DNA from: Ignavibacteriales bacterium
Lineage (GTDB): Bacteria > Bacteroidota > Ignavibacteria > Ignavibacteriales > Ignavibacteriaceae
Direction of reading: 5' to 3'
Assembly (NCBI GenBank): GCA_012517155.1
Contig: JAAYVN010000019.1
Span: 1-45,029 of the forward strand
Length of the DNA stretch: 45,029 bases
Shown: piece after piece, positions 1-45,029 of the stretch
How the letters are laid out: every line of letters begins with the position of its first letter
Position numbering within the stretch: the first letter of the stretch is position 1
Made by a program: the position numbers and the translations under genes
Notes under the pieces: model-generated
What the model saw: only the letters and a program-made list of their open reading frames with translations
Told to the model about the DNA's origin: nothing
The model's database searches: none

Positions 1-489
1 GATACGGGGCATTCTACTAATGGTCGAGCTAATCCTATTGGTATTCCTTATTTATACGTAGCCTCTGATGCTAAAACCGCAATAGCCGAGTTGCGTCCTA
101 ACAAAGGAGAAAAACTAACCGTTGCAAAATTTATAGTAATGGAGGATATGAAATTCGCAGATCTTTGTGACCCGAAGGTTTCAATTAGTCCTTTTCAATT
201 AAATGATGATAATGAACTGGAACAAATATACAAAAACCGACCTTTCTTAGTACGTTTAAGCGAAGAGCTTTCCAAACCTATAATTCCAGATGATTCGAAA
301 CTGGAGTATCTCCCCACACAGTATCTTTGTGAATTAGTCAAGCAATTTGGATATAATGGAATTATTTATAAGAGTTCCGTATCCAAGGGTAAAAATTTAG
401 TAATCTTTAACGATGAAAAGTTACAATGTATTGAGTGTGATGAATACAGGATTACTGATACTGAAGTTATGTCTGAAAAGATAAAATGA
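1..489 (+). CDS. RES-domain protein, 3' part (5' end outside window)
   Basis: The frame is open from base 1 and codes for about 162 residues before the TGA at 487-489, so this is the C-terminal part of a longer gene. The visible start of the fragment (GRANPIGIPYLYVASD, then KTAIAELRP) matches the RES core, with its Arg, Tyr and Glu. The C-terminal YLCELVKQFGYNGIIYKSS and GKNLVIFN segments fit the larger RES proteins that carry an N-terminal HEPN/RES-associated domain. RES proteins in type II toxin-antitoxin pairs degrade NAD+ by phosphorolysis. Whether this one is a toxin cannot be judged, because its start and any upstream antitoxin lie outside the window. No antitoxin-like gene follows it. 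The TTG at 91 is internal to the domain and is not the true start. Confidence 0.8.
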   Translation, partial: DTGHSTNGRANPIGIPYLYVASDAKTAIAELRPNKGEKLTVAKFIVMEDMKFADLCDPKVSISPFQLNDDNELEQIYKNRPFLVRLSEELSKPIIPDDSKLEYLPTQYLCELVKQFGYNGIIYKSSVSKGKNLVIFNDEKLQCIECDEYRITDTEVMSEKIK

Positions 490-864
490 CTTAATTTTCT
501 TTCTTAATCTTCTTGTTGATTAATTACTAAAATTGTTATTAATAATATTTAAATAGTAGTTCTCCTCATTCCCTTTAAACCCACCCTCGGGTAAAAGTCG
601 AAATTATTTTGGCATTTATCCCTTCAATATTTATGTTAGTTATCTAATAGATTCAAAGGATATCACAACCAAATTGGCAGAAGCTTTTTGCCGAATTGCT
701 GTTGAATTTAATACCTAAAATACCACCCTGAAAGAAAAGCAGGAAAATTTGCAGGTTATCTCCCTTTTGTGGCATAAATTATTATTTGATGGTTATTTGA
801 TAAAATTTAAAACAGAATTCAATAAACGGTTGAAACCGTTCGGAAATATTACGGATTTTCGAAT

Positions 865-884
865 CCCATAGCTAAAGCTATGGG
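865..884. repeat. Perfect 9-2-9 palindrome, REP-like
   Basis: CCCATAGCT, then AA, then AGCTATGGG forms a perfect 9-bp stem with a 2-base centre. No T-run follows on either strand, so a terminator role is unlikely. It is similar in style to REP/BIME-type extragenic palindromes. No second copy is visible in this window. Confidence 0.6.
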
Positions 885-1070
885 CTAATGATATCAATTG
901 CAGATGGTGATCCGTTTGCTGATATGCCCCTGCAAACTCTCGCCGAACCAGAACAGGTAAAAAAAAGAATATTGCGCGGCGAATGGTGTAAAGACACGCC
1001 ACCTTGTCCCTCCGCCTTTGGTGGATCGTCGGGAGGCGTGTCTCCATTACCGTCATTCGCCGCAGCGGAT

Positions 1071-1134
1071 TAATGACAACTCCGACTGAGTCGGAATGAC
1101 CACCTAATGACTACTCCGACTGAGTCGGAATGAC
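1071..1134. repeat. Two 30-bp direct repeats, each with a perfect 15-bp palindrome
   Basis: Bases 1071-1100 and 1105-1134 are the same except at one position. Each contains TCCGACTGAGTCGGA (7-1-7 inverted repeat) at 1081-1095 and 1115-1129, flanked by TAATGAC and AATGAC. The period is 34 bp. With only two copies and a 4-base gap this is not a CRISPR array; it looks like a small interspersed palindromic repeat. Confidence 0.7.
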
Positions 1135-1137
1135 TAT

Positions 1138-1312
1138 AAATGACCATTAATGACGGCGCAGCCAAATGACTGTTTACTCTTTACTAATCACTCTTCTTTG
1201 ACCTTGGACTTTCGTCCCGTTACAAACGTTACAAACGTTATGGACGTTACAAACGACTTAATGACCATTAATGACAGCGAAGCGTAATGACCATTAATGC
1301 CGGCGCAGCCAA
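1138..1312. repeat. Three dispersed AATGACCATTAATG repeats plus CGTTACAAA repeats
   Basis: AATGACCATTAATGAC or a close variant occurs near 1139, 1259 and 1286. The first and last copies are followed by GGCGCAGCCAA. Between them, 1218-1257 holds tandem 9-mers of CGTTACAAA interrupted by CGTTATGGA. No coding frame runs through these units. Confidence 0.6.
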
Positions 1313-1434
1313 CTTAACAAATCAACAAATCAACCTTTTTCTTTTATCCGTGAAAATCCACCGCCGCTGGCGGATTCGACCAGTCACCAGTCACTAGTCA
1401 CCCGTCACCCCAATTCTACGAATCCTGATTCTGA

Positions 1435-1578
1435 CGGATTCCTCTTGCTTATAATTGTAACCGTCTGAACTTGGTTGCTGTAGATGGTAAATTAAAACTT
1501 ACTGATGTCGCCTCCACAGAACAATTATTCCGATTTACATCCCACCGGATCCCCCCGTTAAAATTAATTATAGTTTAG
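1435..1578 (+). pseudogene. Remnant of a BRO/phage-antirepressor-like gene
   Basis: An open frame between stop codons (TGA 1432-1434, TAG 1576-1578) has no good start and codes for about 47 residues. The core NLVAVDGKLKLTDVASTEQL, followed by FR, resembles the conserved segment of BRO-N/prophage antirepressor proteins, which usually continues FRLIQSIPSPKAEPFK. Here the sequence degrades after FR (FTSHRIPPLKL), as expected for an eroded fragment. Identification rests on motif memory only and may be wrong. Confidence 0.4.
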
Positions 1579-1705
1579 TATTATAAAACTATTAGCCTGC
1601 CGCCGGGTGCTTCGGTTTTCAACCCCCTTATTGTCCCAATTATTATTCGATTGAAGAACTCATTTAAAAACATTATTTTTGTATTTTAATATTTTTAGTT
1701 TTGTA

Positions 1706-3067
1706 ATGAACCTTCTCGAAGATACCATAGCCGCTATTGCGACCCCTTATGGAGTCGGCGCAATTTCCGTTATTAGAATAAGCGGACCGGCTTCTATTGC
1801 CATAACCGACACTGTTTTTGCCGCTTCTTCTCAAAAAAAACTGGCGGAAGCCCCCTCTCATACTATCCATTACGGTAATATTATCGACCGGAATGGCGAT
1901 GTCCTCGATGATGTTCTTGTTTCTGTCTTTAAAGCTCCGCATAGTTTTACCGGAGAGGAATCCGTCGAGATTAGTACCCACGGAAATCCTTTGATTTGCC
2001 AAAATCTCCTTTCATTGCTTACAGAAAAGGGAGCAAGATTGGCTGAACCGGGCGAGTTTACCCGACGCGCTTATATAAACGGCAGATTGGATCTCGCTCA
2101 GGCCGAAGCTGTCGCCGCCGTTATTTCTGCCCGTACTGATGCTTCCTTGAAGGGTGCCCGAAATCAACTGGACGGACTCTTGTCTCGCGAAGTTGCCGCT
2201 CTGCGCGATAAACTCGTTAATTCTGCATCCCTTGTTGAACTTGAACTCGACTTCGCCGAGGAAGATCTTGAATTCGTTGATAAAACCGGTCTCACTGCAC
2301 TGATTTCCGAAATCGTAAACAGCCTCGATAACCTGCTGAAAACTTACCGCTTTGGAAAGGTCCTCCGGGAGGGGATTAATGTTGCAATTGTCGGGAAACC
2401 AAATGTCGGCAAATCTTCTCTCCTTAATTATTTAGTTAAAGAGTATCGCGCTATCGTTAGCGAAATCCCCGGTACTACCCGCGATATCATCCGCGAAGAA
2501 GTTACTATCGATGGTTATCTCTACATTTTTCACGATACCGCCGGCATTAGAGATTCTGCCGATGTCATTGAACTCGAGGGCGTTCGTAGAAGTAGAAGCG
2601 CAATTGCCGATGCTGACTTGATTCTCTTTTTAAGCGATGTCACCCAAGGTATAGATAAATCCCTCTTTGATGAACTGATTGCTTTGGGCGACTCTGGCAA
2701 AATTGTCTCGGTTATTAATAAAGTGGATATACATCCTCAGCACAAGGTAACCGGGGATGTTTATATTTCTGCAAAAACAGGCGTGGGTATCGCTGATTTG
2801 TTCCGGATTCTTCGAGAAAAAGCTGTTGGTTCTTCCGTATATACTGAAAAAAACGCTCTCGTTTCCTCTTTGCGTCACTTTAATGCTCTGTCGGAAGCAA
2901 AAAATCATCTTTTGAACTCTCTCGATTCTGTTTCGGCTCACCTGAGCGGAGAGTTTCAGGCCGTAGACCTCAGACGAGCGGTAAATTCCCTCAGCGAAGT
3001 GATCGGCGAGGTTACCTCGGATGATATTCTTAATAATATTTTTCAAAAATTCTGTATCGGTAAGTAA
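1706..3067 (+). CDS. mnmE: tRNA uridine-5-carboxymethylaminomethyl modification GTPase MnmE
   Basis: The 453-residue product has the full MnmE architecture. An N-terminal tetrahydrofolate-binding domain begins MNLLEDTIAAIATPYGVGAI, followed by a helical domain with an inserted G domain. The P-loop GKPNVGKS is at about 230-237, DTAG at 277-280 and NKVD at 338-341, and the C-terminal CIGK motif is intact. MnmE acts with MnmG to make the cmnm5 group on wobble U34 of certain tRNAs; mnmG lies one gene downstream. I chose ATG 1706 because the family's N-terminus starts there; TTG 1679 would add nine unsupported residues. There is no Shine-Dalgarno sequence, and a TAGTTTTG box ends only two bases before the ATG, so a leaderless or very short 5' end is possible. 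Confidence 0.97.
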   Translation: MNLLEDTIAAIATPYGVGAISVIRISGPASIAITDTVFAASSQKKLAEAPSHTIHYGNIIDRNGDVLDDVLVSVFKAPHSFTGEESVEISTHGNPLICQNLLSLLTEKGARLAEPGEFTRRAYINGRLDLAQAEAVAAVISARTDASLKGARNQLDGLLSREVAALRDKLVNSASLVELELDFAEEDLEFVDKTGLTALISEIVNSLDNLLKTYRFGKVLREGINVAIVGKPNVGKSSLLNYLVKEYRAIVSEIPGTTRDIIREEVTIDGYLYIFHDTAGIRDSADVIELEGVRRSRSAIADADLILFLSDVTQGIDKSLFDELIALGDSGKIVSVINKVDIHPQHKVTGDVYISAKTGVGIADLFRILREKAVGSSVYTEKNALVSSLRHFNALSEAKNHLLNSLDSVSAHLSGEFQAVDLRRAVNSLSEVIGEVTSDDILNNIFQKFCIGK

Positions 3068-3088
3068 TCTCTTATCAAAGGCATTTAT

Positions 3089-4036
3089 ATGAAACGTTAT
3101 ATAGTAATGAAAAATTGGATCCCGGATGATTTGCCCCTCTTTTTGCTTAAAAAGGGAGATGAGGTTAACATAGTTAAAAATAAAAAAAGTGACTGGAAGG
3201 GGTGGCTCTTTTGTAAATTGGGCGAAAATACCGGCTGGGTACCCGATTCTATTATCCAAATGACCCCCCCCTCTAAAGGAATTATTTTGGAGGACTATTC
3301 CTCTAAAGAACTCCGCGTTAGGGTAGGGGAGCCCGTTATTGAAATTAAACGGATCGCTGGCTGGATGTGGTGTATTCAGGAAAGAACTGTCGAGGTTGGC
3401 TGGCTCCCCCTGAATATCCTCGTCGAATATGAAAAGGTCCCCGATGAGGCGCAGTTCCTGTTATCTAAAATTGTTTCACGTGAAACATCCGCTAAATCCC
3501 GCCTCCGCCCCCTGGAAAAACGGGATGCCCAGAAAATTTATAGAATCCTTAAGGATGTCGAGGTTCGCCGCTTCCTTGCTGAACTCCCTAATCCTTATAA
3601 ACCCGAGGACGCAAAACAGTTTATTAATTTCGCACAGGAATGGTACAATAATAAAACCGCTTTCCATTTCGCTATTACTACCGACGAAAATGATGAATTA
3701 ATCGGCGTTATTGGCATTAGAATAGACGAAAAAAGACAAGATATCGGACATATCGGCTTTTGGCTTGAAAAAAAACACTGGAATAAAGGATTTACTCGCA
3801 AATCTATCACCGATATGCTCGATTTTGCCTTCTGTAAACTTAAACTTAACTTTATTCGCGGCGAGGTCTTCGACTCCAATTTCTCTTCTAAAAGACTCCT
3901 GATCTCTAACGGCTTTTCTCTGATCGGTATCTCCAGCAAACCTCTTTCTAATTCCATTATCTGTGAACCCGTCTTTTTGTACGAAAAAAAGAACGATTTC
4001 GCTGAAGGTTGCGTTTCACGTGAAACACATGATTAG
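3089..4036 (+). CDS. SH3-like plus GNAT (RimJ-type) acetyltransferase fusion carrying two parS sites
   Basis: This is a 315-residue protein in two parts. Residues 1 to about 118 look like two SH3-type barrels (GWLFCKLGENTGWVPDSII and GWMWCIQERTVEVGWLPLNI are equivalent segments). Residues about 134-300 are a GNAT fold of the RimJ/RimL type (RLRPLEKRDA, GVIGIRID, IGFWLEKKHWNKGF, then a family-typical NFIRGEVFDSN segment). It probably N-acetylates a protein or small molecule; the substrate is unknown. The gene sits 21 bp after mnmE and 14 bp before mnmG. Two parS-like sites are embedded in frame. Both encode Val-Ser-Arg-Glu-Thr: residues 129-133 fall in the linker between the domains and 309-313 in the extreme C-terminal tail, so they sit where extra residues are tolerated. 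Confidence 0.8.
   Translation: MKRYIVMKNWIPDDLPLFLLKKGDEVNIVKNKKSDWKGWLFCKLGENTGWVPDSIIQMTPPSKGIILEDYSSKELRVRVGEPVIEIKRIAGWMWCIQERTVEVGWLPLNILVEYEKVPDEAQFLLSKIVSRETSAKSRLRPLEKRDAQKIYRILKDVEVRRFLAELPNPYKPEDAKQFINFAQEWYNNKTAFHFAITTDENDELIGVIGIRIDEKRQDIGHIGFWLEKKHWNKGFTRKSITDMLDFAFCKLKLNFIRGEVFDSNFSSKRLLISNGFSLIGISSKPLSNSIICEPVFLYEKKNDFAEGCVSRETHD
3472..3487. other. parS: parS site 1 (ParB-binding centromere)
   Basis: TGTTTCACGTGAAACA is a 16-of-16 match to the widely conserved bacterial chromosomal parS consensus and is a perfect palindrome. It lies inside the SH3-GNAT gene, at the domain linker. Such sites load ParB (Spo0J) and cluster near oriC; here dnaA starts about 25 kb away. The match is read directly from sequence; ParB binding is inferred from family knowledge. 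Confidence 0.93.
4012..4027. other. parS: parS site 2 (ParB-binding centromere)
   Basis: CGTTTCACGTGAAACA matches the parS consensus at 15 of 16 positions; only the outermost T is a C. It sits in the last codons of the SH3-GNAT gene, 540 bp from site 1, and again encodes VSRET in the same frame. The 14-base core GTTTCACGTGAAAC is identical in both sites. Confidence 0.9.
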
Positions 4037-4050
4037 TATAAAGGTGATTA

Positions 4051-5925
4051 TTGAATTTTGACATAATTGTTGTTGGCGGAGGACACGCCGGCATCGAGGC
4101 CGCTTGCGCCGCTTCGAAAATGGGTCTTTCTGTCGGATTTTTCTCCATGGATAAATACGCCTTGGGCAGACTCTCTTGTAATCCCGCTATCGGCGGTTCC
4201 GCAAAAGGGCATTTGGTTAAGGAAATTGACGCCCTCGGCGGCGTGATGGGGGAGATCGCTGACCGCTCAGGTATCCAGTTCCGCCTCCTCAATCGCTCCA
4301 AAGGTCCCGCCGTCTGGGCTTCCCGTAGCCAGAACGATCGCATTATCTACTCCCAAATTGCCCTTGAAGTGGTTGAAAGACACCCCAACATCACCATTAT
4401 CGAAAAAGGTGTTACCGGAATTGTCACAGAAGGGGATAGGGTCTCCGGAATTGTTGCCTCTGATGGCTCTTTTTCTTCTGCAAATGCAGTTGTTCTCTGT
4501 TCAGGTACCTTCCTCAATGGCCTTATGCATACTGGACATACTCAGACTTCCGGCGGCAGATTTGGCGAAAAACCCGCTATCGGTGTTACGGAATCTCTCA
4601 CATCCCTTGGCTTTATTGCTGGCAGACTTAAAACTGGCACCCCCCCGCGCCTTAATAAAAATACTATCGACTGGTCTCAGCTTCTGGAACAACCGGGTGA
4701 CGAAAACCCTCAGCCATTTTCCTTTAGAACTGATAAAAGTAATTTTCCCATTCTTCCTCAATTGTCCTGCTATATTACCTATACCGATCCCGATGTGCAT
4801 AAAATTCTGGAAAAGGGTTTCGCTGATTCCCCACTTTTTACCGGACTTATCAAAGGCGTTGGTCCCCGTTATTGCCCCTCAATTGAGGATAAAATCGTTC
4901 GCTTTGCTGATAAAACTAAACACCAGCTCTTCCTTGAGCCGGAAGGACTGGATTCCGACCTCATCTATCTGAACGGCTTCTCTTCCTCTCTCCCCGCAGA
5001 TATCCAATTTGAAGCCGTCCGCAAACTCCCCGGACTTCAGAACGTCGAAATGGTCCGCCCCGGTTACGCCGTTGAGTACGATTATTTTCCCCCTCACCAG
5101 GTCGACTCTACCCTCGAAACTAAACGGATTGGCGGTCTCTACTTCGCCGGACAGGTTAACGGTACCTCGGGCTATGAGGAAGCTGCCGCTCAGGGTCTCG
5201 TCGCCGGTATTAATGCCGCTCTCAAAATTCTCGGCAGGGGAGAGTTCGCACTTAAACGTAGCGATGCTTATATCGGCGTCCTGATTGACGATCTGGTTAC
5301 TAAATCTACCGATGAACCTTATAGAATGTTTACCTCCCGCGCCGAACACCGCCTCCTGCTTAGACAGGATAACGCCTATACCCGCCTTGCTCACTTTGGG
5401 TTTGACTTCGGACTTATTTCACAAGAGGAAAATAATATATTTGATAAACATAAAACTCTCTTTTATCGCGGCGTTTCTTTTGCCGGGTCTTTCAGACTCC
5501 CTCCCGCAACCATTAACCCCCTCCTCCTCGAAAAGGGATCCTCTCCCGTCTCCTCATCCGAGCCTCTTTCTAAATTATGCAAACGCCCCGACGTTAATCT
5601 GGTGGAACTTCTCGCTTTCGTTGACCCGAACGACTTCCCCGAAATTACCGGGATTATACAAACCCCCGATTTGATTACCCAAATCGAAACCCACCTGAAA
5701 TATGAGGGGTATATTAAACGCCAGCAGGAGGCAATTGATAAACTCGGTAAGTATGAAGATCTTAAAATACCACTTGATTTTGATTATCTCGGCTTAAAAG
5801 CCCTTTCCACTGAAGGACGGGAAAAACTTAACAGTGTTAAACCTCGTTCTGTCGGCCAGGCATCTAGAATTTCGGGCGTTACCCCTTCAGATATTTCAAT
5901 TTTATTGGTATATTTGAAACGTTAA
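4051..5925 (+). CDS. mnmG: tRNA uridine-5-carboxymethylaminomethyl modification enzyme MnmG (GidA)
   Basis: The 624-residue length is usual for the long MnmG form. It shows the FAD-binding GGGHAGIEAA near the N-terminus, NPAIGGSAKGHLVKEIDALG, GRLKTGTPPRL, PRYCPSIEDK, the second dinucleotide region ending FAGQVNGTSGYEEAAAQG, and the C-terminal tRNA-binding helical domain ending RISGVTPSDISILLVYLKR. It is the flavoprotein partner of MnmE in wobble-uridine modification. The start is a TTG at 4051 preceded by AAGGTGA (4041-4047); the N-terminus (MNFDIIVVGGG) then matches the family exactly. It follows the second parS site by 23 bp. Confidence 0.97.
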   Translation: MNFDIIVVGGGHAGIEAACAASKMGLSVGFFSMDKYALGRLSCNPAIGGSAKGHLVKEIDALGGVMGEIADRSGIQFRLLNRSKGPAVWASRSQNDRIIYSQIALEVVERHPNITIIEKGVTGIVTEGDRVSGIVASDGSFSSANAVVLCSGTFLNGLMHTGHTQTSGGRFGEKPAIGVTESLTSLGFIAGRLKTGTPPRLNKNTIDWSQLLEQPGDENPQPFSFRTDKSNFPILPQLSCYITYTDPDVHKILEKGFADSPLFTGLIKGVGPRYCPSIEDKIVRFADKTKHQLFLEPEGLDSDLIYLNGFSSSLPADIQFEAVRKLPGLQNVEMVRPGYAVEYDYFPPHQVDSTLETKRIGGLYFAGQVNGTSGYEEAAAQGLVAGINAALKILGRGEFALKRSDAYIGVLIDDLVTKSTDEPYRMFTSRAEHRLLLRQDNAYTRLAHFGFDFGLISQEENNIFDKHKTLFYRGVSFAGSFRLPPATINPLLLEKGSSPVSSSEPLSKLCKRPDVNLVELLAFVDPNDFPEITGIIQTPDLITQIETHLKYEGYIKRQQEAIDKLGKYEDLKIPLDFDYLGLKALSTEGREKLNSVKPRSVGQASRISGVTPSDISILLVYLKR

Positions 5926-5948
5926 TTTTTTAATTTCTAGGTAATTAA

Positions 5949-6632
5949 ATGGCAAACCACTACGACGAATATCTAAAACAAATTACCTCCTTCTACTGGG
6001 AAAATGGTATGAATCCCGATATGGGACAAATGGAGAAATTAGCTGAATTTGCTACCCTTCTGGTCGCAAAAAACGAATCTGTTAACCTGATTTCGCGCAA
6101 AGATATTAACTCCGTTATCGAAAACCATATCTTCATTTCTTCTCTTATTTCACGCCATGTCCCCGAAAAATGCCATCGCTTTATTGATATTGGCACTGGC
6201 GGTGGTCTCCCCGGCATCCCCCTTGCTATTATGAAACCTGAACTCAAAGGTGTTCTCGTTGACTCAATCGGTAAAAAAATAGATGCAGTAAAGGGTTTTA
6301 TTGATAAATTAATGCTTACTAACGTTACCGCCGAACATGCCCGCGTTGAAAACGAAGACTTTATTTCTAAATATAAAGGCAAGTTCGACTTAATTATCAG
6401 CCGCGCTACCGTTCCCCTGATCGTCCTTATCCGGTATGCTTTCCCTCTTATTGGGGATAAGGGAACTCTCCTCTCTCTTAAGGGCGGCGATCTTTCTAAG
6501 GAGTTCCAAAAAGCTGAAATAGGCTATAAATCCTTCATTAAAAAAAGTACTACCTTTGAACTACACTATAAACCCTCTAATATCCGAAACTCTAAAGAGA
6601 AAAAGCTCATCTTTCTGGAGATTGTTAAATGA
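5949..6632 (+). CDS. rsmG: 16S rRNA (guanine-527-N7)-methyltransferase RsmG (GidB)
   Basis: The product is 227 residues. The SAM-binding motif FIDIGTGGGLPGIPLAI, the ISRATVPL segment and LKGGDL are hallmarks of RsmG, which methylates N7 of G527 in 16S rRNA. In many genomes parA and parB follow this gene; here murQ follows instead, with an ATGA overlap at 6629-6632. The ATG at 5949 is the first in frame, 23 bp after mnmG. Confidence 0.95.
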   Translation: MANHYDEYLKQITSFYWENGMNPDMGQMEKLAEFATLLVAKNESVNLISRKDINSVIENHIFISSLISRHVPEKCHRFIDIGTGGGLPGIPLAIMKPELKGVLVDSIGKKIDAVKGFIDKLMLTNVTAEHARVENEDFISKYKGKFDLIISRATVPLIVLIRYAFPLIGDKGTLLSLKGGDLSKEFQKAEIGYKSFIKKSTTFELHYKPSNIRNSKEKKLIFLEIVK

Positions 6633-7570
6633 TTTCTGCTTCCCATAAAAACCAGGCCCTTTTTAACGAAATTTCTAACCTCACCACCGAACAACGTAAT
6701 CCCGCATCAATGGAAATTGATGCTAAAAGCACGGAGGAAATTGTCCGCATAATTAACGACGAGGATAAACTCATCGCCTTCGCCGTGGAAAAGGAAATTC
6801 CCTATATCCGCGATGCCGTCGATGTTATCGTTTCCGCAATTAAAAATGGTGGCAGACTCCTCTACTTCGGCGCTGGCACCAGTGGAAGACTCGGCGTCGT
6901 CGACGCTTCCGAATGCCCACCAACTTTTGGAACCCCCTTCGGATTGATCGAAGGCTACATCGCCGGTGGTAAAGAAGCTATGTTTCGTGCTCAGGAAGGC
7001 GCTGAGGATTATGAGGAAATTGGCGCAAAAGATGTTCTCGCCGCTAAAGTCTCCCGGCTTGATGTAGTCTGCGGTATCGCCGCTAGCAGAAGAACCCCCT
7101 ATGTCGTCGGCGCAGTTAAGAAAGCTAAAGAAATCGGCGCCCACACTCTCTATGTCACTACTAACCCTAGGGAAAATTTCGATATTAAAGAGGTTGATAT
7201 CGCTATCTGCCCCTACGTCGGCCCCGAAGTTATCATGGGCTCCACTAGAATGAAAAGCGGTACCGCCCAGAAACTCGTACTTAATATGCTTACTACCGCC
7301 GCAATGGTCAGATTGGGCAAGGTTTATGAAAATATGATGATAGACCTCCAGATGACCAACAAAAAGCTCGTAGAACGCTCTAAACGCATTGTGATGACTA
7401 TTACCGGTATCTCTTACGATGAAGCCGGCTCTTGGCTCGAAAAAGCCGGGGGTCACGTCAAAACCGCTCTCGTTATGATTAAAGCTGGCGTTACTAAGGA
7501 AGAAGCCCAAAAACGTCTGGACCTTGCAGATGGCTTCGTTAGAAAAGCTATTGAATTAAAAAACACTTAG
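6629..7570 (+). CDS. murQ: N-acetylmuramic acid 6-phosphate etherase
   Basis: The 313-residue protein has the SIS-type sugar-phosphate fold. Visible family segments are TEQRNPASMEIDAKSTEEIV, LLYFGAGTSGRLGVVDASEC (with candidate catalytic Glu95), the EGAED motif at 123-127, GIAASRRTPYV, and GPEVIMGSTRMKSGTAQKL. MurQ cleaves the lactyl ether of MurNAc-6-phosphate to GlcNAc-6-phosphate and D-lactate in cell-wall recycling. It overlaps rsmG by four bases (ATGA), so translation is probably coupled. The D-lactate it releases could in principle be used by the FAD-linked dehydrogenase at 32731, but they are not linked genetically. Confidence 0.95.
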   Translation: MISASHKNQALFNEISNLTTEQRNPASMEIDAKSTEEIVRIINDEDKLIAFAVEKEIPYIRDAVDVIVSAIKNGGRLLYFGAGTSGRLGVVDASECPPTFGTPFGLIEGYIAGGKEAMFRAQEGAEDYEEIGAKDVLAAKVSRLDVVCGIAASRRTPYVVGAVKKAKEIGAHTLYVTTNPRENFDIKEVDIAICPYVGPEVIMGSTRMKSGTAQKLVLNMLTTAAMVRLGKVYENMMIDLQMTNKKLVERSKRIVMTITGISYDEAGSWLEKAGGHVKTALVMIKAGVTKEEAQKRLDLADGFVRKAIELKNT

Positions 7571-8335
7571 TTGAATCGCAGATTTCCTTTACTGTTTTTC
7601 CTGGCTCTTCTCCTGTCAGGATCCTCGTTCCCCCAAATTCAGGATAAGGAAGATTTCAAATCCTTTCTCGGTGATGCCCTCATCGCTCCGGCTCATTTTG
7701 ACTCAAAAGATTTCATTCCCCTGGGTGTATCCCTCGCAGCTATATCCGGCTCATACTTCCTCGATCATCAGATAAAAACCCTCTCTCAAAACAATCGCAC
7801 CCCGACTGCCGATAAAATATTCGCCGCTGATAAATATTTTGTCGAAATTGCCGCCTCTCTTTCCGCCCTTACGTATTTCTACGGACTTGCTGCAGAAAAC
7901 TATAAAACCCGGAGACTCGGATTAAAACTCGCCGAAGCTTTCCTCCTGCAGGCAACAGCTATGGTCTCGCTTAAATTCCTCGTCGGTAGGGAACGCCCGG
8001 CTTCCGGTACTTCAAATGACTCCTTTAATCCGTTTAACACCTCCTGGGCTTTTACTTCCTTCCCCTCTGGTCATACCTCAACCGCATTTGCCCTCGCCTC
8101 CGTTATTGCTAACGATACCGACCAAATCGGCTGGAAAATAACTGCCTGGTCATTAGCTTCCGCTATTGGCTTTTCTCGTATATATAATAATGAACATTGG
8201 CTTTCTGATGTGGTTGCTGGCGCTTTGATAGGCTATTTCGCTGGCGAATTTGTCTCCGCACACAAATCTAATAATCAATCACCCCGGGTACAAATCATCC
8301 CAATCCCCCTGTCCGTCTCTATCCCCCTCAATTAA
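7571..8335 (+). CDS. PAP2-family phosphatase, exported or membrane-bound
   Basis: The 254-residue product carries all three PAP2 (type 2 phosphatidic acid phosphatase) motifs. K-x6-RP is at about 135-143 (KFLVGRERP), PSGHTS at 165-170, and SRIYNNEHWLSD at about 202-213, with the catalytic His pair and Asp. The N-terminus RRFPLLFFLALLLSGSSFP looks like a signal peptide or first membrane helix. Likely substrates are lipid phosphates such as undecaprenyl pyrophosphate, which would suit the neighbouring wall-recycling gene, but this is not shown. The frame begins with a TTG directly after the murQ stop, with no spacer and no clear ribosome site, so translation probably relies on coupling. Confidence 0.88.
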   Translation: MNRRFPLLFFLALLLSGSSFPQIQDKEDFKSFLGDALIAPAHFDSKDFIPLGVSLAAISGSYFLDHQIKTLSQNNRTPTADKIFAADKYFVEIAASLSALTYFYGLAAENYKTRRLGLKLAEAFLLQATAMVSLKFLVGRERPASGTSNDSFNPFNTSWAFTSFPSGHTSTAFALASVIANDTDQIGWKITAWSLASAIGFSRIYNNEHWLSDVVAGALIGYFAGEFVSAHKSNNQSPRVQIIPIPLSVSIPLN

Positions 8336-8366
8336 ATCCCCTCCTTACCCCCTTCTCCCTTCGTTG

Positions 8367-8443
8367 TGAATACGTGGTGAATACGTACTGAATACGTACT
8401 AAAGCCGTGGTGAATACGTACTGAATACGTACTGAATACGTAC
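8367..8443. repeat. 11-bp tandem array, seven units
   Basis: Seven consecutive 11-bp units follow the consensus TGAATACGTAC. Unit 1 ends in GTGG, unit 4 is degenerate (TAAAGCCGTGG) and the other five are identical. The unit contains the palindrome TACGTA. The period is close to one helical turn, so any protein bound to each unit would face the same side. It lies in the 351-bp gap between convergent genes (PAP2 and the hydrolase). Confidence 0.9.
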
Positions 8444-8607
8444 TTGACTCGATTTAACCCTCTTTTCAATTCCCCGCACTTCTTTTCCCCTGCGGCAGTT
8501 ATTCTTTCCGGCTTCTTTCATGTATGAATCCCCAACTCTGTTTTGCACTTAATCCGACAATCTTGTCTATCGAAAGAAAATTTCAAAAATAACAAATTTT
8601 CCTTAAA

Positions 8608-8629
8608 ATAAACTCCCATCTGAGTTTAT
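8608..8629. terminator. Hairpin between convergent genes, weak terminator candidate
   Basis: ATAAACTC, loop CCATCT, then GAGTTTAT makes a perfect 8-bp stem in the convergent gap. The stem is AT-rich and there is no clean T-run after it on either strand, so termination is only possible. The rest of 8444-8686 is pyrimidine-rich text in which I see no gene. Confidence 0.35.
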
Positions 8630-8686
8630 ATATCAATAAAATAATTAAACGCAATTCGTTTATTAAAAAGGAGGGTTTGCCCAAAA

Positions 8687-9574
8687 CTACCGTTTTTTTT
8701 CTAAAAAAAACTCCACAATCTCCTTTATTACTTCCTCCGGCTTCTCAAACTGAATAAAATGCCCGCATTGTTCTAACAACACCAACCTGGAGTTCTTTAT
8801 CTCCGCAGCCCCTTTTCTTGCTACTTCCTCTGTTGTCAGACTCTTGTGTATGTACTTGTTCGGAATCATATAATCATTTTTTCCAAAAAGTATCAGCGTC
8901 GGACATTTCAAATTCTTTAACGAATTAAACACGGGATCTTTTATTAACCCCAGCGCCGAATTATATACAACCTGCGCATAGTCTCTGAACCCGGGTAGCG
9001 TTTTCATTAAAAACGTGTCCGCCACCATCTTTTTTACATCTTCTGTCATACGGTAAAAGTTCCCCCCCCAGCTTTGCTCTATCTGCTCCTTGTTCGCCTC
9101 AAGTATCATTTTGACAGAACTGTACTTCTTTATTAACAAGTTATCCAGAAATGAAAAGGTCTCGAACCCTGCTGGTGCCAGTAATGTCAGACTATTAATC
9201 AGCCCCGGATGCCTCAGAGCTGTTGAGATACTTATCTGCCCCCCCATTGAATGACCAACCAGATTTAACCTCCCGCAGTTTAACCCCCTTATAAACCTTT
9301 CTAATGCATCCACATAAAAAGAGATTGTGCCGGGATGCTCCCCCCCGGAGGACTTCCCGTATCCCGGCAAATCAATTGCTATACACCTGTAAATTTTACT
9401 TAATTCCGGAATCACTTTATCCCATGCCGGTATGTAACTCATCAGACCATGTATGAATAAAAGCACTTCCCCTTCTTTTGCTCCTTCATCACGGTAAGCA
9501 ATAAAAAGATCTTTCCCTAAATCTAAGGTCCTGACCTCATACCCATATTCTAATTCCGGAAACTGCCCCCTCAT
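8687..9574 (-). CDS. Alpha/beta-fold hydrolase
   Basis: The 295-residue protein has the alpha/beta hydrolase order: oxyanion region LLFIHGLMSYIPAWD, nucleophile elbow GHSMGG with Ser109, acid region LILFGKNDYMIP, and a C-terminal CGHFIQFEKPEEV with the catalytic His. No signal peptide is visible, so it is probably cytoplasmic. Its ATG overlaps the stop of a tiny SDR remnant (ATGA), and it lies downstream of a GbsR/MarR regulator and a thiolase on the same strand. That context suggests a role in acyl or ester metabolism; the substrate cannot be named. Confidence 0.85.
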   Translation of the reverse strand: MRGQFPELEYGYEVRTLDLGKDLFIAYRDEGAKEGEVLLFIHGLMSYIPAWDKVIPELSKIYRCIAIDLPGYGKSSGGEHPGTISFYVDALERFIRGLNCGRLNLVGHSMGGQISISTALRHPGLINSLTLLAPAGFETFSFLDNLLIKKYSSVKMILEANKEQIEQSWGGNFYRMTEDVKKMVADTFLMKTLPGFRDYAQVVYNSALGLIKDPVFNSLKNLKCPTLILFGKNDYMIPNKYIHKSLTTEEVARKGAAEIKNSRLVLLEQCGHFIQFEKPEEVIKEIVEFFLEKKR

Positions 9575-9681
9575 TTTACAAAATCCAATATGGCTTTGGT
9601 AAATTCCTCTTTTTGTAATGCCGCTTTGCCAATACCTCTTGCTCCCCCCGTTATAATAGCCACTTTGTTTTCTAATCTTTT
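9571..9681 (-). pseudogene. Remnant of a short-chain dehydrogenase/reductase gene
   Basis: On the minus strand an open frame reads KRLENKVAIITGGARGIGKA, then about 17 more residues, then TGA. LENKVAIITGGARGIGKA is the typical first beta strand and nucleotide-binding TGxxxGIG loop of FabG-like SDR enzymes, which are normally about 245 residues. Only about 36 codons remain. An AAA stands where the usual ATG would be, directly after an in-frame TAA. This is best read as a gene with a large internal deletion and a lost start codon. Its stop overlaps the hydrolase start (ATGA), as expected if the intact SDR was once the preceding gene of the operon. Confidence 0.75.
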
Positions 9682-9756
9682 TATTGTTAAACCTTTCTGT
9701 TTTTACTGTTTGAAATTTTTAAAACGATCCCGTCAAATAATCTCTCTCTGTCTCGC

Positions 9757-10254
9757 TCATTGCAATTTAACTATTTTCTTCCTTTCTTTTGCCCATTCCT
9801 TCATGAACTTCCTGTTGTACTTTTCCATCAGCAAATAGAATGCTTCCATCTCGGATATCCGCTGTTTTAATACCTTCTCTTCATTATTCTTTATCCTGAT
9901 TACCTTCTCTTTAATTTGCTGGGCTATACGGGTATTGTTCTTTATTAGTTCGCTCTGATTCCTGAATGCATTTACAAATATGTCTGGCTCCGCCTCATAA
10001 AAATCGCTTCGGTTGTCTTCGGGAAACCAGACTTTCCTAACTAACTTTCTGTCGTACAACCGTTTTAATGTCTGACTTACCGGTCCTTTGGTCCTCCCCA
10101 GTTCTTTAGATATCTGGGTCAGCGAAAGAGGTTCCTTGGAATATATCAATAGCGCAATAATATGCCCCATTAGCTTATTCAATCCAAATGATTTATAAGC
10201 GTCTCCTAATCTCTGTATTATCTCTTTCTTTATCTTTTCTTCTTGTGTACTCAA
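9757..10254 (-). CDS. GbsR/MarR-family transcriptional regulator
   Basis: The 165-residue protein has a winged helix-turn-helix at about 30-90 (SLTQISKELGRTKGPVSQTL, then LVRKVWFPEDNRSDFYEAE), the pattern of the GbsR branch of MarR regulators. A long charged helix follows, probably for dimerisation. The start is a TTG three bases after the thiolase stop. It probably controls its own operon (thiolase, regulator, former SDR, hydrolase); the effector is unknown. Confidence 0.8.
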   Translation of the reverse strand: MSTQEEKIKKEIIQRLGDAYKSFGLNKLMGHIIALLIYSKEPLSLTQISKELGRTKGPVSQTLKRLYDRKLVRKVWFPEDNRSDFYEAEPDIFVNAFRNQSELIKNNTRIAQQIKEKVIRIKNNEEKVLKQRISEMEAFYLLMEKYNRKFMKEWAKERKKIVKLQ

Positions 10255-10257
10255 TGT

Positions 10258-11436
10258 TTACTCGTATTTCTTTATTATCACCGCTGATGCCTCTCCGCCG
10301 CCGATACACAAGGTTGCAAGTCCGTATTGTGAACCTCTTCTTAGCATTTCATGTATCAATGTTACCGCTATTCTGGCTCCGCTCGCCCCAATTGGGTGTC
10401 CCAAAGCTATTGCCCCGCCGTTTACATTTACTTTATCTGGTGTTAAACCAAGCAATTTGTTCACTGCCAGGGAAACTACCGCAAATGCTTCATTTATTTC
10501 GAATAAATCAATATCACCCAAAGACATATTCGCTTTTTTGAGTACTTTGTTTATTGCATCCGCCGGCGCTGTGGTGAATTCTATGGGTGCTTTCGCAGCT
10601 GAACTCTGCGCAACCATCTCCACCATCGGTTTAAGACCAAGTTCCTTTGCTTTCTCTTCGCTCATTAACAACACCGCCGCAGCTCCGTCATTTAGTTTTG
10701 ATGCATTAGCCGCAGTCACCACCCCGCTCTTGTCAAATGCCGTTCTTAAAGTTGGAATCTTTTCAAAATTTACTCTTTCCGGTTCTTCATCTTTCATAAT
10801 AACTGTCTCACCCGATTTGCTTTTTATTTTTACCGGAACAATCTCCGCTTCAAACTTGCCGGATTTCTGTGCCTCAATTGCCCTTTTGTAGGATTCTGTT
10901 GCGAAGGCATCCAATTCCTCTCTTGTCATTGAAAAATCTTTAGCGCAGGCTTCTGCACATAGTCCCATATGAATATTGTTATAAACATCCGTTAGTCCGT
11001 CAAGTATTATCGAGTCCTGCAGCACCCCATTCCCTAACCTGTACCCGTTTCTTGCGTTTGAAAGCAGATATGGTGCGTTGGTCATGCTCTCCATCCCCCC
11101 GGCAATTATTATTTCTGCATCGCCCATTGCAATAGCTTGCTGAGCCAGCATTATTGCTTTAAGCCCGCTGCCGCACATCTTGTTTATTGTTAGCGCCTCT
11201 GTCTTTACCGGAAGCCCGGCATATATTGCTGCCTGCCTTGCCGGTGCTTGCCCCTGCCCGGCGGATAGCACATTCCCCAGGATAACTTCATCTACCAGCT
11301 CAGGATTAATTTGGGTTTCTTCAAGTAGTGCCTTAATTGCCGTGCTTCCAAGTTGGGGTGCGGTTACTCCGCTTAATACACCGTTAAATGAACCAACCGG
11401 GGTTCTCTTTGCCGCTGCGATTATAACTTTCTTCAT
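10258..11436 (-). CDS. Acetyl-CoA acetyltransferase (thiolase)
   Basis: The 392-residue length is standard for degradative or biosynthetic thiolases. The acyl-accepting Cys88 is in KMCGSGLKA, NEAFAVVSLA is the conserved Asn/Glu segment, His347 is in GHPIGASGARI, and the second catalytic Cys377 is in CIGGGEAS. It condenses or cleaves acetoacetyl-CoA (AtoB/PhaA type). It is the first gene of a minus-strand group with the GbsR-like regulator and hydrolase; about 87 bp upstream is free for a promoter. Confidence 0.93.
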   Translation of the reverse strand: MKKVIIAAAKRTPVGSFNGVLSGVTAPQLGSTAIKALLEETQINPELVDEVILGNVLSAGQGQAPARQAAIYAGLPVKTEALTINKMCGSGLKAIMLAQQAIAMGDAEIIIAGGMESMTNAPYLLSNARNGYRLGNGVLQDSIILDGLTDVYNNIHMGLCAEACAKDFSMTREELDAFATESYKRAIEAQKSGKFEAEIVPVKIKSKSGETVIMKDEEPERVNFEKIPTLRTAFDKSGVVTAANASKLNDGAAAVLLMSEEKAKELGLKPMVEMVAQSSAAKAPIEFTTAPADAINKVLKKANMSLGDIDLFEINEAFAVVSLAVNKLLGLTPDKVNVNGGAIALGHPIGASGARIAVTLIHEMLRRGSQYGLATLCIGGGEASAVIIKKYE

Positions 11437-11523
11437 TCAATTCCTTTGGATATATGTTTTAAAATTTTGAAACGATTAAAACACTACTAACATAGCGAAA
11501 AAGATTTACATGACAAAATGCTT

Positions 11524-12504
11524 TTAAAGTCCGGAGATGAGATTTTTTATGTCCCGTGGGAGTTCGGAGTCAAATCTGAGCGTTTTTTTTGTTGCCGGGT
11601 GAATAAATCCAAGCGTTTTCGCATGCAATGCTTGTCGCTGCATTCCCTCGAGAAGATTATCTATCCGGCTTTTTATCTTCGGTAACGTATGCCCCGCCAA
11701 AATACTCCTTCCTCCATAAACCGGATCTCCGAATATTGGATGATTAATTGCCGCAAGGTGTACACGGATTTGATGAGTCCTGCCGGTCTTGAGATTTAAC
11801 TTTAGTAGCGACGCAAATTCATATTCCTCAATCACTTCATACATCGTGAGGGCTGTTTTTCCTTCATCTTCTGTTGTATGAGTAAATTTCTTTCTGTCCG
11901 TTTTCGATCTGACTATATTATATGCTATTTCCCCTTTGTGTTGCTTTAATCTTCCCCAAACTACCGCTTGATATTCTCTCTCTATAGTATGCCGGCTGAA
12001 CTGCTTCGCTAACTGCGCATGTGTATTCTCATCTTTTGCAACTATAAGAAGCCCCGAAGTCTCTTTGTCTATCCTGTGAACTATCCCCGGCCTGATTAAT
12101 GGGTCGTTTAATCCGCTTAATTTATTGGTGTGGTGAAGTAGCGCATTTACTAGCGTCCCGGTGTAATTTGAATATGCTGGATGCGCCACCATTCCTGCCG
12201 GCTTGTTTACTACTAGCAGAAAATCATCTTCATATATGATGTCCAGCGGGATGTCTTCCGCTTCCGCTTTTTCGGGTCTCGGCGAGATGGGAATTGTTAT
12301 ATTAACTATATCATTTGGAAGAATTTTGTAATTTGCCTTCGTCGGCACTCCGTTTACTAGCACAAGCCCGGCTTGTATTAGTTTCTGGACTCTTGTTCTT
12401 GTTGCGTTCTCTAAAGAATTGGTTAAATAAATATCTATTCTTTCTTTAGTCTTGGCGGGCGGAACCTCAATCCTTATTTTCTTTTCCGTTATCAGCTTGC
12501 TCAT
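11524..12504 (-). CDS. rluD: Pseudouridine synthase, RluD/RluA family
   Basis: The 326-residue protein has an N-terminal S4 RNA-binding domain (ERIDIYLTNSLENATRTRVQ), then the RluA-type catalytic core with HRIDKETSGLL (catalytic Asp) and RTHQIRVHLA. It likely makes pseudouridines in 23S rRNA. It ends the yggS-to-rluD run and overlaps lspA by 38 bases. In Firmicutes the homologue ylyB follows lspA in the same way. RluD itself is the closest named match by architecture; RluA or RluC specificity cannot be excluded. Confidence 0.9.
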   Translation of the reverse strand: MSKLITEKKIRIEVPPAKTKERIDIYLTNSLENATRTRVQKLIQAGLVLVNGVPTKANYKILPNDIVNITIPISPRPEKAEAEDIPLDIIYEDDFLLVVNKPAGMVAHPAYSNYTGTLVNALLHHTNKLSGLNDPLIRPGIVHRIDKETSGLLIVAKDENTHAQLAKQFSRHTIEREYQAVVWGRLKQHKGEIAYNIVRSKTDRKKFTHTTEDEGKTALTMYEVIEEYEFASLLKLNLKTGRTHQIRVHLAAINHPIFGDPVYGGRSILAGHTLPKIKSRIDNLLEGMQRQALHAKTLGFIHPATKKTLRFDSELPRDIKNLISGL

Positions 12505-13114
12505 TAGTCATGCTCTGCTGCTCATAAATACCAACTTCCGAAACCGCTTCTGTCCCCTGGACAACTTCTTCTTTCTTTTCATGCTTTTTATAAAACAAAA
12601 CTAGCGCAAGCACTCCTATTGATACCGCCATATCCGCAACATTGAAGATTGGCCAACGGTCATACGTCCTGCCCAATATTTCAAAATCAAAGAAATCAAT
12701 ATCAAAAAAGTCTACCACCTTCCCGTAAAACAAAGGGGCGTATCCGTAAAATACTCCATAGAACACTCTGTCTATGAAGTTACCTATCGCACCTCCAAGT
12801 ATTAAAGCAAGCGAGAAACGAAGACTGAATCCCTGCTGTCGAACTGTGTAAAGATAAACAAACAACCCGATGCTCGCTACTACCGAGAATATCGATACCC
12901 ATAATTTTACGTCGTCCCCTAAATCCACCCCGAATGCCATTCCCGGATTCTCTACAAACGTGATCTTAAAGAAATCCCCTATCAGAGGAATGCTGTCGCC
13001 ATATAGCATCCCGCTGAATTCTGTGTTAAGAAATGGAATCGAAAAACCCTTTACGAATATCTTAGAGAGTTGGTCTAATAATACTATTCCTAATGTCCAG
13101 TATAAAATCCTCAA
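12467..13114 (-). CDS. lspA: Lipoprotein signal peptidase II
   Basis: The product has four membrane segments and both aspartate motifs: GNFIDRVFYG with GKVVDFF, and FNVADMAVSIG. LspA cleaves lipoprotein signal peptides after lipidation. At 215 residues it is longer than the usual 160-170, because of an extended loop before the second Asp and a charged tail of about 35 residues (KKHEKKEEVVQ onward). The end of that tail overlaps rluD. The start is TTG 13114 with GAGG upstream; the N-terminus ILYWTLGIVLLDQLSK then fits the family. Confidence 0.93.
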   Translation of the reverse strand: MRILYWTLGIVLLDQLSKIFVKGFSIPFLNTEFSGMLYGDSIPLIGDFFKITFVENPGMAFGVDLGDDVKLWVSIFSVVASIGLFVYLYTVRQQGFSLRFSLALILGGAIGNFIDRVFYGVFYGYAPLFYGKVVDFFDIDFFDFEILGRTYDRWPIFNVADMAVSIGVLALVLFYKKHEKKEEVVQGTEAVSEVGIYEQQSMTNEQADNGKENKD

Positions 13115-13123
13115 TACTTGCCT

Positions 13124-13897
13124 CTATTTCTTCTTCTCTTGCCTCATTTTTATTGGCACGCACAACTGACTGTGTGGAACGGCTTCTAATCTTGCTTTGG
13201 GGATAAGCGGACATGTTGGACACAAATGCTGTGGCTCTTCTATACATTCTATACATATTCCGTATGTGCCAGCATCTATTCTCTTTAATGCATCTTCCAG
13301 ATAACCAAGAAATTTATTCTCTCTCTGCGCATATAAGAAAGTCTTCTCTCTTTCCATTGCATCCGTCCCTTGCTCAGCCATGTGTAAGGAGTACGGAGAG
13401 TTCTCGTTTATATATACCCCCGTTGTTGGATCTAACATCTGCTCCTTTAGGTTTTGCAGTTGTTCAAGTATCTCTTTCTTCTTGTTTAATATTATCGCTC
13501 TGAAATGCTCTAGTTCCTCTTTGCTGTACCCTTTTATCTTTAAAATCGGTTTTGGTGTTTCCACTTGTTGCCTCTCTACCGTAACCTTTGTTTTTTTGGC
13601 AACTTTTGTCTTAACTGCTTTTTTGGGCTCTGCAACTTTTTTTGTCGCTTTCTTTACTGCTTGCTTGACAACTTTAATCTCTTTCTTTTTCACTGTTTTC
13701 TTTTCTACTGCTTTCTGTTTCTTTTCTGGTATTGCTTTCTTTTTTGCAACCGCTTTGGTCTTTAGCTTAGTCTGTGGTTTCGCAACTGTTTTTGTCTTGG
13801 TTGACACCGCCCCCTTCTTTAATGTTGGGTTCTTTGCCTTTGCTTTTGTGACAGTGACTTTCTTTGTTGTTGTTTTTTTTGTTTTTGTTGCAGCCAT
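13124..13897 (-). CDS. TraR/DksA-family protein with a long lysine-rich N-terminal tail
   Basis: The 257-residue protein has two parts. Residues 1 to about 112 are almost only Lys, Ala, Thr and Val (histone H1-like), which suggests nucleic-acid binding. Residues about 125-257 match DksA/TraR (coiled-coil helices, a HMAEQGTDAMEREKTF segment, and a C-terminal zinc finger). The finger is unusual. CIEC (Cys215, 218) is followed by a second pair CPTC (226, 229) inside an insertion, then IPKARLEAVPHSQLC (246) with the normal last Cys replaced, so zinc may be held by the two close pairs. It lies between ileS and lspA, as ylyA does in Bacillus. GAGGAG lies upstream of the ATG. Confidence 0.85.
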   Translation of the reverse strand: MAATKTKKTTTKKVTVTKAKAKNPTLKKGAVSTKTKTVAKPQTKLKTKAVAKKKAIPEKKQKAVEKKTVKKKEIKVVKQAVKKATKKVAEPKKAVKTKVAKKTKVTVERQQVETPKPILKIKGYSKEELEHFRAIILNKKKEILEQLQNLKEQMLDPTTGVYINENSPYSLHMAEQGTDAMEREKTFLYAQRENKFLGYLEDALKRIDAGTYGICIECIEEPQHLCPTCPLIPKARLEAVPHSQLCVPIKMRQEKKK

Positions 13898-13908
13898 TTT
13901 CGACTCCT

Positions 13909-16900
13909 CTAACTATTTTTACCAATTTGAATTACACACTTAAATTCGTTAATTTTCCACTCCTGTTCAAACGTCCCTTTTATATCCTCTCCACTTAATG
14001 AGTCTGCTAGAGTTTCGGTTGCAATATAATCTTTAAAATTGAATATTGCACCAGAAAACTGTTCTGAATCACTCGAAAAACTTATTTTTATTCTGTCCGT
14101 TACATCAAATCCTGCGTCTTTACGCATGTTTTGTACTCTGTTTACAAATTCTCTTGCTAATCCTTCATTAATTAGCATCTCGGTTAATTCTGTGTCTAAT
14201 GCTACCGTAACGCCTTCTTCTGTTTCTACAACCCACCCCTCTATTTGGTTGCTTATTATCTCTACATCCTCTTTCGTAACTTCAAGTTCGGATTCTCCAA
14301 TGGTCACTTTGATTCCGTCCCCCCTCTCAAGCAGTGATATTTGCTCGTTTGTTAATCCCTTTATGGCATTTGCTATCGGGTTTACTATCTTTCCGAATTT
14401 TGGCCCAATCGATTTGAAGTTTGGTTTTGCGGTCTTCTTCACTATCGTTTCTGCATCATCAAGCACTACCATCTCCTTGATGTTTAATTCATCAAGTATT
14501 ATATCCTGCATTTCCTTTAGCGCGTTTCTTCTGGATGCTTCAACTACTACCATCATCTTTTTTAGCGGCTGGCGGATCTTTAGGTTTATTTTTGCTCTCA
14601 TGAATCGCCCTAAATAAACAACCCTTTGAGCCACTTCCATTTTTTCTTCAAGTTTGTCGTCAATATAACTCGCTTCGGGAAAATAGGATAAGTGTACTGA
14701 ATCAAACTCCTCTGCCTTTGTTTCCTTGTTCAGGTTTAAGTATATCTCTTCAGATATATACGGCGCAAATGGAGATGTTAATTTGGCAACCTTTATCAGA
14801 CACTCATATAAGGTCTGATAAGCCGATAGCTTGGCTGTGTTCATTTCCGATTTCCAGAATCTCCTCCTCGAACGCCTTACATACCAGTTTGAAAGATGAT
14901 CTATGGTAAATGATGATACTAACCGGGCTGCTTTTGTTACATCATATGCATCCATCAGTATCTCATACTCTCTAACAACTGAATTTAACTTGGAAATGAT
15001 CCATCTGTCTATTTCCGGTCTTTTATCGTATGTCACCAGCGGTTCTTTATGTGTAAAATTGTCTATGTTTGCATAAAGTGCAAAAAATGAATACGTATTC
15101 ACCAGCGTCCCGAAAAATTTCCTCTGGGTATCAAGCAAATCTTCTTCATCAAATAGCGTTGGTCTCCATGGTGGACTGTTTACTATTAGATACCACCTGG
15201 TTGCATCTGCCCCGTATTTGTCGAAAAGCATAAAGGGATCAACCGTGTTTCCCTTTGACTTCGACATCTTTAACCCCTTTTTATCTAGTATCAGATCGTT
15301 TACTAGTACATTCTTGTACGATACATTCTCAAATAACATCGTGGCTATCGCATGCATAGTATAAAACCATCCCCTTGTCTGGTCTATTCCTTCCGATATA
15401 AAATCTGCCGGGAAGTTTTCTTCAAACCATTCCTTGTTTTCAAACGGATAGTGGTACTGGGCAAATGGCATCGATCCCGAATCATACCACACGTCTATCA
15501 ACTCTGGCGTTCTCTTAAATATTTTTTCGTTCTTTTCAAAAAAAACTTCATCAACAAATGGTTTGTGTAAATCCAGTTTCGGCAATCCGTCTTTTTCTTC
15601 ATCCCCCAACTCGGCTACGCTTATTCTTTTCCCCTCTCTGATAATAAATCCTTGCTTTAACTCTTCTATGCTCCCCACAGCTAACATCTCTCCATCTTCA
15701 CTTACCCAAATCGGCAGGGGCGTTGCCCAGAATCTGTCTCGGCTAAGCGCCCAGTCTTTGTTTTCATCTAACCAGTTTCCAAACCGCCCGCTTCCTACTT
15801 CCTGCGGCACCCAGTTGATTTTTTTGTTAAGCTCTATCATTTTATCTGCAATTGAGGTGGTTCTTATAAACCACGATTCTCTTGCATAATATATAATCGG
15901 CACATTGTCAAACCGCCAGCTGAATGGATATGAGTGCTCTATTGTTTCTTTGCGATACAACTTGCCTTCGCTTCTGAGTTTCTGTATAATTCCTGCATCC
16001 GCATCTTTTACAAACTGATTTGCAAAATCTGTTATCTCTTCTGTAAATGTCCCGTTCCTTCTTACCGGCTGAAGCATGGGAAGATTGTAATGCTTCGATA
16101 TCTCATAATCGTCTGCGCCAAAAGCCGGAGCAATGTGTACTATTCCGGAACCATCCTCTGTACTGACAAAATCTCCGCATACTACAAAGAATGCCTTCTT
16201 TTCCGGTTTGATATACGGCAATAATTGTTCGTATTCCAATCCCTCAAGCGCCGATCCCTTCATTTCTTCAAGGACTTCATATTCCCCGTCTATTACCGTT
16301 AGCCTCTCTTTTGCTAATATTATTTCCGCCTCCCTGTGCCTTATTTTTACGTAATCTACATCTTTTCCAACCGCAAGCGCAACATTCGATATTAATGTCC
16401 ACGGCGTTGTCGTCCATACAAGAAAATGGGCGTTCTCTGTATTCCTGATCTTGAATATTACATATACAGACGGATCTTTGGTCATCTTATATCCTAGCGC
16501 AAGCTCATGAGACGATAACACTGTCTCGCTTCTCGGACACTGTGGAACTATCTTATAATCCTTGTAAATTAATCCTTTGTCAAATAAAGTCTTGAGCGAC
16601 CACCATACTGATTCTATATACTCATTCGTGCAGGTGATGTATGCACTTGGCAGATCAATCCAGTACCCCATTCTTACCGTCATCTTCTCCCACAAATCAA
16701 GATAAGTAAATACTGATGAACGGCATGCTTCGTTATACTTCGATACCCCAAACTCTGGTATTTCACTTTTACTCTTGATCCCCAGTTGTTTTTCCACCTC
16801 TATCTCAACCGGCAAACCGTGAGTGTCCCAACCTGCTTTCCTGTGTACCTGGTATCCTTTTAGTGTCTTGTAGCGACATACCAAATCCTTCAGCGTTCTT

Positions 16901-17082
16901 GCCATCACATGGTGTATCCCAGGCTTTCCGTTGGCCGTCGGAGGACCTTCATAAAATGTAAAGGGCTTCTTCCCATCACGGGTGATTATGCTTTTTTCAA
17001 ATATCCCCTTTTCATGCCAGTATTTTAATATCTTCTCTTCTGTTTCCGGATACTGTATTTTCTCAAGATTCTGCTTAAACAT
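13909..17082 (-). CDS. ileS: Isoleucyl-tRNA synthetase, type 2
   Basis: The 1057-residue class I synthetase charges tRNA-Ile. The N-terminus FTFYEGPPTANGKPGIHH carries the first signature as G55-I-H-H58 instead of HIGH. KMSKS is in KKGLKMSKSKGNTV at about 605. The editing domain lies between them, followed by anticodon-binding and type 2 C-terminal regions. Length and motifs match the eukaryote-like IleRS2 class, which tolerates mupirocin. The first and third positions of HIGH are swapped (GXHH), as known from a subset of IleRS2. It is the fifth gene of the run that starts at yggS; AAAGGA precedes the ATG. Confidence 0.96.
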   Translation of the reverse strand: MFKQNLEKIQYPETEEKILKYWHEKGIFEKSIITRDGKKPFTFYEGPPTANGKPGIHHVMARTLKDLVCRYKTLKGYQVHRKAGWDTHGLPVEIEVEKQLGIKSKSEIPEFGVSKYNEACRSSVFTYLDLWEKMTVRMGYWIDLPSAYITCTNEYIESVWWSLKTLFDKGLIYKDYKIVPQCPRSETVLSSHELALGYKMTKDPSVYVIFKIRNTENAHFLVWTTTPWTLISNVALAVGKDVDYVKIRHREAEIILAKERLTVIDGEYEVLEEMKGSALEGLEYEQLLPYIKPEKKAFFVVCGDFVSTEDGSGIVHIAPAFGADDYEISKHYNLPMLQPVRRNGTFTEEITDFANQFVKDADAGIIQKLRSEGKLYRKETIEHSYPFSWRFDNVPIIYYARESWFIRTTSIADKMIELNKKINWVPQEVGSGRFGNWLDENKDWALSRDRFWATPLPIWVSEDGEMLAVGSIEELKQGFIIREGKRISVAELGDEEKDGLPKLDLHKPFVDEVFFEKNEKIFKRTPELIDVWYDSGSMPFAQYHYPFENKEWFEENFPADFISEGIDQTRGWFYTMHAIATMLFENVSYKNVLVNDLILDKKGLKMSKSKGNTVDPFMLFDKYGADATRWYLIVNSPPWRPTLFDEEDLLDTQRKFFGTLVNTYSFFALYANIDNFTHKEPLVTYDKRPEIDRWIISKLNSVVREYEILMDAYDVTKAARLVSSFTIDHLSNWYVRRSRRRFWKSEMNTAKLSAYQTLYECLIKVAKLTSPFAPYISEEIYLNLNKETKAEEFDSVHLSYFPEASYIDDKLEEKMEVAQRVVYLGRFMRAKINLKIRQPLKKMMVVVEASRRNALKEMQDIILDELNIKEMVVLDDAETIVKKTAKPNFKSIGPKFGKIVNPIANAIKGLTNEQISLLERGDGIKVTIGESELEVTKEDVEIISNQIEGWVVETEEGVTVALDTELTEMLINEGLAREFVNRVQNMRKDAGFDVTDRIKISFSSDSEQFSGAIFNFKDYIATETLADSLSGEDIKGTFEQEWKINEFKCVIQIGKNS

Positions 17083-17104
17083 CTTCTGTTCTGTCCTTTA
17101 TTCC

Positions 17105-17719
17105 TCAGTTATCTAAATTTTCATACTTCTTTATCAACTCTTTTTCCGTTCGGATTAATTCCTTTAATTCTTTTTCCACTCTTTCTCTGTTTTGTATTAT
17201 TTTCTGCGCCTCAAGTTCTGCTTCAGTGATAATTTTCTTGGCTTTGATCGCTGCCTCTTTAATTAGCAAACTTGTCTCTAATTTTTCCTCTGTTCCTCTT
17301 TCTTTTATTCCCTCTAACCTGCTGTTGCTCGATTCAACTTCCTCCTGTAACCTGAAAACTTGTTCCACCGCCATTCCGAAAAAACCCATCGCTCCCAATG
17401 TTACGTTCCTTAGCGTATACAATATGAGGTTCTCTGTCACTAAATTGTTGGCTGAGAAATACTCGCTGAAAAAAACTATAAATATTAATGAGAACACCGA
17501 GGTGGTTATAGTTATTGCAAAGAGTACTTTACCACCCCACTTCCAGTTTAGTGTCTTGTTTATCATCCAACCGCATGCAAAACAGAAGAACGATAGCACG
17601 AACCATACCGCAAAGTTATTATCATCAAAATCAAATATTTTCGTGTTCAGAAAATTCGATGTGAATATCAGAACAGCTAATATTGCCGGCGCATACCAGG
17701 ATGATAATTTATTTTTCAT
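17105..17719 (-). CDS. Membrane protein with C-terminal coiled coil, unknown function
   Basis: I do not recognise this 204-residue protein. Residues about 5-125 contain about four hydrophobic segments (YAPAILAVLIFTSNFL, FAVWFVLSFFCFACGWMI, VLFAITITTSVFSLIFIVFF, and NVTLGAMGFFGMAV). The C-terminal 80 residues are a charged helix with coiled-coil pattern (KEAAIKAKKIITEAELEAQK), similar in composition to DivIVA tails. It starts directly at the stop of the phosphorylase gene and precedes ileS by 22 bp. Its position near divIVA suggests a division or envelope role, but that is only inference. Confidence 0.7.
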   Translation of the reverse strand: MKNKLSSWYAPAILAVLIFTSNFLNTKIFDFDDNNFAVWFVLSFFCFACGWMINKTLNWKWGGKVLFAITITTSVFSLIFIVFFSEYFSANNLVTENLILYTLRNVTLGAMGFFGMAVEQVFRLQEEVESSNSRLEGIKERGTEEKLETSLLIKEAAIKAKKIITEAELEAQKIIQNRERVEKELKELIRTEKELIKKYENLDN

Positions 17720-18538
17720 TTAAATCCTTTTTATAAGTTCCTTTATTATTAGCGTCATTTTAGGCTCGGTGCTTGCTGCCGCTTCTATAATTTCACTTAA
17801 CGATACCGGTTTTAAGGTGTCCGGAAAACACTCATCTGTAATTATACTTATCCCGAAAACCTTCGTCCCCTGGTGTACGGCTACTATGTCTTCGGGTATT
17901 GTGGACATTCCCACTACATCCCCCCCAATATTTCTTAAAAATCTGTACTCGGCTCTGGTTTCAAGGTTCGGCCCCGGCACAGCAACATACACTCCTTTGT
18001 GCACCTTGATCCCGTTTTCGTTTGCAATCTCCTCTGCTAACTCTATTAATTCATTTGAATATGGCTCGCTCATATCGGGAAATCTCGGGCCAAATTCATC
18101 TTCGTTTTTTCCTATTAGTGGATTGTCTCCCAATAGATTAATATGATCCTTCATTATCATAATATCCCCTCTTCTGTATTCCGGATTCATGCCTCCGCAG
18201 GCATTCGAAACAAGCAGATATTTTACCCCTAGCCTATGAAACACTCTTATGGGATAAGTAATTTGCTGCATTGAGTATCCTTCATAGTAATGAAACCGCC
18301 CCTGCATCACCACCACGTTCTTTCCGTTTATCTCTCCGAAAATTAATTTGCCATTGTGAGATTCTACCGTGGATAAGGGAAAGTGGGGCAGTTCGGCATA
18401 ATCAATCTCTACCGGATTCTGTATGTCCTTCACTAATCCCCCTAATCCCGTTCCCAGAATTATCCCGGTCTCATAATTTTTGTTGGTATATTTTTTAATT
18501 ACTTCGGTTGTTTCGTTTATTCTGTCCGCTAACTTCAT
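17720..18538 (-). CDS. Purine nucleoside phosphorylase (trimeric PNP/MTAP type)
   Basis: The 272-residue protein follows the PNP/MTAP fold. GTGLGGLV is the phosphate-binding loop, ESHNGKL and MQGRFHYYEGYS follow, GPNLETRAEYR carries the base-binding Glu, GMSTIPE is the ribose region, and IITDECFPDTLKP replaces the Asn of mammalian PNP with Asp. It splits purine nucleosides with phosphate. Asp at that position is usual in MTAP-like and many bacterial members, so 6-oxo versus 6-amino preference is uncertain. Its ATG overlaps the divIVA stop (ATGA). Confidence 0.92.
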   Translation of the reverse strand: MKLADRINETTEVIKKYTNKNYETGIILGTGLGGLVKDIQNPVEIDYAELPHFPLSTVESHNGKLIFGEINGKNVVVMQGRFHYYEGYSMQQITYPIRVFHRLGVKYLLVSNACGGMNPEYRRGDIMIMKDHINLLGDNPLIGKNEDEFGPRFPDMSEPYSNELIELAEEIANENGIKVHKGVYVAVPGPNLETRAEYRFLRNIGGDVVGMSTIPEDIVAVHQGTKVFGISIITDECFPDTLKPVSLSEIIEAAASTEPKMTLIIKELIKRI

Positions 18539-19062
18539 AACAGTTTATCCACTATATCGTTGATATCTATATTTAAATCTTCTTTGTCGTTCTCTTCTTC
18601 CTTCTTTTCTTCCCCTTTGCCGAAACTCACATCCAACAATGTGCTCTGCGATGCTATAATCGATTTTAGCTTCGCAATTATAAGCCCCCTCTCTTCTTTT
18701 AATTTTACTAGTGAACTCTTTAATCTTTCTGCTTCTCCCCTTGCTTTTTCCATCATTTGATCGGCCTTGATTTCGGCTTCCTTAAGCATTAAAGCGGTTT
18801 GTCGCTTTGCCGATTCAACTGCTTTCGATGAACTTTCCTGAGCTCTCAGTAGTGTCTCTTGCAGATTTTTCTCAATCCTTTTGAATTCGGCGAGCTGCAC
18901 CTTTGCCTCCTCGAGCTCTTTTCTGAAACGCTCGTTCTCTCTTACCACCTCTTCATATTCTGTGGCAAGCTTATCAAGAAAATCATGTACCTCGTCTTTA
19001 TCATAACCCCTGAAGGATTTGTTAAATTCTTGTTTCTTGATATTTAAAGGAGTTATTCTCAA
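18535..19062 (-). CDS. divIVA: DivIVA-domain protein
   Basis: The 175-residue protein begins RITPLNIKKQEFNKSFRGYD, the membrane-binding DivIVA/GpsB N-terminal motif, followed by KDEVHDFLDKLATEYEEV. A long coiled coil (about 30-145) and an acidic tail follow. DivIVA proteins mark curved membrane and organise division or polar growth. The start is a TTG at 19062 with AAGGAAAA upstream. It sits between yggS (12-bp gap) and the phosphorylase (4-bp overlap). Confidence 0.92.
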   Translation of the reverse strand: MRITPLNIKKQEFNKSFRGYDKDEVHDFLDKLATEYEEVVRENERFRKELEEAKVQLAEFKRIEKNLQETLLRAQESSSKAVESAKRQTALMLKEAEIKADQMMEKARGEAERLKSSLVKLKEERGLIIAKLKSIIASQSTLLDVSFGKGEEKKEEENDKEDLNIDINDIVDKLL

Positions 19063-19074
19063 TTTTAATTTTCC

Positions 19075-19758
19075 TTATATATAATTTCGCTCTCCAAATA
19101 TAGCCGTCCCAATTCTCACGTATGTTGCCCCCTCTTCTATCGCAATACCAAAATCGGATGTCATTCCCATAGATAATTCAGCAATGTTATACCCCTCTTT
19201 TTTCAACCGTTCTCCTAACTCTCTTAGCGAAATAAAGCTTTTCCTTATCTCTGCCTCTTCATCGGTAAGCGGCGCTATTGTCATTAGTCCGGTTAACTCA
19301 AGATTTGCGGAACTTCTGCAAAATTCTGCTGTTTTGTATATCTCCTCCTCTGTGTCTAATCCGTACTTGGTTGCCTCATCCGATGTCTTTATTTCTAAAA
19401 GTACTTTTATCCTCTCTTCTCTCACCCCCCCTAATCTGTCAACCGTCTCTGCTAATTTAAGTGAATCGATCGAATGGATGTATTTTACTTTTTCTGTAAT
19501 GTATTTAACCTTGTTTGTCTGCAAATGTCCAATAAAATGCCACTCAAATTCTTTATTTATCTGCCCCGCTTTATCCCTCAGCTCCTGGGCTCGGTTTTCT
19601 CCGAATCTTCTTATCCCGGCCTCGTATGCTTCCATAATTTCGGGAACTCCGAAATTCTTCGAAACCGCTATTAATTTGACATCTTTTGGTATGCGGTTCG
19701 CCTTTATACATTTTTCATGTATCGCTGCTGCTACTCTATTTACATTATCTCTAATCAT
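19075..19758 (-). CDS. yggS: Pyridoxal phosphate homeostasis protein (YggS/YlmE family)
   Basis: The family is an alanine-racemase-like barrel that binds PLP without known catalysis and buffers PLP supply. KLIAVSKNF carries the PLP lysine; FGENRAQEL, WHFIGHLQTNK, HSIDS, GLMTIAPL and SMGMTSDFGIAI are all conserved. The frame could begin nine codons earlier (19785), but MIRDNVNRV is where homologues begin, giving 227 residues; I prefer ATG 19758. It heads the eight-gene run towards rluD, as ylmE heads the Firmicutes division cluster. Confidence 0.93.
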   Translation of the reverse strand: MIRDNVNRVAAAIHEKCIKANRIPKDVKLIAVSKNFGVPEIMEAYEAGIRRFGENRAQELRDKAGQINKEFEWHFIGHLQTNKVKYITEKVKYIHSIDSLKLAETVDRLGGVREERIKVLLEIKTSDEATKYGLDTEEEIYKTAEFCRSSANLELTGLMTIAPLTDEEAEIRKSFISLRELGERLKKEGYNIAELSMGMTSDFGIAIEEGATYVRIGTAIFGERNYI

Positions 19759-20068
19759 AAAAAAATTGAATTGTGAATGTATCATTTTTCATCGGAAAAA
19801 ACAACGTTTTTTCTTTAATAAAAACACTTTTTAATTCCTTTTTACCAGCCCTTCCCTTCTGCTTCCCTTTCCCTCTTTATCTGACTTATCCCAATATGCC
19901 GATTTTTGCCTGTTTTGAGCGTTTGTCAAAATATACATAAAACGTGACATTTTATACCCAAAGCCGGCATAAAGTTCCTTTAAAGTCTCCCTCACAATTC
20001 TCTCTCTTCCTCGTTATATGTTTTTAATTTTGTGTATTTTTACTTTTGATTTTTTTTAATTTAATAAA
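19759..20068. other. Divergent intergenic region
   Basis: This 310-bp gap separates yggS (-) from the DUF2721 gene (+) and must carry promoters for both. TACTTTTG at 20041-20048 matches the Bacteroidetes-type -7 box for the plus-strand gene, but its -33 partner is not evident. On the minus strand TTGACA (19924-19929) is a -35-like hexamer without a well-spaced -10. I see no gene, tRNA or strong hairpin. Confidence 0.5.
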
Positions 20069-20542
20069 ATGGAATTTGGAATAATAGATATCATACAGTC
20101 TATGCTCGCTCCGGGAATTATGATTTCCGCTTGCGGCCTGCTCATTCTCGGAATGAATAATAAATATTCTATTGTGGTTAACCGCATTCGCCTCCTCAAC
20201 GAAGAGAAACGTCGCTTTGCTTCAACCGCACTTGAAAAAGAGTTCCTGTACAACGAGGAAATTCGCCTTAAAAGCATCGCCACCCAATTAACTAAACTCC
20301 GTTTTCGCGTCAAACTTGTGCGTAATGCCGTCTTTTGTTACTCCCTGGCCGTCGGTATGTTTGTTACCACTTCGCTGATTATTGGGATTGCTTTTTGGTT
20401 GAACTCTGTAAATCTTGAATCTGTTATCATCGCCCTCTTTTCACTGGGAATGATAAGTGTCCTCGTTGGCATTGTCTTTGCCGCTTATGAGTCTGTTAAA
20501 GGCTACGAAATAATTAATTTCGAAATCAAAGCTGATGAGTGA
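20069..20542 (+). CDS. DUF2721 membrane protein
   Basis: The 157-residue protein has an N-terminal membrane segment (SMLAPGIMISACGLLILGMNN), a charged cytoplasmic stretch with NRIRLLNEEKRRF, and two further helices (CYSLAVGMFVTTSLIIGIAFWL and ALFSLGMISVLVGIVFAAYE). This arrangement, including the LAPGIMISA and NR.R.L segments, fits DUF2721. Function is unknown. Its end overlaps aat by 8 bases. Confidence 0.75.
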   Translation: MEFGIIDIIQSMLAPGIMISACGLLILGMNNKYSIVVNRIRLLNEEKRRFASTALEKEFLYNEEIRLKSIATQLTKLRFRVKLVRNAVFCYSLAVGMFVTTSLIIGIAFWLNSVNLESVIIALFSLGMISVLVGIVFAAYESVKGYEIINFEIKADE

Positions 20543-21140
20543 TTACTACCCGTCTCCGGAAGAACTGCTTAAACCGGATATGATGCTTCGCCTCTACTCT
20601 GAAGGCGCTTTCCCTATGGCGGATTCCTCTTCGGGATTAATTAACTGGTATTTCCCAAATATACGCTGCATTATCCCCCTTGATAATTTTAATCTCCCCA
20701 GAAGCTTGAAAAAGTTTATGACTTCTGATCCCTTTGAGTACTTTGTTGATCGTGATTTTACATCCGTCGTTGAGGGCTGCGCTAACAGGGAATCAACTTG
20801 GATATCCCCCAGACTTATCTCTGCTTATCATGAATTGTGGGATCTTGGATATATCCATACTGTCGAGGTTTATAAAAACAATTTCCTTGTCGGTGGTTTG
20901 TATGGAATTGCTATTGGTGGGGCGTTCTTCGGCGAGTCCATGTTCTCAACCCAACCTCAGGCCTCAAAATGTGCCCTGGTTAAACTGATTGAAATTCTTA
21001 CCCGGAATAATTTTTCTCTCCTTGACGTCCAGTATGTTACTGAACACCTCAAAATGTTCGGCGCTGAAGAGATTTCCCTCTATCAATACCGCCGTTTGTT
21101 GCATAAAGCCTATTCATCTTCCCCTCTTTTCTCTGCCTGA
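20535..21140 (+). CDS. aat: Leucyl/phenylalanyl-tRNA--protein transferase
   Basis: The 201-residue protein shows the Aat pattern: EGAFPMADSSSGLINWYFP, CANRESTWISPRLISAYHEL, GGLYGIAIGGAFFGESMFS, and LLDVQYVTEHLKMFGAEEIS. The enzyme adds Leu or Phe to proteins with N-terminal Lys or Arg, marking them for ClpS/ClpAP. The gene starts inside the end of the DUF2721 gene (ATG 20535), so the two are probably co-translated. Confidence 0.95.
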   Translation: MSDYYPSPEELLKPDMMLRLYSEGAFPMADSSSGLINWYFPNIRCIIPLDNFNLPRSLKKFMTSDPFEYFVDRDFTSVVEGCANRESTWISPRLISAYHELWDLGYIHTVEVYKNNFLVGGLYGIAIGGAFFGESMFSTQPQASKCALVKLIEILTRNNFSLLDVQYVTEHLKMFGAEEISLYQYRRLLHKAYSSSPLFSA

Positions 21141-21142
21141 AA

Positions 21143-21358
21143 TTAATCCGTCTTTCTTCCGCAGGCTTTCATTACTTTTTCCCATTCTTCCATCTCCACT
21201 ACTTCGGATTCATCTATTAGCATAATGGGTATATCATCCACTATCTTGTACTTCCTGCGGGTCTTTTTATCTGTAGATACTAGCGCATTATCGTACAAAA
21301 CCAGATCCGCTCTCGTCTCCGGACAACATAACATATCTTGTAATTCTTTACTGATCAT
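21143..21358 (-). CDS. Trm112-like small zinc-ribbon-type protein
   Basis: The 71-residue protein has the Trm112/DUF343 layout: KELQDMLCCPETRADLVLYD, a short beta hairpin, then KYKIVDDIPIMLIDES. In this family the IP.ML.DEA end is diagnostic. The usual zinc pair CPxC reads CPET here, so metal binding may be lost, as in many bacterial members. Trm112 proteins often chaperone methyltransferases. It converges on aat with a 2-bp gap. Confidence 0.75.
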   Translation of the reverse strand: MISKELQDMLCCPETRADLVLYDNALVSTDKKTRRKYKIVDDIPIMLIDESEVVEMEEWEKVMKACGRKTD

Positions 21359-21378
21359 TTCTCTTGTTCCTTGCTTTT

Positions 21379-22167
21379 TTAATTACTCGATGTTATTCTT
21401 CTTAATGGTGAACTCTTGCTGATTAGATCTTTCAACTCATAAAAAGGAATTAACACTGTAATTATTCCATCTGCGTACGACGCAATTTCGTACTGATTAT
21501 AAGTAAAACCTATACCATTTGTACTGATGAAAAAATTGTTCGGAAGAGCAAATTTATTGTTCTCAAACCAATAACCAGCTTCTTCAAGATCCGTTGTAGG
21601 TTCATGATTGCGTAATGCCCTGAAATAGTCCTCCCCAATTTCTGTTAGCTTTGGCATGAATCCCTTGTTAAACAGATCGGGTAGCCTTACTCTCCTCTCT
21701 CCAATTAGATCATAAACCGTATATAGCTGAAAACTGTTGCCGTGGGCTCCTCCCGTAAATGAATATTCGTTGTATTCTAAAGATACCATGCCGTAATCGT
21801 TCAGTATTAACTCAACTCTGCGTATCAACTCCATTTTTATCCCAAGATCCTCAGTAAATTCATCCGTCATTTTCTCATATTCAACTAATATGTCCTTAGC
21901 CTCTCTTTTTATATACTTTCCGTTATCTTTTGAATAACTCAGAAATCCCATGTATTTGTTGACAATATTATTCAATGAATCCGCAATCGATGGTTTCTCC
22001 GGACAGGTAAAAACCGGATAAGATAATAAAACATCTGCTTTGTCTGTTACTTTATTAAATGTTTTTCTCTCAAATCTGATATTATTAATTTCTTCCGTTG
22101 TTTTTGAAAAAGCTGTGCTTCCGGCTATAATCAAACCACATATTACTAAAAGAAATTTTTGTCTCAT
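21379..22167 (-). CDS. Exported DUF4163/DUF3298 (RsiV-like) protein
   Basis: The 262-residue protein begins with a signal peptide (RQKFLLVICGLIIAGSTAFS). Residues about 30-130 fit DUF4163, and about 140-250 fit DUF3298, with the typical YSFTGGAHGNS and YNQYEIASYADG. The same domain pair forms the extracellular part of RsiV, which binds lysozyme, but many exported homologues have no known ligand. AAGGG precedes the ATG. A strong hairpin (22190-22217) separates it from rocD. Confidence 0.8.
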   Translation of the reverse strand: MRQKFLLVICGLIIAGSTAFSKTTEEINNIRFERKTFNKVTDKADVLLSYPVFTCPEKPSIADSLNNIVNKYMGFLSYSKDNGKYIKREAKDILVEYEKMTDEFTEDLGIKMELIRRVELILNDYGMVSLEYNEYSFTGGAHGNSFQLYTVYDLIGERRVRLPDLFNKGFMPKLTEIGEDYFRALRNHEPTTDLEEAGYWFENNKFALPNNFFISTNGIGFTYNQYEIASYADGIITVLIPFYELKDLISKSSPLRRITSSN

Positions 22168-22189
22168 CTTTTCCCTTGTGATATATAAA

Positions 22190-22217
22190 GCAAATCCCTT
22201 TATAAAAAGGGATTTGC
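22190..22217 (-). terminator. Rho-independent-type terminator after rocD
   Basis: GCAAATCCCTTT and AAAGGGATTTGC form a perfect 12-bp stem around a 4-base ATAA loop. It starts 15 bp past the rocD stop on the minus strand. TTTATATATC follows on that strand, an acceptable but imperfect U-tract. Confidence 0.8.
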
Positions 22218-22232
22218 ATTAATAATTGAAAT

Positions 22233-23435
22233 TTAATCTGCTAAAAGAACTTCTCCAATTGAATCCATCGCCCAGTCAATCTCGGCTTTTGTTATTACTA
22301 ATGGGGGCGCAAATCTGATTACATGTGTGTGCGTCTCCTTGCATAGTATTCCTCTCTTCATCAGGGCTTCGCAGAATCTTCTCGCTCCGCCTGCTTCCGG
22401 ATAAAGTTCAACCCCTATGAATAGCCCCTTGCCTCTTATTTCCTTTACGTGCTTTGTTTTTATTTCTCTTAGCTTTTCTCTGAAATAGTTTCCTAGTTCA
22501 AACGATTTCTCGATTAACTCCTCTTCTACTAGAACTTTTAAACTTTCTCTGGCAACTGCTGCACCAAGTGGATTTCCTCCAAATGTTGAACCATGATCTC
22601 CTGGATTAAATACTCCCAGCACTTCTTTATCCGATAATACTGCTGATACCGGATAACAACCACCGGATAACGCCTTCCCTATGATTACCACATCTGGTCT
22701 CACTTCTTCATATTCATAGGCAAACATCTTTCCGCTTCTTCCTAGCCCTGATTGTATTTCGTCAGCAATAAATAACACTTTGTTTTTCTTGCATATATCG
22801 TAAGCTTTCTTTAGAAATCCTTCTGCTGGAACTATTACGCCCCCTTCTCCCTGAATCGGCTCAACCAGAAATGCGACTGTGTTGGGTGTTATGGCTTTCT
22901 CCAGTTGCTCGGCATTTCCGTATTCTACCACTTTGAATCCCGGAGTGAAGGGTGCATACCCGTCTTTATATTGCTCTTCTGTTGAAAAACTGATTATTGA
23001 AATGGTTCTTCCTGAAAAGTTGTTCGTACATGCAATAATTTCCGCTTTCCCTTCTTCTACTCCCTTTACTTTGTAACCCCATTTTCTTGCTGCTTTAAGG
23101 GCTGTCTCAACTGCCTCAGCTCCTGAATTCATCGGCAACATCATTTTGTATCCCGTTAACTCACAAAGCTCTTTGCAGAGTAACGGTAACTGATCATTCC
23201 TGAATGCCCTTGAGGTTAAAGTAACTTTCTCTGCTTGCTCTTTTAGAACATTTACTATTCTTGGGTGACAGTGCCCTTGATTTACTGCTGAGTATGCTGC
23301 CAAACAGTCTAAATATTTTTTCCCGTCTACATCCCAAACCCATACGCCTTCGGCTTTGGTTATTACAACATCCAGAGGATGATAGTTGTGCGCTCCATAT
23401 TGTTCTTCTATTTTGATATATTCTTGTGTATTCAT
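22233..23435 (-). CDS. rocD: Ornithine aminotransferase
   Basis: The 400-residue class III PLP aminotransferase shows EEQYGAHNYHPLDVVITKAE, typical of ornithine-oxoacid aminotransferase. LAAYSAVNQGHCHPRI, MNSGAEAVETALKAARKWG, ADEIQSGLGRSGKMFA and the PLP lysine in IIGKALSGGCYPVSA follow. It converts ornithine and 2-oxoglutarate to glutamate semialdehyde and glutamate, linking arginine and proline metabolism. It appears to be a single-gene unit, with AAAGGA before its ATG and the terminator above. Confidence 0.94.
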   Translation of the reverse strand: MNTQEYIKIEEQYGAHNYHPLDVVITKAEGVWVWDVDGKKYLDCLAAYSAVNQGHCHPRIVNVLKEQAEKVTLTSRAFRNDQLPLLCKELCELTGYKMMLPMNSGAEAVETALKAARKWGYKVKGVEEGKAEIIACTNNFSGRTISIISFSTEEQYKDGYAPFTPGFKVVEYGNAEQLEKAITPNTVAFLVEPIQGEGGVIVPAEGFLKKAYDICKKNKVLFIADEIQSGLGRSGKMFAYEYEEVRPDVVIIGKALSGGCYPVSAVLSDKEVLGVFNPGDHGSTFGGNPLGAAVARESLKVLVEEELIEKSFELGNYFREKLREIKTKHVKEIRGKGLFIGVELYPEAGGARRFCEALMKRGILCKETHTHVIRFAPPLVITKAEIDWAMDSIGEVLLAD

Positions 23436-23503
23436 ATTTGTCCTTTAAAAGTTTATTTTTGTTACTACAATTTATTAAATTTATTTCTCTTTATCGAAAC
23501 TTT

Positions 23504-23532
23504 TTGATGTGCTTTTATAATTATTATATATT
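23504..23532 (+). promoter_or_regulatory. Sigma-70-like promoter for the dtxR-feoA/feoB operon
   Basis: TTGATG (23504-23509), a 17-bp spacer and TATATT (23527-23532) lie 27 bp before the ATG at 23560. Spacing and hexamers are good for a housekeeping promoter. The surrounding sequence is AT-rich, so chance matches are possible. I see no clear DtxR-type palindrome. Confidence 0.5.
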
Positions 23533-23559
23533 ATACCAAATTAACTGATTTTTGAAAAT

Positions 23560-24585
23560 ATGAACCTGATTACAATAATTCTGTTGCTCCCTCTTCTCGC
23601 AATAATTATTGTTCTCTTTTTGATTCCTGAACGCGGACTCTTTTCTTTCTCAAGAAAAGCCAAAAGGGATCATGAGAGAATAATAGTCGAGGATTCCCTT
23701 AAGCACATTTTCGATTGCGAACACAACAACGAGATCCCCTCTCTTTCTTCTCTATCAAAACACCTCTCCGCTTCAATGGAAAAAACCAGACAGGTGCTCC
23801 ATAAACTTAAGGAAATAGGCCTCATACACTATAAGGAAAATTCTTTTAATCTTACTCCTGAAGGTAAGATCTATGCCCTGCGCGTTATAAGAATACACCG
23901 CCTCCTCGAAAAATACCTGGCTGATTCAACCGGGGTTAATGAAGCCGACTGGCATTCCCATGCCGAGGATCGTGAACATCTTATCTCTTATGAAGAAGCT
24001 AATCGCCTCGCCTCCCGTATGGGCAACCCACTTTTTGATCCGCACGGAGATCCTATCCCAACTGCCGAGGGTAAAATGCCTGAAATTGTTAATCTGCTTC
24101 TCACTAACCTCAAAGTTAATGACTTCGCTCAAATCGCTCACATTGAGGATGAGCCTAAATCTGTTTACTCTGCTATAATTTCATTGGGATTGTCTGTTGG
24201 AATGGTTTTTCGTATTGATAAAGTCTCCTTAGACTCAATAAAAATAGAATCCAATGGGATATTTTATGATGTTGTTAAATCATTATCTGATAATATTTCC
24301 GTTAATCTGTTAACCGAAACTGAAAGCATCGTAAAAAACCTCGTCCCTCTTACTGCCTTGAAACTTAATGAAAATGCTCTTATCTACTCTCTTTCTAAAA
24401 CTCTCCGCGGTGAGCAGCGCAGAAGAATTATGGATTTTGGTATTGTCCCTGGCACCAAAATTACTCCCGTGCTTCATAGTCTCGGTAAGGATCCAACAGC
24501 ATATTCTGTCAGAAATACTACTATTGCTCTTAGAAAACACCAGGCTAATCAGATTCTCGTAAGAAGGATTAAATCAGATGCCTGA
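23560..24585 (+). CDS. Membrane-anchored DtxR/MntR-type regulator fused to FeoA
   Basis: The 341-residue protein has an unusual order. Residues about 2-25 are a hydrophobic anchor (LITIILLLPLLAIIIVLFLI). About 45-110 is a DtxR-type winged helix (SLSKHLSASMEKTRQVLHKL, LTPEGKIYALRVIRIHRLLE). About 115-160 is the metal-binding and dimerisation segment (HSHAEDREHLISYEEAN). The C-terminal 75 residues are a FeoA-like SH3 domain (MDFGIVPGTKITPVL). It overlaps feoB by 8 bases. A ferrous-iron-sensing regulator of Feo uptake that also supplies FeoA is the simplest reading. How a membrane anchor fits with DNA binding is unclear. Confidence 0.85.
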   Translation: MNLITIILLLPLLAIIIVLFLIPERGLFSFSRKAKRDHERIIVEDSLKHIFDCEHNNEIPSLSSLSKHLSASMEKTRQVLHKLKEIGLIHYKENSFNLTPEGKIYALRVIRIHRLLEKYLADSTGVNEADWHSHAEDREHLISYEEANRLASRMGNPLFDPHGDPIPTAEGKMPEIVNLLLTNLKVNDFAQIAHIEDEPKSVYSAIISLGLSVGMVFRIDKVSLDSIKIESNGIFYDVVKSLSDNISVNLLTETESIVKNLVPLTALKLNENALIYSLSKTLRGEQRRRIMDFGIVPGTKITPVLHSLGKDPTAYSVRNTTIALRKHQANQILVRRIKSDA

Positions 24586-25366
24586 TAATAATAACTGTAT
24601 AAATTGTCCCGCTTATAACTCCGGGAACCTTGTTAAACTCGGTATAAATATGACCGACTTTGATTACGTGGTGGCCCTTGCCGGTAATCCTAATACTGGA
24701 AAAAGTACTGTCTTTAATAATCTTACCGGTCTCCGCCAGCATACTGGTAACTGGCCTGGTAAAACGGTCGCACGAGCTGAGGGTGCTTTTGCCTATAATG
24801 AAAAGAAATTTAAAATTGTCGACCTACCCGGAACGTATTCTCTTCTCTCTACCAGTACTGATGAGGAAATAGCTCGTGATTTTATTCTCTTCGGTCAACC
24901 CGATGTTACAGTTGTGGTAATTGATGCAACTAGAATTGAACGGAATCTCAATATGGTTCTTCAGGTGCTTGAGATTACCGATAAAGCTGTTCTTTGCCTT
25001 AATCTTGTTGACGAGGCAAAAAGACATAATATCACAATTGATGACCGTGCTTTGTCTCGCGAACTAGGCATTCCGGTTGTTCCCTCCGCTGCAAGACAAC
25101 GGGTTGGAATGCCCGAACTGCTTAATTTTATATTTCAGGTTGCTGCTGGTGAATATATCTGCAAACCAAGAAGAATTTCAAGTGATTCGAAATCTTTCAA
25201 CACTGCTGTGGATAAACTCGTTTCTGAAATTGAAAAGGAATTCCCGGGCTTGCCTAATGCCAGATGGGTTGCCCTCCGCCTTCTTGAAGGTGACCAAAAA
25301 ATAATTGACTCTATTAAAAATGGGGAGTTGGTTAATCTGGTTAAAAATAATTATTATACTTCATGA
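24578..25366 (+). CDS. feoB: FeoB, N-terminal GTPase and GDI part
   Basis: The 262-residue product is the cytosolic half of ferrous iron transporter FeoB. A short Cys-bearing leader (NCINCPAYN) precedes the G domain with GNPNTGKST (G1), TGNWPGKTV (G2), DLPGTYSL (G3) and NLVDEAKR (G4), followed by the helical GDI region. It ends at TGA 25364-25366, 7 bp before the second part begins in another frame. It is either a naturally split FeoB or a frameshifted one; all expected segments of this half are present. Confidence 0.92.
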   Translation: MPDNNNCINCPAYNSGNLVKLGINMTDFDYVVALAGNPNTGKSTVFNNLTGLRQHTGNWPGKTVARAEGAFAYNEKKFKIVDLPGTYSLLSTSTDEEIARDFILFGQPDVTVVVIDATRIERNLNMVLQVLEITDKAVLCLNLVDEAKRHNITIDDRALSRELGIPVVPSAARQRVGMPELLNFIFQVAAGEYICKPRRISSDSKSFNTAVDKLVSEIEKEFPGLPNARWVALRLLEGDQKIIDSIKNGELVNLVKNNYYTS

Positions 25367-25373
25367 TTTGATT

Positions 25374-26798
25374 ATGGCTGAAACTCTTAACCCAAAAGAA
25401 AAATTACTCAATACCGCAAACGAATTACGTTGGGAAGTTGGAGAAAATTTCCACGATACTCTTTTGGAATCAATATATAAAAATGCAGCGGATATTACCG
25501 CTCTTACTGTTAATCATGATAATAAAGGAAGAAAATACAATTTTGATTCCGTAGTGGATAAAGTGGTTACCAGCCGTTTGCTCGGCTTCCCTATAATGTT
25601 CCTCCTGCTTGCTCTTGTCTTTTGGCTTACTATTGCCGGCGCTAATTACCCTTCTCGCTTTCTCTCTTTTATCCTGATTGATAATATCCACCCGTTTTTA
25701 AAGGACTTATTATTCTTCTTAAACTCCCCCTGGTGGCTTACTGGTTTGATTCTGGATGGCGCTTACCTTGCTTCTGCCTGGGTTGTAAGTGTTATGCTCC
25801 CTCCTATGGCTATTTTCTTTCCTGTTTTCACTCTCCTCGAAGATTACGGTTATCTCCCTCGCGTTGCTTTTAATATGGATAGTCTCTTCAGAAAAGCCGG
25901 GGCACATGGTAAACAAGCCCTTACTATGACTATGGGTTTTGGTTGTAATGCTGCGGGTGTCGTTGCCGCGAGGATTATCGACTCTCCACGCGAACGGCTC
26001 ATCGCTATAATTACTAATAACTTCTCCCTTTGTAATGGTCGCTGGCCTACCCAGATTCTTATCGCTACCATCTTTATCGGCGGTGCAGTATCTCCTCATC
26101 TTGCTGGTTTCGTAACTGCTGCTGCTGTTGTGTTTGTTGCTGTTTTGGGAATTCTTTTTAGTCTTATTGTCTCTTGGACTCTTTCTAAAACTGCGCTGAA
26201 AGGGGAGGCTTCGGCTTTTAGTCTTGAACTTCCTCCATATAGACCGCCAAGAATTCTGCAGACTTTATATACTTCTTTAATTGACAGAACTCTTATTGTT
26301 CTTTGGCGTGCGGTAGTTTTTGCTCTCCCCTCCGGTATCGTTATCTGGTTGGTTGCTAATTTAACTGTTGGGGGCTACAGTATAGCAGCTTATATGATAA
26401 ACTGGCTGGATCCCCTCGCTTTTATTATCGGACTTAATGGCGTAATTCTTTTGGCTTATATTATCGCTATACCGGCAAATGAAATCGTTATTCCAACTAT
26501 TCTGATGCTCACTGTGCTTGTCACTGGTAATGATTCTGCTGGCGCTGGTGCAGGGGTCCTTTTTGAAATTGATTCTGCATCTCAAACTGGCAATCTTCTT
26601 ATATCTTCCGGTTGGACTCTTCTTACCGGTATGAATTTAATGCTCTTTAGTTTGCTCCATAATCCCTGCTCTACTACCATCTATACTATTTATAAAGAAA
26701 CAAAAAGTCTGCTCTGGACTTTTGTTTCATCTGTTCTGCCGATTTTAATAGGATTTGTTATATGCTTTTTGGTAACTCTGATTTATCGGGCACTATAA
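25374..26798 (+). CDS. feoB: FeoB, membrane transport part
   Basis: From ATG 25374 this codes for 474 residues. A short soluble end of the GDI/linker (ESIYKNAADITALTV) is followed by about eight membrane helices with the two Gate regions. FeoB hallmarks are LLEDYGYLPRVAFNMDSLF, TMGFGCNAAGVVAARII, and NNFSLCNGRWPTQ, the latter two holding conserved Cys. The frame is open further upstream (25305), overlapping the first part, so a frameshift could also join them. No ribosome site is visible before the ATG; TTG 25368 is an alternative start. Paired GTPase and membrane genes like this are known in other bacteria. Confidence 0.9.
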   Translation: MAETLNPKEKLLNTANELRWEVGENFHDTLLESIYKNAADITALTVNHDNKGRKYNFDSVVDKVVTSRLLGFPIMFLLLALVFWLTIAGANYPSRFLSFILIDNIHPFLKDLLFFLNSPWWLTGLILDGAYLASAWVVSVMLPPMAIFFPVFTLLEDYGYLPRVAFNMDSLFRKAGAHGKQALTMTMGFGCNAAGVVAARIIDSPRERLIAIITNNFSLCNGRWPTQILIATIFIGGAVSPHLAGFVTAAAVVFVAVLGILFSLIVSWTLSKTALKGEASAFSLELPPYRPPRILQTLYTSLIDRTLIVLWRAVVFALPSGIVIWLVANLTVGGYSIAAYMINWLDPLAFIIGLNGVILLAYIIAIPANEIVIPTILMLTVLVTGNDSAGAGAGVLFEIDSASQTGNLLISSGWTLLTGMNLMLFSLLHNPCSTTIYTIYKETKSLLWTFVSSVLPILIGFVICFLVTLIYRAL

Positions 26799-26875
26799 AT
26801 TCTCTCCACACTATTTAAAATAAGTTATATAATATATATTTAAAATTACTTATTATTATTATTATCTTGTTGATA

Positions 26876-26884
26876 TGTGAATAA
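26876..26884 (-). promoter_or_regulatory. DnaA box
   Basis: TTATTCACA on the minus strand, a perfect fit to TTATNCACA. It is the box closest to the triplet-rich, AT-rich stretch. Confidence 0.85.
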
Positions 26885-26936
26885 ATCTGGAATTCCGTTA
26901 TTAGGCTAATTAAAATGTGTTTTCACAAAAAAAAGA

Positions 26937-26945
26937 TGTGGATAA
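26937..26945 (-). promoter_or_regulatory. DnaA box
   Basis: TTATCCACA on the minus strand, the strongest consensus form. It has the same orientation as its two neighbours. Confidence 0.9.
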
Positions 26946-26976
26946 AGCACACGATGTCTAAAGACTGCTCGGAATA

Positions 26977-26985
26977 TGTGGATAA
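26977..26985 (-). promoter_or_regulatory. DnaA box
   Basis: TTATCCACA on the minus strand, spaced 40 bp from the previous box. Confidence 0.9.
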
Positions 26986-27036
26986 ATATAGGTTGTTAAC
27001 ACAAAAAACAGTGGAAATCAACAGGTTATTAACACA

Positions 27037-28440
27037 TTATAAACAAGCAATTTCTACCTTGTTTTTTAAGGTGTTTATAACTTCCCTCGTCTTGGAATCC
27101 CTTATCACCATCTCTTCTATTGCCGCACATGAGTGAATTACTGTGGAATGATCCCGCCCGCCAAAATGAAGACCTATGGTTTTTAATGACGACTTCGTCA
27201 TCTCTTTCGAAATGTACATACACACCTGACGCGCAAAAACAACCTCGGCTTTTCTGGTTTTCTCCCTCACTTTGTCTTCTTCTACACCGAGATGAGCGCA
27301 TACTATCTGAGTAATAATATCTATGCTTACTTGGACCTTTCGTGATGTGGATATCTCCCTGACTATTTTTTTGGTAATGTCTAAATCAATCTCTTTAGAA
27401 CTAATAGCCATGTATGCGAGTAGTTTTATTAAACATCCTTCAAGCTCCCGGATGTTCGATGTTATGTGGGTAGCAATATACTCGATTATATGCAAGCTTA
27501 AAAACATATTAAGTCGCTCAGCTTTGGAGGTTAGTATCGCAATACGCGTTTCCAGGTCTGGTGGTTGAATGTCCGCCGTTAAACCCCAATTGAATCGGGA
27601 TATCATTCTGTCATCAAGTCCTTTTAGATCTTTTGGTGGCTTGTCACTGGTAAGTATTATTTGCTTTTTTGACTGATGCAGGGTGTTAAAAATATTGAAG
27701 AAAAGATCTTGTGTTTTATCTTTACCAACTAGCGATTGAATATCATCAATTATAAGCACGTCTATACTTCTGTAAAAGTTGGAAAACTCGTTCTGCTCAT
27801 TCTTTGAAATTGCTTCAACAAAATCTATTGTGAATTGTCCGGCAGAGGTATAACGGACTTTCTTCTCCGGCCACGATTCGAGTATTCTGTTTCCAATTGC
27901 TTGGACTAGGTGCGTTTTTCCAAGACCCACCCCGCCATATACAAAAAATGGATTGAAAGATGTGCCTCCTGGATTCTCGCTTATCGCTTGTGCTGCTGCT
28001 CTGGCAAGTTGATTCCCCTCTCCTTTAATGAAATTATCAAAAGTATAAAGCGTGTTCAGTTTTGAATCAAAATGATTTCGGCTTTTATCGGGTTTAACTT
28101 CTGTAACGGGATCTATCTTAATTGGCTCACTTTCCACGTGAAAATCGCTCTCTTCGGTATCGCTGGCAATTAAATAGCTTAATTCTGCCTTTTCACCTAA
28201 AGCATTTTTAACAGATCTGTCGATAAGTGTCTTATAATGCTCATCCAGCCATTCATAGAAAAAACTACCGGGTAGCTTAACCGTTAAACGGTTGTTTGTA
28301 TAACTTACCGGCTTTATTGGCGCAAACCAGGTACTGAAAGTTATTGGTGGTAGTGTTTCCTTAATTGGTATAAGACATTGTTTCCAAAGAAGTTCCGCTT
28401 CTTTATCGGTAGTATTGGTAATCTCAGTAACGCTTAACAT
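27037..28440 (-). CDS. dnaA: Chromosomal replication initiator protein DnaA
   Basis: The 467-residue protein has all four DnaA domains: the N-terminal interaction domain (LLWKQCLIPIKETLPPITFS), a variable linker (about 95-130), the AAA+ domain with Walker A GGVGLGKTH at 169-177 and Walker B VLIIDDIQSL, and the C-terminal box-binding domain with the signature FGGRDHSTVIHSC. It binds the boxes found on both sides of the gene. dnaN and recF, common neighbours, are absent; feoB follows instead. A perfect DnaA box lies four bases before the start codon, which suggests autoregulation. Confidence 0.98.
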   Translation of the reverse strand: MLSVTEITNTTDKEAELLWKQCLIPIKETLPPITFSTWFAPIKPVSYTNNRLTVKLPGSFFYEWLDEHYKTLIDRSVKNALGEKAELSYLIASDTEESDFHVESEPIKIDPVTEVKPDKSRNHFDSKLNTLYTFDNFIKGEGNQLARAAAQAISENPGGTSFNPFFVYGGVGLGKTHLVQAIGNRILESWPEKKVRYTSAGQFTIDFVEAISKNEQNEFSNFYRSIDVLIIDDIQSLVGKDKTQDLFFNIFNTLHQSKKQIILTSDKPPKDLKGLDDRMISRFNWGLTADIQPPDLETRIAILTSKAERLNMFLSLHIIEYIATHITSNIRELEGCLIKLLAYMAISSKEIDLDITKKIVREISTSRKVQVSIDIITQIVCAHLGVEEDKVREKTRKAEVVFARQVCMYISKEMTKSSLKTIGLHFGGRDHSTVIHSCAAIEEMVIRDSKTREVINTLKNKVEIACL

Positions 28441-28443
28441 TAG

Positions 28444-28452
28444 TTATCCACA
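28444..28452 (+). promoter_or_regulatory. DnaA box upstream of dnaA
   Basis: TTATCCACA on the plus strand, with its edge 3 bp from the dnaA start codon. It may both regulate dnaA and belong to the origin. Confidence 0.9.
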
Positions 28453-28642
28453 ATCAAAACTCATTTATTTTATAATTTATATGTTAATTTTTAATTTTCA
28501 AATTAAAGACCTCAGCATTTCCACAAGTTGTTAACATTTAACCGGGGCGCATAACTCTTTTATTTTTAAGCACTTATAAAACATTTGTGAAAATTTCTAA
28601 CAAATGCAAGCTTATAAGTCGCTATTTTGAAATTCTGGATTT

Positions 28643-28659
28643 TGTGAAACAGTTTCACA
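28643..28659. repeat. Palindrome of turned-out parS half-sites
   Basis: TGTGAAAC, A, GTTTCACA is a perfect 8-1-8 inverted repeat, 8 bp from a DnaA box. Its arms match the parS arms, but in the reverse arrangement (GTGAAAC then GTTTCAC), so it is not a normal parS. It may be a regulator site or chance. Confidence 0.5.
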
Positions 28660-28667
28660 TTTCGAAG

Positions 28668-28676
28668 TTATCCACA
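28668..28676 (+). promoter_or_regulatory. DnaA box
   Basis: TTATCCACA on the plus strand, followed 2 bp later by a near-perfect box. Confidence 0.9.
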
Positions 28677-28678
28677 AT

Positions 28679-28687
28679 TTGTCCACA
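28679..28687 (+). promoter_or_regulatory. DnaA box, 8 of 9
   Basis: TTGTCCACA on the plus strand, one mismatch to consensus and an 11-bp pitch from the box at 28668, so both would face the same side of the helix. Confidence 0.7.
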
Positions 28688-29015
28688 GATAATTTCTCCC
28701 ACTGGTTATTACAAATTTACAACTCTTTTTCTTCTTGTCAAGAAAAAAAATCACTATTCGTATAATTATTTTTTTCTTTGCTATTATATAAAAAATTTTT
28801 TTATCTGTTCCTTTTTTTATTTTGAGAATTACCCCCCTCATTCTCATAATTGGGAGGTTTTATGGTTAAAATTTGCCCCTCTTAAATAGTTGTTAGTGGC
28901 ATTGATTTTGAACCTTTTTTGAGTTCCCGTCTTGGAATATGATCTGTTTGTTGTCCCGGGGATTTTTTGGAAATTTAAAAGTCAGTTTGTTAATCACTCT
29001 AATAAAGGAAAAAAA

Positions 29016-31157
29016 TTGAGAAAACCTATTATTTTGTTCATTTTCACCGTTTTTATTAGTATCGGAGGGGTGATTTTCGCCCAGTCAAATGAAGATTGCT
29101 TGACTTGTCACTCGGATAATGAACTTACCATGGAGAAAAATGGCAAAGAAATATCTTTGTTTGTTAATGAAAATGTGTTGAATAAATCAACACATAGACA
29201 ACTAAAGTGCATTTCTTGTCATAAAGGATTTTCTGCGGACGATTTGCCCCATAAAGAAAATATCCAACCGATAAACTGTACAATGTGTCATAAGGATGCT
29301 GCCGCAAAACACTTGTTCCACCCGCAAATGCTGCAGGATAAAGGAACCGGAAAGTCCGCCGACCTTAATTGTAAGGGTTGCCACGGAACTCACGATGTAA
29401 TGCTAACGAAAACATCCGGTGCGTTTGGGGGAAAAGAAAGCATTGCTGCTTGCGTTAAATGTCATAAGGAGGCAAACGATGCCTTTGTTCAGTCGGATCA
29501 CTACAACGCCTTAATTCAAGGGGTTAAGGGTTCGCCAACCTGTGTTTCTTGCCATAAAACGCAAATAACTAATGCTGAAGGGAGGGATCTCCTTCAGGTA
29601 AAACGTGAACAGGAAAAATTGTGCCTCTCATGCCATCTCGATAACCCGGACGTGCGCAATAAAATCCCAAATTCAGCTGCTTTTATAAATACTTACGAAC
29701 ACAGTGTCCATGGTATCGCCCTTGCTAATGGAAAAAAAGAATCGGCTAACTGCGTTGACTGCCATGGTTACCACACTATTGCAAAGGGAAATAATCCAAA
29801 ATCTTCTGTGGCAAAAATTAATGTTCCGCAAACTTGCGGAAAATGTCACGAAAAGATTACCAGGGAGTATAACGAAAGCGTTCACGGTTTAGCTGTGAAA
29901 AATAAAAACTTCGATTCACCGGTTTGTACAGACTGCCACGGCGAACATAATATCAGTGATCCTCAAGCCCCTAACTCCCCGCTGGCGTTCCAGAATGTTT
30001 CGGAAAAAATCTGTTCTCCTTGCCATAGCTCTGTACGGCTTTCTGAACGTTATGGTTTGGCAGCTGATAGGTACAGTACATTTGCAGAAAGCTATCACGG
30101 TCTTGCTTTACGCGGAGGGTCTGCTACTGTCGCAAATTGTGGAAGTTGTCACGGTGTTCATAATATTAAATCTTCTTCCGACCCAACTTCAACTGTTCAT
30201 AAAGATAACCTCGTAGCCACTTGTGGCTCCTGCCACCCGGGAGCTAATGAAAATTTTACGAAGGGAAAGATCCACGTCGATTATTCCGATAAGGAAAACG
30301 AACCCCTCCTTTATTGGATTTCGAATATCTATATAATTCTTATTCTCGTTACGATTGGTTTCATGCTGATTCATAATATGTTCGATCTGTATAGAAAAGC
30401 AAAGGTTAAACTCCTTATTCGCAGAGGGGTAATTCAGCACAAAAAACATGGACACAATCTTTATTTAAGAATGACAAAATCGGAGCGTATTCAACATGTC
30501 TCTTTGATGATCAGCTTCTTTACTTTGGTGATAACCGGTTTTATGCTTCGTTTTCCTGATGCTTGGTGGGTGCGCCACATTAGAGATTTTATCCCCGATG
30601 CTTTTGATTGGCGAAGTCTCATTCACCGCATAGCGGGTGTCGTAATGGTCGCAGCAAGCCTCTACCACATGTTCTATCTGATGTTCACTCAACGTGGCCG
30701 GCAGTTGTTTTATGACATGCTTCCGAGACTTAAGGACGCTGCAGACGCTGTGATGAACCTTAAATATAATTTCGGCTTTAGTAAAGAGAAACCTAGATTT
30801 GGACGTTTTAGCTATATTGAAAAAGTTGAGTACTTTGCCTTGATTTGGGGAACTGTCGTAATGACCATTACCGGCTTCGTAATGTGGTTCGACAATACTT
30901 TTATAGGTCTTTTCACAAAACTTGGATGGGATGTTGCCAGATTGATTCACTACTATGAAGCCTGGCTTGCATTCCTTGCTATTGTGGTCTGGCATATCTA
31001 CTATGTTATCTTCAATCCGGATAGCTATCCAATGAACCTTGCATGGATAAAAGGAACTCTTACTGAAGAGGAGATGGCAGACGACCATCCTCTGGAACTT
31101 GAAGAAATCCTGGCACAGAGAGAAAATGAAGAGGAAAAGGAAGAAAACAAAGCGTAA
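29016..31157 (+). CDS. 13-haem cytochrome c fused to a membrane cytochrome b (CbcL-like)
   Basis: From TTG 29016 (AAAGGA upstream) the product has 713 residues and a signal peptide (RKPIILFIFTVFISIGGVIF). About 415 periplasmic residues follow with 13 CxxCH haem sites. About five membrane helices then begin near residue 433 (YWISNIYIILILVTIGFML), with His-bearing helices of the hydrogenase/formate-dehydrogenase cytochrome b type (HVSLMISFF, IHRIAGVVMVAASLYH, YYEAWLAFLAIVVWHIYY). The fusion of many c haems to a dihaem b unit resembles CbcL of Geobacter, a quinol-oxidising inner-membrane protein of low-potential metal respiration. The frame extends to 28932, but that start has no leader peptide. 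Confidence 0.88.
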   Translation: MRKPIILFIFTVFISIGGVIFAQSNEDCLTCHSDNELTMEKNGKEISLFVNENVLNKSTHRQLKCISCHKGFSADDLPHKENIQPINCTMCHKDAAAKHLFHPQMLQDKGTGKSADLNCKGCHGTHDVMLTKTSGAFGGKESIAACVKCHKEANDAFVQSDHYNALIQGVKGSPTCVSCHKTQITNAEGRDLLQVKREQEKLCLSCHLDNPDVRNKIPNSAAFINTYEHSVHGIALANGKKESANCVDCHGYHTIAKGNNPKSSVAKINVPQTCGKCHEKITREYNESVHGLAVKNKNFDSPVCTDCHGEHNISDPQAPNSPLAFQNVSEKICSPCHSSVRLSERYGLAADRYSTFAESYHGLALRGGSATVANCGSCHGVHNIKSSSDPTSTVHKDNLVATCGSCHPGANENFTKGKIHVDYSDKENEPLLYWISNIYIILILVTIGFMLIHNMFDLYRKAKVKLLIRRGVIQHKKHGHNLYLRMTKSERIQHVSLMISFFTLVITGFMLRFPDAWWVRHIRDFIPDAFDWRSLIHRIAGVVMVAASLYHMFYLMFTQRGRQLFYDMLPRLKDAADAVMNLKYNFGFSKEKPRFGRFSYIEKVEYFALIWGTVVMTITGFVMWFDNTFIGLFTKLGWDVARLIHYYEAWLAFLAIVVWHIYYVIFNPDSYPMNLAWIKGTLTEEEMADDHPLELEEILAQRENEEEKEENKA

Positions 31158-31191
31158 TGGTATTAAAATAATTAATCAGAAGGAGGTTTAA

Positions 31192-32703
31192 ATGGCAAAA
31201 AGAAAATTCCCCCTTTCGTTCTATAATCCAATAACTATGTTTGGGGCAGCATTAGCTGCCGTAAGCTTCGGTCTTATTCTCTTTCTGATGGTAATAGAAA
31301 TGACTTCCGAACGCTCAAATTCTTATCTCGGTATTATTACTTTCATTATTCTTCCCGTGTTCCTGATTTTGGGACTTATACTTATAGCGTTTGGTATCAT
31401 TAGAGAAAAACGGCTTAAAAGTAAAGGCAAAATTACCGAAAGAAAATTTCCGCTCCTCGACCTTAACGATCCTCAGCACAGACGGTCACTTATTATTTTC
31501 GTTGGCACTACCATTCTTCTTCTCGCTTTCTCCGCTTTCGGTAGCTTTAAAGCTTATGAATATACGGAATCTGATGAATTCTGCGGTACCGTATGCCATA
31601 AAGTCATGGAACCCGAACATACAGCCTATCTCTTCTCCCCGCATTCTCGGGTTGGCTGCGTCCAGTGCCATATCGGCTCAGGGGCAGATTGGTTTGTTAA
31701 ATCAAAGATATCCGGATCCTATCAGGTTTACTCGGTACTCTTTAATAAATACCCCCGTCCAATTCCTACCCCGATTGAAAATCTCCGCCCCGCTCAGGAA
31801 ACTTGTGAAAAATGCCACTGGCCCAAACATTTCTTCGGTGAAAAGAAGGTTGATTATAACTACTATCTCTCTGACGAGCAGAACACAAAATCAACTTTGA
31901 CGATGATGCTTAAAACTGGCGGTGGTTATCAGGGGTTTGCAAACGCTTCCGGAATCCACTATCACATGAATATCGCTAACGAAGTGTTTTACTATACGTC
32001 CGATAAAGGCAGAACTCAAATCCCTTATATTGTGGCAAAAAATATAAATGGCAAAGTCACTGTTTATAGAGATAAATCAATAAACGATGATAAAAAATTC
32101 CCGGAAAATGATTTGAGAAAAATGGATTGTATTGACTGCCATAACCGTCCGTCACACGTCTATAACCAGCCGGATAAAATGGTTAATCTGTACCTTTCTG
32201 CCGGAATGATAGATGCTTCAATCCCGTTTATTAAAAGCATTGGCGTACAAGCTCTCGAACAACCGCAGACTAAACGCGAATCTGCCATAAAGAATATTGA
32301 GGAGTTTATCTCTTCGTTTTATAAAAACCATTACCCGCAGGTGTGGAAAGAAAAACAATCAGGCATCGAAACAGCCGTTAAAAAAGTAATCGAAATTTAT
32401 AACCGTAGCTACTTCCCCGAGATGAAAGTGAGCTGGCGTGAATACCCGGTTAACCTTGGACACATGTATTCAAACGGTTGCTTTAGATGTCACGACGGAA
32501 ATCATGTTAGTGAAGACGGAAAAACGATCTCAAATGATTGTAATGTTTGTCATACTATCACAAGACAAAAACTCCCCGATTCACAGGAAGTCGTCTCTCT
32601 CGACGGTATGGTCTTTCAGCATCCGGGTAATCCTGAATTCGGAATAGAAGGACAACTTTGCATTGATTGCCACGGGGCCAAAAAAACAAGGAAAGAGGGA
32701 TAG
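31192..32703 (+). CDS. NapC/NirT-type membrane multihaem cytochrome c, seven haem sites
   Basis: The 503-residue protein has three hydrophobic segments (about 14-40, 45-70, 100-120), then a periplasmic domain with six CxxCH sites (CVQCH, CEKCH, CIDCH, CFRCH, CNVCH, CIDCH). A seventh site has three spacer residues, CGTVCH. The FCGTVCHKVMEPEHTAY start resembles the first haem region of NapC/NirT/NrfH-like quinol dehydrogenases. Seven haems behind a membrane anchor also recall ImcH. It lies 34 bp after the 13-haem gene with a strong AAGGAGGT site, so both are probably co-expressed and offer two routes from the quinone pool to the periplasm. Confidence 0.88.
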   Translation: MAKRKFPLSFYNPITMFGAALAAVSFGLILFLMVIEMTSERSNSYLGIITFIILPVFLILGLILIAFGIIREKRLKSKGKITERKFPLLDLNDPQHRRSLIIFVGTTILLLAFSAFGSFKAYEYTESDEFCGTVCHKVMEPEHTAYLFSPHSRVGCVQCHIGSGADWFVKSKISGSYQVYSVLFNKYPRPIPTPIENLRPAQETCEKCHWPKHFFGEKKVDYNYYLSDEQNTKSTLTMMLKTGGGYQGFANASGIHYHMNIANEVFYYTSDKGRTQIPYIVAKNINGKVTVYRDKSINDDKKFPENDLRKMDCIDCHNRPSHVYNQPDKMVNLYLSAGMIDASIPFIKSIGVQALEQPQTKRESAIKNIEEFISSFYKNHYPQVWKEKQSGIETAVKKVIEIYNRSYFPEMKVSWREYPVNLGHMYSNGCFRCHDGNHVSEDGKTISNDCNVCHTITRQKLPDSQEVVSLDGMVFQHPGNPEFGIEGQLCIDCHGAKKTRKEG

Positions 32704-32730
32704 AGATTAATCCGGGGGATAAAAGAAAAC

Positions 32731-34224
32731 ATGATTATTAAGACTAATAAAGACGAGTTTTTAGATTACCTGCACGATGCAGCCAACATCAGGGGAGATA
32801 GCGAACAGCTCTATATACCGGAAACTGGTACGGAGCTATCACAACTTATAAGAAAACTCTATGCTGACAAGACCGCTTTTACTATTTCGGCAAAGCGTAC
32901 AGGTCTTGTTGGCTCTGCCGTTCCTCAGGGGAGCGTCTTGATTTCCACTGAAAAACTTAACCGGATAAAAAAAATTGATATTGCTGAAAAAACCATTTCG
33001 GTCGAAGCTGGCGTTCTCGTGGCAGACATTCAGACTGCGCTTTTTGCAGAGGGTTTTTTTTATGCCCCGGACCCGACAGAGGAAAACTCCTCTATCGGAG
33101 GGAATATTGCTACTAATGCATCTGGCGCTAAATCATTTAAGTATGGAGCCACCCGCAATCATGTGTTGGAATTGGAAATTATTCTCCCCGATGGAGAAGA
33201 ACTGCATCTGAAAAGAGGAATGTGTGTGGCCGAAGGTTATAAACTTAGGCTTACAACCAGCTCGGGTCAAAACCGCAATTTAATTCTCCCCGAATACCCC
33301 CTTCCGTATGTGAAAAATACCGCTGGTTATTATGTTAAGAAAAATATGGACGCAATTGACCTCTTCATAGGCTCAGAAGGTACTCTTGGGGTTATTACTG
33401 CGGCCAAACTGAAAATTATTCCGATTGCTTATCATAATTTCTCTGCTGTCCTTTTCTTTCCTAAAGAAGAAGACGGACTCGAATTTATCAAAAAAGCTGT
33501 CGAAAAAACAGCTGTCTCAAGGGAGAATAACGATCCTCGTGGAATAAACCCCCGCGCAATAGAGTATTTTGATTCAAACGCTCTGAAATATGCCTCGGGT
33601 GATTATCCCAATATTCCTTCCGGATTGGGTTGTGCTGTATGGATAGAACAGGAACTATCCGCTGAAGATGAGGATATCCTTTTGTCTGAGTGGTATTCAC
33701 TCTTTTTGAAATTCAAAGTCGATGTGGATAAGATCTGGGTTGCAACAGACCGGACCGAAGAAAAAAAGATTGCCGCTTTCAGACATTCTCTCCCCGCACG
33801 CGTAAATGAGTATATCGCGAAAAATAATTTTAGGAAAATCGGTACGGATGTAGCGGTGGAAACCAAAGACTTTAGAAAATTTTATTTCAAAATTAAGGAA
33901 ATGACCAGGCAAACCGGATTGGACTTCGTTACTTATGGTCACTTTGGGGACTCCCACATTCATCTTAATATGCTCCCTAAAAATGAACGGGAATTCGAAG
34001 TTGCCCGGGCTAATTATGATGCCATTTGCAGACTTGCAATTAAGTATAATGGCACTGTCTCTGCCGAACATGGAATAGGAAAAACTAAAAGACATCTCTT
34101 GCTCGGGATGTTCGGTCTCCCGAATCTTAAGAAAATGGCCCTTCTTAAGATGTCTTTCGATCCCCATCTCCTGCTTAATCCGGGAAATATTATTCCCCCC
34201 GAAATTTTTGAATCTCTCTCCTGA
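32731..34224 (+). CDS. FAD-linked oxidoreductase (D-lactate/glycolate dehydrogenase type)
   Basis: The 497-residue protein has the FAD_binding_4 (PCMH/VAO) fold: TISAKRTGLVGSAVPQG, PDPTEENSSIGGNIATNASG, and LFIGSEGTLGVIT. A C-terminal oxidase domain follows with YGHFGDSHIHLNM and GTVSAEHGIGKTKR. It would oxidise a 2-hydroxy acid (D-lactate, glycolate or D-2-hydroxyglutarate) and pass electrons to a quinone or partner protein. No FeS partner domain (GlcF-like) is present. It follows the two cytochromes by 27 bp and may feed the same chain; the exact substrate is not readable. Confidence 0.87.
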   Translation: MIIKTNKDEFLDYLHDAANIRGDSEQLYIPETGTELSQLIRKLYADKTAFTISAKRTGLVGSAVPQGSVLISTEKLNRIKKIDIAEKTISVEAGVLVADIQTALFAEGFFYAPDPTEENSSIGGNIATNASGAKSFKYGATRNHVLELEIILPDGEELHLKRGMCVAEGYKLRLTTSSGQNRNLILPEYPLPYVKNTAGYYVKKNMDAIDLFIGSEGTLGVITAAKLKIIPIAYHNFSAVLFFPKEEDGLEFIKKAVEKTAVSRENNDPRGINPRAIEYFDSNALKYASGDYPNIPSGLGCAVWIEQELSAEDEDILLSEWYSLFLKFKVDVDKIWVATDRTEEKKIAAFRHSLPARVNEYIAKNNFRKIGTDVAVETKDFRKFYFKIKEMTRQTGLDFVTYGHFGDSHIHLNMLPKNEREFEVARANYDAICRLAIKYNGTVSAEHGIGKTKRHLLLGMFGLPNLKKMALLKMSFDPHLLLNPGNIIPPEIFESLS

Positions 34225-34242
34225 GATTTCTGTTAATTCCTT

Positions 34243-35784
34243 ATGCGAAATTTCTTTATATTAACGCTTGCGTTTATCTTTCTTAACTGCGGGCATAAAA
34301 ATAATGACAGGATAATAATGGACTTAAAAAACTATAAAGGGAATGCCCCTTCTTTCCCGTTTGAACTTGAATGGCTTAATATCGAAGGGAAACTTCAGTT
34401 ATCCGACTTGAAGGGGAAAATTGTGATACTGGATTTCTGGACATACTGCTGCATAAACTGTATGCACATTATTCCGGACCTTAAAAGACTTGAGGCAAAA
34501 TACCCCGATGAGCTGGTAGTTATCGGAGTACATTCGGCAAAATTTCAGAATGAAAAAGATACTGAAAATATTCGACAGGCAATTCTTCGGTATGGAATTG
34601 AGCACCCCGTGGTAAATGATTATAAATTCCAGATATGGACAAAGTATGGCGCAAATGCCTGGCCCACCGTTATCCTTATTAATCCTCTGGGCGATATTGT
34701 GGGATATATGAGCGGCGAAGGAATATTTGAACCGTTTGATAAGGCAATTCAACAACTCCTGAAAGAGTTTGAGGAGGTCATAGACCGCACTCCCTTTAAA
34801 CCGGAGCTCGAGAAGTTTAACGTTCAAAAAGGCAAATTGAATTACCCCGGTAAAGTAACTGCTGACGAAAAGGGAAAAAGACTTTTTATTTCTGACTCGA
34901 ACAATGATCGGATACTTATAACCGGGTTCGACGGAAATATAATTGATATAATCGGATCGGGACAGGAAGGAACCGCCGATGGTCCTTTTGAAGATGCCTC
35001 CTTCAATAAACCGCAGGGGGTTGTACTCGCTGGGGATTTCCTCTATATTGCCGATACGGAAAATCACCTGATTCGGAAAGCTGACTTGATAAAACGCACT
35101 GTCGAAACTATCGCGGGAACTGGAGTTCAGGCCCCCTTTAGGGTAAAACCAAACTCGGGAAAAAATACTCCGCTCAATTCACCCTGGGATCTTACCCTTG
35201 TTAATGGCATTCTCTATATTGCCATGGCTGGACCTCATCAACTCTGGTCCCTTGATCTTGCATCTAATAAACTCGAAGTCTTTGCTGGCTCGGGACAAGA
35301 AAATATTCATGACGACGATCTTCTCTCTTCTGCATTGGCTCAACCCAGCGGGATAACCTCCAATGGGGAAATCCTCTATTTCGCAGATAGTGAAGTCAGT
35401 GCAGTCAGATTCGCAGAACTGAAAAAAAATGGCAGGGTGCAAACCCTTATTGGAAGCGGTCTTTTTGAGTTCGGGGATAAAGATGGCTCATTTTCAAGTG
35501 CGCTTCTTCAACATCCCCTCGGATTGGTTTATAACAACGGACTCTTGTACCTCGCAGATACTTACAACCATAAAATTAAATTGCTTGACCTCGCAAAAAA
35601 AGAGATTACGACGCTTGCCGGATCCGGCGAAAGAGGTATGGCTGATGGCACTGAAGCCAAATTTCACGAACCGGGTGGCATCTCAATTGCCCATGGAAAA
35701 CTTTATATCGCCGATACCAACAACCATCGCATTGCAGTAATGGACTTGTCAACAGGAACTACATCAACTTTGGAAATAAAATAA
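34243..35784 (+). CDS. NHLRC2-like protein: thioredoxin fold plus NHL beta-propeller, probable lipoprotein
   Basis: The 513-residue protein starts with an export signal (RNFFILTLAFIFLNC) whose Cys could be lipidated. Residues about 50-180 are a thioredoxin-like domain with the redox motif FWTYCCINCMH. Residues about 200-513 form six NHL-type blades, each with a hydrophobic x-YIADT-x-NH core (YIADTENHLIRK, YLADTYNHKIK, YIADTNNHRIAV). The same pairing and the CCINC motif define the animal NHLRC2 family. Bacterial members are of unknown role; a thiol-disulfide function in the periplasm is plausible, for instance in cytochrome c maturation. Confidence 0.85.
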   Translation: MRNFFILTLAFIFLNCGHKNNDRIIMDLKNYKGNAPSFPFELEWLNIEGKLQLSDLKGKIVILDFWTYCCINCMHIIPDLKRLEAKYPDELVVIGVHSAKFQNEKDTENIRQAILRYGIEHPVVNDYKFQIWTKYGANAWPTVILINPLGDIVGYMSGEGIFEPFDKAIQQLLKEFEEVIDRTPFKPELEKFNVQKGKLNYPGKVTADEKGKRLFISDSNNDRILITGFDGNIIDIIGSGQEGTADGPFEDASFNKPQGVVLAGDFLYIADTENHLIRKADLIKRTVETIAGTGVQAPFRVKPNSGKNTPLNSPWDLTLVNGILYIAMAGPHQLWSLDLASNKLEVFAGSGQENIHDDDLLSSALAQPSGITSNGEILYFADSEVSAVRFAELKKNGRVQTLIGSGLFEFGDKDGSFSSALLQHPLGLVYNNGLLYLADTYNHKIKLLDLAKKEITTLAGSGERGMADGTEAKFHEPGGISIAHGKLYIADTNNHRIAVMDLSTGTTSTLEIK

Positions 35785-35795
35785 GGGAAATATAA

Positions 35796-36251
35796 ATGAT
35801 ATATGTAATCGAACAAGAACAAATCGTTAATGCGGAAATTGATAAAGTGTGGGATTACTTCTCCACCCCCCGCAATCTGAATGCAATGACCCCAAAAAGC
35901 TTGCAATTCCGGATAATTTCCAATCTTCCGGATAAAATGTATACTGGTCAGATTATACAGTATCGCGTAAAAGCCGTCCCGCTCATTTGGAGTAATTGGC
36001 TTACGGAAATAAAGTACGTAATAGAAAAAAGAAAATTCGTGGACGAACAACGGCTCGGACCATATAAATTCTGGTTTCACGAACATATTTTTGAACCGCT
36101 TGAAGGGGGTAAAGTAAAAATCACGGATCGCGTACATTACGATATCGGATTCGGATTTATCGGCAGTTTGCTGAATACTCTTTTTATTAAACGTAAACTC
36201 GAATCTATTTTTAAATTCAGAAGAAAAAAAGTGGAAGAGGTTTTTGGGTAA
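35796..36251 (+). CDS. SRPBCC-fold ligand-binding protein
   Basis: The 151-residue protein has the START/SRPBCC pattern: VIEQEQIVNAEIDKVWDYFS, NLNAMTP, FWFHEHIFEPLEGGKVKITDRVHYD. These proteins bind hydrophobic ligands in a helix-grip fold; this subtype (PKSLQFRI, FVDEQRLGPYKFWFHEH) is often annotated as a polyketide cyclase-like or cell-division-inhibitor-associated domain, without a proven reaction. It lies 11 bp after the NHL gene. No signal peptide. Confidence 0.75.
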   Translation: MIYVIEQEQIVNAEIDKVWDYFSTPRNLNAMTPKSLQFRIISNLPDKMYTGQIIQYRVKAVPLIWSNWLTEIKYVIEKRKFVDEQRLGPYKFWFHEHIFEPLEGGKVKITDRVHYDIGFGFIGSLLNTLFIKRKLESIFKFRRKKVEEVFG

Positions 36252-36322
36252 AAATTTTTATAAGAAAGAGTTATTTTTGTAATCGTAATGAATAACTCTT
36301 GATACAAGAACTCGGAACTTTA

Positions 36323-37567
36323 ATGATAAAACATTTTTTATTTTTTTTAACTTTAACCACGGCAATCTTCGGCGGAAAGGGGGAATTTAGAGATTCCCTT
36401 AATTCAATTATCGCCTCCTTTCCATCGGGGACCCGCGCTTCAATTCTTATAATCAATCCCCTCTCTCAGGATACTCTTTACGCGTTTAATCCGAAACAGC
36501 CCCTTATCCCGGCATCCAACACAAAACTCTTTACAACCGCCGTGGCACTTGAACTCCTGTCTCCTGATTTTAAGGTTTATACAAAACTTTTTATAGACGA
36601 TAAAAACCTTCAGGACGGCGCAATTAACGGCAATCTGTATCTTAAAGGATATGGAAATCCCGCTTTCTACGAAAAGGATATGGATGCTTTCGTGGATGAA
36701 CTCAAACGCCGCAGAATTAAAAGAATAACCGGGGCAATAATCGGGGATGAGTCCTACTTCGATAGCGAATATACCCGCGAGGGGAGTATTGAAGAGGAAA
36801 ATGCATCCGTAAAACTTCCTCCGATCTCCGCCCTTATCTATAATCATAACTCAACTACCTCCCGGGTTAGAGTAAGACGAAAAAGATACAAAACCGTAAC
36901 CACATTCGTTAAAGATCCCGCTAACTTTGCAGCTAATCAACTGCGGAGAAAATTAATGTCTGCCGGAATAACTGTCGAAGGGGATTATCGCTCGGGAATT
37001 ACTCCTCGGGGAGCTGTCGAGATCGCTTCCTCGCATATTAATCTTATAGACTTCGTCTCTCGGGTCAATAAACGGAGTGATAATTACTATGCCGAGTGCC
37101 TGTTCAAAATTGTAGGCGCCGAAACATCCGGTATCGAGGGGAGCGCAATTACCGCCTCGCAGGCAATAATGGAATTTCTTAAAGATCACGACATTAACCG
37201 TGACGGACTTAGATTGGTTGATGGCTCGGGTATATCAAGATTCAATCAAACCTCCGCAGCAACCCTATCAGAACTGCTGGAAACCATTTATCTTGACATA
37301 GATCTCTTCGAACGCTACAATAGCACCCTGAGCGTTGCCGGATACGATGGAACCCTCGGCGGAAGAATGCGCGGTACTTCCGCAGAATATAACTTCAAAG
37401 GAAAAACAGGTACGCTTAATGGTGTTTCCTCTCTTACCGGTTTCCTTAAACTCCGGAATGGCGATGACGTCATTGTCTCTATTCTAATAGAATTTAGCGA
37501 AAAGCACCAGGGCTATTTCAGGGCAATGCAGGATAGAATTGTCTCTGCCCTGAGCGAAATTTATTGA
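36323..37567 (+). CDS. dacB: D-alanyl-D-alanine carboxypeptidase/endopeptidase (PBP4, S13 family)
   Basis: The protein is about 414 residues from ATG 36323, with a signal peptide (KHFLFFLTLTTAIFG). The S13 motifs are all present: SxxK in PASNTKLFTT, SxN in KRSDNYYAECL and KTG in FKGKTGTLNG. It trims or hydrolyses peptidoglycan cross-links in the periplasm. TTG 36299 would add eight residues before the leader and is less likely. It ends near the bidirectional terminator shared with secG. Confidence 0.92.
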   Translation: MIKHFLFFLTLTTAIFGGKGEFRDSLNSIIASFPSGTRASILIINPLSQDTLYAFNPKQPLIPASNTKLFTTAVALELLSPDFKVYTKLFIDDKNLQDGAINGNLYLKGYGNPAFYEKDMDAFVDELKRRRIKRITGAIIGDESYFDSEYTREGSIEEENASVKLPPISALIYNHNSTTSRVRVRRKRYKTVTTFVKDPANFAANQLRRKLMSAGITVEGDYRSGITPRGAVEIASSHINLIDFVSRVNKRSDNYYAECLFKIVGAETSGIEGSAITASQAIMEFLKDHDINRDGLRLVDGSGISRFNQTSAATLSELLETIYLDIDLFERYNSTLSVAGYDGTLGGRMRGTSAEYNFKGKTGTLNGVSSLTGFLKLRNGDDVIVSILIEFSEKHQGYFRAMQDRIVSALSEIY

Positions 37568-37582
37568 TATTCGTAGAGTTGT

Positions 37583-37608
37583 AAAAAAAATCCCTCGTGC
37601 GAGGGATT
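37583..37608 (-). terminator. Bidirectional terminator between dacB and secG
   Basis: AATCCCTCG and CGAGGGATT form a GC-rich stem with a tight loop (37589-37608). On the minus strand it is followed by eight T, giving a classic terminator for secG, whose stop is at 37615. It can also end dacB from the other side, though the plus strand lacks a T-run. Confidence 0.85.
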
Positions 37609-37614
37609 CTTAAA

Positions 37615-37947
37615 TTATTTGTTCTGCGTTGGCGGCGCTTGCGGAAGCGAAGGTTGCGTGGGAATACTCTGTCGTCCCCCACTCTGAATAATGCTTTCAG
37701 CATCTGCATTATTAGCCGAAGGCAAAAAGAAAAGGTTTATGGTAATGGCTAAAATTAAAATGATTCCGGCTAACCACCATGAGACTTTTGAAAAAAAGTC
37801 CGCGGTTCTCCTTGTTCCAAACATTGTTCCAACGTTCGAACCGCCGAATGTGCCTGCAAGGCCTCCGCCTTTGCTCGACTGCAAAAGCACCACTATTATC
37901 AAAACAATCGCAAGAATTACCGTTAAAGTAATCAACAAACTATACAT
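37615..37947 (-). CDS. secG: Protein-export membrane protein SecG
   Basis: The 110-residue product has two membrane helices (LLITLTVILAIVLIIVVLLQ and WWLAGIILILAITINLFFL). They flank the family segment QSSKGGGLAGTFGGSNVGTMFGTRRTADF, followed by a short Pro/Gln-rich tail. SecG assists the SecYEG translocon. ATG 37947 is preceded by GGAG (minus strand) at ideal spacing. A longer frame to 37998 runs into the tRNA gene and is not real. It appears to be co-transcribed with the tRNA 18 bp upstream. Confidence 0.95.
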   Translation of the reverse strand: MYSLLITLTVILAIVLIIVVLLQSSKGGGLAGTFGGSNVGTMFGTRRTADFFSKVSWWLAGIILILAITINLFFLPSANNADAESIIQSGGRQSIPTQPSLPQAPPTQNK

Positions 37948-37965
37948 TTTTATCTCCTTAAAATC

Positions 37966-38042
37966 TGGTAGCGGGGGAGGGATTCGAACCCCCGGCACGT
38001 GGATTATGATTCCACTGCTCTAACCGACTGAGCTACCCCGCC
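37966..38042 (-). tRNA. tRNA with CAU anticodon (Met, or Ile2)
   Basis: A complete 77-nt tRNA on the minus strand. The acceptor GGCGGGG pairs with CCCCGCT (first pair G-U), the D arm is GCTC/GAGC, and the anticodon stem GTGGA/TCCAC encloses loop ATCATAA with anticodon CAT. The T arm is GGGGG-TTCGAAT-CCCTC, and the CCA is encoded. CAT can mean elongator Met, or Ile after lysidine modification. The acceptor lacks the initiator's usual features, and I lean towards elongator Met. Confidence 0.92.
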
Positions 38043-38069
38043 ACGAAAAAATCTGAAAAATAGACCCTA

Positions 38070-38097
38070 AATATAACAAAATGATTTCCTTTTGCAA
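38070..38097 (-). promoter_or_regulatory. Promoter for the tRNA-secG unit
   Basis: On the minus strand TTGCAA (38092-38097), a 16-bp spacer and TATATT (38070-38075) lie about 28 bp before the tRNA 5' end, the expected position of a sigma-70 promoter. Confidence 0.6.
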
Positions 38098-38142
38098 AAA
38101 AACTTTGACATTTTTTCCCAATCGGGTATCCCGCACCCCCCG

Positions 38143-38218
38143 CTAAAATATTTTAGGGGCTAAAATAGATGAAAAAAGTTAAAAAAATCAAAAATATTTT
38201 AGTTTTTTAAATATTTTA
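38143..38218. promoter_or_regulatory. Three AATATTTTA-type repeats, candidate operator of the MarR gene
   Basis: CTAAAATATTTTAG (38143-38156) is a perfect 14-bp palindrome. AAATATTTTAG (38192-38202) and AAATATTTTA (38209-38218) repeat its core just upstream of the -35 element. MarR proteins often bind such AT-rich palindromes near their own promoters. The base composition makes chance copies possible. Confidence 0.45.
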
Positions 38219-38219
38219 C

Positions 38220-38248
38220 TTGACTTTTAAACTTTTTAATTTTATTTT
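38220..38248 (+). promoter_or_regulatory. Promoter of the MarR-family gene
   Basis: TTGACT (38220-38225), a 17-bp spacer and TATTTT (38243-38248) precede the ATG at 38281 by 32 bp, with AAAGGA as ribosome site (38268-38273). Confidence 0.6.
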
Positions 38249-38280
38249 AGAAACGTAAATAACCAATAAAAGGATATATT

Positions 38281-38712
38281 ATGAGTACATTAGCAAAAGA
38301 TGCTGAAATTTTGTCCGAACTTGCCTGTAAATTGGCAACGTTTTGTAAGAGCCAGGAGGATGATTTGGCTGCCAGGTTCAAATTAGCTCCTTCTGAGTTC
38401 AGATTCCTCAAACTCTACGCCTCTATGGGCGCAGTCCTTACTATTAAGGATTTCCGAAAGGTTCTCGATCTTACCCCCGGAAGAATGACCCATATTATTA
38501 CTTCCCTCGAAAGGAAGAAATTTGTTAAGAGAAAATCACAGAGAGCAGACAAAAGATTCGTATCCATTCTTCTTACCCCAAAGGTCGAGCCCTTGATTGC
38601 TACTATGAAAAAGGAAGGTTCGCAAATGTATAAGGGGCTGCTCGACAAAATCGACGCATCATCAAGAGAGATTATGGTTAAATCGCTTACAGAGGTTGTT
38701 AGCAAACTTTAA
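38281..38712 (+). CDS. MarR-family transcriptional regulator
   Basis: The 143-residue protein has the MarR fold: an N-terminal dimerisation helix, a winged helix with LTIKDFRKVLDLTPGRMTHI and the wing LVKR-like KKFVKRKSQRADKRFVSILL, and C-terminal helices. It lies 140 bp upstream of the octahaem cytochrome operon, separated by a strong terminator, so it is its own transcription unit and probably the local regulator of that operon. Effector unknown; two Cys near the N-terminus (CKLATFCK) could be a redox sensor, which is only a guess. Confidence 0.82.
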   Translation: MSTLAKDAEILSELACKLATFCKSQEDDLAARFKLAPSEFRFLKLYASMGAVLTIKDFRKVLDLTPGRMTHIITSLERKKFVKRKSQRADKRFVSILLTPKVEPLIATMKKEGSQMYKGLLDKIDASSREIMVKSLTEVVSKL

Positions 38713-38755
38713 TACTGCATAAGTGGTTGTTGCAGACTCTCTTTTATAAGTTTAG

Positions 38756-38791
38756 GCTGGATACCCATTATGGGTTTCCGGCTTTTTTTTT
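38756..38791 (+). terminator. Strong terminator after the MarR gene
   Basis: A long hairpin (38756-38782) with arms GCTGGATACCCA and TGGGTTTCCGGC, containing one mismatch and one G-U pair, is followed by nine T (38783-38791). It separates the regulator from the cytochrome operon. Confidence 0.9.
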
Positions 38792-38852
38792 GAATCTTGT
38801 TTCGGATTTTTTCATCAAATTGCAGTAATTTCATTTTTAAAACTACCACACT

Positions 38853-40418
38853 ATGAAGAAGATAATAATTGTTTTATTACTACTCTTTTTAATTGTCATC
38901 TCTGCCGTGTCTCTTCTGACAACTGAATCCTACGACGAATCGGCTCAAATGAAATTAAAGGAGAAATATGAGGTGAAATATACCTCATCGGTTGACCATA
39001 CCAAATTTTCCATCCTCCAGCGGAAATTCACCGACCCCAGAGATGTTACGGAAGCATGTATCTCTTGCCATACCGGCAGGGCTCAGGAGGTTATGCAGTC
39101 TAACCATTGGAATTGGGAACGGGAAGAATATGTTGAGGGAAAAGGAATCGTCTATCTCGGCAAGAAAAATGCCCTTAATAACTATTGCATTGGTTCTGAG
39201 GGTAACGAGAAAAGCTGCGCTAAATGCCACGTCGGTTTCGGCATGACCGATAAAATGTTTAGCTTTACAGATCCTAAGAACATTGATTGCCTTGTGTGCC
39301 ACGACAATACCGAAACCTATGTTAAGGCAAGTGAAATGGGCGGCGCCCCGGAAATGTCTCTCGATTTCACCAATATCGCCCAGCACGTGGGCAAACCTAA
39401 ACGCTCAAATTGCGGCGTTTGCCACTTCCTCGGCGGCGGCGGTAATAATGTTAAACATGGCGATCTCGAAATCGCTATGTTCGAACCAACCAGGGATATT
39501 GATGTCCACATGGGCATAGAAGGCGTCAATATGCAGTGTGTTGCCTGCCATACCTCTGAGAAACATGTTATGCTCGGTAAAGTCTATTCCCTTTCTTCTA
39601 TGAACCGGAATCGCAGCACCTGCGAACAGTGCCATACCAACACCCCCCATTCTGATGAAATAATTAACGAACATGGTGAAAAAGTCGCTTGCCAGTCATG
39701 CCATATCCCCATCTATGCGAAAGTCAACGCCACCAAAACCCATTGGGACTGGTCAACCGCTGGCAAACTAAAAAACGGCGAACCTTATGAAGTCGATGAT
39801 CCGGATGGTAATCATACCTACCTCTCCATAAAAGGTTCATTTAAATGGGGTAAGAAAATTCAACCTGAATATATCTGGTTCAACGGTACCGCTAATCACT
39901 ACCTCCTTGGCGACGTTATTAACGATACTTCCAAACCCGTTAAACTCAACGCTCTTAACGGTTCGTATAAAGACCGTAACTCCAAAATCACTCCGGTCAA
40001 AATTCACCGCGGAATCCAACCCTTCGATCCGCTCAACAAGATGCTGATTCAACCCAAACTCTTTGCAGATAATGTGGGCGAAGGCGCGTTCTGGAAGGAT
40101 TTCGACTGGTATCGCGCTGCCGAAGTCGGTATGAAAGAGGTTAAACTCCCCTTTAGCGGAAAAATTTCCTTCATCAGAACTGAAATGTACTGGCCAGTCA
40201 ATCATATGGTCTCTTCAAAAGATCAGACCGTAGGATGTACTGAGTGCCACACAAGGGAAAACAGCCGTATCGCTGGACTCACCGATTTTTATATGCCCGG
40301 CAGGGATTATAGCCCCGTAGTCGAATTCGCTGGCAACGCACTTATTGTACTGTCACTCCTCGGCGTTTTTGTTCACGGCGGCATTAGATTTTTTTCACGC
40401 AAAAAAAAGAATGATTGA
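38853..40418 (+). CDS. Octahaem cytochrome c, tetrathionate-reductase (OTR) family
   Basis: The 521-residue protein has an N-terminal helix (KKIIIVLLLLFLIVISAVSLL) and exactly eight CxxCH sites (CISCH, CAKCH, CLVCH, CGVCH, CVACH, CEQCH, CQSCH, CTECH). Conserved OTR regions follow (HWNWEREEYVEGKG, KTHWDWSTAGK, GVNMQCVACHTSEKH), and a C-terminal membrane helix lies near 495-512. OTR from Shewanella reduces tetrathionate, and also nitrite and hydroxylamine in vitro. The substrate here is unproven. Next comes a cytochrome b that could feed it from quinol, then sulfur-transport-type genes, which favours a sulfur oxyanion. Confidence 0.92.
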   Translation: MKKIIIVLLLLFLIVISAVSLLTTESYDESAQMKLKEKYEVKYTSSVDHTKFSILQRKFTDPRDVTEACISCHTGRAQEVMQSNHWNWEREEYVEGKGIVYLGKKNALNNYCIGSEGNEKSCAKCHVGFGMTDKMFSFTDPKNIDCLVCHDNTETYVKASEMGGAPEMSLDFTNIAQHVGKPKRSNCGVCHFLGGGGNNVKHGDLEIAMFEPTRDIDVHMGIEGVNMQCVACHTSEKHVMLGKVYSLSSMNRNRSTCEQCHTNTPHSDEIINEHGEKVACQSCHIPIYAKVNATKTHWDWSTAGKLKNGEPYEVDDPDGNHTYLSIKGSFKWGKKIQPEYIWFNGTANHYLLGDVINDTSKPVKLNALNGSYKDRNSKITPVKIHRGIQPFDPLNKMLIQPKLFADNVGEGAFWKDFDWYRAAEVGMKEVKLPFSGKISFIRTEMYWPVNHMVSSKDQTVGCTECHTRENSRIAGLTDFYMPGRDYSPVVEFAGNALIVLSLLGVFVHGGIRFFSRKKKND

Positions 40419-40426
40419 GGTGGGGA

Positions 40427-41071
40427 ATGAAAAGAAAAATCTATATTTATAAATCTTTTGAAAGATTCTGGCACTGGTTCCAGGCAATTCTTATTTTTAT
40501 GCTGATTTTCACCGGCTTTGAAATCCACGGTTCCTATTCTTTCTTTGGCTATAAGAACGCGGTCTCTTATCATAATATCGCCGCTTACTCGTTTATCGTT
40601 CTTATTGTTTTCGCCATCTTTTGGCATTTCTCAACCGGAGAATGGAAACAGTACCTCCCCTCATACAAAAACATAAAAGCTCAGCTCGATTACTATCTTA
40701 TCGGAATCTTCAAAAATGCCCCGCATCCAACTAAGAAAACGGTCCTCAGCAAACTGAACCCCCTTCAGAAACTCGTTTACTTCGGACTGAAAATATTGGT
40801 GATTCCCGTAATGGTTATCTCCGGCTTGCTCTATATGTTCTATAGATACCCCCAAAACGGTGCAATTAAAGGCCTGACAATAGAATCCCTCGAAGTCATC
40901 GCCGTCGTACACACTATCGGAGCTTTCCTCCTCGTGGCTTTCCTCATTACCCACCTCTACCTTATTACCACCGGGGAAACAGCTACCTCCAACCTGAAGG
41001 CTATGATTACCGGATATGAAGAACTCGAAGATGAAAAAAATAAAGAAGAAAAGGAAGAGATTAAAAAATGA
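40427..41071 (+). CDS. Membrane cytochrome b (b/b6, thiosulfate-reductase-like), partner of the octahaem cytochrome
   Basis: From ATG 40427 (GAGGTGGGG upstream) this codes for 214 residues with four to five helices. His-bearing segments include ERFWHWFQAILIFMLIFTGFEIH, YHNIAAYSFIVLIVFAIFWH, and VHTIGAFLLVAFLITHLYLI. The pattern is that of dihaem b-type quinol-cytochrome subunits (PF01292-like). It starts 9 bp after the octahaem gene and overlaps the next gene by 4 bp. A role as quinol oxidase for the octahaem protein is the simplest inference. The acidic C-terminal tail (DEKNKEEKEEIKK) is unremarkable. Confidence 0.88.
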   Translation: MKRKIYIYKSFERFWHWFQAILIFMLIFTGFEIHGSYSFFGYKNAVSYHNIAAYSFIVLIVFAIFWHFSTGEWKQYLPSYKNIKAQLDYYLIGIFKNAPHPTKKTVLSKLNPLQKLVYFGLKILVIPVMVISGLLYMFYRYPQNGAIKGLTIESLEVIAVVHTIGAFLLVAFLITHLYLITTGETATSNLKAMITGYEELEDEKNKEEKEEIKK

Positions 41072-41583
41072 ATCCCACAAAATATATGAACCCATACCTT
41101 GCCGGCTTTTTCCTCGGCTTGCTTCTCCTCCTGACTATTTATATTACGGGCAGAGGACTTGGTGCAAGCGGTGCAGTTAAAAGCGCTCTGGTTGCAGGCG
41201 TGGAAACGGTAACCCCCGGCCATGCCGGCTCGGCAACTTTTTATAAGGAGTACCTTACCGAACACGATAATGCCCCCTTGAAAAATTGGCTCGTTTTTGA
41301 GGTAATTGGTGTACTGATTGGAGCTTTCCTTTCCGGTCTTGTCTCTAACCGACTGAATTTAACTCTTGAACATTCTCCCAAAATCAAACCTCGAACCAGA
41401 GTAATCGGCGCACTCCTTGGCGGTCTTCTCTTCGGGCTTGGCGCTCAGTTGGGTCGCGGATGTACCTCCGGCGCTGCCCTTAGCGGAATGGGAGTTATGT
41501 CCACCGGTGGCATTTTTACCATGCTTGCAATTTTCGGCGGCGCTTATGCCTTCGCTTATTTCTTCAGAAAAATGTGGATATAG
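41068..41583 (+). CDS. YeeE/YedE-family sulfur transporter, first half
   Basis: The 171-residue protein has three to four membrane helices and the family motif LGRGCTSGAALSG with Cys132. YeeE (TsuA) takes up thiosulfate through a relay of conserved Cys along the pore. Usual single-chain members have about 330-350 residues, so this is half of the transporter; the other half is encoded next. An ATGA overlap with the cytochrome b gene shows tight coupling. Confidence 0.88.
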   Translation: MNPTKYMNPYLAGFFLGLLLLLTIYITGRGLGASGAVKSALVAGVETVTPGHAGSATFYKEYLTEHDNAPLKNWLVFEVIGVLIGAFLSGLVSNRLNLTLEHSPKIKPRTRVIGALLGGLLFGLGAQLGRGCTSGAALSGMGVMSTGGIFTMLAIFGGAYAFAYFFRKMWI

Positions 41584-41598
41584 AAAGGAGTAAATGCT

Positions 41599-42789
41599 AT
41601 GGGACCCCTCGTACCGGATATTATTGGTAATGAACTCAACTTCGTAGTCGCCCTGTTTATCGGGATTGCATTTGGCTTTATTCTCGAACAAGCTGGGTTT
41701 TCTACTTCAAAAAAATTGGTCGGACTCTTTTACGGATATGATTTCACCGTCCTCCGTGTCTTCTTCACTGCCGGCGTCACCGCTATGATCGGAGTGGTTG
41801 CTATGGGACATTTCGGTCTCCTTGACGTCAACCTTATTTATGTTAACCCAACCTTCCTCCATTCCGCACTCCTCGGCGGTTTTATTATGGGTCTTGGCTT
41901 TGTAATCGGGGGCTATTGCCCGGGTACAAGTTTTGTCGGCGCCGCAATCGGAAAAATTGACGGCTGGATTTTTATTGCCGGGTCTTTCATCGGTGTCCTT
42001 ATTTTTGCAGAAGCTTACCCTCTCCTCGAGGGTGTTTATAAAGCCGGATTCTGGGGATACCCCCGTCTCTTTGAAACTCTCGGAATTTCTCAGTCCCTCT
42101 TTGCGTTTCTTCTTGTTTTCGTCGCCGTTGGTGCATTCTGGGCTACAACACTCATAGAAAATAAAGTAAACGGTAAACCTAATCCGCAATTTAGCCCCGT
42201 TAGGATCTACCTCGGTCTGACCGGTATTGCTCTCCTAATAGGTCTATCCGCATTCATATTGCCGGACAGACAGGAAGCTTTTCACAATACGGTTAGCGAT
42301 CCCACCTTCGTTCAAAACTATCCGCTTAAGGAAATGTCTCCGGATGAACTCGCATTCAGACTTATGGATAACGATAAAAATCTCAGAATTATTGACGTTC
42401 GCTCTCCCGCTGAATTTGAAAAATTCAAACTCCCCAAATCTCTTTCATTAACATCCAAAAACCTCTTTGAAAAGGATTTTGCCAAACTCCTCAATCTGAA
42501 TGGTAAAATTAATGTATTTGTGGCAGACGACGAACTTACCGCAAAACAAGCTGCTGTCATTGCGGATAAGCTTGGTTATGTTGATATCAGACTTTTAACC
42601 GGCGGACTGCAGCAATTCAGGAAAGATATACTTAACTTCACCAAACCCGATACAGCATTAAACCGTCGCGAAGCAGATACATTCCGCTTCCGGGAACGGG
42701 CAAAAAATCAGATACCCATACTAATAGAACAGAACAAAGAGACCGGCGCAATAAAGAAAACATCCAAGCGCGTTATAGGCGGCTGCTAA
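41599..42789 (+). CDS. YeeE/YedE second half fused to a rhodanese-like domain lacking its catalytic Cys
   Basis: The 396-residue protein has about six helices in residues 10-225 with the second family motif GGYCPGTSFVGAAIGKIDG (Cys107). A soluble rhodanese-like domain occupies about 246-345 (SPDELAFRLM, LRIIDVRSPAEFEKFKL, LLTGGLQQF). In the active loop the expected Cys is absent (VFVADDELTAKQAA). A tail of about 50 residues ends in Gly-Gly-Cys (Cys396), the only cysteine outside the membrane half. AAGGAGT lies before ATG 41599. It probably completes the transporter with the preceding gene; the sulfur-transfer role of the soluble part is uncertain. Confidence 0.88.
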   Translation: MGPLVPDIIGNELNFVVALFIGIAFGFILEQAGFSTSKKLVGLFYGYDFTVLRVFFTAGVTAMIGVVAMGHFGLLDVNLIYVNPTFLHSALLGGFIMGLGFVIGGYCPGTSFVGAAIGKIDGWIFIAGSFIGVLIFAEAYPLLEGVYKAGFWGYPRLFETLGISQSLFAFLLVFVAVGAFWATTLIENKVNGKPNPQFSPVRIYLGLTGIALLIGLSAFILPDRQEAFHNTVSDPTFVQNYPLKEMSPDELAFRLMDNDKNLRIIDVRSPAEFEKFKLPKSLSLTSKNLFEKDFAKLLNLNGKINVFVADDELTAKQAAVIADKLGYVDIRLLTGGLQQFRKDILNFTKPDTALNRREADTFRFRERAKNQIPILIEQNKETGAIKKTSKRVIGGC

Positions 42790-42811
42790 ATAAAAATAAG
42801 TTCCGAATTTT

Positions 42812-42839
42812 AACCCCCGGCTTTACGCTGGGGGTTTTT
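42812..42839 (+). terminator. Terminator after the sulfur operon
   Basis: AACCCCCGGC, loop TTTAC, GCTGGGGGTT forms a stable stem with one G-T pair, followed by a T-run to 42839. It lies 22 bp after the YeeE-rhodanese stop. Confidence 0.9.
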
Positions 42840-42988
42840 ATTTGCTTTCTCTGCATAAACCAATTTACAAATAGTTTGTTCTGAAATAAAACCGCGTGGA
42901 AAATTCCCATTCAGAATCTTTTCCCTCTTTCCTTTGCCGTTATAAATCTTTTTTATAACTTTACACCTTATTTTTTAAATAATTTGCA

Positions 42989-44821
42989 ATGAAACTGAAT
43001 TTCCCGGGTTTCCGGTTCTCCTCTTTTCCTGACAACCTCAAGGCAATGGGGTTGGTCTTCGGAGATATCGGAACCAGCCCGATTTATACAATGGCGGTGG
43101 TCTTCACCCTCCTTAAACCAGACGAGGCTCATATCCTCGGCGTACTCTCCCTTATCTTCTGGACACTTATTATTATCGTTACCATTGGCTACTGGTGGCT
43201 TGCAATGAGTCTTAGCATCAAAGGCGAAGGGGGCGTTATAGTCCTTAAAGAACTCATCATGCAGTTCGTTAAAAAAGGTCGCAGTGCCGGTTTTGCCACT
43301 TTCCTTACATATATAGGCATATCCCTCCTCTTCGGCGATGGAGTTATCACCCCGGCGGTCAGTCTCCTCTCAGCTGTTGAAGGACTTCCCCTTATCCCCG
43401 GCCTCCAGCATATGTCTCACGGTACCATCCTGCTTATCACTATCCTGATTACTGTTTTTCTTTTCTCCATTCAATTCAAAGGAACAGAAAAGGTGGCTAA
43501 GTTTTTCGGACCGGTCATGCTTCTCTGGTTTATTGCCCTCTTTTCATCCGGAGTTGTTTCTCTTGCCGAGTATCCCTCGGTACTTAAAGCACTTAGCCCG
43601 TACTATGCACTCGACTTCCTTTTTAATAACGGACTTGTTGGATATTTCGTCCTCTCCGAAGTGATTCTCTGCGCTACGGGCGCTGAGGCACTTTATGCGG
43701 ATATGGGACATCTCGGCGCCAACCCTATCCGTAGCGCCTGGATGATGGTTTTTGTTGCTCTGGTTATCAACTATTTCGGGCAGGGAGCTTATGCTGTTCT
43801 GAACGCGGCTCAAGGTTCGTATTTATTTGCCATGGTGCGTCATCAGTCACAGATTCTCTACGTCCCCTTTATAATTCTTACTTTAATGGCAACCATTATT
43901 GCCTCCCAGGCAATGATAAGCGCCGTCTATTCAGTGGTCTATCAGGGGATAACTACACGCATTTTCCCCCTTATGAAGATTAAATATACCTCGCTCCATC
44001 TTAAATCCCAGATTTACATCGGTGCGGTCAACTTCGCCCTTATGATTTGTGTGATCTTCATGATACTTCTCTTTGGTACTTCCACCAATATCGCCGCAGC
44101 TTACGGGCTTGCAGTGATGATGACTATGATCATCAGCTCAATATTCATGAACTGGATATTTGCTCACCAGAAAAATTATCTCAAACTTGCTTTTGCTGCA
44201 ATTGTTTTTACAGTCGAACTCCTCTTCCTCGGTGCGCTGATGAGCAAAATACCGCACGGCGGCTTCTGGTCAATAGTTATTGCCCTCGTTCCCCTTAGCA
44301 CAATCATTATCTGGATTAAAGGAAATAAACTTGCGGCTAAAACTTTCAGAGCCTTGCCCCTTGATACGTACATCACCAGCTACGAGCAGATTTACAACTC
44401 CGGCAAACGTCTCGAAGGCACCGCCCTCTACTTCACCCGTGATCTCAAGAGCATTCCCCCTTATCTTGTCCACTGTACCATCATGACCGGCATTATTTAC
44501 GATAATAATATTTTGATATCCATACAACGTACGGATGAACCATACTCCATCAAAGTGGAACGCGTGGAAGGCATAGCCGCCGGACTTTCCGGAGTGGTAA
44601 TTTCCGCCGGATATATGGAGGTGCTTGATATTCCCGAAATACTAAAGCGTGAAGGAATAACCGAGCGGGTAATATTCTATGGCGTGGAAGAACTCATCAC
44701 AAAGAACATGTTCCTGAAATTCTACGCAATGCTTAAAAAACTCTCCCCCAATTTCGTGCAGTTCTACAAACTCCCCTATCGCAAAATCCACGGCGTCATC
44801 ACCCGGAACGAAACAAAATAA
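42989..44821 (+). CDS. kup: Kup-type potassium uptake protein
   Basis: The 610-residue transporter begins with AMGLVFGDIGTSPIYT, the KUP/HAK/KT signature, followed by LLFGDGVITPAVSLLSAVEGL and about 12 membrane helices. A C-terminal cytosolic domain (about 465-610) includes GTALYFTRDLKSIPPYL. It imports K+ with protons. It stands alone between the terminator at 42812 and the window end; no promoter could be assigned. The remaining 208 bp to 45029 show no gene. Confidence 0.95.
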   Translation: MKLNFPGFRFSSFPDNLKAMGLVFGDIGTSPIYTMAVVFTLLKPDEAHILGVLSLIFWTLIIIVTIGYWWLAMSLSIKGEGGVIVLKELIMQFVKKGRSAGFATFLTYIGISLLFGDGVITPAVSLLSAVEGLPLIPGLQHMSHGTILLITILITVFLFSIQFKGTEKVAKFFGPVMLLWFIALFSSGVVSLAEYPSVLKALSPYYALDFLFNNGLVGYFVLSEVILCATGAEALYADMGHLGANPIRSAWMMVFVALVINYFGQGAYAVLNAAQGSYLFAMVRHQSQILYVPFIILTLMATIIASQAMISAVYSVVYQGITTRIFPLMKIKYTSLHLKSQIYIGAVNFALMICVIFMILLFGTSTNIAAAYGLAVMMTMIISSIFMNWIFAHQKNYLKLAFAAIVFTVELLFLGALMSKIPHGGFWSIVIALVPLSTIIIWIKGNKLAAKTFRALPLDTYITSYEQIYNSGKRLEGTALYFTRDLKSIPPYLVHCTIMTGIIYDNNILISIQRTDEPYSIKVERVEGIAAGLSGVVISAGYMEVLDIPEILKREGITERVIFYGVEELITKNMFLKFYAMLKKLSPNFVQFYKLPYRKIHGVITRNETK

Positions 44822-45029
44822 ATTGCTTAATAACTTGACCTGAGTTTGCATCCATCCTTGCTTTTATCACCACCTCATGAATTACCCATCTTCCCTTATC
44901 TCGCTGTTCTGCCAAGAAGGCTGTCGCAAAAAGCAATTTCACTCGTGACGGTTAGAAACTGTTTTCCCCTTAGAATACTCTTTTACGAATAAATCCGGAA
45001 AACTTCTGCTTTTCTCTCTCCCGGCTCCC

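Follow-up and report, generated by a model that had tools for sequence, protein, structure and literature searches.

Origins of replication located beside dnaA, modules built of DnaA boxes and DnaA-trios, and origins located away from dnaA are already known. In the published description of the basal unwinding system (BUS; PMC8287927), one or more DnaA boxes are followed by a spacer and at least three NAN triplets. For Helicobacter pylori, it has been reported that no opening occurs once the polarity of the triplets is reversed or their variable letters are randomised (PMC8235120). At the oriC of Escherichia coli, left and right DnaA subcomplexes have been described on oppositely oriented boxes, facing each other (PMC10316083). 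An oriC of 303 bp, situated between dnaA and dnaN, has also been predicted for Melioribacter roseus (PMC3534657); the passages of that report concerned with the prediction make no mention of triplets or of a mirror arm. In a further literature search, no match among those listed contained the word Ignavibacter.

The DNA analysed in this study (hereafter, the window) is a stretch of 45,029 bases, which represents the entire contig C77 of a draft genome (G000) of 3,285,886 bases in 160 contigs. The name Ignavibacteriales is used for the group with which it was compared, as the closest named DnaA loci are mostly assigned to Ignavibacteria, Ignavibacteriales or Ignavibacteriaceae, and a few only to Bacteroidetes. 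The following features surround dnaA (R1 is a sequence profile described below):

24578-26798, plus strand: feoB, two overlapping ORFs, convergent with dnaA and in the place of dnaN (matches to parts of TIGR00437, each below the whole-protein cut-off).
26802-26810, plus strand: decayed inverted DnaA box CTCTCCACA with two mismatches (2.6 bits), a putative remnant of the mirror arm.
26811-26849, no strand: AT-rich core of the putative unwinding element, which R1 aligns with its counterpart in 55 relatives.
26850-26865, minus strand: triplet run ATAATAATAATAATAA as read on the strand of the boxes, equivalent to five NAN triplets on the opposite strand (candidate DnaA-trios whose letters are unusual).
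26868-26876, minus strand: second tandem DnaA box ATATCAACA, which overlaps TTATTCACA by one base.
26868-26884, minus strand: tandem DnaA boxes TTATTCACA and ATATCAACA with one base in common, the putative platform of the unwinding module.
26937-26945, minus strand: DnaA box 61 bp ahead of the module, exact consensus.
26977-26985, minus strand: DnaA box 101 bp ahead of the module, exact consensus.
27026-27034, plus strand: inverted DnaA box TTATTAACA, close to the dnaA end and 150 bp ahead of the module, where inverted boxes recur in relatives.
27037-28440, minus strand: dnaA (TIGR00362, 519.6 bits), the only family match in the genome (one PF00308 match in G000).
28444-28452, plus strand: DnaA box lying 12 bp ahead of the start of dnaA, part of an upstream array probably involved in dnaA control.
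28517-28536, plus strand: degenerate box pair ATTTCCACA and TTGTTAACA, read by eye, near the middle boxes of relatives.
28668-28687, plus strand: DnaA boxes TTATCCACA and TTGTCCACA, set 11 bp apart at 236-247 bp ahead of dnaA.

A sequence-only reading of the window had proposed a two-sided origin, with six DnaA boxes flanking dnaA, a triplet run, an AT-rich tract, and feoB rather than dnaN as the neighbouring gene. All six boxes were confirmed in place: TTATCCACA is present in its exact form at 26937(-), 26977(-), 28444(+) and 28668(+), and the two others, TTATTCACA at 26876(-) and TTGTCCACA at 28679(+), contain one mismatch each. The triplet run (26850-26865) and the AT tract (approximately 26811-26866) are likewise present. 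That reading had overlooked the overlapping box ATATCAACA, the inverted boxes TTATTAACA and CTCTCCACA, and the mirror-image arm found in relatives. The 3.29 Mb of G000 contain 70 exact boxes (compared with 16 for the pattern read backwards), four of which are found within 1.74 kb around dnaA; a cluster of this kind would arise by chance somewhere in the genome with a probability of roughly 6e-4.

The arrangement downstream of dnaA was compared with the rules given for the BUS, which allow a box with up to two mismatches and a spacer of 0-16 bp, and require three or more NAN triplets in a row on the strand opposite to that of the box sequence. In the window, the box TTATTCACA has one mismatch, the triplets begin 10 bp after it, and there are five of them; a run of this length appeared in 145 of 5000 shuffles. 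The letters, in contrast, depart from the BUS consensus (3'-GAT-5' or close variants): all five triplets read 3'-TAT-5', and no in-phase 5'-[CT]T[AT]-3' is present on the box strand of the window. The likeness to DnaA-trios proposed earlier is a loose one in the window: it holds for the order of box and triplets and for the five NAN triplets, but not for the consensus letters. Since opening is lost in H. pylori when the triplets are altered, the triplet letters of the window are of interest. The idea that these triplets represent the interior of the relatives' module turned round was rejected on comparison by eye. Nor was any obvious tie found between the triplet change and the DnaA motifs which bind boxes or single strands, when 12 proteins were aligned.

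Most relatives share a common pattern downstream of dnaA, which was first recognised by eye and then scored by a simple score: two tandem boxes overlapping by one base, a gap of about 3 bp, triplets, then an AT core. Loci were evaluated when their DnaA identity was at least 53% and at least 150 bp were available downstream of dnaA; the locus set did not include the dnaA matches of G032, G037, G031, G036 and G023 or the second G046 copy. The simple score revealed the module in 60 of 73 loci, window included, and in 58 of these 60 it starts 141-272 bp past the dnaA stop codon. Following the omission of L026 (whose contig ends after 167 bp), the counting by eye of L253 (module in a shifted position) and the setting by hand of the L056 site, the module was present in 61 of the 72 evaluable loci, again including the window, and 11 were without it; the sequences counted here as bearing the module also served to derive its left-hand definition. 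The 59 relatives with a scored module, minus L241 (which holds N) and the deviant copies L059, L251 and L252, formed an alignment of 55 copies, window excluded, with the consensus TTATCAACATATTAACA nnn TTATTATTATTATTA, AT core, TAATAATAATAA nnn TGTTnATAA. The tandem pair of the window shares 16 of the 17 letters of the relatives' tandem consensus, and it is the best such place within the window.

The position of the neighbouring boxes is also conserved. Counted from the first base of the module, direct boxes occur at -64..-58 in 25 of 54 relatives and at -104..-98 in 22, compared with a mean of 0.9 and at most 8 boxes for other 7-bp windows ahead of the module; inverted boxes recur near -150, -141 and -119. 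The boxes of the window at 26937 and 26977 lie at -61 and -101, matching the phases of the relatives, and the three same-strand boxes at 26876, 26937 and 26977 can therefore be regarded as members of one conserved array.

The right-hand box played no part in defining the module, and its properties were examined in 54 representatives (58 before the merging of close DnaA rows; window and L241 excluded). An inverted box of at least 6 bits closes the AT core in 44 of the 54, compared with three for a direct box and an expectation of 7.4 in shuffles, and the mean right-hand inverted-box score lies 13 standard deviations over shuffles. The triplets of the tract are biased in a mirrored manner (TTA/TAA 191/72 in the left half and 85/159 in the right half), and in 20 of 94 matching genomes R1 hits one and the same site on either strand (E 1e-3). 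These observations indicate that the relatives' unwinding element forms an imperfect dyad, the boxes at its two ends facing inwards. Three or more NAN triplets in a row were found in 49 of 54 relatives (mean 4.9 vs 2.4 in shuffles), and three or more with consensus letters in 20 of 59 (mean 2.1 vs 0.9). The evidence for the right-arm triplets is weaker and they are less clear than those of the left arm: a strict inverted box is present in 34 of 54 copies, of which 12 contain at least three consecutive consensus-type right-arm triplets (8% in shuffles). In the window, no inverted box closing the AT core was found, the best inverted match being CTCTCCACA with 2.6 bits, and the mirror-image second arm appears to have largely decayed.

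The module was searched for with R1, a 99-position profile derived from the sequences of 55 relatives, window excluded. The top match in G000 was the module of the window (26794-26884; E 5.7e-5, 24.9 bits), followed by a match of 15.7 bits, with 150 of 1357 first-look candidates scored; within the window alone the corresponding E values were 5e-8 and 0.11. The window copy scores low for its module family. At E 1e-3, R1 matched 94 of 113 genomes of the order, a count that is not independent, since many of the matching genomes fed the profile. In 64 of these 94 genomes the module begins 161-326 bp after the dnaA profile match, on the same strand (in G067 via a 40-base part), in five it is placed on the dnaA contig at a distance of 3.2-571 kb, in 22 module and dnaA are on different contigs (where contig breaks and real separation are indistinguishable), and in three the module was matched and no dnaA was found. 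Among 60 genomes sampled from the phylum, R1 matched five of seven in the order, two of eight in the rest of the class and one of 45 elsewhere, i.e. three of the 53 outside the order. With one match in 45 other-class genomes, 10 of which gave more than 1000 first-look candidates (at most 68 scored per genome), the possibility that R1 is a mere detector of AT-rich DNA was rejected. The lone match outside the class is located in G161 (C11:306461-306552, E 1.8e-5). Of 30 more distant loci (mostly with about 50% DnaA identity or less), nine matched R1 at E 1e-3, all shortly after dnaA.

Nine genomes with a module-free dnaA, none of which contributed to R1, were used to examine separation of the two. 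The module was found elsewhere at E <1e-3 in seven of them: it adjoins dnaN in G013 (674 bp), G048 (79 bp) and G053 (80 bp), and neither dnaA nor dnaN in G007, G017, G026 and G049. In G047, the first 29 module positions were detected at the end of the retrieved locus, with three flanking boxes in phase, and in G010 the R1 search of the genome revealed no module. The G049 copy, far from dnaA, is accompanied by boxes at -152, -141, -119, -102, -91, -63, 0, 8 and 77; the flanking phases are partly kept by the copies of G048, G013 and G007, and hardly by those of G017 and G026.

The best evidence that the module is an origin was provided by G007, a single contig in which the module is located at 629,444, 570 kb from dnaA (1.20 Mb). 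Coarse sampling, performed before the module was located, had shown the GC skew to change within 0.5-0.75 Mb, well away from dnaA. Across 40 sampled stretches, the skew is -0.037 over 440-629 kb and +0.036 over 629-900 kb; the best fit was obtained at 630-640 kb, and among 422 trial origins the module ranked 2, dnaA 145 and dnaN 135. None of 2000 rotations equalled the skew fit at the module; the resolution is tens of kilobases, and the 10 kb right of the module are slightly negative (-0.009). In G056 and G025, the dnaA/module position gave the best skew fit (rank 1 of 331 and 1 of 367, respectively). Module and skew disagree in two of the five relatives examined: in G018 the best fit lies at 2.06-2.11 Mb, whereas dnaA, ranked 41 of 357, is at 2.48 Mb; in G001 it lies at 1.01 Mb, and dnaA, ranked 77 of 386, is at 1.38 Mb. 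Both are single contigs in which the sampled skew favours an origin placed at a distance of 370-420 kb from both dnaA and the module, perhaps as a result of either recent inversions or the use of an origin elsewhere. Within the 45,029-base contig of the window no lasting change of sign was observed (approximately -0.2 to -0.3 over 8-24 kb, around 0 over 24-39 kb and about -0.1 beyond), and third-position skew corrected for gene orientation was too noisy for placing origins.

The comparison shows that the module is conserved as a unit, can change its place, has DnaA boxes at fixed distances and is located at the skew switch in three of five relatives, in one of them far from dnaA. The stretch between the end of dnaA and the feoB stop codon is, with high probability, the oriC of this genome, where DnaA would open the module, and the boxes upstream of dnaA most likely belong to the control region of this gene. 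The module makes origins findable by sequence in draft genomes of the order, including some beside neither dnaA nor dnaN.

The fate of the upstream boxes bears directly on the proposed two-sided origin. In relatives they occur near -12, -90/-100 and -240/-250 in dnaA orientation and nearly all have one orientation: the upstream 300 bp contain 3.8 inverted boxes per locus and only 10 direct ones in 54 loci. Among the 54 relatives whose dnaA has the module and the 11 whose dnaA lacks it, a box is present at -22..-8 in 45 and nine, respectively, at -108..-80 in 45 and all 11 (the pair of the window falling under this threshold), and at -262..-226 in all 54 and all 11. The upstream boxes thus stay with dnaA where the module is gone, which makes dnaA control the simpler reading; a helper role is possible. 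According to the alternative, that of a true bipartite origin of the Bacillus/Helicobacter type, the downstream module opens and the box sets flanking dnaA are joined by a DnaA loop. In its favour, both clusters are present and conserved, they flank dnaA in the window, and the unwinding element (recognised by its homology to the R1 module) stands beside one of them, on the downstream side, as described for B. subtilis and H. pylori (PMC8235120, PMC13220808). However, the far upstream box is kept in all 11 loci with a module-free dnaA, and in G007 the skew switches at the distant module and not at dnaA, so that we regard a bipartite origin as rather unlikely. The two-sided proposal was therefore supported in part only, namely for its downstream half, a conserved origin module. 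A cluster of boxes at dnaA need not mark an origin.

On the other side of the module, as noted earlier, feoB is the neighbour, and dnaN of G000 was found on contig C26. The feoB stop codon is separated by 3 bp from CTCTCCACA, and thus from the module, at the place where relatives carry the inverted arm. Its two ORFs, a GTPase half and a membrane half, are in different frames, which suggests a split gene or a frameshift. No match to feoB was found next to 102 other dnaA loci, for which flanks of mostly 1.4-5 kb, and in some cases less, were compared, and the feoB-dnaA junction rests on one contig, with misassembly possible. Directly upstream of feoB, a MntR/DtxR-like regulator is encoded (23560-24585), which at 341 aa is longer than the matching regulator part. 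Beside the upstream region of dnaA lie two multiheme-cytochrome-like genes (28932-32703, matches below curated cut-offs), the first with a cytochrome-b-like end and the second NrfH-like. The displaced dnaN has neighbours which look like genes of a SpoIIE-type phosphatase, recF and a DUF721 protein; the phosphatase ORF precedes dnaN (L237, G000 C26) and a similar ORF is present near the free-standing origin of G007 (L293 4752-7094), the function of both being assigned by eye. The possibility that dnaN carried the origin away in G000 was rejected, as the 700 bp upstream of this gene contain neither the module nor an exact box; the same was found for G009, G034 and G007, and among these four genomes one-mismatch boxes occur within this distance in G000 and G007 only.

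In the DnaA tree, the window falls within a 13-row set whose support (88/86) is not firm; nine of these rows, window included, have the module at dnaA and no dnaN in the compared flank. Long DnaA branches occur in this set (WIN 1.51, G007 2.01, G026 1.81), and the origin modules there also deviate or have moved.

These features raise the question of whether the locus might be a decayed former origin, initiation having relocated after the rearrangement that brought feoB. The distal inverted arm has decayed, the triplets are unusual, and the label "no module at dnaA" requires eight changes on the DnaA tree, at least six of them forced by firm branches. On the other hand, the tandem boxes retain 16 of 17 letters, those at -61 and -101 show the exact consensus, and no better copy was found in G000 (150 of 1357 first-look candidates scored); we consider such a relocation improbable. 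Still more improbable is a datA/DARS-like locus that titrates DnaA or regulates dnaA, the origin being placed elsewhere, since, although DnaA boxes beside dnaA often regulate this gene and the skew of the window lacks a switch, an AT core and in-phase triplets are not needed for titration, G000 contains no better R1 place (150 of 1357 candidates scored), and the homologous module lies at the skew optimum in G007, G056 and G025.

If the module downstream of dnaA is the origin, as preferred here, work on Bacillus and Helicobacter suggests how it may act. DnaA-ATP would bind to the tandem boxes and grow from them onto the triplets of one strand, after which the AT core would melt and the helicase could enter. 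In relatives, we propose that the second arm would do likewise on the other strand. Taken further, this leads to a tentative model, for which we would claim less than even odds, of a two-headed element: two facing box-plus-triplet sets would share one AT core, capture opposite strands and load two helicases symmetrically, and the window would represent a variant whose second head has decayed and whose first head has changed triplets. The less clear right-arm triplets are the weak point of this model. The placement of the second helicase on the complementary strand has been called unclear, and a DnaD-bound motif has been proposed for B. subtilis (PMC10201434). Inward-facing boxes across a short AT core point to another possible answer, namely symmetric loading.

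To conclude, the element described here shares its components with several known systems and differs from each of them. No account of an inward-facing pair across one AT core, or of a dyad-symmetric unwinding element, was found in the literature searched, among the matches listed. As in the incC BUS of B. subtilis (DnaA-boxes 6/7 and DnaA-trios), the window contains DnaA boxes, a 10-bp spacer, at least three NAN triplets and then AT-rich DNA; unlike the BUS, the AT core of the relatives is closed by an inverted box facing back. Box clusters flank dnaA and the unwinding element lies downstream both here and in H. pylori, with its oriC1 and oriC2 (PMC8235120), but the two clusters of Ignavibacteriales separate in evolution, the upstream one following dnaA and the downstream one following the skew switch in G007. 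In agreement with the oriC predicted for M. roseus, G056 (inferred to be this species) has the module in the interval from dnaA to dnaN, where its skew flips, whereas the window has feoB in place of dnaN as the neighbour. The module of Ignavibacteriales also resembles the oriC of E. coli in its oppositely oriented DnaA boxes, which face each other. In E. coli the unwinding element is placed beside the box region, whereas in Ignavibacteriales it lies between the inward-facing boxes.
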